This document shows, piece after piece, positions 1 through 64,000 of a DNA stretch of 64,000 nucleotides. Source of the DNA: Labyrinthula sp. Ha. Lineage: Eukaryota > Sar > Bigyra > Labyrinthulida > Labyrinthulaceae. The stretch is taken from contig JAALGZ010000010.1 in the NCBI GenBank assembly GCA_015227615.1, positions 558,001-622,000 of the forward strand, in the 5' to 3' direction. Every line of letters starts with the position of its first letter. Positions within the stretch are counted from its first letter, which is position 1. A program made the translations under genes and the position numbers. A model generated the notes under the pieces. The model worked only from the letters and a program-made list of their open reading frames with translations. It ran no database searches and had not been told where the DNA came from.

Positions 1-1500
1 CGCACGGTAAAGCATCTTGATGTCTTTCAATTCTTTCGATATCTTCTTCAATTCAGCTTTATTTTTCTTCCGTTCCTCATCCACGGTTTCTCTCATGAGA
101 GCCGTATTACGATCTCTAAGCACTGATTCTACCGCTAACGACTGCGCCCTAATCCTCTCGTTTGCCATGGTTAGTGTATTTATGGGCTCTTGCAACCTTT
201 TTTCCGCATCCGTTCTTGTGTGCTCCGAATGTCTTACTTTTTGTTTTGGCGCCCTCATCGATACTCCTTGTGCGAGCTCCGCCTTTGTTAGCCATCTAAA
301 GGGCGCAATACGCCTCGGGCGGTCCAGGTCATCGTTAGCCGATAGATTAGGCTTCGGCAAATTTCCTTTTATAACCGACATACCTCTCTCTGCCATGAAC
401 TGTACTGTCGTCGTGATTAGACCTTCCGATGAGCGAAAAAATCAAGTCGGCGTATTTGTTTTCAATACGCTTAATGGAGTCTTTTTGCGATGCGCCACTA
501 ACTATCCGAAAGACATCTCCCGTTTTTCTCTAAAATTCGGAGTTGCCGCCAGCATGTGCGCTACTCTTTCGCTTATAGGTATTCCGTCATTTTCCCTTTC
601 CGACAAAGCGGTCATCAATAAGAGCGAGTAATTTGAGGATTGGTGTATGTTCTTTTCCTCAAGCATTTCTACCGCCGTCTTTCCCTTCATCTTCTTTTGC
701 GCTTCGCGAAGATCCTCTTCGCAAACTACGAACCTCTTTGGAGTAAACCAGCGAGGCGTCTTTGAGTAGAATTTGCACTGCTATCTACTCATCCTCTTTT
801 TTCGCGGAGTCTTTCGCACCGCCTTCTTCTTTGCCGCTGGCGGAGAAGTTAAATAAACCGCTTCCGCTTTGGTAGCCTCATTCCGACCTTTTGAATTTAC
901 CCGTTGAAGGTTTGTCGGACCCTCAACGATAGGCGCATCGTTGCTTGAGGACGCTTCATCTTCTTGCGGCTGAGTCAGAAATAAAAGGTTAGCCTCCTTA
1001 GCCGATATTGCCGGTTGCGTTAAGTCCATAATGTCCGCTTCATCGCCTACGGTCGTAACTTCTTTTTCCGCCTGATCTTCATTTACCGCCTCTTCTAATT
1101 CGGACGGGCTTACTCCTACTACTACTACGTCTGGCTTGGGGTCATCCCGACCCTTCGCTCCTGTTTTGACGCGTGTCGATTCCTTTGCCGTCCCTTGGTC
1201 GGCTACCTGACTATCGCCTTCCGACGCACTATGTTCCGCGGCGTCCTCCGGTTCATCATCTGACGGCAAATTAAGCGATTTTCTAAGCGCCGCACGCTTA
1301 ATTCTTCTTCATTCCGATCTTCTGCTTCATTCCTACCCTCTGTATCTTCACCTTCTTCTCCTGATGACGAGTCAGCTCCGAAGAGCTGTTGTTATTCGTC
1401 TTCTTCTCCTTCTTCCTTCCTTCTTCTTTCCTCTTCCTCCTCTAATTTCCTCCTTTCTTCTCTTTCCTTCAATCTCTGCTCTCTTGATCTTGGCATCTTA
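1..1500 (-). other. Degraded coding remnant, unidentified (gag-like look)
   Basis: The minus strand of this stretch reads as protein-like sequence, but not in one continuous frame. It runs off the left edge of the window. From about 1497 leftwards there is a basic/acidic charged start (MPRSREQRLKEREERRKLEE), then an acidic Ser/Glu/Asp-rich part around 1270-780 ending in a Lys/Arg-rich tail (KKKAVRKTPRKKRMSR). Next come a stretch near 780-690 (RWFTPKRFVVCEEDL) and a coiled-coil-like part near 260-1 (RKKNKAELKKISKELKDI). Base composition is visibly more GC-rich than the host genes. A gag-like protein of a retroelement would fit the charged and coiled-coil character, but I recognise no zinc knuckle, protease or polymerase here, so the family is open. 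It is broken, with several breaks. Confidence 0.3.
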
Positions 1501-2848
1501 ATCGTGTTATTCCTTGCCTTAGAATTGTTCAAGCAATAGATCGATCTGGTATGTTTCGTCAGATCGAGTGGCTTTTATTCTAGAATGTGTATCAAAGCCT
1601 GAACTCAGTTGTCTTTATTTTTCTCCGGTAACTCTAACTTCTTGAATGCTTATTCTCTTACTTGTATCTGTACCTTTTATTATTCTGTTGGATTGTAACT
1701 ATGGCTCTTTTGGTCATAGTTACTAACAAACTACAATTCATCTTGCAACTAATAAGATATTCTATTAAGAAACTAAACTATTTATGCTTATATCGATACA
1801 AGTGTTTAGAAATAACATGTTTACTTCTGTGTGAACTTAACAGGATAATATCTCAGGGAAGGTGTGGCCCATCTTGAATATTTCTAAGGACATGAAATAA
1901 AATTAATCGTGCGGTGGTACTAGAATTCTTGGTATGCAACATGTTTTTATAAACTATTATTTACTTTAATATATTTTAACACGTTTGTAATTTCATAGCG
2001 CCACAGCGCGTGTGCCTTTTTTGCAGTGGAACCTGGTCAAAGTTTAAGTATTCATTCTGCATCTTATTTTTTCAGCAAATTTTAAGGCTTAAGCTTCATT
2101 TACCTGCGTTATTTTTCAATGTTATTATACATCGCTTAATATTTTTGATGAACAATAGGTGTATTCGATTTCGCCTGTGTGGCAGCTGTAACTTTGTTTG
2201 ACTCAATATTAATAACGATCTTCACATTCATACATGTTAAGTTACTTCTCTAATATATTTTATTTTAGAAACAGATATGAAACATGGTTTTAATAAGATT
2301 AAGAAAAAAATTCCCATGATTGGAGTAGAACAACAATTACTGCCGTTCTGAAACTTTAAGTAGCCTTACCAACAATCCACTCTCATATCAATGGCCTTAT
2401 GATCACTTCTTGAGATTCGGAAAAAAAAATAATTCAGAAAAATTCAGATTATCTGCATGGTATTACATAAATATCTACCCATCCAAGAGTTCTAAGTTCT
2501 TCAAAATTGCTGTATGCCTAATGCCAGAGAAACATAATTGTAAGACATTAAGACAACCTAGTTAATTCTGCTGAGAAACATGTACTTCAACTGTAGTGAA
2601 ACCATTTTAAAAATATCAAATGTTATTAAGAATAAATTTCAAACCTTGGTTCTCAGAATTGCGGCACGAAAGTGTGTTATATATCAGAATTGGTTTGTTA
2701 TACCATAATTTATCAAGTATTGATAATAATGATAATTTGTATGATAACAATTCCCCAAAATATTGTTCTCTGTTGATCAAATTTTCGTACCAAAATCACA
2801 GTTCATAGTTCTTGTTGAGAAAGTCGACAATCATTTAAATAATCTAAA
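1501..2848. other. Intergenic, no gene seen
   Basis: AT-rich sequence without a convincing reading frame. The short open frames here have no protein-like composition. The last part, up to the kinase start at 2849, must contain that gene's 5' flank, but I see no recognisable promoter motif. Confidence 0.6.
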
Positions 2849-4201
2849 ATGAATTTTATTAAAGGTATTCAAAATAAAATAAATATCTCCCTCGCCAAAT
2901 TGAACAAATCTAAATCAGGAAAAAAATTGGGGAACCTTGAATCTCAAGTTTTTGAAGGAACAGGAGAGGAGAAGCCAAGAAAATCAACGAAAGAAACTAT
3001 AATAGCAGACGGCCCACCTGTGTGGGAGTTCGAACCAAGGGAAATTTTAATTTCTGAAGAAGTAGAACTGTTTCTCAAGGAAAAAGGATATAAAAGGGAT
3101 AAATTTTTGGGAGGCACCTTTTGTAACGTTCATACATTGGTTCCCATAGCAGAAGGTACGGATAAACCGTTTTTAGTTTCAAAAGTTGCGGCCACTAAAG
3201 AAACTCCGGTTTTAGCATATACTCATTTAAACCAAGAACTTCCTTTGTGTCACAGTACTAATGATGAAGAATATTTGTATGCTGAATATGATTACAACGT
3301 TATCAATTTTCTTGGAGTTCTTATGATTGAGATAGAGGTCATAAAAGACTTGGGGAAAAGTTTTTTCTTAGTTAATTCTGTTTGCTCCATTTCTAGAAAA
3401 GATTCAGAATATGCAGTTCTTCTTATGGAACGTTGTGCTTTTGAAATACTGGAACTATCTATTAAAGAAAAAGCTTCAAAAAGTAATATAGAGTCGAAGA
3501 ATAAGACTCCAAGTCCAGTTTCATTCGAATATATGTTTTTTGTGTTTTCAGCCTCTTTATTAGGGTTGAACTATATTCATGAAAAAGGATATATTCATAG
3601 AGATATTAAGCCAGACAACATACTTATTGATTTCAATGGAATTCCTAAGATAGCTGATTTTGGGTTGGCAATTAAACCCTCTGAGGTAACCTTGCTGGAG
3701 AAAGGATATCGAGATATTGGAAGTGTTGGATATTTTGCACCTGAACTCGTGCATGGTCAAAGTTTGTACGGTATTGAAGGAGATTTTTTTTCTTTGGCTA
3801 TTACTTGTCTTCATTTTTTACAAGGAGAATATCCTTTTGATTTTCACCCAGATTTTCTTGCTGTGAATATGCTACTTCGTGGTGAAGGCTACCAGGAGTA
3901 TGTGGATAAGATGTTTAAAGACCTAGACACAAGATTATTTGAGGAATTGAAAGACATTGATATGATAAATAGTTTTCGTGATATTTTTCGTAGTCTCTTG
4001 AGTAAAGAAAAAGAAAACAGAAAAACTTTCACCGAAATTATTGAAATTGGTTTGATTCAGCCCTGGATTAGGTTTTTTGAACTGGAAAGAGAAAACTCGT
4101 TCAGTTCTAATAAGAATAATGATGAGAAAGCGGTTTCTTCCATTTTAAACACGAAGAATCGAATTCTTAATGTAGTACAGAATACACTGAATACAGTCTA
4201 A
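2849..4201 (+). CDS. Protein kinase, Ser/Thr type
   Basis: A single 450-residue frame encoding a eukaryotic protein kinase. The catalytic domain covers roughly residues 75-435. The catalytic loop HRDIKPDNIL starts near residue 249 with the D and N in place. ADFG follows near residue 268, and the activation segment ends in GYFAPE (normal APE). The RDIKPDN form points to Ser/Thr specificity. The glycine-rich loop is poor (FLGGTFCNVH rather than GxGxxG), and the ATP-binding Lys is probably that in LVSKVAA. The first 70 residues are basic and low-complexity, and the tail after residue 420 is Ser/Asn-rich. No regulatory domain is recognised, so the substrate and pathway are unknown. ATG lies in an A-rich context (ctaaaATG). 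It converges with the next gene (stops about 200 bp apart). I cannot place it in a kinase subfamily. Confidence 0.85.
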   Translation: MNFIKGIQNKINISLAKLNKSKSGKKLGNLESQVFEGTGEEKPRKSTKETIIADGPPVWEFEPREILISEEVELFLKEKGYKRDKFLGGTFCNVHTLVPIAEGTDKPFLVSKVAATKETPVLAYTHLNQELPLCHSTNDEEYLYAEYDYNVINFLGVLMIEIEVIKDLGKSFFLVNSVCSISRKDSEYAVLLMERCAFEILELSIKEKASKSNIESKNKTPSPVSFEYMFFVFSASLLGLNYIHEKGYIHRDIKPDNILIDFNGIPKIADFGLAIKPSEVTLLEKGYRDIGSVGYFAPELVHGQSLYGIEGDFFSLAITCLHFLQGEYPFDFHPDFLAVNMLLRGEGYQEYVDKMFKDLDTRLFEELKDIDMINSFRDIFRSLLSKEKENRKTFTEIIEIGLIQPWIRFFELERENSFSSNKNNDEKAVSSILNTKNRILNVVQNTLNTV

Positions 4202-4399
4202 TCTTAAAACTTAAAACAGGAGAAATTTGTTTTTTCAATTTGTTTTTATCTTCGGGTTTGCAGTATCTAGTTCCCTGCACTTTTCCAAACATATATTACT
4301 TGAATAAAAAAGTGAAATCAGAACAAGTCTTACTTCCGCCTGTTTCAAATAGGTAGATGAATTCAGAAAATCAGAATGAGAAGCAGGCAAACTTAAACC

Positions 4400-5869
4400 T
4401 TAGTATTTTCCTACTGCAAATGCAGTTGGATCTAGATGACTATCTGGTGGAGCCGGATTTTTTAAGGAAGCCGCTTCCAAGAACCCGTCAATCGCCTTCT
4501 TTATTGATACTTTGGAAAGGTTCGGAACATTTGTACCACATCTCTTTCTATAATTTTTAAAAAGTTTCTTATGACATCCATTCCAACCATTCACCTTATG
4601 ATAATTAAGTGAAAAGTCTACTTCAACTCTTTCAAACCTGTTGTACGCAAACTTATTAATTGTAGTACGAATACTTTTTAGCTCTACTTTTTCTTTCTTG
4701 TTGATAGCTCTTCCAAATCTTGTTGCATTTTGTATAAATGAACCTGCAAATGCACTTCCTCTAGTTTTACTCTCATACTTGCTTTGAGCCACAAAGCCTG
4801 CATTTGATGACATTGAAGCTGGGACAGATGTAGTATCAGGAAAATATGACTTTCCAGTGGGTTGAGTCTCAGCATCTGGATTATCAAGGGCCTCCTGCTT
4901 CATAAAGTATTGTCCTTCAGCTATGCATTCAAATGTTTTCAGAAAATATAAAATTTTCTTTGCATAATTAACACTATGAGCAAAATTTACACCAAATGTT
5001 TGTTCCATTTCGACTAAATAATAGTAAATCAAGCTCAAGTAATGGTAAGTTAGTCCTTTTTCATCAGCTTTGACTCTATATTCTCGAATGCTCATCATTA
5101 GTGTCAGCAATGCAATAATTTTTGCTTCCCCAATTTCGTTATGAAACAGTTTGTTGCAAGTGAGCAAATCTTCTTGATCTTGAATCATTTGTACATTTGC
5201 TAAACCTGCACAAAACGTAAGCACAGCACGTTTACAATATTTTGGGTCATTTAGATCATGTGCAGTGATAATATTTTGCCCTTTGTGAATTGCCAGGGCT
5301 AGTTCGTAGTCTGTAACCGCATAACAATAAACCTGTTCTCTTGTTCGTAGCGACGAAGGATCATATCTCTTGGGGAACATATATTTTCGGAGAAATATTT
5401 TTGCCTCATCTAAGCCAGAAGTATAAACACCAATCGGGTCCATCGTTCCAAAGAAGTAGGATAGGAATGACTGTTTTGAATAATCATTTATTGAAAGCAA
5501 ACCCGGCTTAACTTCGTTCAATCTCCGATGCAGCGCCATATGGTTATAATCCAGCGGGAATTGTTTCGCCTCAGGTTCTGACGCAGTTTTCTCCTCCTCT
5601 AGTTTTTTCTTTCTACGCAAAATGCTAAGGTTTGCAAATTTCTTCTTCATATTTATATTTATTCTGCTTTGATGTTTATTTACTTGAATAACTGTATCAA
5701 AAAGTTTATGCAGGTGGAGCTGAACACAAAACGAAATCTTTATTTTGGCCACCTTTTTTTGCACACGGAACATAGTCAACTTATTTATTTTCACTGTACC
5801 AAGAGATTTAAAGGGTTCTCTTCCCCAAGTTTTTAGAACTTTTGAAATTTTATGTTCGATTACTGTCAT
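4400..5869 (-). CDS. Hypothetical protein, helical core, unrecognised
   Basis: The open frame gives 489 residues from the first ATG (5867-5869), or 416 from an internal ATG (5648-5650, MKKKFANLSILRRKKK). I prefer the internal start, because the first 73 residues have little protein character and the internal ATG opens a typical basic N-terminus. Residues about 100-325 (first-ATG numbering) are regular and hydrophobic, with Tyr- and Leu-rich helices (for example YHYLSLIYYYLVEME), and look like a folded helical domain. After that the chain is Ser/Pro/Asn-rich and then basic. No family is recognised, and no catalytic motif, signal peptide or clear membrane span is seen. It is divergent from the RGS-like gene at 6132, with about 260 bp between starts, so the two may share a promoter region. 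Confidence 0.65.
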   Translation of the reverse strand: MTVIEHKISKVLKTWGREPFKSLGTVKINKLTMFRVQKKVAKIKISFCVQLHLHKLFDTVIQVNKHQSRININMKKKFANLSILRRKKKLEEEKTASEPEAKQFPLDYNHMALHRRLNEVKPGLLSINDYSKQSFLSYFFGTMDPIGVYTSGLDEAKIFLRKYMFPKRYDPSSLRTREQVYCYAVTDYELALAIHKGQNIITAHDLNDPKYCKRAVLTFCAGLANVQMIQDQEDLLTCNKLFHNEIGEAKIIALLTLMMSIREYRVKADEKGLTYHYLSLIYYYLVEMEQTFGVNFAHSVNYAKKILYFLKTFECIAEGQYFMKQEALDNPDAETQPTGKSYFPDTTSVPASMSSNAGFVAQSKYESKTRGSAFAGSFIQNATRFGRAINKKEKVELKSIRTTINKFAYNRFERVEVDFSLNYHKVNGWNGCHKKLFKNYRKRCGTNVPNLSKVSIKKAIDGFLEAASLKNPAPPDSHLDPTAFAVGKY

Positions 5870-6131
5870 TTTAGACTAGTTTTTGTCTGTCAGTTATATT
5901 GAAACTGCAAATATTTACCGTATTTTTAGTTTATTGTGTTGGAAGTTATTCCTGAGACCTAGGAATAAATAGCTGTACAGAGATTTATGTGATAAAAATG
6001 TAAATGAAATTAAACATTCAATCATTAATTACTGTATTCTTTAATTCACGTAAAAAGCTTTTCCTTCTGGGACATAGTCATAACTGTATCGGAGAAGCAA
6101 AAAAAAGCAAAAGAAATACAAGAAAAGGAAA
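5870..6131. promoter_or_regulatory. Divergent intergenic region, probable promoters
   Basis: 262 bp lie between the minus-strand hypothetical gene and the plus-strand RGS-like gene, so both promoters must lie here if the outer starts are right. If the internal ATG at 5648-5650 is used, the region extends leftwards to about 5651. AT-rich, with no defined motif recognised. Confidence 0.35.
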
Positions 6132-6791
6132 ATGGCTAATAACCGAATTACAGATCCAATGAAGCAATATGGAATTAACGAAAAGCTATATGATACATTC
6201 TATGAACTTGTTCAACCCAGTTTCCCAGCGCTCGATGCGGCGACAGAAGAGATATACCTTGAAGAAAAAGACAGTTTGTTGAAATACTTGCAGGATGTCC
6301 AGGCTGAGATAACCGAAAACGAAAAACTTGATGACAACGCTGTTTTCTTTCACTATCTCTGCTTTAGCCCCAGATATTCTAAATCCCTCTTCCTTAACTA
6401 TGTGGATAAACTAAAGCCGGCGTTTTTTACATTTGTAAGGTTTTTTAACACCATTAACCAAATGCAAGATGTATCGGACAGAGAGGTGTTCTTAGAGGAT
6501 ATGAAAGCTCGTTATCTTATAAATGGTGCATCTAGTGCCAGTATAAATATTGAAGATGAAAGAGTTTTAAACACTATTAAACAAATGAGAGGTATGAAAT
6601 ATGAAGCTATGGTAAAAGCATTTGATCATTTGTTTGTTCCAGAAAATATGAGTGAAGAATTAAAGCTAAACATGCTTGAATTCCTCCAAGATCCAGAATA
6701 TATCGTAATTAGAGAGAAACTTCAGGAGATAAAATTCATGAGGGAAGAAAAGGCTAAGGAGTTGAAAACTGTGGTCAGCCCAGAAGTTTAA
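6132..6791 (+). CDS. RGS-domain-like small protein
   Basis: 219 residues. The middle to C-terminal part resembles a regulator-of-G-protein-signalling (RGS) fold. An aromatic helix (FFTFVRFFNTI) is followed by ARYLINGASSASINIEDE, which matches the RGS pattern of a helix, then YI..GS/A, then INID/E. Further on are FDHLFVPENMSEELKLNMLE and FLQDPEY, like the family's 'FD.AQ..I...ME.D.Y..F' segment. RGS proteins speed GTP hydrolysis by heterotrimeric G-alpha subunits at the membrane. The match is by eye and the N-terminal third is not assigned. The start ATG follows an A-rich stretch (gaaaaggaaaATG). The protein is about the size of a bare RGS domain plus short flanks. An alternative is an unrelated all-helical domain. 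Confidence 0.5.
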   Translation: MANNRITDPMKQYGINEKLYDTFYELVQPSFPALDAATEEIYLEEKDSLLKYLQDVQAEITENEKLDDNAVFFHYLCFSPRYSKSLFLNYVDKLKPAFFTFVRFFNTINQMQDVSDREVFLEDMKARYLINGASSASINIEDERVLNTIKQMRGMKYEAMVKAFDHLFVPENMSEELKLNMLEFLQDPEYIVIREKLQEIKFMREEKAKELKTVVSPEV

Positions 6792-7560
6792 GTACTTTTA
6801 AAGTTTTAATCTCACGGTATAGCCTTCACCCATAACTTCAATTTGACCAAATTAAAACATTTGTTATTTTGGATTCTAGAGAAAGATGTATAAGGTTACT
6901 TGGTCAATATGTTACCTGCAAGTAGTTACTTGAGATGATTTACCTTGAAGCATTAGAGTTTCCTATCGATATAATATTAGCCATTATGTGTATATGTTGC
7001 TCTACTTGGTAAAACTGGCGAGATTCATGAGAGTTTTAAATTCACTGAGCTAGGTTCTTTTTTGTCGACGTTTTTATCATTATCTGTAGATTCGGTAGAA
7101 AAGCTCTCCTTTTAACTCACAATAAACACACCCTACTACTACAACATTCAAATACTCGAATACTAATGCTTGAAAACATACATATATGTATGAAATATTC
7201 ACAAGGGAATTAAAATATTAAATATACTTTGAACAGCTGCGCAACTTCAGTAGAACTTACTTTAGACAAATAGTTAGAGAGTTTTCTAATTAAAAACTCA
7301 TATTTATTTTGTATAGTAGCTAGAAGGGTTTGAAATAAGTAGATTCGCTCTCTATGAAATAAAATAACGAGCTAACACTGTGGTTATGTTAATACCAAAT
7401 TGGTACTAAATTTTTCCAACAGTAGATTGGCCTTCTTTCACAGAACTGTGGATTCTTTTTCGATATATCAATTAACGTAAGTCTGTATTTTAAACAATGT
7501 CCTATATTACATAACAGTTTCTTCCGGGCACTTCTTAGCTGACGCTTCTGCTAAGCTACT
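6792..7560. other. Intergenic between RGS-like gene and old retroelement
   Basis: AT-rich, no reading frame. The left LTR of the old minus-strand element would be expected at the right part of this stretch, but I could not match it to a partner on the other side of the element. Confidence 0.45.
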
Positions 7561-7578
7561 TGTAAGGACATTGGCGTT

Positions 7579-8250
7579 CTACACTACCCATGTCTCCACG
7601 CCATTGCTCCATATGGAATCCTTGAGTCCATATCCCATAGTCGAGACATCTGTAGTGTAGGACAGGTCGATTCCCAATGCAATCCAGCCAGCCTTGACAG
7701 TTCCATTTCTCGCGAAGAGCTCCAAAAAATGTCCCTTCTTGGACAACTTTTGTATTCTGCGCTTCACCTCATCTGGCTTCGTACTGTTAGGTTGTCTTGG
7801 ACTTTCGATTACATCGCTGCCGAAAAAGAGCATTCTCTGCGTCACTGGCGTCAATCCCCGCCTAAAAACCAGTAACTCCTCTACAGCACTATGGATCAAA
7901 CTACCCGTGTTCATTTGTAGCTTTCCTCGTCTTGATCTCTTGATCCAGTAAATCGACTGCTTGTATTCAAATCCTTGTTCTTGACCCCACTGCATCGCTA
8001 CCTTCCTAGTGGATTTAGCCACCCAATACATGAAATATTCATTCTTAACTAGTAGCTTCGGCGGAATACTTCTAATCTCGGCATCTGCTAGAGTCCTGTA
8101 TTTCACTGCAAAACCCCTAACTGGATCTTTCTGGGATATCTTTCAGGGTGGGTCAGCCAATACAACATCGAGTGTTCCTCCGAAATTTCTTATCACCTGG
8201 AGCAGCATCTTTGGCCAGTTTACCTTCCTCGTGTCTCAGCTCAGAACTCA
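7579..8250 (-). pseudogene. MT-A70 methyltransferase module of the old element
   Basis: This is the 3' end of the old element. Family features visible include the DPP catalytic region near 8155, followed by a DPVRG...Y.TL.D.EI segment that is also present in the young element. Further on are KSTRKVAMQWGQEQGFEYKQ and IYWIKRS (the 'GF....I.W.K' strand), SAVEELLVFRRG (the 'H..E..L.G..G' segment), and at the end KPDEVKRRIQKL with GHFLELFARNGTVKAGW, which matches the MT-A70 signature 'KPDE.Y..IE......LELFAR....GW..LG'. MT-A70 enzymes (METTL3/14, METTL4, AMT/MTA1) transfer methyl groups from SAM to N6 of adenine in RNA or DNA. Here it is part of a broken fossil. Confidence 0.8.
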
Positions 8251-9095
8251 GGTGTTCCTTGGTGCTATCAACTCTCTGGAAACCCTCTCTGTATTCATAA
8301 ATATATCATACATCAGGGACTGCCCAATTCTCCTTGCTTCATATGCAGGATATTTTTCAGCGAATAGCTTTCCCTCGGTTCCGGTTCTACGTGTTTTCTC
8401 GTTTCCTGGACTACAACAACGGCTGTCTCAAGTTTTTCCTTCAAAGTTCTCTCTTCTAGACGATCCCTTTTCACCGTTTTAACCATCTTTTGAATCTCGC
8501 TCTGCAAATTCATTATCGGGGGGTAACCTTCTGGAAGCACTCTCTGTTCCCCGATTAACTCCCAAAAGAAAGTTAAGTATTTCTTCACGTTCAATTGATG
8601 TATCATTTTTCCTGTAAAATGTTATATCTACATCTGGGTTAACTCTTGTATACTTCATCAGGCTAAAGAATCTCTTCGCGATGTTTTCGCTCCTTGGGAC
8701 AACTCTGCTTCGCTCCAAATAAAAGTTCAACCCGTAGTTCGCAAAATTATCTCCCGCGCTGCCTTAACATCCATTCTCAACTTCACATATTCCGAGATAC
8801 TTTGCTTCCCTTAACATACGCTGCGTTACCATGTATAGAGACTATTTATCTCGGCCCGGCAGGTAGTTATTCTTCGAGATTTCCTTATATTGTCCGACGC
8901 CATATTTCAAAATATATATAATTCTAACACCTTAACCCCCTCTTCAGTTCATCTCAGAGATCTAACTCGGGTCTTCGTAGCGGTAAATTCCTTCATCAAG
9001 TTCAAAATCATGCTTTTTTCAGGGGACGGCTCCAGTTCGTAGATAAACGCTTTTGTAAAGCCCGGGATATCTTCAAGCATATTTTCCACAGGTTC

Positions 9096-10300
9096 TCATG
9101 TGGCTTCGTTTTCGGGGAAGTCTTTCCACTGTGTTAGTAACTTTACTTGGCCTTCGTGGACTCTAATCGATTTAAACTGTTCGACTTCCAACTTGTCCAT
9201 GTCTGACGCAAATTGCTTCACCATTGCATCCTCTGGTATCCAACCTGTGGGTTCGTAGAATAATAAACGTGTTGCGTGAACAATTAAAATATTACCATAC
9301 AAATTCTGAACTTCATAAACATTATCTGACACACTGGAAACCACCAAAAAAGACCCGTTCCAGCGTAACCGATCCTTGAGTCTTGCATGGATCGTATTCG
9401 CGTGACTTATCAGGACCCAATCTCCGGCTTGGAACTGCACCGCTTTTACGCCTCTTCAGTTGGCATAGTTCTCATTCTCCCTGGTCCTTACCAATCTGGT
9501 ATGGCCATATATCTCGGTCCATAGCTCTTCGATCCCGCCCCTTACCACTTCTAGTGAGCGTAATACATTTTCCACGTCAATCGGGCTTCTTGTTACGTTC
9601 ACTCCTCTCTCCCTGTCCAAAATTGCAAGAGTGGGGTCTTCCGATTGAGTAAGCTGTTCCTCGTGACAAAAATATAGAAACACTTCATTTGGAACTCTTC
9701 CTCTATTAATTCTACTCAGTGTGTTGTTCAATATATGTTGAATATGTAGCACCAACTCTGGCCATTCGTCTGTATTCATCCGATATTCCGATAGCATCGT
9801 CATCATGGCCTTCAGTATTGACCCATGTGTCGCTTCGACTCCCCCGTTGTTCCACGTGGCATAGTAGATTCCCTATTTCTAGGTGAACCTGAACAGTTTC
9901 TGCATTAACTTCACCAGTGTGGTGCAAAAGTGGGGGGCCACAGTCGGAAAACAAAGTAAATCCTTCCCTAAATCCAAAGTGAGTTCCCCACCAGAGTAGA
10001 TCACTCGCAGCTTCTAAGAGATTCCCCTTTTCCTTTTATCTCAGTAAGGATTTCCTGCTGAGTGAGTCAATCAAAGCAATCAAATAGCCAGTTCTGTTAA
10101 TATATAAATAATCCATTAACAACACTTCCCTGTATTGTCTGTCTAAAATGGTAATGTCACGTGACCTGTGGATCAGATTTGAGATACGATCACAGTGGAG
10201 GCATTTCCTTCTCATCGTCTCAACAATACTTCTAAGTCGCTCTTCGATCTTCTTACTGAAGTTGTATCTTCCTCGGAGCTCTTGGATCCCAGTTGACACA
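9096..10300 (-). pseudogene. Integrase and chromodomain region of the old element
   Basis: The right part holds integrase pieces: the zinc-binding end (KCLHCDRISNLIHRSRD) and the start of the catalytic core (VLLMDYLYINRTGYLIALID), which align with the young element's LLADFLYINSTGWILTLVD. The left part holds the post-core barrel (QFQAGDWVLISHANTIHARL) and the chromodomain (KLEVEQFKSIRVHEGQVKLL, then QWKDFPENEAT). Chromodomains of chromovirus-type Ty3/gypsy elements steer integration to histone-marked chromatin. This is fossil material. Confidence 0.75.
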
Positions 10301-10699
10301 GTTTTATGCTATCCAGCCACATGATGATGAATAAGGAAGCATGCTGCGATGCTCTCCGGGATCCATATCTTCCCCCCCCCCCCCTTGTACCAGGTCCTCG
10401 TTCTCTAACAGGTACCTTTTTTTTCGTTCGTGACATCTTCGGCATCTACCTGAGCCTCTCTTAACTCTCTTTCACTAATTCTTGACCAGGGACCCTGATA
10501 CAATGGCGAAAAGATGCTGATCGTGGATACCTCGAAATTCTTCCACCACTTTTCTGCTTGTTCCAAGTTTTTAATTCTCTTCTCCTAATCCTTCCGCTTT
10601 TTTTTTCTCCTTACCGCTCGTATACTTTCTATTTTCAGTCCCTCAACTGCCGTTTCATCTAATACTTCGACACTCTTTTCTTCCACCCCAACGGGATAG

Positions 10700-11950
10700 A
10701 ATGTCTGCGAATACGTTTCTTTCCCCTTCAATATGATGAATAAGTACATGATAATATTGTAAGCAAATTATCCAACTATGTAGCCGGTCCATATAACTTC
10801 TATTTTCAACTGCAAAGGATCCAAAATATAATCTAATTTTTTATGATCTATATAAAAATTCGTGGGTTTCGGGTGATCCAAAACCAAGTAATATAGCCTT
10901 TCTCCAGAAACTAGAAGTGGGTAAAGCTTCTTGCTGCTAATATGCCATTTTATTTGACTTGGAGTAAACTTACCCAAAAAGAACATTATGGGAAAATGGT
11001 GTTGAAGTCTGAGCTCATCTTTCTCTAGCTCTCCGTATTCGCACTGTGTAACAACACAACCCTAATACAGCTGAGAGGTGTCTGTAAATATATTTAGAGC
11101 TTTTGATAGATTATGCATATGCAAAAACCTTCTGGATGCCTGTTTAATTGTCTGCAAAAATCCTTGCCACGCAATTTCCAAGTTGTCATCCCATCTTATT
11201 TCCAAGATGACCTTCTTTATCTCCTTCATACTCCCTTCCATGTTAACTTGTTCCCCTATTTTTTGGCACTATTCTACGACCCTTAGAATTGTTGATGACA
11301 GCCAAGTAGCTAAATATAAAAGTTCGGCCATCTGGTGATGAAATTGTGGTCTCCTTGTTCTCAGTTTTTTAACATAATATTCTTCAAGAAAAGACCATCT
11401 TTTATCAGTTATTCGACTACCGCAACACTCCATCTCGTGTGCTGCAAAAATACACTTTCTCAGACTCTTTCTTACTTCCATCTCTTTCAACCTATGTAGA
11501 AACTTCTCAAGTACCACCAAATACTCTTACTCCTGTTCACCAGAAAATACACGGGTCATCTATCAATTAGATAATTCCTGTAACGGGTGACATATAGAAC
11601 CTGACTGGTTTACACCAATGCTTTACTATCGACTGGTGAAACAATATTGGATAGTTTGTCCATCATTTTGGCATTGAGCACTAGTGGTACACAGTACCCC
11701 ATGAGGTCATTTACCCAAAATACTCACGTCTCTCTGGTTTCACTACCACCTGATCGCATCGAGATTTTATTTCCATGGTACGGAAAATATTCGCTCCAGT
11801 TTTTCTTTCTAGCTGGTGTTCCAAAACAGGGAGTTGTTCTGCTGACGCTATCGTCCATATATTTAGAAAACGAAATTTTGTTACCATTAGAATCTTCGCT
11901 GTATCTGTGTTTGGAACAATAATTATTTGAACTTAAAATTGGGCGTTATT
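10700..11950 (-). pseudogene. Reverse transcriptase / RNase H region of the old element
   Basis: Recognised by alignment with the young element. The piece at 11520-11269 (FLHRLKEMEVRKSLRKCIFA ... ELLYLATWLSSTILRVVE) matches the thumb/connection part of the young reverse transcriptase (FLTQIQKKELRLNVEKCELV ... QLIYTANFISATI). The piece at 10986-10768 (KWHISSKKLYPLLVSGERLYYL ending in DHKKLDYIL) matches its RNase H (NWHISCKELFPVLMAVKKFPYYL, DHKNLVQIL). Fossil. Confidence 0.7.
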
Positions 11951-12274
11951 TGCCGTGGCCTGCATGATGAAGTTTATCCTAAGTGTTGAGCCGGTATTCT
12001 TTCTTAATCACATCTCTTGCTGATAACCTACCACTCTTGTTTTAACTGTAATGTTTTCAGGTGCATCATTTTATAACTTATAGCTAATAGGTGGCAAATG
12101 ACTCAGGCTAAGAAAACTTTCAGGTAATGTAAAATTAGCCCAACTCTTACCAATACCTTCTTCAACTTCCTTACAAATACCTCGGTAAAATTAACTCTCT
12201 TCTTTATTGCTTCCATCTTAATTTTGATTTCCTGGATGATCTCATTCTTCTCGCCTATGAATGTTTCGCCTTTC

Positions 12275-13900
12275 TCAGTTCTTCGGATCTGCTTCTTCAT
12301 ACACGTTGACGTCTCCTCCTACTATATTCTCCAGTGGTTCGTGGTCATCACCTTTATCTGGATTATGTAAGATGGCTGGACCCGGTCTTGGTAAGCCCAG
12401 TTTTCTACACTTCTCATTAAACCTCTCCATCTGTTCTTCAGCATCAATCATCTTTTCCTTCGGTAAAAAAGTCATCTTTGCCATCGACTTCATCGCTACG
12501 CTGTTTATTGAGAAAGATCGTTCATTTTCCTCCCCCACTTTATTCCATTTTTTGTCCATAATTGGCTTTTCCCTTTGCGTTCTATTCTCTTTACGTAATT
12601 TCAGTTTTATTTCCGGTGGCAGCTTCTGTAATACCTGTTCTGGGAGTGATTTAAAACAGTTGAGTTCTAATCTATCTATTAATAGATCAGTCCATTCACC
12701 CAAAGCTAAATAAATTGTAACCTCCCCGAAGTATACTGGGGACCATCATCGACTAAAACTCTGAGTTCAATAACTCCTTGATGTTCTGCTTGCGATGAAG
12801 TATTATCATCCGCCAGCAGAAACTCCATAGGTGGTATCTTGTGAATTCCAGTGCATAGATGGGAGTGCATATCTAGACTTCCAATGGTGAATGACACGCC
12901 ACTATCCAAACAGTCTGGTACAGCTTCCCAATAATCCCCTTCTGGATTGAATACTTACATCATGTGCCCCTTCATACCGAGTATAGGGCGTTGCATCTTC
13001 GGCACCGTGCTTCCTTGTATTACCAGTGCGGACGTTTCTACTCGCTTCGTCTATCCTTGCGGCATTTCTTGGAACGTAACTTTCCTTACAATCTTATTAT
13101 CTTCTCCTTTCCGTTCTTCGCTCGCTTGCGGTGCTATCTTAACATCCCCAATGCTCCCCTCTTGTCGCTCCTTTCGAATCTTCTCGTTGTTGTTCTCATT
13201 TTTCTTTGGACAGTAACGGGCTATGTGGCCATATCCGTTACGAATATGACATTGTATTTTTGAGAACTGAAATGTGCGGTGGTCAGAAGAAGAGCAAAAA
13301 TGTCAGGGCCTTTGTTGCCTGTTGTATCTCTTTTGTGTGTTGAACGTAGGAGTTTTTGATGGAAAGTAGTTCCTCTGTGATGAGTGGTGTGTGTTTAACA
13401 TTGATGTTTTACCCCCTTTATGCTTTCTGCGCTGAGGAGCTTGAAGGTTTTTAATCGATTCGTATTTTTCCATATTTCGATAGAAGTCTTCTAAAGTTTT
13501 TACATCGGGGTTCTCTTCTTTGTAATCTGTACAGGTCATATGGAATTAGCTCGGGACTCGTTGGACCGATGTCTTCAGCATTTGCCTCTGAAAAGAGGAG
13601 GAAGAGAGCTGCGACGCACCTACTAGGTTTCTAGCCTCTTGGACGTATCTTTCCAAAGCTTCACGTCCTGTCAGCGCGTCACTCGGTCATGTTAGTTTTA
13701 AACGTAATTTAGACAGTGCCTGACTGTTATGATTCTCATCAGAGATATGTTTATAACATTGAAGATAGTTGGTCAAATATTACTCTCTATTAATATTTAT
13801 TCCATGGGCCTCTAACCTGCCGAGGATCTGGTTAGACATCCAATCCTTTATGCTGATATTCGCATTGGTCTAGTCAGCTCAGTGACGAAGTCGATTTATA
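12275..13900 (-). pseudogene. Gag-protease region of the old element
   Basis: The protease motif LDSGVSFTIGSLDMHS (near 12.9 kb) is the retropepsin D-S/T-G signature. Right of it is a zinc-knuckle-like motif (GYGHIARYCPKK, near 13.2 kb) typical of Gag nucleocapsid, then basic and Asn/Gln-rich sequence (13.5-13.3 kb). Left of the protease, 12703-12275 encodes a charged linker (LPEQVLQKLPPEIKLKLRK) in the position between protease and polymerase. Fossil. Confidence 0.6.
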
Positions 13901-14100
13901 CGGAGAAGCAAAACCAATATCTCTTACCTATTCAGTTCCTTGAGTTTTTCAATTTTAGGAGAACGGAATCTTGGTGTATGGATTGGAGTAGAAAGTGGAA
14001 GTATATGAAGTTGGGTCGGTAGATTTTGTAACGGTATTGAACATCTTAACTCGCTCGCCAGAGGTAGTTACAGGTCTTTCGTTGATAAACTCTCTAGGCA

Positions 14101-17100
14101 GTAATTCAGCGGTATGGATCTAATATGGATTTCCGGTTTATTTCAATATCATTATTCATATGTAGGTGATCCGGAGAACCAGGATCATCTCGGGACTCTA
14201 CACTTGTCTGGTGTGTAGTTTTATTGCATTCATTTTGGAGGATCTTTCAACTCTCGGACTAGGGAATCCCGACCCTTTTAACCTCTCTAGAACTACAGTA
14301 TTTCCAGGAGCAGTAATTGGTTATTCGTTTATTTTGCGGGGTTTGCAGTAGAGTGAGTACTGGATATTGTCTCTTGCACAGTGGTGTTATTCTCTGATTT
14401 TGCGTCTCTATGAATTGGTGTACAAGATGATGGTTTTCAGGTACCTTCCGTTTTATCCCAAGTATGAATATAGCTTCAGTGTATTACAAATTTTAAGCAA
14501 TCCTCCTCTTTTCATCGATTTTGACAATCAGCTTCAGGACTGTTCCACTTCCATCATTGACCCATGGTTATCTTTTTATCAGCCTCGTCCGCAAGTTATC
14601 CCAGACCCAAAGTTTGTTGAAATCCTTAATGGAATAAGTTTCCTAATACTTTGTATGGTTTGGGATAAAAATGGTACTTTCATTGCTGATTAGACTAACG
14701 GGGGTAGGTGTATTTATCGAGATAACAAAAGCTTCTCGATAAGGATTTTTCCCAAATATTGGTATTGCGAGATAACGAGAGAAGGCTTCTCGAGCAGCCT
14801 TCTCGAGAGGAAACCATTTATGACCCAATATTTCCCAAAAATTTCACATCCCAATTCCACTAACACTAAGCAATAACTAAGAGCTATAAAGCCTAAAATA
14901 TATTATTCAAGAGTTTTCCCTTTTTTAATGCTTATTATCTAGTTCATTTTTTAGTTTTACTAACTTGACAAAAATAAAAATACTGCACAAGTTAGCATGG
15001 TTAATGTATAATCATCATATGAAAATGACTCTATATCTGTCCAAACTTTGTTTCAATCAATTTTGAATACATATTTAAAGAGTTCTCTGCAACAATTTTC
15101 AATATAAATCTACTCAAATCACTTAAACTGATGCTAACTTTCTCAAAACAGAACATATTTATTCACGATAGTGAATTTTTTTCAGTATCTTCATATAGAA
15201 ATGCTTGTATCTTGGCCTAGGTTCTTTCTCAGAAAAACTATATTAAGCCATTGAAAATATATTTAAGTTTCCCTTGCGCAAAGAAAAATATTTTAGTTTC
15301 TTAAGAAGTTAATCACGAGTTATGTACTTTTTAATATCCGAATATCAAAGCAAAATTTAGCATACCAGGATTTTTCTCAGTAAAAGCCGTTTTTCTCAAT
15401 CAATTTTTCATCTTTTCAAACCAAATAAAATTCTAAGATACTTTAAATATTAATTCTTAAGATATTATCGCTTTTTTATTTTCTTTCAGTTAGAAATACT
15501 AGGTTTAAACTACGTATTTCTATATTTGAGAAACATTGGTCAATTTCAGGTCATATTTTTGTTTCTCTATTATCTCCCTTAATTTTTATTTGAAGCACTG
15601 TTGTAAGCTATGAATATTATTTTGAGAGTTTTTTCTAACTGCTTGTTTTTATTTTTTTTTGTATTTGAGGACTGAAAGATAATTTTCTAGTCTATTCTTT
15701 TCACGTCATCCTGTATTTTAGATGAATTTCTAAGTAATTGAATATTTCATTGCACAGTAAATATTTTGAGTTATGAAAAAAATAACACATTTTGGAAAGC
15801 TCTTTTAAATATCTTTTAAGTCATATAAGATAATATAGGATATTAAAAGAATAAATTCATGTTGAACGCAAAATATCACCAAAATATGGCACATCCATTT
15901 TATATCGATCAGAAAACAATCAAGAAAAAGGTTAAACTACCTCTGTAAACTGTCAAGATTATCTCTTATATTCAAGTTAAAGTCATTATCAAACAATAGT
16001 GCTTAATAGTTTTTTTTATTACGGGGTGTTGAAAGCTTTATCAACAATTTTTTCAAGAAACCAGTATAATGGCCATATAATCAACAATACGTTTTCAAAT
16101 CTTCTACAAAGCTCAAAACAGCTCATAAACTAAACATAGTACTTACTCATGTAAAAATTTAGTGGATTAAAAGAATATGAAGTGTAAGGAAATCACGATT
16201 ACTGAGAATAAAGTATATAGTATTTCTTAGTTTTTGTCACGAAATCTCCCCCAAAAGCAAAACTATCACTCACAATATGTTTCATATTAAAAAAAAACTT
16301 TCCAGTAATGTGCTATGTCAAGATATTTAGTAAGAATGAGTACTTTAAACCATAAAAAGGCTAACTTTAAGGGTCCTTTTCACTAAGTTTACAAATCTCT
16401 AAGGAAACATACATTCAAACGTAATATCATGAAAAATAACTACATAGATGATCCAATTCTTCTGAGACTCTAAGGATTTACTAAACCTTACTTTTTAAAT
16501 TAACGCTCAAGATTTTTCTTCTCTATTTAACTGTAAATAAGCTAAACTTCACTCAGAAAAGTCAAATGTTGAAAATCTGCACATTTGAAAATACAAAATC
16601 TCTCAGTTTTACTATAATCCCCTAAATTTTTGTAGTAGAAAGCCCCCAACAACTAAAAAACACAACCTGAAACCGTTAATTCTGTTTTCTAGGATATTTT
16701 TAATATTTTTTTAAGGAAAAATAGATATTGGGCTAAAATGTTGTTTTTATAAAATTCAGTTCGTGTAATACCTCCAGAAATAGTCGTCTAGAGCTCAAAC
16801 AGACCTCACCAGTCAAAGGAATAGGTAAATTTAGGTATAGAAGCAACTTTATTTGAGAAATAAAGTATTCTGTATAGACTTCCTAACAATGTATCCTCTT
16901 TCTAAGATCTCAGAAACTCTGAAAAAGGATACCCTTAAATGTCAAATATTCCTGAACAGGTGATACCAAGTAACAAAAAATCCTAAGAAATGGTAGTAAC
17001 CCAGAGATATAGTTATTTTAGTGTACCTACGAGTTTGGTTCCAGAAAACTCCAATAATTTCCCTATTAATCTCAGCAATAGTTATTTGGATTAATTTAAC

Positions 17101-18898
17101 TTGATTCCAAACTCAACGTTAAAATAGCCAAAACTGAGCTTCTAATGGGACAAAGATCAAGAAATTTGACTCTAACTTTATCTAGGATTAATTTACAGTA
17201 ATGTAAAAAATAAATATTTAAAGTTTGAAGTTTTTAATGGTTTTAATTATACAAATCTCCATCATATAATTGCAAATTCTTATATAAAAATACATGTTTT
17301 TTTTAACTTTTACATATAATAAAGTGCTTAAGAATAGATATAAATTGATATGGAGAAGACCAGTATATATTAAAAAGATCTAGCTTTTTAGTTTTTGAAA
17401 AAAGTCGTCTTGTGGTCGTTCTTATATCGTACTTATAGCAAAAAAGTTGTGTTTTTGTTTTAATATGTTGAAAATTTCCGCCTTAGTTTTACAAAACCCG
17501 ATTAGCATTACTTTAATTATGGAAAATTAAATTTTTAATGGTAATATTTATGTATTCTAACTCTAATTTTGACTTACTTAAAGAGTCTACTACTTTTTAT
17601 ATTTTCATATTTCTCCTATACTCAAATAAACTCAATATTTCATTACCCTAAACATAATAAAACCAACAGAAATCAAGAAACGGTTAAGAGATCTCCATAT
17701 TAGCAAATAATTCGGCGAAGATTGAGCGAGTAGAAGCCTAAGGTAATAAAAATATTGAAGGTATACTATGGTTGAAAATAAAGAGTTATTTTATATCAAC
17801 GTTATTCTGGAGCACAGGGAAAGATGCAGACTTACACAACCATTGAAAGTACTTAAGTGATCACAAATTAATTCAAAGATCTAGTTTTATATACTTCTGA
17901 AAAGGAAGAAACCCATTTGAATGAAAGGAGAGGATTATCAAAACAATAACCTCATATGTTCAAGGCTACAGAAATTGTTTTCAAAATGTCAGAACAGGAA
18001 GATTAATAATAATCACATGTTATCAATTGGGTATCACGTTTAGAAAAACTGAAGCAACCAAGCAGCTTTTACAATATACCAGTGAAAGAAGTAGTAGAAA
18101 AGCTATAAATTCTGGCTAATGAAATCAAAATGAACAGTTTCAAGCTGAGAAAGAAAATCTTGGGTACTAATCCTTTCATGGAAGCGTTTGTAGATATTGA
18201 AGTAGTTAAGAAAAAAATCCAGCTGATTATATTTTATTGCTCATATGAGGAGCTTAAAAACGTGAAATTTAAACACCCAACTACTTAGAACGCGAGCAAG
18301 AGAGTGGATGAAGTTATAGAAAAGCTATGGAATTAGCTTTTTTTTGGATTCTTTAACCTGTTAGCGCAGGTTTTCTCCCTGTTTTAACTATTGAAAAATA
18401 TTTTATCACAATTTTTACTTGTTTTATATCCAAAACTAATAAAAATTTGACCTCTTTTTGAAAAAATAACACAGAAAAACTAAAATTATACTTAGAAAGT
18501 ATTAATGTAGCGTCATTTTAGTCCATTTAGCCGATTTCTTCTACTTTGACTTAATTTTAGCTTTTTTCCTCTCAATCAAACACGTTTCCCAGACAGTTTA
18601 GTTAAGCAAAATCACTAACTAGTAGAAGGCATCTACTTTTAAAGTTTTGGCAAACAAATGGCTGTTTGTTCATATTTAAAAACTGTTTACGTTACTATTG
18701 GTACCACCATTTCTTTCACAGGAGTTTTTTATAGACTTTTATGGTTTTGGTTTTTACTAGGAAGCGAAGTTTCGAGTCTGTTAAACCTTTCGTTTAGCTT
18801 AAATTTAACGTTAAGTTATAAAACCCTTCTTTGAACTGTCTGAGCGTATCGGTATACATAACCGTTTCTTTGTTTCCAAATTCACATTACCCAAAACT
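14101..18898. other. Gene-free desert with a small hairpin-rich patch
   Basis: Almost 4.8 kb with no credible coding region. 14.1-14.7 kb has short open frames on the plus strand, but they lack recognisable domains, and the stretch could include the 5' end of the old retroelement. Around 14,728-14,815 the word cttctcga recurs with inverted partners, giving potential hairpins. The rest is AT-rich without visible tandem repeats. I see no tRNA or other RNA gene. Confidence 0.5.
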
Positions 18899-19471
18899 AG
18901 GAATAATATTAATCTACGCTGGCGTAATTTACACAACTCTACCATTAGTACCAATAAATTAATTTCTCAAAATCACTAATCAAAAACCAACAATTAAAAT
19001 TAAAATTACAAATGGCTATCAAAAACCTGAACAAGCTCAGGAATTGATCAAGTGAACAAGAAAAGAAACAGTTACTGATTCATGGGAAGCTGACATACCT
19101 CTAGCACAGGATTTAAATATAAAAACCCTGAAAAAGGGCTAGGTTTAGCTCTTGGTAAATAGCTAACCCTAGACCCACACGCATCTACAATAGCAGATGT
19201 ATAACACTTGCTAGAGGTTTTGGTTGTTTTTTTTTATTCTTTTAGATTTTGGATGGGGATTTCAGTTTTTTAAGAGGAAAGGTGTATTGGGGGTGGGCAT
19301 AGGGATCGGGATTGAAAAATTTTTGGAAAAAGATATGTGTATTGTGGACTTATTAATTGGGGGTGGGCCATGGGATCAGGATGTTCTTATTTTATAGGGC
19401 CATTGGATGAAAAGTTTCAAAACTGATCTGCTAAACGGCCTTCAACATATATATACACAAGCTAGCTCACG

Positions 19472-19621
19472 ATGCAAAAAATAATTCCGTTGTTGATCAT
19501 GGGATATATGGTTTTCAATTCAGTACACTCTATTTGCTCTTACGAAGATGTGTTTGAAGGGTTTCTACTTAATTACAATGAAGATGTTGATCGAGGTTAT
19601 TGTGAAGTGAGTACTGTATAG
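19472..19621 (+). CDS. 49-aa signal-peptide-like ORF inside MULE copy 1
   Basis: ATG to TAG, 49 codons, on the strand opposite to the transposase and convergent with it. The N-terminus is MQKIIPLLIMGYMVFNSVHS: a charged residue, then a hydrophobic run, then small polar residues, as in a secretory signal peptide. It is followed by an acidic, aromatic tail with two cysteines (SYEDVFEGFLLNYNEDVDRG, then YCEVSTV). The same frame, same length, is kept in MULE copy 2 (40,240-40,091) with only three residue changes by my reading. The end lies in a repeated GTGAGTACTG word that looks like a splice donor, so the true product may be longer. The convergent layout recalls mudrA/mudrB of maize MuDR, but no sequence relation to MURB is claimed. 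Confidence 0.4.
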   Translation: MQKIIPLLIMGYMVFNSVHSICSYEDVFEGFLLNYNEDVDRGYCEVSTV

Positions 19622-19693
19622 GAAAACTTCGCATGAGAAAATGGAGTTGCTAGAAGAAAATGTTATAGGTGAGTACTGTATAGGAAAACCTAC

Positions 19694-21766
19694 TTAAGTG
19701 TTAAAGTTCACGCGACTTCGACTTATACCTACACGCTCTTTTCTTCGCATCTTCCTCTTTCTCGTTGATAAGATTGTTGATCCAGAATGTTGAGAGAGTG
19801 ACATATCCACATCGGAAAAGTCACAATCTGCATTTTGTTTCAACACATCTCTCATTTTTATGACAGTTGCATATGCTTTTCGCCACCCCTAATCTGTACT
19901 ATGTTCAGCTTCTTTACATAGGTTCCTGCATGCTGTCTTGAGCATGGAAAATCTTACACCAGGTTTCTTTGGAACTTTCAAACCCTTAAAGCCAGGAACT
20001 TTCACATTGAAATTTAAAACTCCCTCTTCAGGAGTTGTTGCTCGTCCAAGTTCATTTAATGCAACTTCATGAAGAGGATGTTCCTGAAAGCGCCATCTAG
20101 GCAGCAGGTTTACCTTGTCAATATATTTTCTTTTTAATCTGACACAGATCCTAGCATAGTGACGACAAGGTAGTTTCAAATTAGTCCATGTTGAGAAACT
20201 GCGTTCAGGATGAACCCAGCCATTGATATCTCTCATTTCAACATTATATAATCTAGAAACATCATTCTTTGTTTCTGAAACAATATATGTCCGGTCTCCA
20301 TTATCAGCAACAATGAAGCATCCAGTTATTTTCTTAATTTCACTGGTCAACATCTTATCAAGCTCCTCAGAAATATCTTCCCCTTTTGAAATTAGTTTTT
20401 TCAACTTTTTTAATGTAGAGTTTGTATAATCAACAACTTGTTTTTCATGGAAACTGATTAGCTGATCAATTGTCCAACTTTTTTGTTTAGATGAAAGTTG
20501 ACCACTACCCTTAAATTTAGTATGAAACCCTTCAACATGTTGAGTAGAAACGTGACCAAATGTTACTTTTCTTTTTATATATGTCCAACATATATTTTCT
20601 TTCTGTACTTTAATATTTTTTAGGAACTGTTGTTGTTCGTGCTCTGGAAAATCAAAGCTTAGCTTCTGAAGATGGGCATCCAGTTTTTCATTTGTATGAA
20701 AGTCCTCCCTCGCAGCCTGGTTGACACGATCAAGGAGGTCACTTACATAGGGATCTCTTAATCCCTTTGCCCCAGATGAAAAAGATGCAGCAAAATGTTT
20801 AACACATCTCACATGTTCAGCTCCAAGAAGTTTCGCTGCTGTTGCTAAGGCCAAGGAACCATCGCTCATCATAACTTCTGTGTGTTCAATACCAAGATTC
20901 TTTAACCCTCTGATCACTTGCTCATGGTTTTCGGTTTGCATTAATGTACAAGCGAAATTAACAGTTTACATGAAGGAATCCACTCCCACGGGGAACATTG
21001 CTACAAAAATGTAGCGTGACAAACCCTGGGTGATGTCAATTTGTATTGACTCCGAATAAATATTTTTTAGTTTTACTTGTAGTTGTTCTCGAAATGTTAA
21101 ACTTTTTAGCCTAGGTCTTCCTTCTGTGTCATTTGAGTAGCAAAGTTCAAAGTTTCCTCCATTACTTAGACATCTCTTACCTGTTTTAATTAAAATTTGA
21201 ATATTGGTATCTTGTAGCTCTCTTCTTTCTTCTCTAGCCTTTTTAATTGACGCAAAATTAAAGTTTTGTCAAAGTAAATCCCTGGAAATTTGCGATGAGG
21301 TGCCACTTCCACTGAAGTTAAGGGAGTGTCAGCAACTCCAAGGTACTTTAACATTCTTAATTCAGCTGGTTTTAAGTCTGAGAGAAACTTTCTTTCATTT
21401 TTCTTTACTTGTACTTCATGTCCTGTGTATTCTAAGCATTTAACTTGGAAAATGTATTTTCCTAATTTGAGATCAAACTTAAAGTTTAACTCAAAAGTAC
21501 AATTTTTAGAAGACGCACATTTTAATTTACATCTACGCAACATTTTTTTTACTAAATCCAAAGATTCTTTTGGTTTCATCTTCAGAAAAGCTGTGGGAGG
21601 ACTGTTTTTTAACTCTAAATCGGTTAGCACTTACCTTCTTCACAACTTCAACCATCTCTTCTGGTGTAGAGCCTCTGTAACTGATCCAACTGTCATTTGT
21701 TTCGCTTTGGTTTGGTTGTTCAAGGTCTACTTCCTCTTTGGTAGGGGCAGAAACGTGTGTTTCTAT
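19694..21766 (-). pseudogene. MULE transposase, copy 1 (inactive)
   Basis: Mutator-like transposase read from right to left. Order: a short N-terminal exon, a probable 22-nt intron (21,613-21,634), then a Cys/His-rich DNA-binding region (MLRRCKLKCASSKNCTFELN ... TGHEVQVKKNERKF) like the FAR1/WRKY-GCM1 zinc fingers of MULEs. Next is the DDE core: D in SIQIDITQGLSRY (near 21,030), D in VMMSDGSLALATAAKL with the following CVKHF, and E in HVEGFHTKFK. A SWIM-like zinc finger comes last. Decay: the start ATG reads ATA, an in-frame stop lies between the first two catalytic aspartates (FM*TVNF), two SWIM cysteines are replaced (ERSFSTWTN instead of ECSCSTWTN in copy 2), and an early stop comes after AEHSTD. 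It therefore cannot make an intact enzyme. Confidence 0.8.
21613..21634 (-). other. Probable 22-nt intron in MULE transposase, copy 1
   Basis: On the minus strand the segment starts GTAAGT, contains a branch-point-like GCTAAC, and ends TTTAGAG. Removing these 22 nt joins ...EEMVEVVKK in phase 0 to LKNSPPTAFLKMKPKESLDL and the zinc-finger part, which are otherwise in different frames. The identical segment occurs in copy 2 (38,075-38,096). Confidence 0.5.
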
Positions 21767-21971
21767 ACTTGTAATTTTTTGCTTGTTGTTTTCATAAATT
21801 TTGGGCTCAGAGAATTGTGAATTGAAGTTCTGCTATGAAGCTTCTGTTAAGTTTTATGGAATTCCACCAAAAAACACTACCGGTGCGCCATTTCCTTATC
21901 CACTTAAAACCCCCTACAATTCCTAACGGAAAAGTGGTGTATTATACACCAGCGTACAAAAACCCGGTTCC

Positions 21972-22440
21972 GGAGTTTATTTAGTTAGTTATTTAAGGAT
22001 TAAATGGGCATACTGACCTAACCTTCTACGAGCCGGGTACTTACTACCCTCTTAACCTACTGAGAGCCGTTTCCCTTTATCTATATGTTTCTTGTTGCTA
22101 TCAATACCTTGTCCTCTTTCTCTAGTTCTTATTGGTCAATTTTCCAGGAAACCTGATTTCATTCATCCAAGGTTGTATTACTCTAGATTGCGTTATTCTT
22201 AATTTCCCAAGATTTCAATCATTAATCAAACCAAATCGAAAAATATTGAATTTATCTCACGCCAAGTAAGAAGAGCTCCAAGAAGGCGACGGGGAGCCCA
22301 AAAGATGCTTTTGAGGAATGTATTGAGATGTATGAAGGGTTATTGAACAGGTTTCCGAGTGGCTATTGCTAATTTTGAATAGAAGGTGCTGAAATGGGGC
22401 TTTGAGTCATACTGGTTCATCGGGCTCTAGCTGAGGTCAA
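21972..22440. other. Intergenic beyond MULE copy 1
   Basis: No gene seen. The first 280 bp are AT-rich. From about 22,260 the composition shifts to G-rich on the plus strand, continuing into the remnant that follows. Confidence 0.4.
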
Positions 22441-23288
22441 TCCAGGGTCGTGAAGAGTATATTTTTATGTTCTATGGTTGTTAGAGGTCCAGTGGGGGTG
22501 TATCGTGGAGGTTCCAGCTGGCTTCAGGTTCAGGATGTGAATTTTGGTTGTTTGGTTGTTTGGCTGTTTTGGGTTGGGATGGAGTTAGGGAGGTCCATTC
22601 TGGCTGTATTCTGAGGGAGAAGTGGGTTATGCTCTATTCCTGGTTTAGGTTGTAATATCTTTTTGGTGCAGTTGTTGGTTCCGGACATGTTACTTGTGTA
22701 TTGAGTGTTCCAGAAGGTTCAGGTTTCCTGCTATGTGGATGTTCCAGAGAGTTCAAGAAGTTCTTGCACATGAGTCAAAGGATTGATATTAGCTGGTGCA
22801 GTTCCACGATATCTTGCTGCTTGCTCCAGATAATTTTCCTTGGTCGGTATTCCTGATTCTGTGCCCGGTACGTTGTAGGTTCTTCTTAGGCGTATTGGTT
22901 AGGGTGGTCCGTGGTTTGGTGGATCTTGGATGGGCGGCACAGGATCGAAATCTTCTTCTTTTTCTAGTCCAAGTTTCCGGCATGCTTCAGTTGAAGATAT
23001 ATACTTTGGGTTTTTCGGTTCCAGATAGTTGTTGATTCCAGCTACTCGGAGGATATGGACTTGTTTGTCTGCTGTTGCTTTATTCGTTTCTACATACTTT
23101 GTTCTCTGTTCAAGCAGTATCTTCTGGATGTCCAAGTCACCTTTGCAAGAGTTGTATTCTTGGATTGGCACGTTGTTCAGGAAGGAGTTTATTGTCCTTG
23201 TCAAAAAGTTTAACTTCTTTTTTATACCATTGTTTAGGGGCCAGTTGCCCAGGTTATATATTTCAGAAGGGTTCCCCAAAAATATCAA
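22441..23288 (-). other. Unidentified coding-like remnant, Pro/Asn/Gln-rich
   Basis: The minus strand contains a 129-residue open frame (23,288-22,899) with protein-like character: LGNWPLNNGIKKKLNFLTRT, a helical Glu/Lys part, then a Pro/Asp-rich tail (DFDPVPPIQDPPNHGPP). Further left are Pro/Thr/Asn/Gln-rich pieces in other frames (NTARMDLPNSIPTQNSQTTK). Its composition differs from the adjacent PP5 gene, and no known domain is recognised. It could be a fossil retroelement gag or a decayed host gene. It is broken, with several breaks. It ends about 110 bp upstream of the PP5 start. Confidence 0.3.
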
Positions 23289-23398
23289 TCCAATATAACG
23301 GTCAAAATTGGACCACTGGTTTATGTACTAAGTCCAGATTTGATTGGTTGTCTTATCCAATCATTTTTTAACAATCAACAATACTCTGGAAAAATCCA

Positions 23399-24943
23399 AT
23401 GACTTCAACAGAAGAAAATAAAGATCCAAAAGAAGAAGTTTCAAAACAACGTTCACTCGATTTAAAATCTAAAGGAAATGAATATTTTCAAAATTCTAAT
23501 TATAATGCAGCATTAAGATCATACTCTGAAGCCATAGATCTTTATCCAACAGCCGTATTATACTCGAACAGAGCTTTTTGTCACCTTAAACAAGAAAATT
23601 TTGGTCTTGCAGTAACAGATAGTTTAGAAGCATTAAAATTAGATCCTAAATATATAAAAGCATATTATAGATTGGGATCTGCTTATATGCAACTTTCTCA
23701 ATTTAAAAAAGCAAAAAAAATATTTGAAAGAGTTTGTAAGCTTAAACCAAAAGATAAAGATGCAAGAAAAAAATATAGTTTATGTTCACAAGAAGTAAAA
23801 AGAATTTTATTTGAACAAGCAATAGATAGTGGAAAGAATGAAATATTGATTGAAAGTTTTGATATATCTTCTTTATCTATACCTATAAAATATGAAGGAC
23901 CAAAAATATTAAATAATAAAATAAATAAAAAGTTTGTTGAAGAAAGTATTCAATGGATGTTTGAACAACAAAATTTACATAAAAAAGTATTAGTAAATAT
24001 ATTACAAACTGTATATCAAATATTAAATTCATATCCTTCTTTAATAAGAATAAACCATAAAGAGCAAGAGTTATCTAAAAATAATATTATATTCAATATT
24101 TGTGGAGATACTCATGGACAATTTTATGACTTAAAAAATATATTTGAAATAAATGGATATCCTTCAGAAGAAAATCAATATTTATTTAATGGTGATTTTG
24201 TTGATAGAGGAAGCTTTTCAGTTGAAGTTATAACAACTTTATTAAGTTATAAATGTTTATATCCAGAATATATTCATTTATTAAGAGGAAATCATGAAAC
24301 AAGAAATATGAATAGATTGTATGGTTTTGATGGTGAAGTTAAGGCAAAATTTGATGAGCAAATATTACAAATGTTTACAGAAGTATTTAAAACACTTCCT
24401 TTAGCAGCTGTATTAAATAATAAAGTTATTATTATGCATGGTGGTTTATTTTCTAAAGATGGTGTAAAATTAAAAGATATTGAAAGTATTGATAGAAAAA
24501 GAGAACCACCAGATTCAACAGCACAAGAATATTCTAAAAACCAAAAAGAAGAAAAATTTGATCAAGGAATATTAATGAGTGATTTGCTTTGGAGTGATCC
24601 AAGTACTTTTGAAGGAAGACAACCAAGTAAAAGAGGTGTTGGATATTCTTTTGGTAAAGATATAACTAAAAAATTTTTAAAAGAAAATAATTTAGAACTT
24701 GTTATTCGTTCACATGAAGTTAGAGATGAAGGATATTTAGTTGAACATGATGGACAACTTATAACTGTTTTTTCTGCACCTAATTATTGTGATCATATGG
24801 GAAATAAAGGTGCGATAATAAAATTTGAAGTAAATACAAAATCTGGAAATATGAGTAAACCTTTTTTTAAACAATTTGAAGCAGTTTCTCATCCACCTGT
24901 TAAAGCTATGGCTTATGCACCAAATATGCCTTGGATGAGTTAG
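23399..24943 (+). CDS. PPP5C: Serine/threonine protein phosphatase 5 (TPR + PPP catalytic domain)
   Basis: 514 residues, full length for PP5. The N-terminal ~130 residues hold three tetratricopeptide repeats (SLDLKSKGNEYFQNSNYNAA, AVLYSNRAFCHLKQENFGLA, KYIKAYYRLGSAYMQLSQFK), which bind the Hsp90 C-terminus and autoinhibit the enzyme. The PPP metallophosphatase core follows with all signature motifs: GDTHGQFYDL, GDFVDRGSFSVE, LRGNHET, IMHGGLF, RSHEVRDEGYLVEHDG and FSAPNYCDHMGNKGA, supplying the two-metal centre and phosphate ligands. PP5 dephosphorylates Hsp90 co-chaperones, steroid receptors and stress kinases. No introns. Coding sequence is very AT-rich. It converges with the gene at 24,967 with only 23 bp between the stops. 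Confidence 0.95.
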   Translation: MTSTEENKDPKEEVSKQRSLDLKSKGNEYFQNSNYNAALRSYSEAIDLYPTAVLYSNRAFCHLKQENFGLAVTDSLEALKLDPKYIKAYYRLGSAYMQLSQFKKAKKIFERVCKLKPKDKDARKKYSLCSQEVKRILFEQAIDSGKNEILIESFDISSLSIPIKYEGPKILNNKINKKFVEESIQWMFEQQNLHKKVLVNILQTVYQILNSYPSLIRINHKEQELSKNNIIFNICGDTHGQFYDLKNIFEINGYPSEENQYLFNGDFVDRGSFSVEVITTLLSYKCLYPEYIHLLRGNHETRNMNRLYGFDGEVKAKFDEQILQMFTEVFKTLPLAAVLNNKVIIMHGGLFSKDGVKLKDIESIDRKREPPDSTAQEYSKNQKEEKFDQGILMSDLLWSDPSTFEGRQPSKRGVGYSFGKDITKKFLKENNLELVIRSHEVRDEGYLVEHDGQLITVFSAPNYCDHMGNKGAIIKFEVNTKSGNMSKPFFKQFEAVSHPPVKAMAYAPNMPWMS

Positions 24944-24966
24944 TTTTGTGTTTTAAGTTTTAAATA

Positions 24967-26139
24967 TCATAGTTTAAACCATTTATTTCCAGATTTATCT
25001 ATTCTATTTTTTAGTTTTCGAGAACTACAACGAGAACAAGTTGAAAGAGTTATTGCTTTACTTTGTTTTTTATTTGGATATAAATCATATGCTCTTGATC
25101 TATGTCGTAAAACTATATCACTAAATTTTTTTCTTCTTTTTGTTTGATATATATTTGAACCAATTTTATTTTTTAGAACAGTTTTTTTGGAAAGTACAGA
25201 ATCTGTTATTTCATTTTTCTTTTTAAAAGATTGTTTTATATTTCTTATATTTTTATTTAAAATTTGATTTGAACAATAAATTGGTGTTTTTGTTACAGAT
25301 TTTTTTTCTTTCAAAGGTAAATGAATCTTTTTGAATGTTGGTTTTGCAAGCCAATGAGGAAAAGGTAATTCTTTAATATAGTTTCTTTGGTTATACAAAT
25401 ATTGCTTCAATCTCTTCAAATGTCTTTGTTTTTGTTGTTCTGCTTCTTCGAAAAAGTTTATCTTTCTCTCTTTTAATAATTTTGATCTTGTTTTTATTTC
25501 AACTTCTTTCTTGTGTTTAATCCCATCTGATAGATTAATTCTACTCTGAAGAGAAAACCAAGGTATTCTTTTCCTTTTGCTTTTAATTAGTTCAAAATCC
25601 TTCTTTTTTCTCTCATTTAACATTTCATATTTAGTTCTTTTCTCTTTTCTCCACTTAATTTCAGGAACTTCTTCTTTGAGTAAAAATTTTTTGTCTTTCT
25701 TTAATTCTCCAAGATAAACATTAGAAGATTTGAAGAACAAATTTTTTCCATCTTGAATCCTTGCTGCTTGAGCTCCATTTAAAAAATCTTCTTCAGCTTT
25801 TTCATATTTTAATTTTTGATTATGAAGTTCTTCGATCATATTATTTTTTCTTTCTTCTTTTAATTTAGTTATTGTTCTTCTTTTTATTCCTTTTAATAAA
25901 TTTGAATCACTTAATATTTCTCTCATTTGTTGACTACTTTTCATTTCATCAACTGATCTAATCTTTACATTAACAATATTTTCTTTCATTAGAAATTTTT
26001 CTTTTCTATTTTTCTTTTTCCAAAAGTCATATTTATTTTCGAAAGTATTTAAAGATGATAATTTTTTTATTCCTTTATTTTTTCCAGGTGGAAGAAGTTT
26101 TCCAAAAGAATCATAAGAAGGAGAAAAATGAAGAATCAT
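24967..26139 (-). CDS. Hypothetical basic coiled-coil protein
   Basis: 390 residues, extremely Lys/Arg/Glu-rich, beginning MILHFSPSYDSFGKLLPPGK. Residues about 85-240 are predicted helical and coiled-coil-like from their charge pattern (TKLKEERKNNMIEELHNQKL, EAEQQKQRHLKRLKQYLYNQ). The C-terminus has a small Cys cluster (STCSRCSSRK). No domain is recognised. The ATG is 32 bp from the divergent ATG of the WW/ankyrin gene, so the pair probably shares a promoter and may be co-expressed. Such charged coiled-coil proteins are common in cytoskeletal and ciliary structures, but that is a guess. Confidence 0.75.
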   Translation of the reverse strand: MILHFSPSYDSFGKLLPPGKNKGIKKLSSLNTFENKYDFWKKKNRKEKFLMKENIVNVKIRSVDEMKSSQQMREILSDSNLLKGIKRRTITKLKEERKNNMIEELHNQKLKYEKAEEDFLNGAQAARIQDGKNLFFKSSNVYLGELKKDKKFLLKEEVPEIKWRKEKRTKYEMLNERKKKDFELIKSKRKRIPWFSLQSRINLSDGIKHKKEVEIKTRSKLLKERKINFFEEAEQQKQRHLKRLKQYLYNQRNYIKELPFPHWLAKPTFKKIHLPLKEKKSVTKTPIYCSNQILNKNIRNIKQSFKKKNEITDSVLSKKTVLKNKIGSNIYQTKRRKKFSDIVLRHRSRAYDLYPNKKQSKAITLSTCSRCSSRKLKNRIDKSGNKWFKL

Positions 26140-26171
26140 AATTATATATTTAAACAGACAAAATAAAAAAA
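26140..26171. promoter_or_regulatory. 32-bp divergent spacer, bidirectional promoter
   Basis: Only 32 bp separate the two divergent start codons. It is nearly pure A/T with a TATATATT-like core (attatatattt). Both core promoters and both 5' UTRs must fit in this spacer or overlap the opposite coding sequence. Confidence 0.5.
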
Positions 26172-29100
26172 ATGAAAAAAGTAAGAAGAAAAAAAAGTAA
26201 GAAATTAAAAGAACTTTTTACACGATATGGTAGTATAAAAAAGAAAAAAAGAATAGAAACTTCTTTTACTCAATCAAATGTATTAAAGAAAGAATCTTGT
26301 ACGCAGGCTAATGTAGATTTAAATACAAAACCTTTTGAACTTAATTTCGAAGAAATTGAAAAAGATAAAAATGAAAATGAAGATCATCAAATTTATTGGA
26401 GAAAAGTAAAAGATAAAAAAACAAATGATGAATGGTTTTATAATATAAAAACAAAACAAATTCAATGGGAAAAACCAAGTGTTCTAGAAACAAAAGGTAT
26501 AATTACAAAAAGACATTTGGATGAACTTTCTGTACTTTCTGAAGATATTGTTTCTTTATTTGAAGAACCAAAGAAAGAAAAAAGACTTTTTACAACATCA
26601 TCAGCACCAGAATCAATTTTAAATTTAGAAAAGATAAATTCTTTTTTAAATGTTGATCCAGTTTTAGATTTTTTTCATGAAGAAGAAAAGATAGAAGATA
26701 AGAAAAAAGAAGATATTCCTTTTTTTCTTCCAGATGGATCAAGTACTATAAAACTACGGGAAAAAGTAAATCAAGTACTTAATCAAGGATTTCAACCTCG
26801 AAGAAGAAAGAGAAAAATACTTTCACCTATTCAAACAAAAAGAAAACAAAATAATAAACAAAAACAATTTCCTTCTGTTCGTGATTTTCCTTATAAAGGT
26901 ATTTCAGTAAATTCTATTACACTTAATCAACCAATAATTAAACAAGATATTAATTCAAAAGGTTGTTTTCTTTGCTGGTGCGCTGGTGAAGATCAGATTA
27001 AACGTTGTGAAGTTCATTATCAGGAGAAAAAGAATATTGAAAAAGAATCTTTACTTGTTTGTACAAATTGGAAAATGAATACTTTAATGAGAAAATATAG
27101 AAGTGAAGAAAGAATAGAAATATTTAATCAAAAAGAAAATACAGTAAAATTTGATCCTAAGAAGAAAAATTTTATAGAAAGTGTTGAATATGGTCATATA
27201 ATATATAGATTAACTAAAGAAGGAATTGATAAAAAATGTTTTCGTATTAAATGTAGATTAAAGTTTACATCTTGGGTATATAGCGTTTTAGAAGAGATAA
27301 GGATGAAGAAGATAAAAACAAAAGATGGTTTTAAACAAGGAAAAATGCTAAGTTTAAGAAAAACTTTGAGAAATAGAAAATTGATACAAGATTTAAAGTT
27401 TCAAACAAAAGAATTAGAACCAGAAATTGGAAAAACTGAAATTGTAAAAGTGGATGAAGGAAAGGGAAAAAGTATAAAGTTAGGATATATTGAAAAAGAA
27501 GGTAAAAAAGAAAAGTTTGTGAGGGGGATATTATTTGATTCTAAAGAAATGGAAGTTTATGATAGAAATTTATTTTTGAAAAAGATAGATTGGAATGAGA
27601 TTGAGTTTCCAGATGGTTCTATTATATCAAAAATATCAGAAAGAGAGTTTAGTTTCAAAGAGACTTCAGATGAAGAACAAAAATATAAATTTATTGGAAA
27701 GTTTTCTTCTATAAAAAAATGTTCTCATTTACAAAGATTTTCTATAAAAGTATTATTAGAAACAAAAATAAAACCACTTTATGATTATTATTTATGTGGA
27801 GAAACAACTTTATACTCATCAAAAAAATTTAAAGAAAATACAAAAGAAAGATTACTCAAATTTATTAATAATTTCTTGAATGAAGTTAAACCTTTATATC
27901 TTTGTACATCAACTATTAAATATATGAAATATATTTCTATATCTTCAGAAAAAATTATTTCTCCATATATTCAATCATATATATTAGATATAAAAAAAAC
28001 ATATTCAACAATAAATTTTACACCAACAACATCTGCATTAACAAAACCAAAGCCAATAACACTTCCTTCAAAAATAGTTCATGCAGCTAAAAATTATCCA
28101 TTCTTTCCTTGTACAACTGAAAAACCAACACCTTCTGATTTGTGGTCACTTTTCTCGAATATGGATGAAAAAAAAGGAAGTTTAAAAGTATTTAATGCAA
28201 GAAAATTTAGTTTGAGGATTAAGTTGGTTGAAGGATTAGGAAGAAGAAAATGGGATGTAAATATAATAGAAGATATAAAGAAAGAAAAAGAAAAAGAAGA
28301 AGAGAGAATGAAATGGGAAAAAGAATATGGAGGAAAGGTAGTTGAATTACAAACAAGTACAAAGAAAAAATGGTATTTTGATGTAGAAAAGAAAAAAGCA
28401 AAATGGAAGAAACCAGTTGTTCATGAAGTGAAAGAAGAGAAAAAAGAACTTTTAGAAAAGGTGGAAAAAATAGAAAATGTAGAACAAGCTGTTGAGGAAA
28501 AAGAACAAGAATGTATTATAGAACCAGAAATACTTGAAAAGATATCAAATGCTTTAGATAATATGTTTAAAAGAAAAGGAGAAAGTGGAAATATATTAAA
28601 ATTTGGAGTTGGTTTGGGATTAGGTTTAGGAATAAGTCAAAAAGATATATCTCCAGTAAAGAAAAAAATAGAAGAAAAAATAAAAGTTGATACAGAAGAA
28701 AATATAAAACCAATAGATAAAAAACAAGATTCCGAAAATATATTTGAAAAGAAGGAAACTCCAGATGAAGAAGATGATGAACTTAAAGAAATATTTTCAT
28801 CTATTGAATATGAATATGAAGAAACAAACACAATACCAAACTTTAATATATTTACTCATCCACCTATTTGTATTCCGAATCTAGTAGAAAAAATAAAAGC
28901 ACCAAGTTTAGTTGAACTTACTCAAGAAACTTTAAATACACTTAATTCTATATCATCAACAACAGAATTTCTTACAGAAACACTTATTCCTAAAACATCT
29001 TCTAGTTTAGAAAAAATATCAACTTGGTGTAAAGGAAGAAATAATTTAGATATTATTTTATTAAATAATATACAAGAAGTTGATGAAATAATAAGTGGAG

Positions 29101-29558
29101 TATCAAAAATAGGAAAAAGTTTTACTCAAGTATATGGAGAGAAAAAAGAAGATACTTATATTGAAGATTTAGACTATATATTTAGTTTAGCTAGACATGG
29201 AAAAGTTGATGAATTGGATAAGTTTTTGGATATTTATAGTGATAAATTATTATCAGATGTTGATAATTTAGAAAAAGGAAAAAGATATTTACATATAGAT
29301 AGTAAAGATGGAACAGGAAATAGTTTGTTGATAATAGGTGCTCAAAATAATAGTAAAAAAATAATAAAGTTATGTTTGAGAAGAGGATGTGATATAAATA
29401 TACAAAATAGTCAAGGTAATACAGCACTTCATTATGCAAAGAGTTATAAATTTGAAGAGTTGTTTGAATATTTGTTAAAAAAAGGTGCTGATGATGGAAT
29501 TATTAATAATGAAGGGTTGACATGTTATGAAGGATTAAGATTGGAGGACTTATTGTGA
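26172..29558 (+). CDS. Large WW-domain and ankyrin-repeat protein
   Basis: 1128 residues with no intron. A WW domain lies at about residues 75-103 (YWRKVKDKKTNDEWFYNIKT, then KQIQWEKP), with both Trp, the aromatic pair and the Pro in place. A second WW-like unit is at about 712-747 (KKKWYFDVEKKKAKWKKP). A Cys-rich patch, GCFLCWCAGEDQIKRCEVHY, is near residue 263. Residues about 990-1125 form ankyrin repeats (NSLLIIGAQNNSKKIIKLCL, GNTALHYAKSYKFEELFEYL). WW domains bind proline-rich peptides and ankyrin repeats bind proteins, so this is a scaffold of unknown pathway. Between the domains it is Lys/Glu-rich and partly disordered. It shares a 32-bp spacer with the preceding gene. The young retrotransposon begins 84 bp after its stop, so its 3' UTR or terminator may be disturbed. 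Overall family not recognised. Confidence 0.85.
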   Translation: MKKVRRKKSKKLKELFTRYGSIKKKKRIETSFTQSNVLKKESCTQANVDLNTKPFELNFEEIEKDKNENEDHQIYWRKVKDKKTNDEWFYNIKTKQIQWEKPSVLETKGIITKRHLDELSVLSEDIVSLFEEPKKEKRLFTTSSAPESILNLEKINSFLNVDPVLDFFHEEEKIEDKKKEDIPFFLPDGSSTIKLREKVNQVLNQGFQPRRRKRKILSPIQTKRKQNNKQKQFPSVRDFPYKGISVNSITLNQPIIKQDINSKGCFLCWCAGEDQIKRCEVHYQEKKNIEKESLLVCTNWKMNTLMRKYRSEERIEIFNQKENTVKFDPKKKNFIESVEYGHIIYRLTKEGIDKKCFRIKCRLKFTSWVYSVLEEIRMKKIKTKDGFKQGKMLSLRKTLRNRKLIQDLKFQTKELEPEIGKTEIVKVDEGKGKSIKLGYIEKEGKKEKFVRGILFDSKEMEVYDRNLFLKKIDWNEIEFPDGSIISKISEREFSFKETSDEEQKYKFIGKFSSIKKCSHLQRFSIKVLLETKIKPLYDYYLCGETTLYSSKKFKENTKERLLKFINNFLNEVKPLYLCTSTIKYMKYISISSEKIISPYIQSYILDIKKTYSTINFTPTTSALTKPKPITLPSKIVHAAKNYPFFPCTTEKPTPSDLWSLFSNMDEKKGSLKVFNARKFSLRIKLVEGLGRRKWDVNIIEDIKKEKEKEEERMKWEKEYGGKVVELQTSTKKKWYFDVEKKKAKWKKPVVHEVKEEKKELLEKVEKIENVEQAVEEKEQECIIEPEILEKISNALDNMFKRKGESGNILKFGVGLGLGLGISQKDISPVKKKIEEKIKVDTEENIKPIDKKQDSENIFEKKETPDEEDDELKEIFSSIEYEYEETNTIPNFNIFTHPPICIPNLVEKIKAPSLVELTQETLNTLNSISSTTEFLTETLIPKTSSSLEKISTWCKGRNNLDIILLNNIQEVDEIISGVSKIGKSFTQVYGEKKEDTYIEDLDYIFSLARHGKVDELDKFLDIYSDKLLSDVDNLEKGKRYLHIDSKDGTGNSLLIIGAQNNSKKIIKLCLRRGCDINIQNSQGNTALHYAKSYKFEELFEYLLKKGADDGIINNEGLTCYEGLRLEDLL

Positions 29559-29637
29559 TTCTTAATTTGTCAAATAATATTATTTGTATACCTGAAAATC
29601 TTTTCATTTAAGGTAAAAGTATTCTTTGTTGATTTAT

Positions 29638-29641
29638 CTAT
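29638..29641. repeat. Target-site duplication, left (ctat)
   Basis: ctat lies directly before the 5' LTR and again directly after the 3' LTR (37,591-37,594). A 4-bp duplication fits an integrase-mediated insertion (Ty3/gypsy elements make 4-6 bp). Confidence 0.6.
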
Positions 29642-30405
29642 TGTTGTGATTTTATGTGAAATATCTTATGGTTTAATGTAGTTGCGATATATGTTTTGTT
29701 TCAGCTGTGTCTCAGGTGGTTGATTCCAAAAATGCTTGTCTTTGATGTTCTTGATGTTACTAAGAAATAAAGATGTGAAAGAAACTTTGGTAAATGTTGA
29801 TATACAAGTGAAATTTTGGTATAATATGAATTTATGAGATGATACGAAGATATTGTGAAGTTCTTGGTTTATTCTGAAGTGTTTTCGAAGAGTTACAGTT
29901 GATTTGGTCAAATCGAGAACCTAATTTACAGTCTTTTCTCTTTCGTATTATGTGATAAAATTCGCCCGTGACGAGATGAAAGGGTGGTTTGTTCATCGAT
30001 GTTTTTCTCCTATGAATTTACATTTGGTGACATTTGTTGATATAAATTAAAAACGAGATATCGTTAGTTACGATTGAGGGATGACATGGTCATTTGGGAA
30101 TTTTGGTATAGGTTTTCTGCATAATATGGTGTTGGAACTGAGTTGAAATATACAATATTCAGGAAAGTTGAAAGTAGTATTTGACATATATTTTCCGTTT
30201 TTTACTAACTGTTAAGCGATATAAAAAAAAGAGAAAAAGAGTTTTTTAGTGAATTATAAAAGGAAGTTTATTGAGTTTATATCTAACGCGAAACCCTATT
30301 TTATTGGATCTGAGGTCTTTTTCAAGGTCCAAGTTGTGTTTGTGATTGGTTTTTTCTTCCGCGGACGTCTTAAGAGTAAATTACAGGAAGACGATAAACG
30401 CAATA
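29642..30405 (+). repeat. 5' LTR (764 bp)
   Basis: Starts TGTTGTG and ends acgcaata. It matches 36,827-37,590 over its whole length, with one difference near the left end. In Ty3/gypsy elements the LTR carries the promoter and polyadenylation signal; I could not place them by eye. Confidence 0.9.
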
Positions 30406-30548
30406 TTGCAATATTGTATACTTAGGGAAGAACCATCATATATTTTTTTATTGGGTTTTAAAGAAGGTTTTATTAATAAGCTTACCTGCTATTCAAGATT
30501 TACGGCAATTTATTTTCAAGAGAAGCTACTTTGGAGTGGGAAGTAGAT

Positions 30549-33500
30549 ATGAGTGAAAGAGCTCCTAACATGGCCCAGGTCATGAAAATGTTTGAGGAGA
30601 TTTTATTGAAGCAACAAGAAGAATCGCAGAGGAGAATGGAAGCGATGCTAAATAACTTTGCAGGAATGCAAGCAGAGATATCTATCTTGGAAAGTTTTAC
30701 ACTCCGTAGCATGGAGAAGTTTATTTACCAATATGAAAGAATTAACGAAGATCAGCGAAAGTATGTTATGCTGAGGCAGAAATTAGGGAAGCTAGTTTAC
30801 AAGCAAATGGAATGTTTAGGTTGTTTGGGTTCTAATGATGAAATAATTAATGCAATCAAGAAGAAGATAGTAAGATTGAAGGTCGAAGATGCCGGAAGCG
30901 CTGAAGGCCTTATTAGGAAACAGGTCGTTTTTAAGAAGGAGATGGACGAGGAAGAGGCAGTCGAAGTTCTTTTCCAAGAAGTAGAAGAAGTTCTCTCTTT
31001 ACTACCTCCTGAATCAAGACGGAAGCCAAGGAAGATCGCTAAGGCTATATTTGATTTGTTACCCAAACACATCTGGGTACGCTATGATGATTTAAATTTG
31101 AAACCAGAACTAGAGGAAGCTGATCGCCAAGAGTTAAAGAAATATATTTTATCGTGCATACCTCCAAGACATGTGAGAAAGGAGTTTAAAGTTTTTTGTG
31201 CGGATAAGATTAAATCCACAAAGCAACACCCGGTTGCATCGCGGAAGCAGAAGTATGAGATAAAGTCTGCGCAGATGCCGAAAGATCAGGGTCAGTTGCC
31301 TAAAGGAAACGAGCTGCTGTGTGAACACGACTGGATTTACGGGCACACGCAGAGATTCTGTTATGAAAAGAAGGCAGGAAAGCCTGCACTACCTTATCCT
31401 GGTTTAGATGAAATGCAGAGAAGGTTAACAAGATATAAAGAAAGGAAGAAGGAGAAGTTGTATGAGATGACCAAGTCTGCGTCGATAAAGAAAGAAGAGG
31501 ATAAAGTGGAAGATATGGCTAAGGAGTATTTTGGAAGTAAGATGTTTAGAGCTGTTGGTGGATGTCCAAATAAGTTTTTTGGTGGAAAGAAGGATACTGA
31601 AATAGGAAGTGTGAAACTTAATGAGGTGAAGAGTGTTATAAATTCATCTAAAGTTTTCCACGACGATGGTTTTTATAAAATAAAAGCGGTGAAGGATAAC
31701 GCTTTTGTTGATTCATATTTATCTGGAAAGAAACTTAAATGTTTGTTGGACTCAGGAGCATTTAGAAGTGCACTTAACAGCAAGCATAAGAAACTATGTG
31801 ATGGTATTAAGCAGTTGAAAAGGCCGGTGAGGGTACAGGCCGCGGGGGGTGTTATATACCCCGTACATGAAGTGGGATTTATTGGAAAAATGTGGGTGGA
31901 AAGTGATAAACCCGAGTTGGAACCACTTGTTTTTGAAGAGGTTGAAGTCCTAATCCTGGAAGTGCCGGAATGGGATGACCTGATAATAGGTAACGACGTG
32001 CTGTGTCGTTACGGGTTGGACCCCCTTAGCGCCATGGAAAGTAAGATGAAGGTTAAGGGGAAGACAAAAACTAGTTTTGCTAAATGGTTTGTTAGCAACG
32101 TTGGTGTGGAAGATGAAGCTGCGAGGGATATTGAGATAAAAGAAATATATCCGAGCAACGAGAAAAACATTCCTCCTCAAGTTTTTGGTTGGGATTGGCC
32201 CAACGAGGAGGAGTTTTTAGACATTGAAAACATTGATTTAGGAGCAGGTGCAGAGGTTACTGATATTGAAAAAGACAATGAAAGAATGAGGAATATTATT
32301 CGAGAGAAGTTGGAGAATATACCAGTGGTCAACTTTGATGATTCTTTAGCGTGGAAACGGAAGTTCACAGGGTTATTTTTGCAACATGCTCAGACCTTTG
32401 GGGATTCAAATAGTTATACGAAGCTGTCGAAGATTACCCCGATAAGATGTGATATAATTGAAGGGGCTCAAGTTGGCGTTCAGAAACAACTACCCCTAGG
32501 CCAAGAGCAAGAGGATTTCTTACACGCTCGGATCAATCATATGGTTAAAGCTGGTATTATTCAAGTGAATAAAAATCCCACAACAGCAATGAGTGTGCTG
32601 GTTGTGCCCAAGAAGGGACCTAAACGTTTTAGGTTGGTGGTCGATTTTCGACCTTTAAACAGAGTTACGAAGAAAGTTTCAAATACGCTACCAAAAATTG
32701 AGCTGCAATTGGATCGCGTGAAAGGAAATGCGCATTTTTGTGGATTTGACTTACTTTCTGGCTTTGATTATTTAGCTTGCAAAGAGCAAGCTGGTGAGTT
32801 TTTCACGTTTACAACCCCATGGGGGGTATCATATTCTTTCCTAGGGGCACCACAGGGGTGGTGCAATACCCCTAGTTTATTTTCTATGCGCCAAATTGAG
32901 GAAGTTTTAATGCCTTCAGGCCTCTGGCCTAGGAAGGCCATGCAATGGATCGACGACAGTATTATCATGGGGGGTACGATGGAAGAACTCTATGATAATA
33001 CGTCTAGGTTTTTAACACAAATTCAGAAGAAGGAATTGCGTTTAAATGTGGAGAAATGTGAGTTGGTAGCAGATAAGTTGACGTTTTGCGGTCGTGAAGT
33101 GAATAAGGATGGTTGGAGCTTTGACAACAGTTATGCTAAAGGGTTGTTGGAGAGAGTAAAACCTACTTATTTACACGAACTTGCTCAACTTATTTATACC
33201 GCGAACTTCATTTCAGCGACTATTCCGGGGTTCTCAAAAATAAGAAAACTGTTACTTGGGAGTCACAAAATTACAGGTAAAATGAAGAATTTGGAGAGAA
33301 GAAGAGTACCCATTGAATGGACTGAAGAAATGGAGAGGACTTACAAAGAAATGATGCAAGCGTTGAAAGACTCTATGAGTTATTCGCTTGGTTTTTATGA
33401 TCCAAAAGAAGACGTGTATTTATTCACAGATGCAAGTGAAAGATTTTACAGTTTATATATTTCGCAAACTTCTGAGAAGGTTGATAGATTGAATCCATTC

Positions 33501-36270
33501 CTAAGCAATTTCAGAGTAATTGCTATGAGCTCTGGAAGTTTTGTAGGATCAGCATTGAATTGGCACATTTCGTGCAAAGAGTTATTTCCTGTTTTAATGG
33601 CAGTCAAGAAGTTTCCGTACTATTTAAAGTACAATGCTAAAGAGAAAGTGTTATTTACTGACCATAAGAATTTGGTTCAGATATTAAATCCAAGAGAAGC
33701 GAAGTTAAAGTCCCATACTTCTAGATTAAATCGTTGGGCAATGGAGTTTATGGAATTAAACCTGGTAGCTTGTCATTTAGACGGCTACCAGAATATTCCA
33801 GCTGATTGTTTATCGAGGTGGTTGAACCCTAAATACCATAAAACTGAAGCTGATTTAGAAGTTATTTGTAAAGCTATTTCTAGAGCTAACAGTCGCGATA
33901 CAGAGTTAGATTTTTGGAGAGCGGTTGATATGCTTCATGTCTCACCTAGACATCCAGCAAGTTTGAACCTAGCGGATGTCGGCTGGGAGGTGATTGACGA
34001 AGTTTTATTATTTAACTTACAGAAAAGGTATTTAGGAGAAAGCCTTGAAGAATTGAAGAAAGAAAAGGAAAAAATATTTGTCAAAAAGTCTATGATCCCT
34101 GTGCTTATTTTACATGCACATATATGGTTTAACCATGGATCGAAAGCAAACGAAGTTAAACTGCTGAAGGATAGTTATTATTTTGAAGCAGAAATATGGG
34201 CTCTAGTTGTTGAAGCTCATAAGGTCTTCAGACGACAATGCATGCATTGTCAGAAGCCTAGTTTAGTTGTTCGCCGAACATTTAATATCACCGAATGGGG
34301 CAGCCGTTCTGGTGAGGTTTTATTAGCGGACTTTTTATACATCAACTCAACTGGTTGGATCTTAACACTGGTCGATAGTTTGACTAGGACAACGATATTG
34401 AGGTACTGTAAAAAAGCTACAGCCGATAACTTGGTCTCCATCCTTTGGGATTGGAATAGTCATTTTCAACTAAGAGATGATTTTATTTTAGTGACCGATA
34501 AAGGATCACATTTTACCTCCAACGTTGTGGAGAAGTTTTTGAGAGAAAGTGGATGTAGCCACAAGTTTACTGCTACATACGTTTCATATACTGCTGGAGC
34601 TGTAGAAGTTCAAAATCGGCAGATTTTAAGACATTTGAGAAGCATAGTAAGCGAGTTCGGTTTAGGAAATAATGGATGGCCGGATGTACTTCCAATGGTC
34701 CAGGCCTTCATTAACCAAACTCCGCTTACTTGTAGAGGTTTACGAATGTCTCCATTGGAGTTAATGATTGGAGTAGAAGGAAAGAATAATAAGTTAGGTA
34801 GCGTTTACAAAAACATGGAGAAGAAGGATTTTCAGAGATTAAAGGAAGCAGCTATTAAGTTGAGAGAAGATCTTCATAAACTTCAGGAAAAGGCTAGTAG
34901 TTGTGGTTTAGAATATCGCATGAAAGCTAACCTCAGAAGAAATGCTAAGTTGACACCCATATTCTTTCGGCCTGGTGAGTTTGTTTGGATGTCAGAGAAG
35001 GAAGTAAATTCTGGAAATAAAGACAAAGTGAAGCCAAGATGGTGTGGTCCCTACCAGATTAGGGAGACGATTAGCGAGCACCTTTACAAGTTGGAAGATT
35101 TAAATGGTAATGTCAAGGTTAGACATTCCACTTTGTTAATACCATTTGCGCCAGTTGGGTTTTTACCTAACCCGGCAACTAAGTTAGTTTACCGAATGAA
35201 CCGTGGTGATTTAGAGGTTGAGAAGTTTGTAAGATTAATCAAGGATGTTGAAGGAAACCTAAGTTTTGAGGTCAAGTGGCGTGGATTTCCTACAAGTGAC
35301 AACACGTTTGAACCAGTGACCATTATGTTCGAGGATCTTCCTTCACTTGTTAACCAGTTTATTCGTGACAATCCAGGTGTGTTATCGAAAGAGTTGTATC
35401 AATATTTGAAAGTAATGTATCCAGATGCTTTCGAAGAAGAAGTAAGTGGTAGTTTGAACTCTCTCTATGCTATGAGTGAGAAAGAGGAATCGTCTTATGT
35501 TAAGAAATTGATTTATGGGAAGGTTGTTATAAATGAATTGGGGCAGTGGAACTATCTTAACTGGTCCACCTATGAAGTTGAAGCGTTGAGATTTGGTGTT
35601 TTGAATCATGGTTTTGGAGATTTTATTGCTCTGAAAAAATATGTACCTGGAAAGAATAAGCAACAAGTTTACACGAAGTTACAGAAACTTGTTGGAAGAC
35701 AAAGCCTGAAAGGTTACCACGGGCTTTATTTAGATGTTGATGTTTTACGAGTTGATAACTTGCGGATGACAGGAAAAGAATATTGTGTAAGAAGAATACC
35801 TAGAGATTCAAAGCAAGTTAGGATGTTTGAGGTTTTGATTAAATGGAAATATGCAGCTCAACATATTAAAAACTTCAAGAAAGCTAAGGAAAAGAAATTG
35901 AAAGTGTTTAATTTAACAAATACGGAGGGAGTTAAGATGATGTTAGAATATGTTAAACAAGAAGATAGTAGTTTGGATGATTGTTTTCCGAAGTTTGTAG
36001 GAGGAAAAGAGAATTTTCTATTATTTCTGAAACAACTTTGGAGTGATCTAAGAAAGAGAGAAAAAAATATTGAAGGAAAGTTAGAAGAAGTAAAAGAAAG
36101 TTTGTGTGAGAATTATATTTTTCCAATGAGAAATGCAGAATATGAAGTAAGAAAGTGCGATACACCAAACTTAGTTAAAGTGGATTTTAAGGAATTGAAC
36201 TGTGTGGCCTATATTTGGAACACAGAAGGTGTTGGGAGGTTTTACAAAGGTGATGTTAGATGTTTTTTAA
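30549..36270 (+). CDS. Gag-Pol polyprotein region of the young element, to the SANT domain and linker
   Basis: Gag, Pol and the extra domains run together without a separate gag frame. From the first ATG at 30,549: coiled-coil-rich Gag (to about 31.3 kb), a knuckle-like C/H motif (CEHDWIYGHTQRFCYEKK), retropepsin LLDSGAFRSALNSK (about 31,745), reverse transcriptase (FRLVVDFRPLN near 32,630; active site QWIDDSI near 32,945), and RNase H (FTDASERF near 33,422; FTDHKNL near 33,655). Integrase follows: HH-CC zinc finger near 34.11-34.26 kb, then catalytic residues in LLADFLY, VTDKGSHF and VEVQNRQ. Next are a chromodomain at 35.21-35.37 kb (FVRLIKDVEGNLSFEVKWRG) and a SANT/Myb-like domain at 35.55-35.70 kb (WSTYEVEALRFGVLNHGFGD ... 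YVPGKNKQQVYTKLQKL). A charged helical linker leads to the methyltransferase. Retroelement material, near-whole. Confidence 0.9.
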
Positions 36271-36803
36271 CTGAAACGCAGAAAAAGTTTGATGTTTTGA
36301 TTGTAGATCCCCCATGGAGAGTGTTCTCCGGGGATCCTGTTAGAGGACCAGCTGTGTCTTACTCTACTTTATCTGATGATGAGATCTTGAAGTTGAATTT
36401 GAAAGCAGTGATGCATAACACCCTCTGTTGCGTTTGAGTTATTAAAGGAAAGGAAAATATTGTTCAAGAATTATTTCATCGAAACGGAATTCGCATGATG
36501 GGACGTTTTATTTGGATAAAAACAAATGGACACAATAAAATATTATCCACACTCGGTAACCTTACAATGCGTTGCACGGAGGAGTGCATTTTAGGGGTCA
36601 AAGGTGAGCTACCGAAGGTTTTAGTTACAAGATCATTGGGCAAAGAAATATTATATGGTAAAAGAACTGGTAACGCCCAAAAACCAGTGGAATTATATGA
36701 GTTGTTAGAGAACAGTTGTCAGAAGGAAACTCGTTTTTTGGAACTATTTGGACGGAAAAATAATTTGAGGAAGAATTGGTTCACTGTTGGAAATGAGTTA
36801 TAA
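36271..36803 (+). CDS. MT-A70 N6-adenine methyltransferase module of the young element
   Basis: This is the C-terminal coding module, just before the polypurine tract. It contains the family hallmarks: the catalytic motif FDVLIVDPPW (DPPW, binds SAM and the target adenine), the YSTLSDDEI segment ('Y.TMS..EI'), GRFIWIKTN ('W.K.N'), RCTEECILGVKGEL ('H..E.CL.G.KG'), and AQKPVELYELLEN followed by FLELFGRKNNLRKNWFTVGN, matching 'KP.E.Y.LIE...... LELFGR..N.R.GW...GN'. Known MT-A70 proteins methylate mRNA (METTL3/14), snRNA (METTL4) or DNA (ciliate AMT1/MTA1). Which substrate applies here cannot be told from sequence. The stop TAA is at 36,801-36,803. The region looks near-whole, with about one break. 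Confidence 0.9.
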
Positions 36804-36815
36804 CCACCTGATGCT

Positions 36816-36826
36816 GAAAGGGGCAG
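36816..36826 (+). promoter_or_regulatory. Polypurine tract
   Basis: gaaaggggcag directly precedes the TG that starts the 3' LTR. This is the usual position of the plus-strand primer for LTR retrotransposons. Confidence 0.75.
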
Positions 36827-37590
36827 TGTTGTGGTTTTATGTGAAATATCTTATGGTTTAATGTAGTTGCGATATATGTTTTGTTTCAGCTGTGTCTCAG
36901 GTGGTTGATTCCAAAAATGCTTGTCTTTGATGTTCTTGATGTTACTAAGAAATAAAGATGTGAAAGAAACTTTGGTAAATGTTGATATACAAGTGAAATT
37001 TTGGTATAATATGAATTTATGAGATGATACGAAGATATTGTGAAGTTCTTGGTTTATTCTGAAGTGTTTTCGAAGAGTTACAGTTGATTTGGTCAAATCG
37101 AGAACCTAATTTACAGTCTTTTCTCTTTCGTATTATGTGATAAAATTCGCCCGTGACGAGATGAAAGGGTGGTTTGTTCATCGATGTTTTTCTCCTATGA
37201 ATTTACATTTGGTGACATTTGTTGATATAAATTAAAAACGAGATATCGTTAGTTACGATTGAGGGATGACATGGTCATTTGGGAATTTTGGTATAGGTTT
37301 TCTGCATAATATGGTGTTGGAACTGAGTTGAAATATACAATATTCAGGAAAGTTGAAAGTAGTATTTGACATATATTTTCCGTTTTTTACTAACTGTTAA
37401 GCGATATAAAAAAAAGAGAAAAAGAGTTTTTTAGTGAATTATAAAAGGAAGTTTATTGAGTTTATATCTAACGCGAAACCCTATTTTATTGGATCTGAGG
37501 TCTTTTTCAAGGTCCAAGTTGTGTTTGTGATTGGTTTTTTCTTCCGCGGACGTCTTAAGAGTAAATTACAGGAAGACGATAAACGCAATA
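36827..37590 (+). repeat. 3' LTR (764 bp)
   Basis: Starts TGTTGTG after the polypurine tract, ends acgcaata, and is followed by the target duplication ctat. It matches the 5' LTR at all but one position by my reading. Confidence 0.9.
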
Positions 37591-37736
37591 CTATATATAT
37601 TCGAATTATATTGATTTATATGAATTTAGCTTTTGTGAATGTAAAGAAAAGCTGAATATGTTTTTATCACTTAGAATTTTTTTCAAGAGCATGTAGAAAA
37701 TGGTGTTCTCCATTTGTGATACCAAGCTAAGCATAA

Positions 37737-37782
37737 GGGAACCGGGTTTTTATACGCCAGCGTATAATACGCCACTTTTCCG
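37737..37782 (+). repeat. Left terminal inverted repeat of MULE copy 2
   Basis: Begins gggaaccgggtttttatacg. It pairs with the right end at 41,167-41,211. A short internal palindrome (tacgccagcgta) sits within it. Confidence 0.65.
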
Positions 37783-37942
37783 TTAGGGATTGTAGGGGGT
37801 TTTTAGGCGATAAGGAAATGGCGTACCGGTAGTGATTTTTGGTGGAATTCCATAAAACTTAACAGAAGCTTAATAGCAGAACTTCAATTCATAATTCTCT
37901 GATCCCGAAACTTATGAAAACAACAACTAAAAAATTACAAGT

Positions 37943-40018
37943 ATGGAAACACACCTTTCTGCCCCTATCAAAGAGGAAGTAGACCTTGAACAACCAAACC
38001 AAAGCGAAACAAATGACAGTTGGATCAGTTACAGAGGCTCTACACCAGAAGAGATGGTTGAAGTTGTGAAGAAGGTAAGTGCTAACCGATTTAGAGTTAA
38101 AAAACAGTCCTCCCACAGCTTTTCTGAAGATTAAACCAAAATAATCTTTGGATTTAGTAAAAAAATGTTGCGTAGGTGTAGATTAAAATGTGTGTCTTCT
38201 AAAAATTGTACTTTTGAGTTAAAATTTAAGTTTGATCTCAAATTAGGAAAATACATTTTCCAAGTAAAATGCTTAGAACACACAGGACATGAAGCACAAG
38301 TAAAGAAAAATGAAAGAAAGTTTCTCTCAGACTTAAAACCAGCTGAATTAAGAATGTTAAAGTACCTTGGAGTTGCTGACACTCCCTTAACTTCAGTGGA
38401 AGTGGCACCTCATAGCAAATTTCCAGGGATTTACTTTGACAAAGAGTTACTAAAGCGTCAATTAAAGAAGGCTAGAGAAGAAGGAAGAGATTCAGAAGAT
38501 ACTAATATTCAAATTTTAATTAAAACAGGTAAAAGATGTCTAAGTAATGGAGGAAACTTTGAACTCTACTACTCAAGTGACACAGAAGGATGACCTAGGC
38601 TAAAAGGTTTAACATTTCAAGAACAACTACAAGTAAAATTAAAATTTTTTTTCTGAGTCAATACAAATTGACACCACCCACGGTTTGTCACGCTAAAATT
38701 TTGTAACTATGTTCCCCGTGGGAGTTGATTGTTTCATGAAAACTGTTAATTTTGGTTGTACATTAATGCAAACCGAAAACCATGAGCAAGTCATCAGAGG
38801 ATTGAAGGATCTTGGTCTTGAACACACAGAAGTTATGATGAGCGATGGTTCCTTGGCCTTAGCAAAATCAGCAAAACTTCTTGGAGCTGAACATGTGAGA
38901 TGTGTTAAACATTTTGCTGCATCTTTTTCATCTGGGGCAAAGGGATTAAGAGATCCCTATGTAAGTGACCTCCTTGATCGTGTCAACCAGGCCGTGAGGG
39001 AGGACATTCATACAAATGAAAAACTGGATGCCCATCTTCAGAAGCTAAGCTTTGATTTTCCAGAGCACGAACAACAACAGTTCCTAAAAAATATTAAAGT
39101 ACAGAAAGAAAATATATGTTGGACATATATAAAAAGAAAAGTAACATTTGGTCACGTTTCTACTCAACGTGTTGAAGGGTTTCATACTAAATTTAAGTGT
39201 AGTGGTCAACTTTTATCTAAACAAAAAAGTTGGACAATTGATCAATTAATTAGTTTTCATGAAAACAAGTTGTTAATTACACAAATTCTACATTGAAAAA
39301 GTTGAAAAAACTAATTTCCAAAGGGAAAGATATTTCTGAGGAGGTTGATAAGATGTTGATCAGTGAAATTAAGAAAGTGACTAGATGCTACGTTGTTGTT
39401 GTTGCTGACAATGGAGACCGGACCTATATTGTTTCAGAAACAGAGAATGATGTTTCTAGATTATATAATGTTGAAGTAAGAGATATCAATGGCTGGGTTC
39501 ATCCTGAATGCAGTTGCTCAACATGGACTAATTTGAAACTACCTTGTCGTCACTATGCTAGGATCTGCGTCAGATTAAAAAGAAAATATATGGACAAGGT
39601 AAACCTTTTGCCTAGATGGCGTTTTCAACAACATCCTCTTCATGAAGTTGCATTAAAAGAACTTGGACGAGCAACAACTCCTGAAGAGGGAGTTTTAAAT
39701 TTCAATGTCAAAGTTCCTGGCTTTAAAGATTTGAAAGTTCCAAAGAAACCAGGTGTAAGATTTTCCATGCTCAAGACAGCATGCAGGGACCTATGTGAAG
39801 AAGCTCAACATAGTACAGATGAGGCGTGGCGAAAAGCATATGCAACTGTCATAAAAATGAGAGATGTGTTGAAACAAAATGCAGATTGTGACTTTTCCGA
39901 TGTGGATATGTCACTCTCTCAACATTCTGGATCAACAATCTTATCAACGAGAAAGAGGAAGATGCGAAGAAAAGAGCGTGTAGGTATAAGTCGAAGTCGC
40001 GTGAACTTTAACACTTAA
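37943..40018 (+). pseudogene. MULE transposase, copy 2 (inactive)
   Basis: The first exon begins METHLSAPIKEEVDLEQPNQ and ends at a probable 22-nt intron (38,075-38,096). The zinc-finger region is RCRLKCVSSKNCTFELKFKF with TGHEAQVKKNERKF. The DDE core includes D in VMMSDGSLALAKSAKL, CVKHFAASFSS and E in RVEGFHTKFK. The C-terminal SWIM zinc finger is intact (ECSCSTWTNLKLPCRHYARI, pattern CxC-x9-CxH). Decay: a stop after LKIKPK, a one-base loss in an A-run near 38,160 (7 A against 8 in copy 1), changes near the first catalytic Asp (tgacaccacc), and a frame change near 39,265-39,300 (HENKLLITQILH against HEKQVVDYTNSTL in copy 1). The two copies carry different lesions, so they decayed independently. 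Confidence 0.85.
38075..38096 (+). other. Probable 22-nt intron in MULE transposase, copy 2
   Basis: GTAAGT donor, GCTAAC branch-point-like word and TTTAGAG acceptor, as in copy 1. It starts exactly in phase 0 after EEMVEVVKK. Confidence 0.5.
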
Positions 40019-40022
40019 GTAG

Positions 40023-40105
40023 GTTTTCCTATACAGTACTCACCTATAACATTTTCTTCTAGCAACTCCATTTTCTCATGCGAAGTTTTCCTATACAGTA
40101 CTCAC
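40023..40105. repeat. Direct repeat in MULE (gttttcctatacagtactca, two units)
   Basis: Units at 40,023-40,043 and 40,085-40,105 here, and on the opposite strand at 19,607-19,627 and 19,669-19,689 in copy 1. Read on the strand of the small ORF each unit begins GTGAGTACTG, a splice-donor-like word, and the first one covers that ORF's end. Confidence 0.7.
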
Positions 40106-40240
40106 TTCACAATAACCTCGATCAACATCTTCATTGTAATTAAGTAGAAACCCTTCAAACACATCTTCGTAAGAGCAAATAGAGTGTACTGAATTGAAAA
40201 CCATGTACCTCATGATCAACCATGGAATTATTTTATGCAT
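40091..40240 (-). CDS. 49-aa signal-peptide-like ORF inside MULE copy 2
   Basis: The counterpart of the frame at 19,472-19,621. It starts MHKIIPWLIMRYMVFNSVHS and has an identical remainder (ICSYEDVFEGFLLNYNEDVD, RGYCEVSTV). It differs from copy 1 at residues 2, 7 and 11 only. The hydrophobic start looks like a signal peptide. It is convergent with the transposase, whose stop lies about 70 bp away. The frame is open here even though both transposase genes have decayed. Confidence 0.4.
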   Translation of the reverse strand: MHKIIPWLIMRYMVFNSVHSICSYEDVFEGFLLNYNEDVDRGYCEVSTV

Positions 40241-40312
40241 CGTGGGATAGTAAATGTGTGTAAGAGCTGCTGAATGATCAACCACGGAATTATTTTATGC
40301 ATCGTGGGATAG
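40213..40312. repeat. Tandem 38-bp duplication in MULE copy 2
   Basis: tgatcaacca[t/c]ggaat...gtgggatag occurs at 40,213-40,250 and 40,275-40,312 with one mismatch. Copy 1 has only one unit. It covers the 5' end of the small ORF. Confidence 0.75.
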
Positions 40313-40547
40313 CTTCTGTATATATCTTGAAGGCCGTTCAATAGATCAGGTTTCAAAATTTTCATCCAACGGCCCTATAAAATAAGAACATCCTGATCCC
40401 TATGCCCACCCACAATATACCTTTCCTCTTGAAACCTAAAATAAATTAAAAAAAAAACCTCTACCTCAACCCCAAGCAAGGGTTATGGATCTGGTTTTGC
40501 AGATCTGTGTGGGTCTATGGTTCATATATATAAAGAATTTATTGTTT

Positions 40548-41100
40548 TCTTGTTCACCTCTTCGATCCTTGCTCATGTTCAGGTGTAACTATTTTCTTTG
40601 TAAATCCGGTTCTTAAAACTTTGAAATCTTCGAAATTGGTTTCAATTTTCATATCTGTGTTTCCAACTTGAACTATGTGTGTAACTGGTTCATATAATAA
40701 GTTGTTATCAGCTTTAACAAACGGGATTAAATCCTTCGCGTTCTGTTTCTGGAAGTGCTTGGTCTTAGAACCGCTTATTAAAGCTGATAACTGTTCAAAA
40801 TATTTTTGAATCTCGCTTTCTATGTTTCCAACGTGAGCTATATGTGTAAATGGTTAACATAACTGCGTACGTTTTGCTTTTCTTCTTCACCTAGTCATTC
40901 CTTCGGGTTCTTCTGCTTTAACTGTTTTCTCTGTAAATCCATATGTCGAAAGTTCTAAATCTTTAAAATTAGTTTCAATTTCCATTTCAATGTCTTCAGC
41001 TTGATCTATGTGTGTAACTGGTTCATTTAAATAAAGTTTTTCTTGTTTTCTTCTTCACTTGATCAATCCTTGAGCTTCATCGGATATTTATTATCCATTT
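40548..41100. repeat. Subterminal imperfect repeats of MULE copy 2
   Basis: Three to four diverged units sharing the words cttcttcacctn-tcgatcc, gtaaatcc, ggtttcaattttcat and ctatgtgtgtaactggttca (for example near 40,675, 40,835 and 41,005). Copy 1 has a single equivalent near 19,020-19,080. Subterminal repeats often serve as transposase-binding sites in MULEs. Confidence 0.55.
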
Positions 41101-41166
41101 GTAATTTTAATTGTAATTGTTGGTTTTTTGATATTTTATTTTGGGAAATTGTGGTATTGGTAGAAT

Positions 41167-41211
41167 TGGAAGAGTGGCGTACCATACGCTGGTGTAGATA
41201 AATACTATCCC
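41167..41211 (+). repeat. Right terminal inverted repeat of MULE copy 2
   Basis: Ends gtgtagataaatactatccc. It is the inverse of the left end with about three quarters of positions matching by eye. Confidence 0.6.
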
Positions 41212-43934
41212 AAGCTTAAGGTATTATCCTTATAAAATGAAGAACCTGCTTCTCGAGTAATGCTATATTGAGTTATTTATCATCTTTTTCAGTTAACGAT
41301 ATCTTGAATATATTAATGAACAAAACTGGACAAGCATTGTAGAGTCGTAGAAATATATAGTACAAAGTGAAAACTTTCACCCCTTTTTTGCTTTCAAAAG
41401 TTTATCTTTTAGATATTAAACAAGCAACCAAATCCAAAAAAATAATAACTTTGTCGCTTGAACCTGTATATCGAACCCTGACTCTTCTTATAGGAACAAT
41501 CCGATCAACAGGAGTGCAGAAACCGCCTTTACTATTTTGATTCTAAGTTTCAAGTTGACTTGATTTATTGAAAATTTATCAAGAAGAAGTTTTTCCATAT
41601 TTTTTTTATTGATTCTGATACTTCCACAACCATATTGTTTGATTATTGATAATCACTTGACAAGAAAAATAAAATCATAATCATCTCATAATAAACAAAA
41701 TTCCAATTTCTTTATTGATAATCGGAATCAAAAAAATTATCAAATAATTATAGATAATTCTTATCAAATCCGATGGCTAGTACTAGGACACCATAAAGAG
41801 CAATGTCGTGAGTGCATTATCACACTAGTTTCCTCTTCCACTGTCATTGACATTGTAATAATTTAAAATCATCAAGTATGGGCATATTGATTTTAGTCTA
41901 GGAAAACTTTATCTGTTTTCAGCTGAATCGCGCTCTTTACACCTCATTATGAATCTAAAAATGTGCTTTTAGTTTGTGCATTAAGGAGCTACTCTCACGG
42001 TGACAAAGACAGTCATTCTAGAATCCTTTACTAAGTACATTACCTATTTCCTTTGACGAAACTGAGGCTTATATGAATTTGATTTTAATATTATGAAAAT
42101 AACCTTGAATTTTACACGCCTTTGAATTTTCTTTTGCATAAACAATTTACAAAAAGCTTCAGATCATAAGAAAATTAACTGACTACATTCCTGGCTAGAT
42201 TTGGCAACTCTTCACTCTTTTCAACGTCACTGTGACAGGTGCTAAGCTCTGACAACTCTGCACCAGGAATAAAGTTGCACTAGTATTCCAAAAACTGCTA
42301 TAAAAAAATTCTTCATCAAGGAAAGTTTCTGCTTAGTCCATACTTTGTTTAATTTTGTCATTGCTAACTTCTTTTCTAACTGCCTTCTTACCTAGATTAT
42401 TATCGTTTCCTTTTTCGGGACAAAAACAAACTTGCTGCTAATTTTTCCTAACTAGCAATTTTGAATTTAATCATATGCCTAGTGACTCAAACTTCATTCA
42501 TTTCACCAGTTGAGGAATATCCATTAGAGAAACAGAACAAGGATATTGCATGACGGTAACCTAAAGGTTAAAGATTAAGATTCAAATTCCATACAACTAA
42601 TTCTCACTATTTAATATGGAGCCAAACAAGCCTTAGCAAGATACACCAACATAGTGGATGTAAAATCATAACCCTCAATTAAATACGAAAATTCTCACGG
42701 TTTTATATGCACAAGTAGAAGTTTTTAGGAACTTAGACACAACACCACATTAGTCATGCGCACAAAAACCTGAACCCCTAGTACCATTTCGTGCTCAAAC
42801 ATTCTACTATGGGAACAATCAAGTTTACTTTCTTCCAAACATTGCAAGTAAACTTGGGGAAAATAGTATTAAAACCTTCTACCTTTAGATTAACTAGTTC
42901 TTATTCGGCCTTATTGGGTTTGGTTTGCACATTTAAGCTGTGTGAGTTTATAATTCTAAGAAACTCATAAGATTTTTTCTGTTTTCACTTTGTAATACTC
43001 GCAACGAGTTCTAGTCACTGGTTGAATTAGGGTTGGAACTTATCGCGATTCTTTCGAGCCTAACTTTGGGAGTTGACTAGTAGAAGGTTGAGTTTACGTC
43101 AATGATATACCCTGATATTTTCATGGACATCAGACAGTTGTACCTAGAATTTTCAAGGATCACCATTCTGGTGTAGAGTTCCATAGGCATTATTACGCTT
43201 AAACTATTTCGGAATTCAGCCATGAACCTGTACAATTGATCTCTGCACACTACTAGCTGATATTGAGTAGTTCAAATTTTTGCTTGGAGTTCTTTGCTTA
43301 AGTTAGGTTGTGAATTCAGCAGGGAGAAACTGCTTCCCCATATAGTCTAACATATTATCTAAACACACACAAAAGATTTAGAAAAAGCAACTTTATGCGT
43401 GCTGATATGAATAGTCCCTTAATACTTCATTTTTTTTAATAAAGAGCTTGTAAATGGTAGTATGCTAACTCTGAGAACATTTGGTGGTAGAGCAGGCGTC
43501 AAACTTAACAAAAAGATTCTCACCGCAAGCTTATTAACCTGGATCAAGATTATCTAATATGAAAATTGTATGATACAACCACTTTTAATTTAGAAAAAGC
43601 TTCTAAAACCCAGTTCTGCTTACAATGCAAAGAAAAAAACGAGTATCAATATTAGGTCTCATGAGTGTTTAACCTCTACCCTTTGGTAAGTAAGTTTAAC
43701 TTGATTCTTTTCTTTATGGTTATCTAATTTATTTAAAAACATAAAAACAAGTATTAGAATTAACATGAAATAAAATAATTGTATTGATTACAAGAAATGT
43801 ATGTTTACTCAAATTCAGTTAAAATACAGTATAAATATATTTTATTATATATATTATAATATATATAATAATTGCCCAATGAATCAACGTATCGAATATA
43901 ATTAATTAATCAACCATCCAATCAAATCTAGTAA
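41212..43934. other. Gene-free stretch before the RRM gene
   Basis: About 2.7 kb with no credible reading frame. Close to 43,840-43,875 is a perfect-looking TA-rich inverted repeat (attatatatattataatata), which may be a promoter element or hairpin of the following gene. Otherwise nothing recognised. Confidence 0.5.
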
Positions 43935-44087
43935 ATGAAATCTGATTCGTCCGATTCAACGAACCAAATGTCCCAAAATTATACTAAGAATCGAAAGGCA
44001 AAATTAGCTGTTAAAATTAAAAAAAAGAAAAAACAGAAAAAGCAATCTGTGTAATTTGTGTTAAAAGGATAGTCTAAAAAAGCAAAA
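43935..44087 (+). CDS. Small upstream ORF or 5' exon of the RRM gene
   Basis: ATG at 43,935 opens a 39-codon frame (MKSDSSDSTNQMSQNYTKNR, then a Lys-rich tail KIKKKKKQKKQSV). It is in the same frame as the RRM gene, separated only by two stop codons. A 24-nt GT...AG segment (44,049-44,072, gtgtaa...ggatag) would remove exactly those stops and fuse the basic N-terminus to the RRM protein. Either this is a mini-intron or the frame is an upstream ORF that tunes translation of the downstream gene. Confidence 0.4.
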
Positions 44088-45305
44088 ATGTCATCAATTG
44101 AACATATTTCAACAAATGATAATGAGCAGGATATTGACATACGTTCTTTGAGTCAAAAAACATACAAGTCAAGCTTAAATTTAACACCACAAGAAAAACA
44201 AGACCAACAACCACAAACATATTTACAAAAAACAGTTTCTTCACCAAGAATAACACAGGATTCAACAGATTTTGATGAAATTAATAACCAGTTGAAATCT
44301 TTGACTTCAAAGTCTATGCATAACATAAACCTCGGAACAACACCGACCACTCCTCCTGGTTTAAATCCTCCCAATGCAGCTGAAGATGATAACTTAACAA
44401 ATATGTTCAAGTCTTTGGATATTAAAGCAAGAAGAAATTCAAAACATGATTCACTTAGACGTTGGACAACAGAATTACCAAGTTTTGAACCTGTAGATGT
44501 CTCGACAAATCATTCTCCCTTTGAAAGTGCACTACTCACTCCCTCAGACTTTACAAACTATCATGGTTTAGAGAATAATACTATGGCAAAAGTTGATGCA
44601 TCTTTTTTACCGCAAAATCCACAAAGAAGTTCTTTTTTGGATACAACAAATATTTCAGAGCCAAAAATACATCAACAACCACATACTAATCCAGATCTCC
44701 CACGGTTTCCAACAACTCCTACTCCAAAAGAAAACTTAATTGATATTGAAAGAGAAGAAGAGTTATTAAAAGAAAAGTTAAGACAGCTACAAGAGAAGAA
44801 ACAACAGTATCATCCACCTCATATGCCACAACCTCATCCTGGTTTTTATCCCAATCAACCTATTCCTCAAGGTACACCTGAATATGATCCGTGGGAGAAT
44901 GCATATATTAAAAATTATATGTCAAATGTATCTCCTTTGATGATGAATCAAGGTCAAAACCAAAGTTTAGCAGCTGCGGTACTAAGTAAGAGGATTAGAA
45001 ATAAATCTCAACAAGGAGGTAGTGTAGGTCCACTTGGTGCAAACTTATTTGTATTTAACTTTCCAAGACACTTTACAGATCAAGATTTATGCAGAGAGTT
45101 TAGTCCTTTTGGAACAGTATTGAGTGCAACAGTTTTTATTGATAAAGCAACTGGAAGAAGTAAATGTTTTGGGTTTGTAAGCTATGATAATGTGGAAAGT
45201 GCACGAGTAGCTATACATACTTTAAATGGGTGTCAAATGGGAGGAAAAGTTATTAAAGTACAATTGAAGAGGGAAAATAATCAACAGAGATATTTTTATG
45301 GGTAG
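44088..45305 (+). CDS. RNA-binding protein with CELF/Bruno-type C-terminal RRM
   Basis: 405 residues from the ATG at 44,088. The first 310 residues are low-complexity (Thr/Pro/Gln/Asn-rich) with a short Glu/Lys/Gln helix (EREEELLKEKLRQLQEKKQQ). The C-terminal RRM covers about residues 316-400: RNP2 is LFVFNF and RNP1 is KCFGFVSY, with FIDKATGRSKCFGFVSYDNV and GGKVIKVQLKR. This is very close to the third RRM of CELF/CUGBP/Bruno proteins (GANLF...VFIDK....KCFGFVSYDN...GMK.LKVQLKR). CELF proteins bind U/G-rich RNA and act in splicing, mRNA decay and translation. A single RRM instead of three makes it a short relative. An N-terminal extension through 43,935 is possible. Confidence 0.85.
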   Translation: MSSIEHISTNDNEQDIDIRSLSQKTYKSSLNLTPQEKQDQQPQTYLQKTVSSPRITQDSTDFDEINNQLKSLTSKSMHNINLGTTPTTPPGLNPPNAAEDDNLTNMFKSLDIKARRNSKHDSLRRWTTELPSFEPVDVSTNHSPFESALLTPSDFTNYHGLENNTMAKVDASFLPQNPQRSSFLDTTNISEPKIHQQPHTNPDLPRFPTTPTPKENLIDIEREEELLKEKLRQLQEKKQQYHPPHMPQPHPGFYPNQPIPQGTPEYDPWENAYIKNYMSNVSPLMMNQGQNQSLAAAVLSKRIRNKSQQGGSVGPLGANLFVFNFPRHFTDQDLCREFSPFGTVLSATVFIDKATGRSKCFGFVSYDNVESARVAIHTLNGCQMGGKVIKVQLKRENNQQRYFYG

Positions 45306-45369
45306 TTTGTTTTTTTTGTTAGGATAGAACTTGTTCTTAAGTTTGTTTATATTTGTTAAGAGTTAAGTT

Positions 45370-45669
45370 TTATAATAACCACTTTTGGGTTTGAACATAA
45401 ATATCAGGTATATTTATTTTATGACCTTTAGATAAAGAATAACAAAGTTGTTTTATATATTCTAATCGCTTTCGACCTTCATAAACTTCATCTTCTGATT
45501 CTTGTGTTACAGAGGAGGATCGCAGCATTAAAATTTTGTTTGTAGATGTTTTAACAAGAGAATCACCACAGGAAGAGATATGAAGAATAGAAACAATTTC
45601 AGTTGTAAAATGTTTGTTATGTATTAATATTCCATCCTTTTTATTTGGTTTTATGTGTAGAGAATACAT
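45370..45669 (-). CDS. Small hypothetical protein, 99 aa
   Basis: Starts at the ATG at 45,667-45,669 (MYSLHIKPNKKDGILIHNKH) and ends NIPDIYVQTQKWLL. It converges with the RRM gene with 64 bp between stops. It has a mixed alpha/beta look (EIVSILHISSCGDSLVKTST) and a helix YEGRKRLEYIKQLCYSLSKG. No family is recognised, and there is no signal peptide or membrane span. The protein-like composition and tight spacing favour a real gene. Confidence 0.5.
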   Translation of the reverse strand: MYSLHIKPNKKDGILIHNKHFTTEIVSILHISSCGDSLVKTSTNKILMLRSSSVTQESEDEVYEGRKRLEYIKQLCYSLSKGHKINIPDIYVQTQKWLL

Positions 45670-45783
45670 TTTATTTAATTTTTTTGTATGTTTAGCTCTC
45701 ACTGCGTAATAGTAATACGTAACAACAGTAAACGATACGATATTATGTATTGGTTCGATTTTAATTAAGGATTTTAGTATGTA

Positions 45784-45942
45784 ATGCTGGGAACATCAGG
45801 AGACGAGTTTAATGTCGGTCGTGTGGAGGCACAATTTCGATCGCATGTGATGACGTGGAATGAAGAAATGGGATGTTATTTACCCCATATCGATAAAAAT
45901 TGTACTACCAAAAAAAAAATCATATGTTCTTTTAACTTATAA
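45784..45942 (+). CDS. Possible small ORF or exon, 52 aa
   Basis: Opens MLGTSGDEFNVGRVEAQFRS and HVMTWNEEMGCYLPHIDKNC, a composition that looks protein-like and is less AT-rich than its surroundings, then ends in a poor Lys/Phe tail. It is divergent from the 99-aa gene with about 115 bp between starts. The good part could be one exon of a spliced gene, but I cannot define the others. Not recognised. Confidence 0.25.
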   Translation: MLGTSGDEFNVGRVEAQFRSHVMTWNEEMGCYLPHIDKNCTTKKKIICSFNL

Positions 45943-48900
45943 GTATATTAAAAAATTTATTTAAAGAAAGAACATGATAAATAAATTATTAAAACATTTC
46001 TTAAGAAAATAAAAATACAAAACATATTGTTTCCTTATTCACAGAACTTTTGTTTCGTTTTACCTTATGTCATTATGATAAAAAGTCTTATTTTGCATAC
46101 GTAATGGGAAGATGTTTTACTTAATATTAACATACGTGTTTGCTGTAAGAAACACAATTTTTATGAGTTCTTCGCCGCGTAACAGACTGGTAGCTCCGCA
46201 GGGAGAAAAACTCGAAGAACATTAATTGATTGATTTTTTGAAGACGTAAAAGTTTGTTTAGAAAAAAAATTCAAAGGTTTTGCCAAAGTTCTCCAACATT
46301 TTTTTAATTTAAGACTTGCTCTTGCTGAGCACAAAGTATTCTTGTTTGACTTAAGGTTCTTGAGCAAGCAGGTTGAAGTCGTTCTGACCAAAACAATTAG
46401 GAAATTGTGACCGACTTCTCTTCATAACGTGATGTATTGTTTCCACAGGATTGATGATATGTTGCTTGAATACTGAAACTGAATGGCAAATTGATAGTTC
46501 CAACTAAACGCGGTTTGCCTGAAAGATATTAATCTCTTTGGCTTAGTCCTTAACATCTTATGAGCTATGAAGAAGACTTAAGTCGAGAATATTTAGATAG
46601 ATATATCCTTGTAATGCTCAGTTGCTCCGTTATTTCTTGAATAGATCTCGTTTTGGCACTATTTCTCTTTAAGCCATTTTGTTGAGTAACATATTATGTA
46701 CAATTGCACCAAAATGAAATCAACACATAGTAGTTTACCAACCAAACGAAAAACGAACACACCTCAATACATAATAAGCTATCACAGAGTTTGTTTGTTC
46801 TCAAAGTAAGATTTTCCTTTGCCTACAGCTTCGAAATGGTTTATATCAATTTTTAAGTTTAATTGTAATGCATTTGTTTACAGTTTGTGAGGTCAACAAA
46901 CATAAATATTATCCCATACATAAGAGCTAAGGTTTTCTTTCCTTTTACAAGGACAAAGGGAATCGTCCATTGAATCTTTATTTTCCTTTAAATCATCACT
47001 AGTGAAAGTAACATGCTGTTAACTCTTATTATGTAAAATGCACAACAAGGCAAAATATTCTTATTTTACTTTCTGTTGCGTATCATATAGACCATCTACA
47101 GTAGGACCCTTCTCGCCCAAAGAAAAAGAAATTTCGATACAAGTTTTTGATAAAATGGTGGGAAAAGGGGAATAGCAATAATAAACATCGTCTAAAAGGA
47201 AGAGACTAAATATTCATTCTCAATCTATTAAAGGAAATTAATGATCGTTTTTGAAGAACCGTTCGATGTAGTTTCGCTGAGGCCGTTCAAGCGTGTAAAG
47301 ATGTCAATCTTAACAGCCAAAAGCCAGATACTGCCTCGGAAGCTTGTCCGTTACATCTAACAAATATTTACCTCCGTACGAGAGCTTAAATTTCTATGCA
47401 AATCAAATGTTGAGAATTAAATGACAGATGTACTTCTTTATTGACCTAAGAAGAACAAAGCCATTTATCTAATTGCTCTTAGAAGTAGGCTTCCAATTTG
47501 TGACGGGTTTTCCTGTGCTTAGACATTTCACTTTTTTTCTTGGGGGGGGTCCACTTGGAGTTTGGAAACCCTTCGGTTTTACCAAGAGGACATAACCGAC
47601 CCAAAGCCCTTTCTTGCGTTATGTGGGATTTGAATCCACTAAACCAACCCTCCGGCACGTTTTCTTGCCATGGCACTGAAAATTTGAACTACTAATACTC
47701 CACCGTTCAATACATTTCACTTTTTTCAATTAAGAATCTTTTAAATCTGGATCAGGTCATTTCAATGAGACTAAGGATACAAGAGTTCATATACAATTTG
47801 TGCCACTACTTGGATCTGTTGCAGTGAGAAATTCCCAAAATCTTAATGATTACAGAGTTGTTTCACATTCCAATATATATGTTGCACTGAAAAAGTTTTA
47901 CCTGTTTTCTATTGATGGGAGATTACGATGCAATTAATTTAGAGAGTAGTTTCTTAAACCCTGAAATTAAACAAAAATTATCATTAGTAACTCTCAACAC
48001 TGGCAAAACTGTAAATTTTTCGCACTAAAAGAGAGCATGTTTAAATAGCATAAATACAATCTACTACATGGGTAATAAACACCTAAGAACATAATTTAAT
48101 TGAGTGCGTGAGTTTCATGTCTTTTTCTGAAACCGGCGCCTTGCTTGAAGGCACCAAGAAAATATTTTCTGCAGGAAACACAACAAGTCAAATGATATCA
48201 ACAGTATTTTCACATGAAGCTGAATTTTAAAAGGATGCATCAATCATTACCATTTCTTGTTGTACCAACAGATGAAAAAATAACTGATAGACTAAGACTT
48301 CAACTGAAGTAATTAGCGGAAATATTTAAGAGCTACTTTTTGGAATAAAAAAAATCAGTAGCATCGACCTAACCTTTTGTAGTCAACTCATTAGAAGAGA
48401 ATTGTTTTTATCTTACTTTGTCCGTACCACTATTGAACACCATACTAACCAGGTATGTCTTGTAGTTGTTAAAAACTCAACAATAAAGTTATATTCATAA
48501 ATGTTTATTAGATTATTTAGATCTGAATTGTACGTTCTATTGTATCACTATTTTAATTAACAAGTCGTTGTGGCTGCTTAAAAATATTATTTTTACTTTT
48601 TCACATTGTTTTGCCGGTTTACCGATATTCGTAAGCTACCTGACTACTTTTCCAACTCTCAAACTAGAACGGCTCATTCCAACTCTTATTCTCAAGAATC
48701 TGAAATAACATCACTTCAAAAAATGAAGTTTCTTTACCAAAATTGGTTTTCTATTAATGTTGGAAATTAACACAAGAGTTGATTTCTAGATTGGCTATAT
48801 TTTGTTTGGTGCATATTGTGTGTATTATCTCAGATGGTTCAGATGAATATTTTAGTTTAATTTTGTGAAATAATTGGGCTAGTTGTTGTTGTTTTTTAGT

Positions 48901-51613
48901 TTGTTTTTCGTGATTCTTTATCGTCATTTCAACTTACAATTTCGGCAGATCTTTGCTCTTGGCATGTTTTGCTGGCGCCGTTGTTCTAGGGTCTCTGGGC
49001 TGGTCAAAGTAGCAAGAGAACTTCTGCAATTGCCCGTGATTAAGCCTAGGGTAGTTTAAGCTTATTAAGTTGTCTGAAAGGTTCCAAACTGAGAATATAT
49101 ATGTTAGAGACAACACTTTCACCACGAAGAGATAGCCTTGGTTTTTGTCTATTCTTTTCTTTGAAAAAAGCAGTTTTCGAAATATCCAAATCTTGCTATA
49201 GACATCTATAAGAATTTTGTATTGAAGCCCAAGAAGAGAGAGAAAACAAGACGTGTAAGAGCACAACTTGTGCACATATATCGTAGAAGGTTCTTCTAGT
49301 AGGAGACTAATAGTTCTGGTTTAAGATTTGTGATTTTTCGTGCGGTGAAGTAATAACCCCAAAATTCCGCAAAAAAGCAAAGAATATGAGCTGAAACTGA
49401 CTAACTTAGACGGTAATTTCTTCAAGATTTGCCAAGATGTGTGAATCACTGATCAAATGTAGCTGAGTTCTGGCAATTACTATTGAGAATGGAAAAATTG
49501 TCTTTTGCGTCATTACACTAAAGCGTTATCTTTTATTTTAAAAAGAAACAAAAAATGTTTTGTATTTTCCCTATTTTTTTTCTTTGAAATTTGGCTAGCC
49601 TTAAGGAAACAAAGTTAACTCTCACCTATAGTAGGTCAAAATACAGAAACAACCCATAATACTAGTTTTCTACCCTTGCACTTCAAATCAGCTCTAAATA
49701 TTAAGTTTTCTACATGGAATCTGCATATGAGCACAACACGTAACTTACATGTGTAACAGCATGAAGAAACATTTGACCCAGAACAATAAGTTAGAGCAAA
49801 AGCTTTGTAGCTGCAGAAAAGGTTTTAATTACATAGTACTTCAGCTATTTTACAGCTTATTCTTAGCAAGTCGCAGAAAACTGATATTTGTAAGGTAAAA
49901 CAAACATCAAAAAAGTGTAGAAGAAAAGGAAAATTAGGGTATATTTTATAACTTAATATTCAAAACCTTCCAAAAATAATAATCAAAACTGTCAAAATAG
50001 AACCTGCTTTGTTTAAGAATATGAAAATATAGAAGCTTTTTATGTAGATCAGTTAGTACTTGATATTTGTAATTCGTAAAATGAAAATATTTAGATATAT
50101 GATAAGCTTTATGTTGATGAAGTTTCGGATACTAAGGTATTTCAGCAGTACAATATTCTACCTCATCAACATTTTCAAGATTAAGCTTGCATGGTTGCAA
50201 ATCAGTTAATATCTATCAAACCTACATTTCAATTTTTTCATGACATGTCAAAATAAGTTTGTGATAAATAAAGTGTAGAGAGGTAATGAAGATGTGAAGC
50301 TAATAGTGAATATGTTAAAATTAGAAGAAAATTATGAAAGTAGAAGTTAATGATATTATTAACTTTAGGCCCACGTTTCTTAGCCGAATGGTGAATCTTC
50401 TAGTTAACATATATCCGATTAAAGAGATTACTTGGATTCTTGAACATTTATCTAAGGAGCTAATGCGATTATCCTCAAATTGAAACAATTACTTGACTGT
50501 TGTTATTTACCTGGCTTCCTTGCCTATCTTAAGCCAAGAGTCATCATTATATATATGTTGCTCCAAAACAAATGTTTTTTTCTGTGTCATTCTTCAACTT
50601 GAAGCAATGGAAACCCTTATTCAAACAGGTAAAACTATTTCTTCTTCTCTAGTTCAGTGCAAATTATACTAATCAAGTTCAGGGGTAATCCAAAAAATAG
50701 AATTTTGTTAAACTTTTCTCATCAAGGTAATCTCTCTCAGTAGATGTACCTTTACTAGATAGCATCATTAATACTTACAAGGGGCGAAAACAAGATTATT
50801 AAAGATATATTTTAAATACTCACTCTAGTCGTAGATATTATGCTTAGCACGATAAATGGTGGATGTTAAATCTCAATAGAGTATTTCTGTCGTAACTTTG
50901 CATCATACAAATATATTCTAAACATCTGCAAGGAAACAGTACTTTTCAATCACCTCATCAACAACAAACTGGTTCCATCTGATATAGAATAGTATTCACA
51001 GTTATTTACAAAATTACCTAGTGTAAGCTTGAACTAAAAGTTTAGTATTCGCAAAAATATAACTTTTGTATTTACTTTTTTGTTATATTCAACTTATGTA
51101 AAAAACAACACTTATAAATTTTCATAACACAAATCCAATTTTAAAACAGGTAATAAAAGGTTCTCAAGAATTTATTTGAGAACAGTTGTAGATATTCAGT
51201 TCATCAAAGAATAAGATATTAAAACATAATTGTTAACTAGAAATGTAATTTAAGGTAATGGAAACTTAATAGTAACTATTTGGTATTATATAGTTGGAGC
51301 TTGTGTTACATTTGTATTTTTATTAAAGATATTTTATCTTATTCAAATATTTATGATCAGTGAGAGTTTTTCTTAAAGTCTTCAGAAAAACTACTATTGT
51401 CAAGTATTCATCTGTCTATTTAAATCTTGGATCCTAGAATGGAGGTCGATATTTACTTTAGTATATGGAAAAAAAAATGTACAACTAGATGCTCAGCTTT
51501 TTCCAAGAGTTCTATTATTTGAGACAAATAAAAATCTTTACCAAATACAATACTCTAAAGCACTGTTTACAAAACCAAGTTCAAAACACCCTACCAACAA
51601 AGTTTTAATACAC
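45943..51613. other. Gene-free desert, 5.7 kb
   Basis: Moderately AT-rich sequence with stops in all frames. The few open frames (for example near 46.2 and 47.5 kb) have no protein-like composition. Around 47,615-47,660 the minus strand has words resembling tRNA A and B boxes, but no tRNA can be folded. I recognise no repeats, RNA genes or transposons. Confidence 0.5.
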
Positions 51614-54198
51614 CTACCCTACAATATACTCATTTTCATTATCTGTAGCATATGCGTCATCTTCATCATAACTATCAAGTTCAAAATGTCTTGTAGTTGC
51701 AGGTCTATACTCTCCTTCACTATCATCACCAATCACATATTCATTTCTAGAATTTGTACTACTAGTACTTGCTTCACTTCCCCTATTTCTCACCTTTTCC
51801 ACAGGCTGGTAAGAAGGCAGTCTTTTCTTTTTCTTTCTTCTTCTTTTCTTTCTTTTTGGTTCTTCATATTGATTATTATCACCATACAAGTAATCATCAA
51901 CCTCCCGTTCATTTCTCACATTCTCCTCATCTGGTTCATCTCCATACACTTGAGCTAACTCTTCATATTCCATTTCACTCAAAACAGTCTGAGGCAAAGA
52001 TTCATGCTTCATGGACTGGAAGTTTGGGGAAGCAGGAGTATTCATCTGCGGTTTTATCTTCTGCTTGAAATATTCTTCAGGTGTCAAATCTCCTCTAGAA
52101 TGAAATCTTGCTGACTCAGGAGCTGGGGAGTTAATTTTAGTAGCTGGAGGAGGTGGTGGTGGAGGTGGTGCTTGTTTCTCAATATTAAAAAAGCCATCTT
52201 TCTTTTCAAGTTGCTGAATCTGTTTTGTTTTCTGTTCTCTTTGTTGAGAAGTTAATTTTTCTCTCTTCAAATGTTCAGCAACACGTAAAAGATTATCTTC
52301 AGTATCATGTTTTCCAACTAAAGGTTCTTCAATTATAACAATACTTTTTGACATTGGTATTTTATCAACAGTTTTATCAGCTTTTGGTTTCTTTTTAAAA
52401 GTAGGTGCTTTTAATTTAAACCCTTTCTTCTCTTTTCCAACTATATCTTTTACCATTATTTTATTTTCTGGTGGAATATATTCTTGTTCTTGTTGTTTTG
52501 GTGCTGCTTCTTTTATTTGTTTCAATTTTAGTGTAAAACTTTCTAAAGTTGAATCTCCTCCTAAATAACTAAATTGATTTGGATCTGTCATTGGTTCATT
52601 TTGCATCTGGCTTAATGCCAATAATCCTTCAGAGAGTGCTTTTGATGTTTCAGAAGAAAAACTTCCGTGTTTCATAGCTGGTAAAGCTTGTTCAGGCTCA
52701 TCTCGTACTTCTGGTTCAGGATCTGAGATAACAGAAGTTTTTTCTTCTTCTTTTTTCTTCTTGAAAAATTTGAATAGTTTATTTGTTGTTGGAGTCTTGT
52801 TTTTTGGCATAGTAGAAATAGAATTTATGGATATATCGTCCTGAATATTATTCACATCTTCAATGTTCAAACTTGGTTTTTTCCACATAGTTTGTTCTTT
52901 TGATAAAGTATTTTCTTTTGGATGAGATGCAGATGGAGATCTTGTTTTTCTTACATCAAGCTCATCATCTTCTAAAATTACTAAATTATTTACATCCAAC
53001 CTTTTCTTCCTTGTAAAAAACCTGTTCAAAGTTTTTCCTTTCTTTCTTTGTGTTTTCTTCTTCTCTTTCTTCGATCTCTTTTTCTTAATTTCTTTTTTCG
53101 AAACTTTCTTTTTAATCACTTCTTTCTTTTTAACGGCTACCTCTTTAGGTGGAGTAGTGTCCGTATTGGACACAGAATCACTTGAATGTTTTCTACTAGA
53201 TATCTTTTGTTGTTTCTTTTTTGCTGTTTTAAAAGTTTTTTTTGGAGGCTCTTCATCTGAATTAACTTTTCGTAATCTCTTCAAAGTTTGTTGTATTTCA
53301 TTATCGCCTTTTTTTTCAATTTTAACTTTTGCTCCTTTAACAACATCTTTCTTTTTTCTCCATAGTTTACTTTTCTCCTTTTTTTCTTCTTCTTTCTTTG
53401 CTTCCTTTTTTGGCTCCTCTAGTTTTCTTTCTACCTTTTTTGGTTCTTGTTTTTTCTTACCAGCTTTTATTCTATCGAAAGTCATTTGGAACTCATTCCT
53501 TTTTTTCTTTGGTGCAATAATTTTCTTTTCTTCTTTTACAATACTCTTTTTATCTTCTTCAACTTCTTTTTTATTTCTTTTGAGTGTAAATTGTTTTAAT
53601 AAATTTGGTTTTTCTTCTTTTTTAACCTCATATTTTTGTTTTAGTTCTTTTACACTTTCTGCTTTTTCTATTTTTGTTGTCTTAAATGTTCCGAATATAC
53701 TTCCGCCTTCACTTTCTTCTCTTTTCATACGACTGCTAAATACAGATCTCGCTTTATTAAAACCTGTTAAATTTCCAAGAACTTTTTTTTGTTGTATTGT
53801 TCTTGGTTTTTCTTCTTCTTTTGGTGAAGTTTTTTTCCAATTTCTAGGTGAACTTGTTGCCACTTTTTTTCTTGGTTCATCCATTTTTCTCTTTTTTAGT
53901 TTTACATCATTTATTTTCTGTGGCTTTTTAGTTTGAGGTTTTTTCTTCTTAGGTTGCGGCTTTGAATTTTTTCCCTCTATTATATCCAAAAAATTATCTA
54001 AACCTCGATCTATTGCATTAAACAGTCGAACACCTAGATTTGGAGCATTTACAGCGCCTTTTACCGGTTTCTTCTTAACAACTTGCTTCTTTTTATTCAC
54101 AGCCTATTTATAATTACAAATTATGTTACATTTACCCCTTTTTTTGGTGGTTTTTTATTCTTTTGACCATTTTTGAATCGTTGAAGAGTTGTGTTCAT
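51614..54198 (-). CDS. Large Lys/Glu-rich disordered protein with polyproline tract, one mini-intron
   Basis: The main exon (51,614-54,103) is open for 829 codons but has no ATG near its 5' end; its natural opening is GCT GTG AAT AAA. A 32-nt GT...AG intron (54,104-54,135) joins it in frame to an upstream exon that can start at the ATG at 54,196-54,198 (MNTTLQRFKNGQKNKKPPKK), giving about 850 residues. The upstream frame stays open to about 54,371 (VSDIAILPFSVEKQKKKYIK), so a further 5' exon is possible. The protein is strongly basic (KKEIKKKRSKKEKKKTQRKK), with an eight-proline run near 52,150 (QAPPPPPPPPATK) and an acidic Tyr-rich C-terminus with a repeated NEYVIGDD / NENEYIVG motif. Nuclear or cytoskeletal scaffolding is conceivable. 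No folded domain is recognised. Confidence 0.7.
54104..54135 (-). other. Probable 32-nt intron
   Basis: Donor GTAAAT after GGG, acceptor AAATAG before GCT GTG AAT. It contains an in-frame stop (TAA) and has a length not divisible by three, yet both flanks are open and of the same Lys/Pro-rich character in the joined frame. Confidence 0.5.
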
Positions 54199-54372
54199 TT
54201 CTTTGATGTATTTCTTCTTCTGTTTTTCAACGGAAAAAGGCAGAATGGCAATATCAGACACTTGTTTCGGTTTATTTCGTTCTTGTCGTTCACATATATA
54301 CTTACAGTATTGCAGTATTGTAGTAAACCGAATAAGAAGAGAGTAAATAATTGTGAAAATCGATACAAAAAT

Positions 54373-57300
54373 TTATTTAGAACTTATTTTTTGAAAAGAA
54401 TAAGACCAACTTTATTTTGTATAATGACATACTCTATCATAAAAAAAAACAGATATTATAGAAAAAGTTTTATTTAATACTCAAGTTTAACTTGTAGGAC
54501 GATTCTCCAATTTCACAATCTATCAAGTTTTATATTTTTCTAAGGGTAAACAATGAGAAAGATTTCTAAATGAGGTATTGATGGTCTTTGAACTCAAAGT
54601 CACTTAAATAAAAGTTTCAATGGCTTAAAGCTCCTTAAAGCTCAACCATGGAATTCAGAGTCCTCACAAAGGAACCAGTCCAGGTTCCTCAAAATTCTTC
54701 GGTCATGTCCCCACAAATCCTCAGCTGCTTCTACAAGAATCCTGAAAAAGTGCACAATGGGATGCTCTTCGTTAATAATTACGCATTCAAAGTCATGTCC
54801 TTACCCACTCAGTCACAAGGAAAATTCCCTAGAACTACGAATGAGTACCCTGTGCGGAAGTACGCTGCACACTTATTTTTACATTCTGCAACCCCTTTCA
54901 ATTTGCTGTTATGTGTCACAATGATATGAGTTAAAATGTAATAAATCATTCTTAAAAAATACCTTAGCCTTCTTTTTCATGTCGCATGTCTTATTTTTCT
55001 CCAAAATTTGAACTTTCTGCTTTGTTATGCGTAATAAACAACAAATTATGCAAGGAATTAATTAGCTTGTACTCCTTGAAGTTATTAGTCTAAGTCACGT
55101 CAATCCCCACTATGTGTATGCAAAAAACCTTATAACGGAGCCCGTAAATTCGACCTAATACTGTAAGTTAAAGCTCCAGAAACGAAATCGAGGAAATAAG
55201 GTAAAGAGCAACTTGCAGGAAAAGTGCGGCTTTTCTGAGAGTGATAAATATTGAACAAGCTTTTACTTGCGAGCAACAATGCATCGTATAAAGAGGGACA
55301 TCACTTACAGACTCTGCTGAAAAAAGTTAGGTTTCTTCATTATTCTGTAATATATATTTGCGTTGGCTCCAGTTAAGCACTTCCAAGTTGCTGTATTGGT
55401 GGTATTTGGTACTTTTGAAATCGCTAAGTGTATAATTTGAATATCTAAAGGTTCCTTTTTTGAAACTCACTGGTTTCGCTCATACCCAGCGGAAACAGTG
55501 CCAACATTGGTTATACTGTGTCAAGTTCCATGGAACAAAGAGATTAAACATGGATGTCTAGGTAACCAATAGCCTACCACATTTATTTGTTGCAACCAAT
55601 CAGGTCATTGACGTTTCTCTGCAGTAAGAGCGTAAATTTAAAGGATATCTTAGCTATTGTTCTTTCGTGTTGGATCCCTAATTTACGAAAGTAGTTTTTA
55701 CGGTGGCTGAATATTGTTAAATTAATGAAGCTGCAACTAGTGCTTTATGGTTTTGGCAGTGAAGCTATTTTGACTTTGGTATGCAAATAAGTTCCAGCAG
55801 ACTTGTACTAAAGTGTGTCTAATGTGTTTATTATAACATGCTCTTTGGATAAAAACAAGGATACAACACTCAAAATAGAAAATAACCGGCATAAAACAGT
55901 CCTTGGAAAACATCCTTTTTCATAAGTTCAAAATGTAAATATCTCATACTGCGTATAGTGTTCGGGGTTGTTTGACTGAGCATTGAAAATACCATTTCAA
56001 GTAAGAAAAAGTTCAACTATATAATCTACATCTAAATATTGCTTCCAGAAGACTAATGGTTTGTATCATTAGAAGCGATTCCTTAAGGACGAACTTCCCG
56101 AGTCATCTCAAGACACTTTACGCAATAAATTACTCCATTTTCCCCCTGGCAGTGGAAATTTGGGTACATAATCTACCACAACACTTGCATTGTCTTTTCC
56201 CCAAGTCTTATCTAAGGCAAGATTTTAATTTTTGGGTAAAACCAAGCTGCATGGAGTCGTAGCTTCTTAGGTTTCAAGTAGTGGTAGTGTCTTCTTTCGA
56301 TCATAATCAAGAATAACCATAGAGCCAAAAGAGTCATTCCAACATAAATTTCCATTAATCTTATGTCAAATTAGACATTTTACTGCTTTCTGAAGAATGA
56401 CGGCAGGTGTTACCTTTGCATTTTCTTTTCTACTGTAACTCATGCGTATCATCACACATGTGTTCGTGTCATTGATATTATTCTCTTATCGCCATCATAA
56501 AAACACGTTTTGCTGCTGTAGACAATAGAATTTAAGTTATATGGCTAGACCAAGGGTTGGGGTTCTTAATGTTTCACAACCTTGATAGCGGTTCGCACTC
56601 AAACTGTGACAATGTTCTCGTTGCATATGTTTTCAATAGAACTACATTCTCCCTGTTACACTTTGAGGATACCAGCATACTGATCGTAATACTTCTTATA
56701 GGGCCATTTTTTATTGGTGCTTCCATTGCATTAAGTAGAGTCTCAACTTAAACAAGGCTACTCATGGTCGGAAATCTTCATCATGAGGTATGTGGAAAAA
56801 GTTAACTGAAATTTAGTTGGCTCGAATCATTGCTAGACCGGAACGTTATGCTCGATCCTTTATAATATCTCAAAATTATGAACCATCTTAGATATAATGC
56901 TTTGGTGTTTGTGAAGAAGGGGGTACTAAAACAATTTATAGTATAAATCTGAAATGTTTTGAGCCTTAGCTGTGCAGCTCTTATAACGGTTGAAAATAAG
57001 GGGTATATTTACTCTTATTCCGTCTTGGGAGTAAGGATAAATTTTTCTACGAAAGAATGAACAATGCTGGAAATAAAATATTAAATTAGAATGATCTAAA
57101 AATATTTGTTGTTTGCTCACTCTCTCTACCTTGGCTTCTTAACGGGAACGAAAGCAAGTTTAGGTATGTGTGCAGTTGTAACATATCCCCCTAGACGTGT
57201 ACAGGAGCAGCTGTCCTCTTTCATCACCTATTAATACCAGTAGAAATAATTAATACAAACTTCGGGATAATAACTATCTTTTCTCAGAAAATTCAAATAT

Positions 57301-57633
57301 TATATCATTTTGTTCTTTTTTGGATTTGGATCCAAGTTGATAACCCAAAACTTGTTTCACTCCGTCACTTAGTCGTCCATCATTAACTGAACAAACCTTA
57401 AATTTATAAATTTGTTTCTTCTATTCAATATATTTTATTCTATTTAGTATTTATAAAGAGGAAATAATTATACAAAGAAGATAAAAAATATTATTTTCCT
57501 ATTTGAATTATAATAAATATTTTAATATTTATAAATGTTATATTTCCAAAGAAGACATCAGGATTGTCTTTTTCAGCCATTTTAATAGAATAAAAAATTC
57601 CATAGACAAAACGCCGTCCAAAACATCAATAAA
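54373..57633. other. Gene-free stretch, 3.3 kb
   Basis: No coding region recognised. Short open frames near 54.65, 56.06 and 56.56 kb lack protein-like features. The last 350 bp before 57,634 become very AT-rich and presumably hold the promoter of the next gene. Confidence 0.5.
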
Positions 57634-58680
57634 ATGTTCTTCTCCCAAGAACCCTCTAATTCATACTTTATAAATAAAAACTTTCACGATTACTTTTATT
57701 CATATGAATCATCATCTAAAATGTATTACTTCTTAACATTCTTTGTTATATTTAACCTTTCTATGGTTCTTCTTGCCTTCGTTTATTTTCAAATGTACGA
57801 CCCTGAAAAAGCAGAAAGAAAAAGATTTATAAAACTAACAAAAGATATTCTTAAGCAAAAAATGAAAAAAAGAAGAAGTTTTAAAAATCCACAGGAGAAT
57901 GAAATATTTGGTGTTGAATTATTAGCAGAAATAGAAAGTTTAACATCCAATAGTTATATTTCATATAATTTACTTTTAAGTTGTGTAAATTTTATTCTTT
58001 CTTCAAAAAATTTATTAAAGGAATTATATTTTGATAGAAAATTAAAATACAAAGATTATATTTTTTTACATGAATTTATTTCAAAATTTGCTGAAGAATA
58101 TAATAAAATGACAACTTCTCTATCTGAAGAACAAATTCTTTTTAATACTATGAAAACATATAAACCACTTTCAAAAGATTATGAAATAAATTATGAACCA
58201 GATAAATATCTTCTCCCTAATGGAAATTTAATACATAATATTCAAACACAAACTTTTGATTTTCAATCACTTTTAAACGAAGCGAAATTAGACGGTTTAG
58301 ATTTCAAAAACGAAACCCAAACGAAACGGAAAAAGAAGCAACGGTTAAATTTTGACCTTACAGAAGTAAAATTTAAAACGGATAAATCCACAATAAAACA
58401 AGAGTTAACCGTTGGATATAAATCTCGAACACTTTTAGGAAAAAATAAAAAATTATTTTGGGTAAAAGTAGAAAATATAAATATATGGGGAAAAAATGAA
58501 TTAATGAAAGAAATAAGAGAAGAATATAAAAGTTTACAAAAAGATGAAAAAGAAGATATAAAGTTATCAGATATTCTTGAAAGTGATAAGACAGAATATG
58601 AATATTTTGTTGGTAGAATGTATCTCCAAATTAAGTTTCACCAAGCACATGTGAACTACTTTTCAAAAAATAAAACTTAA
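57634..58680 (+). CDS. Single-pass membrane protein, unrecognised
   Basis: 348 residues. One clear membrane span lies at about residues 31-53 (YYFLTFFVIFNLSMVLLAFV), followed by a basic stretch (AERKRFIKLTKDILKQKMKK, then KRRS), so by the positive-inside rule the C-terminal 290 residues should face the cytosol. The cytosolic part is helical and charged, with no recognisable domain. No intron, very AT-rich. Its TAA (58,678-58,680) overlaps the TAA of the convergent ARPC5 gene (58,677-58,679 on the other strand), so the two coding regions share three to four bases and the 3' UTRs must lie inside each other's coding sequence. Confidence 0.75.
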   Translation: MFFSQEPSNSYFINKNFHDYFYSYESSSKMYYFLTFFVIFNLSMVLLAFVYFQMYDPEKAERKRFIKLTKDILKQKMKKRRSFKNPQENEIFGVELLAEIESLTSNSYISYNLLLSCVNFILSSKNLLKELYFDRKLKYKDYIFLHEFISKFAEEYNKMTTSLSEEQILFNTMKTYKPLSKDYEINYEPDKYLLPNGNLIHNIQTQTFDFQSLLNEAKLDGLDFKNETQTKRKKKQRLNFDLTEVKFKTDKSTIKQELTVGYKSRTLLGKNKKLFWVKVENINIWGKNELMKEIREEYKSLQKDEKEDIKLSDILESDKTEYEYFVGRMYLQIKFHQAHVNYFSKNKT

Positions 58681-59075
58681 ACAGTTTTTCTATCTGTCAT
58701 AGCTCTTACAATACTTCCTAATCCAGTTCTTTGTACTAACTCTTTATGCCATTTAAATAATGTTACTGTTGATCCTCTTACTGCACTTGGTTCAGATAAT
58801 CCCTTATAAATATACTTCATTAATGTATCCGTTATATCATCCGCTCTATCTCCTGCTGTTCCTTTCGCTATGCTGTCAACAACACTCACAATCTCTTTTT
58901 CATCTCTTGGAGAAAGAAGGACTCTGTAAACAATTTGTGCAACTTGATCTTTAACATTAGAATCTGATGATACAGGGGGATCTCGAAGGGCTGCTATTAA
59001 AGCTTCAGCATATTTTCTGCTTCCAAGATAAGCGTCTACTTGCTTTTTACGAGCATTCACATCTTGATTTGACAT
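58677..59075 (-). CDS. ARPC5: Arp2/3 complex subunit 5 (p16-Arc)
   Basis: 132 residues, slightly shorter than the usual ~150. The family core is present: VDAYLGSRKYAEALIAALRD, PPVSSDSNVKDQVAQIVYRV, DTLMKYIYKGLSEPSAVRGS and FKWHKELVQRTGLGSIVRAM, which match the all-helical p16-Arc fold. ARPC5 binds ARPC4 and ARPC1 and stabilises the seven-subunit Arp2/3 complex, which nucleates branched actin at the cell cortex. The N-terminal tail before MSNQDVNARKK is short compared with animal and fungal forms. ATG in the A-rich context gaaaaaagaATG. It converges on the membrane-protein gene with overlapping stops. It indicates an organism with branched-actin motility or endocytosis. Confidence 0.95.
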   Translation of the reverse strand: MSNQDVNARKKQVDAYLGSRKYAEALIAALRDPPVSSDSNVKDQVAQIVYRVLLSPRDEKEIVSVVDSIAKGTAGDRADDITDTLMKYIYKGLSEPSAVRGSTVTLFKWHKELVQRTGLGSIVRAMTDRKTV

Positions 59076-62000
59076 TCTTTTTTCCTTTCTGTTTTTCTTT
59101 GTTCGATCTAATTTTGATATCTCAATGGTGGATTACCGCATTTAATGTGGTTCTTATCAAAGCTCAGGAGGGACGGGATATAAATATTAAGATATGAGAC
59201 ATCAACGGGAATTTCTCGATAATACAAGCTATAGAAAAGAAATGTTAAGAAAGTAAAGGAAACTGGAAACCAGGTTTAAAAGATAATAAGGGAGCTTCAA
59301 AGGAAAGGAGTAATGCAGAGAGAATATATACAAATGGAAAAACAGTGGAGATATTTTGTCAAGCAGAAATTTTTGTTGATACTCTCTTCCTAGATTCCTT
59401 TTTATCGCGCATGGCTGGATAGACGTTTGTAAAACGGGTCAACCACTTACATCACAAAACAAAAGAGAAACTATATTCATTTTATTTTGAACCAAGTTTG
59501 TTCAAATTTAGTTATTTTAACAGGATTTTATTGACTGTTGCCTGGGTTATGAAGGCTACAATAAATATTGTGCATGATACTTGTTACAGAAAGCTTCCCC
59601 AGTTACCTGAAGCTTTTTTTAGATTACTATATTGTGTGAAGTTATGATCTTAGGCTTTCTCATTTATACTTTAATTTTATTTAATTTGATTATTAATTTT
59701 ATATAGATGAACTTGTTTTCATTAAACGCTTTAGGTACTTCACTCCCCAACGAAGGACTCCTTTAAGGGCTGCTGTTTACTCAGGTCTTAAGATTTCTTA
59801 CTTTTCTACATGGAAGAAAATCTAAATAAATTATATGTTTCTAACATTTAAAGAATTGCAGGAAAACTGGATTACTTTTTTCCTTTTCATCTAAGGAAAT
59901 ATGGGATAATTAATTTCGTTTTATATTAACAATACTTTTAATTTCCTAATCTAAGAATGTAGTAACTATCAGACCATCCCCCCAAAAGCAGGTGATTCAA
60001 TTCTTTGAAAACATACTTTTCAATGCTCTATTCAATACTTTCTGATGCAAACCTTAAGTTGTTGAAGCAAGTATTGATGATATAGTACCAAATCCCTTGG
60101 ATCAAGCTAACGCACAAGATGTCCTATTACGTTACTATTCTTCTATTTCAAAGAGGCAGTTTCTCCCATTTCTACGATTTTAAAGTCATTTTAGTCTGGA
60201 CAAAGAAATCAATGTTCTAAGAAAAACTCGTACTTTTGTCTACCCGGGATGAACCTTCGAGTATTCAGATACTCTGTATCGAGTCCGAGAAGCTAACTAG
60301 AGCATTAGGCCTGTGAGCTGAAGTTATTCAGGGTATTTTCTACTACCAACAAGTTAACCCGAAATTTATATTCAAAATAGTCATTGTAATGAACAGAAAA
60401 TATGTTCCTTGAACAGGAATAGCTCTATCTCTATACTTAGGTTAGCCCCTAAGTCCAATTACTCATAGATGACTTGTGCCTTTTTTACATTATAATTTCC
60501 GGTTAACCTTTGCTCTTTGTTTTCTTTTATTTTAAATAATTCTCCGATATTGAGTTATACCTTAATGAACCAAATTATTTTAAAACTCTTGATTCTGTTA
60601 ATTTCATAATGTATAAGCGGTAACTGATGAATCTACAATGGCTTATTTAACATACATATGTGATATACTAAATTAATATACACATCACTAATATACATAG
60701 AATCCATCTGTATTTTATAAATAAGTAAAATCAAATATTTTTGGTGAAGATAATAATGACTTCATCATGTAGTAACTAGGAATTTCTTCTTCAGTTTCTA
60801 ATTATTGTTTATTTGGCGGTGAAATCTATGTGTCATCCATTACTTTGCATTATAACTAGTGACTTTATTAACCTCCCTTCGTAGAAAATTTATGGAGGTC
60901 GAATTAAGTATTAAACTAGTAAAACCATATGTGTTTTTACATCTACCTTTAACTAAGACCATAAATACCTATTGTAAGAAAAAATCATAAAGGAGAAGTC
61001 CAAAAATTAATCCTAGTAAAGTTATGTTTCCCTTATTGCATTTTGGTAGAAGAGAATCAGATAACAATATACACAACACAGTGCTCTTATTTGAGGAATA
61101 ATTATTGTCTCCAGCAATTTTCATAATAGAGTTGAATCCATCTTATGAGCTTTTTATAATTCGCTGCCTTGAAGAATATTTCTATAGACAGCATCTTTTT
61201 TACTAATTGGAGTTTATCGACTAAGCAATGAAAATATACGAAATGGATAAGTATACTCGCAAATTTAGAAACCAATTACAATTTCTAGAATATAACTTAG
61301 ACTCAAGGATGAATCTAACTAGAAACAGATTATTTGTACTAATAAAATTTTTATTTTAAGAAAGATGTACCAGGCTAGAAGTTGAATTTTATTCTCATAG
61401 AAAAATATTATGAGCACTGTGACGGTATCCTTAACATCATATTCAGCTGGTAAATATAAAGTAGACCCAGGTTATATTATACAGCACACAACTACAATCG
61501 GAAAAATAACCTAGCCACTCATCACCCGAGGGGTTTTAACAACATAAACTATGAGCAATTTAAAATTAAGTGCTGTAATACACAGAAATCATCGACACAG
61601 AGAGAAAATATTTAAGCATCTGTGGATTCACTCCAGCTATTATGAAACTTTGGCCAACCGAATCATTTAAAAGGTGGTATTTGGTAATGTCAAACTCTCC
61701 AGATATCACCAGACGCTTATATCATCAACCCTCTATAAAGATACAGAATAAGACCTTGAAGATATATTTGCTCTGTCACCTATGCTGCATGGTTTGATCA
61801 CTGGTATAATAATGAAAAAGTTAAAAAATACTCTAAATACACTCGCCAAAAATGTAAAAGCACTAATATGGGGATCTCAAACCATAGAAGGTATAAATCA
61901 AGAAAATGAACGTTATATTAATAGATTTGTTAATATCCTTGAAAGAAGCTGCTAGAGCAATCCAAAAAAAAGGAGACATTTCATATCTTGATATAAAACT

Positions 62001-64000
62001 TGAAATTGATACGTATCCCATTCCGCCTAAACAACCTTCACAAGCATCTTGTTGATTAAGCCCTAAATATAGAAGTCCTCCAAAAAAGCTTAAACAGTAG
62101 GAAGAATTAGTGTTAATTCCAGTGAAATGTTCTCTATAGTTATATCTCAAATACCAAGATAATGTAATCGGTAAAGAGTAGGTACCATAAGCATCATTAC
62201 ACACATTGAAACTGCTCTCTCAAAGATGCTAGCAATACAAAACAAAAAAGGAAACAAATCAAGAGGTCAAGGAAGACAAATACTAGTTCAGAAACTGATA
62301 GGAAAGGTGTCAGGGTTATGAAACTTTCTCCTCATACTGAAATCCACATCGGTCACTCGCAAACTCCAAATTACGTGAAAGAACAAATACCTTCAGGAGA
62401 ACTCAACCTCCTTAAGTATTAGCATCAATAACCGATAACTGCTAACTAACTATCTTCGAGCCTAAGAATCGCTTTTTTGAACAAACTTGAGCATCATCTA
62501 GAATACCAGCTCTATCCCCTTTTCACCATCACAAACTATCCATTTAAATGCCACTTGATCAACTTCCCATGAGCAGACATCGTTGAAACTTGGCATATAT
62601 CTTTGCTGGAATATAATTGGATGACATTTAAAATATTTGGATCTTTAAAGGTTCATGGGCGTTTATATGGGCTTGTTTCTTAGGTTTCTATCTTATTTCC
62701 TCATTTTGACATTTTTGGAATACTCATAAACTAAAAATAATCAAAATTTGGGATATATTACGGCATGGGTTTTTACATCAGACCAGCTTTCGAAATAATG
62801 ACCTTGTTAATATTGCCAAAGATAAGAGAAACAGCAAAATTAAAAAGCCAAGACAGCAAGAAGCTGGGCCGGGCAAGGGGAATAAATACAATTCAAACAT
62901 TTATATCACCAGAAATAAATCACGGAGAAATTCAAGATTCTAATAGAAGAATTCTATAAATAAGTAGCTAGCCAGTAACAAAATAACATAGTGAGAATTA
63001 GGCGGGATTAATGACTAGGACTGTGTCACTTAACTCTCAATTAATTATAAACTGGGAAGCATGCAAAGGTACCATAAAAATTATCTACAATTTTCACTGA
63101 GATATAACGGTTTAAGAATATCATGTCCACTCAACTAACTAATTTTGGTGTTTTGATTGTTTGACAATAATCGCCATATGGAGTGCCACAATATTTTTCT
63201 TATTTAAATAATGAATTATGTGCTAAAATAAGTTAGTTTTGTTCTTGTATATAGAAGGAGCTGATGTTCTGGCCTCTAGTAAGCGAAATATAAAGATAAA
63301 AATGGATTGAGTAGGTGAGGTATAGCCGAAACTTTGTTGAGAGCCAAGCGGAGCTCTTGTGGGTGATAGAGGCTGGTGTAAATCTGATATTTGATAGAAT
63401 GCAGTTATTCTTAGAAAAAAATGATATTAGAAATTGTTGTTAAGATTAATGGTAATGACATATTGGAATGTAAATGAATAGTAAAAAGTGATAACGTGTT
63501 ATAGTGAAATACTGTTATAAAAATGATCGAACATGGACTGTAGTTTGTTGACTATTGTTTTTTCATAAGTTTTTTAAGGCATAAGTAATTGATAGAAGAA
63601 CTAAGAAAGAAGTGTTAGAAAACAAGAATAAAAGAGAAGTTAATAAGAATAAGAAGCTTAATTGAGAATTAGAGGTACTCGATATAAGACTCTATTTCTC
63701 TGTACTCTTTATATCAAGAATTTAAATCTTGACTAAAAGTTATTAAAGCTATACTATACAAACTTTTAATGGCTATCTCATTCATGGCTTCAAACAGTGG
63801 GCTCTATTACTATACTACAAATTTTTGGTAAAGTAGATATATATTCAGAGTTACATGCCAAAGTTGTGCGCTAAAACAACAACATTGAACAACAAACATA
63901 TTCTTTTTAAAACAAGATTCACATCTCTCGTTTTCTAATTGGCGAGTTAAGAATAACTTTCAGTCCAATTAGAATCTCCGAACGCAGGTCACACAACTGA
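59076..64000. other. Gene-free desert to the window end
   Basis: About 4.9 kb without a convincing reading frame on either strand. The open frames near 61.9-62.2 kb (minus) and 62.77-62.96 kb (plus) lack recognisable domains. No RNA genes or repeats recognised. Confidence 0.5.

Follow-up and report, generated by a model that had tools for sequence, protein, structure and literature searches.

The window, the whole 64 kb stretch of DNA that was analysed, contains a Ty3/Gypsy retrotransposon at 29642–37590 (Table 1). Its LTRs are identical at 763 of 764 positions and it has CTAT on both sides, in agreement with the young LTR element described in the initial annotation. The Ty3/Gypsy assignment follows the LTR pair, the target site duplication, the protease, reverse transcriptase (RT), RNase H (RH) and integrase (IN) order and a Ty3-like Pol, which are all present, with the protease match being weak and, as in the L029 copy (6.9e-4), below the Pfam cut-off. 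The best PDB match for Pol was Ty3 Gag-Pol (2.4e-24), with one stretch spanning RT to IN. Gag was assigned by position in the polyprotein frame, where Pfam returned no gag match, and no familiar tRNA-type primer binding site was recognised when the stretch after 30405 was read by eye. The element is of putative chromovirus type by the chromodomain that follows IN. A DIRS element with a Dam methylase was ruled out, as the element has an rve integrase and MT-A70, not a tyrosine recombinase and Dam.

Table 1. Features of the retrotransposon and its flanks in the 64 kb window
Feature	Position	Strand	Details
Left target site duplication	29638..29641	.	CTAT, 4 bp
5' LTR	29642..30405	+	764 bp; starts TGTTGTG, ends CAATA; 763/764 identical to 3' LTR
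Polyprotein frame, gag-PR-RT-RNaseH-IN-chromodomain-p1-MT-A70	30480..36437	+	1985 aa; cut short by a TGA within MT-A70
Aspartyl protease-like domain (LLDSGA)	31716..32006	+	Pfam 0.0034, below cut-off; usual site upstream of RT
Reverse transcriptase (RVT_1)	32604..33095	+	Pfam 1.4e-17
RNase H (RT_RNaseH)	33399..33755	+	Pfam 4.6e-15
Integrase core (rve)	34305..34580	+	Pfam 1.2e-8
Chromodomain (Chromo), C-terminal to integrase	35214..35363	+	Pfam 8e-7
p1-like DNA-binding domain (Myb/homeobox type), as in the AMT1 6mA complex	35526..35816	+	Translation; profile 3.4e-24 against PDB p1
MT-A70 (AMT1-like) methyltransferase module	36177..36800	+	Interrupted in the window copy
Catalytic DPPW motif	36306..36317	+	Seen in translation
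In-frame TGA inside MT-A70	36435..36437	+	Window copy only among 7 places at 99–100% identity
Remainder of MT-A70 frame, up to TAA	36438..36803	+	PF05063 at 3e-19 from 36438–36800 alone
Purine-rich stretch GAAAGGGGCAG, polypurine-tract-like	36816..36826	+	Adjoins 3' LTR; seen in sequence
3' LTR	36827..37590	+	One mismatch in 764 to 5' LTR
Right target site duplication	37591..37594	.	CTAT

As first annotated, the MT-A70 module lies after IN and the chromodomain and is part of the mobile unit, inside the LTRs and before the purine-rich stretch. The translation contains the DPPW motif, previously placed at about 36,305, as well as the KP.E.Y and LELFGR segments, and the proposed PF05063 profile search gave a match above the cut-off, even with the remainder of the frame alone. 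However, the in-frame TGA that splits the module was overlooked, and the window copy is broken. The module is open in six other places at 99–100% identity (seven including the window copy), so confinement to a single copy, which the initial annotation had named as a refutation, does not hold. One near-identical RT copy, C96, is without the module; its contig end falls before the module start, and module loss in this copy was rejected because the sequence simply stops there. The profile match, the seven near-identical places and the genome-wide counts given below also led us to reject a chance match or single-copy accident.

When window-type modules were compared with PDB, the best match was Tetrahymena AMT1/MTA1 (7.6e-36), followed by METTL3 (1.9e-21), METTL14 (3.5e-15) and 7cv6, which is listed as Methyltransferase-like protein 2 (9.1e-5). 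The preference for AMT1 over METTL3 is about 47 bits. In a tree without METTL14 and METTL4, two of the families that the initial annotation had suggested, the window-clade MT domains cluster with the AMT1 of the host and of Tetrahymena (97/94), and this support drops to 81/83 in a wider tree. A single clade of all element MT domains was rejected (p-AU 0.0198; 0.0192 in the wider tree). For B-type modules, the match to METTL3 (5.3e-32) is marginally stronger than that to AMT1 (3.3e-31). Foldseek ranked METTL3 first (2.8e-17, against 5.4e-17 for AMT1) for a model with a pLDDT of 61.5, and the predicted structure fails to separate the two. The window-type module has neither of the features expected of METTL3, a best match to METTL3 and a CCCH zinc finger; only MT-A70 was found in the C-terminal part of L029 at E values up to 5. 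The window-family enzyme is AMT1-like, closer by score to AMT1 than to METTL3, METTL14 or METTL4. A lone METTL3-like enzyme was rejected for the window clade by the relative scores and by the p1 domain that precedes the module.

A profile of the chromodomain-to-MT-A70 stretch from eight elements identified p1 in PDB at 3.4e-24, with the second-best family at 2e-5. L029 alone, which belongs to the same family as the window copy, matched p1 at 2.6e-5, and its next best match was 0.84. The p1 test found both the Myb/homeobox-like domain and the C-terminal extension, though the window clade is without the last part of the extension that groups A and B have. All sampled element groups carry p1 at the same position, and in a p1 tree the element domains lie on one side of a branch, with the p1 of the host and of Tetrahymena on the other (89/91, not starred). 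The element retains p1 and AMT1 within a single polypeptide, and no domain resembling AMT7, MTA9 or p2 was recognised alongside them. The Tetrahymena complex requires p1 and p2 for activity (PMC9852454), and p1 and p2 are described as co-occurring only with AMT1 (PMC12695648).

The genome-wide count that the initial annotation had called for revealed that 185 of 227 scored MT-A70 places have an upstream partner, either Gypsy RT/RNase H or p1 (both in 97), with the module kept across many families. At least 185 element-linked MT-A70 places, from several diverged lineages, are thus present in the 50.8-Mb genome. RT, RH, IN, chromodomain and MT were found in order with an LTR pair at 19 of the 20 best MT-A70 loci, some of the LTR pairs being cut by the end of the examined stretch. 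When Tetrahymena p1 was used as the query, 122 of 150 scored p1 places were followed by MT-A70 at 295–992 bp, against 0.5 expected by chance within 1 kb. The host genome also has a lone AMT1 (L016, 3.7e-73) and two p1-like places with no RT, RNase H or MT match within 8 kb. A viral or bacterial source was rejected, as the 80 viral loci retained out of 339 relatives show, at 1e-4, no window-type domain except MT. A contig scan, in which 11 stretches matched and tblastn returned no relatives, says little because one narrow pattern was used.

D209, R357, N360 and E371 are kept in all four window-clade members, N370 in two and S332 in one. D209 is catalytic, with the D209A change in MTA1 causing loss of methyltransferase activity, and R357, N360 and E371 contact SAM (PMC9852454). 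DPPW is also kept in the modules read from group C (two) and group D (one). Group A has DPAW in place of DPPW and differs at residues 370 and 371; therefore, not all modules may be active. The alignment rows of group B and METTL3 end before 370/371, making gaps there uninformative, and the B ends were read separately: B-type modules stop without the GNEL stretch. With pairs at dS of 0.02 or less and saturated pairs left out, median dN/dS values for the MT module were 0.21, 0.15 and 0.27 in three groups, and the module is under purifying selection. There was no usable RT pair in the window clade, and some group A pairs reached 0.55 (MT) and 1.07 (IN) at low dS.

The domain order, the mobility of the whole unit, the many copies, the conservation and the catalytic motif are all seen in the sequence. 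We consider it reasonably probable that a diverse group of chromodomain-bearing Ty3/Gypsy elements captured a putative DNA 6mA writer, which would most likely act on the DNA of the element itself. The capture would have involved the catalytic subunit AMT1 with the DNA-binding subunit p1 fused in front of it. The initial annotation had proposed that the element may mark its own DNA or RNA; as the enzyme of the window family is AMT1-like and preceded by p1, its product is much more likely to be 6mA in DNA than m6A in RNA. While probably still close to IN and the chromodomain, the p1-AMT1 portion of the polyprotein would enter the nucleus with the new copy, hold DNA via p1, perhaps pair with host AMT7 and p2, and write 6mA at ApT sites of the freshly made element. 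Host AMT1 could then maintain the mark. Because 6mA marks expressed genes in permissive chromatin in AMT1-bearing eukaryotes (PMC12695648), the new copy may be read as an active gene. More tentatively, this seeding could serve as counter-silencing, with the DPAW lineage supplying an inactive partner or decoy.

Several independent captures, with an AMT1-like enzyme in the window clade and another MT-A70 in groups A and B, are somewhat unlikely, and would not conflict with the reading favoured above for the window clade. They would account for the rejection of a single MT clade, but long branches weaken that test, p1 is at the same place in all sampled groups, and element p1 falls on one side of the branch from host and Tetrahymena p1. 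It is unlikely that the module, instead of marking the element itself, writes 6mA in trans and either alters the host methylome or draws partners away from host AMT1. The large number of copies might influence the host, and the altered group A motif recalls inactive partner subunits, of which MTA9 with its NALW is an example (PMC9852454); however, the window clade retains DPPW and the majority of the SAM contacts, and the presence of p1, which binds DNA, together with a chromodomain in one polyprotein would favour action near the element. Less probable still is that the module serves IN as a DNA-binding or targeting part, without catalytic importance and kept for its contacts. The chromodomain and p1 both bind chromatin or DNA, group A has DPAW and group B is without the GNEL end, but against this stand the window-clade residues, the DPPW of the group C and D modules that were read and the purifying selection on MT. 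METTL3-like m6A writing on element RNA, affecting export, stability or packaging, is improbable: METTL3 also belongs to MT-A70, B-type modules slightly prefer it and an m6A RNA demethylase is encoded by a Gypsy element of orchids (PMC9289625), so RNA methylation matters to some elements, but p1 is a DNA-binding subunit of a DNA enzyme (PMC9852454), no CCCH finger was detected in the C-terminal part of L029 and the 47 bit preference is for AMT1.

A literature search found no LTR element with MT-A70/AMT1, and MT-A70 families have been described as relatively static (PMC12695648). KnitGypsy-Dnmt3, SymbioDIRS-Dnmt3 and SymbioLINE-Dnmt are likewise retrotransposons with a captured DNA methyltransferase. 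In the first two the enzyme is in Pol; key residues are conserved, and purifying selection is reported for KnitGypsy, as here; however, all three enzymes are cytosine methyltransferases of an unrelated family, and the portion of the source cited reports no DNA-binding partner subunit (PMC5890265). DIRS elements with a Dam-like methylase also encode an N6-adenine methylase, but of the bacterial Dam type and with a tyrosine recombinase (PMC5890265, PMC6338049), whereas the present LTR element combines MT-A70/AMT1 with an rve integrase. The orchid Gypsy similarly joins Ty3/Gypsy to an adenine-methylation enzyme, yet has an AlkB RNA eraser in an additional ORF rather than a DNA-type writer in Pol (PMC9289625). 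Ectocarpus Sola1 (ParB and N4C/N6A methyltransferase) has its own DNA-binding and methyltransferase domains, as here, but is a DNA transposon with prokaryote-type domains in a separate accessory gene (PMC12477816). The catalytic subunit and p1 of the AMT1/MTA1-MTA9-p1-p2 complex are homologous to those of the element, but the complex is four separate host proteins, whereas here two parts are fused in a retroelement polyprotein with no MTA9 or p2 recognised (PMC9852454). While 5mC (Dnmt) and Dam-type enzymes were already known in retrotransposons, the kit captured here belongs to the AMT1-6mA pathway. The mark of this pathway goes with expressed genes and shows no enrichment on transposable elements (PMC12695648). 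The element-linked places would allow the role of 6mA in keeping DNA active to be tested directly in a natural setting.

The Ty3/Gypsy element of the window is an LTR retrotransposon whose coding region ends in an MT-A70 module (see table below). RT, RNase H, integrase core and chromodomain all exceed Pfam cut-offs in its polyprotein frame, where the aspartyl protease gives a weak Pfam match, and the RT-to-integrase region finds Ty3 Gag-Pol as its best PDB match in a single stretch (2.4e-24). The 1985 aa frame is closed by a TGA within the MT-A70 domain, and the in-phase frame that follows matches MT-A70 alone (Pfam, 3e-19). Given the LTR pair, the domain order and the MT-A70 match, the anatomy described in the initial annotation was right, but the frame break inside MT-A70 had been overlooked. 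By eye, no familiar tRNA primer-binding site was recognised following the 5' LTR; the junction (30395-30420) has GCAATATTGCAATATTG.

Features of the window and p1-like places outside elements
Feature	Position	Strand	Details
LTR element	window 29642-37590	+	LTRs 764 bp, one mismatch between the pair; CTAT flanks both sides
Polyprotein frame	window 30480-36437	+	1985 aa
End of in-phase frame after TGA	window 36801-36803		TAA
Second MT-A70 piece	window 7663-8172	-	TGA at DPP motif
Inverted repeat pair	window 19462-21971 and 37738-40250		2.5 kb, 94.4% identity
Ankyrin frame	window 26154-29558		1134 aa, open
Two p1-like places outside elements	G000:C1:1284470-1284766; C100:136012-136305		Tetrahymena p1 query

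When the open module of L029, a near-identical copy of the element, was used as the query, seven places with 99-100% identity were returned, including that of the window, so the module is not confined to a single copy. It is open in six of the seven, with a stop only in the window. L029 is 99.0% identical to the window element across 7.4 kb and has a single 2107 aa frame running through MT-A70. A deletion derivative, L031, has lost approximately 1.8 kb, by position the integrase core, chromodomain and p1, and retains RT and MT-A70 in a single 1411 aa open frame. A near-identical RT copy on contig C96 lacks the module because the contig ends first.

Across the genome, the PF05063 profile gave the best 150 scored places among 354 candidates and all 150 were above the cut-off; for two module queries the best 150 of 432 and the best 150 of 408 candidates were scored. 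The union of the searches is at least 227 MT-A70 places. RT or RNase H was scored on the same strand, at 1.5-4.8 kb upstream, in at least 155 of these and p1 0.2-2.0 kb upstream in at least 127; at least 97 have both partners and at least 185 have either, and these are lower bounds as only the best candidates were scored. Neither partner was scored at 42 places, including a lone AMT1 gene (L016) and recognised element copies, for instance L031 with its deletion. Conversely, MT-A70 lies downstream of 86/92 window-type RT matches, 80/91 RT matches of the L009 type (group A) and 91 of the best 150 scored PF17917 matches; the other 59 may include Gypsy lineages without the module. Among the best 20 MT-A70 loci, 19 have RT, RNase H, integrase, chromodomain and MT-A70 in order and an LTR pair, though some pairs run off the end of the examined stretch; the 20th is L016. 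In 7 of the 19 the two LTRs share 99% identity or more, as they do in L030, L031 and L033, indicating that several lineages were recently mobile. In all, 49 genome stretches, some overlapping, were examined letter by letter, and other loci are known from match tables.

The segment between chromodomain and MT-A70 can be aligned across the window clade (group W) and groups A and B (the L024/L026 type). Group W comprises L029-L033 and L041, group C comprises L122 and L123, and group D is L124; one more group, E, is known from match coordinates. Its profile matched p1 of the Tetrahymena 6mA complex (3.4e-24), with SNAPC4 the next family (2e-5), and L029 alone matched p1 at 2.6e-5, all other matches being 0.8 or above. 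For the window family, absent from the 150 scored p1 places because only the best candidates were scored, p1 is identified from the segment alignment, the profile, the L029 match and its own translation. Small pieces of groups C and D include p1-like sequence too. The top two places found with Tetrahymena p1 (43 and 46% identity) had no RT, RNase H or MT-A70 match within 8 kb, and are likely host p1 genes. In 122 of the remaining 148, MT-A70 follows after 295-992 bp, where random placement predicts 0.54; 26 have no MT-A70 after p1, some of them with RT or RNase H upstream.

For METHYLTRANSFERASE identity, the window-type module matched Tetrahymena AMT1/MTA1 (7.6e-36) and METTL3 (1.9e-21), and more weakly METTL14 (3.5e-15) and 7cv6 (9.1e-5; entry name Methyltransferase-like protein 2), which we take to be METTL4-type. 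L016 (AMT1 3.7e-73 versus METTL3 8.9e-36) is most likely the host AMT1. The initial annotation had suggested a tree with the METTL3, METTL14, METTL4 and AMT families. In trees from which METTL14 and METTL4 were left out, the window clade groups with host and Tetrahymena AMT1 (24 rows, 97/94), adjoining host AMT1 at 90/88, not starred; with groups C and D included (22 rows), support for the AMT1 side is 81/83, not starred. Group A modules match AMT1 best (1.4e-38; METTL3 3.2e-31), and group B modules score about equally with both. For the C-terminal 468 aa of L029, a Foldseek search with a moderate-quality AlphaFold model (pLDDT 61.5) placed METTL3 and MTA1 nearly level.

Judged from sequence, a single capture of p1 together with MT-A70 is more likely, though not settled, as the p1-MT-A70 order is common to every sampled group and the element p1 domains fall together (89/91, not starred). 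Several separate captures of MT-A70 would fit the MT-A70 trees, which oppose one clade of all element modules (p-AU 0.0198 with 24 rows, 0.0192 with 22), but long branches are at work in them, and separate captures sit poorly with the shared order and the p1 tree.

Median dN/dS values, with pairs of dS <=0.02 or saturated pairs dropped, are 0.21 (W, 8 pairs), 0.15 (A, 41) and 0.27 (B, 5) for MT-A70, 0.16 (4), 0.14 (39) and 0.14 (3) for the p1-containing spacer, and 0.08 (A, 42) and 0.11 (B, 5) for RT, for which W gave no usable pair. In W, D209, P, P, W, R357, N360 and E371 are conserved in 4/4, N370 in 2/4 and S332 in 1/4. DPAW replaces DPPW in the 14 main group A modules that were read (L009-L015, L017-L022, L027), and the nine group A rows compared at further residues have DPAW with D at 371 and L or a stop at 370. 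An additional relic module in L011 has NPAW. DPPW is found in four group B rows and in two modules of group C and one of group D; group B modules have the terminus WWTFSGPYEWKEE and lack GNEL. An LLDSGA aspartyl-protease motif (weak Pfam match, 0.007) lies between p1 and MT-A70 in groups A (L009) and B (L026) and precedes RT in the window family, as though the protease had been relocated within the polyprotein. The first 720 residues of L026 show no such motif.

A single polyprotein of the mobile unit combines chromodomain, p1 domain and AMT1-like enzyme. The unit is conserved and has multiplied, and the same genome carries a lone AMT1 as well as p1-like places. None of the literature matches listed (titles and abstract openings of open-licence PMC papers) reported MT-A70 or AMT1 in LTR retrotransposons. 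The closest known cases among them are Dnmt-bearing retrotransposons (PMC5890265), Dam in DIRS elements (PMC5890265, PMC6338049), an AlkB demethylase in orchid Gypsy (PMC9289625) and a ParB-methyltransferase in Sola1 (PMC12477816). The proteins p1 and p2 are described as homeobox-like and needed for activity, MTA1 having no nucleic-acid-binding domain (PMC9852454), and as co-occurring exclusively with AMT1 (PMC12695648). The module probably methylates the element's own DNA at integration or later; host AMT7 and p2 may be its partners, and host AMT1 would then maintain the methylation. In the AMT1 species that PMC12695648 surveyed, 6mA sits on expressed genes and shows no enrichment on TEs, so the gain to the element would be permissive chromatin.

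In the 22-row tree, the second MT-A70 piece in the window falls with the element modules of group C (94/93, not starred), and from this grouping is probably a relic of another such element. One arm of the inverted repeat begins 147 bp past the retrotransposon end; frames inside the repeat pair resemble a MULE-type transposase by eye, and the two scanned gave no Pfam match. The ankyrin frame, which carries its repeats at the C-terminus and also matches WW weakly, lies 83 bp ahead of the left LTR.
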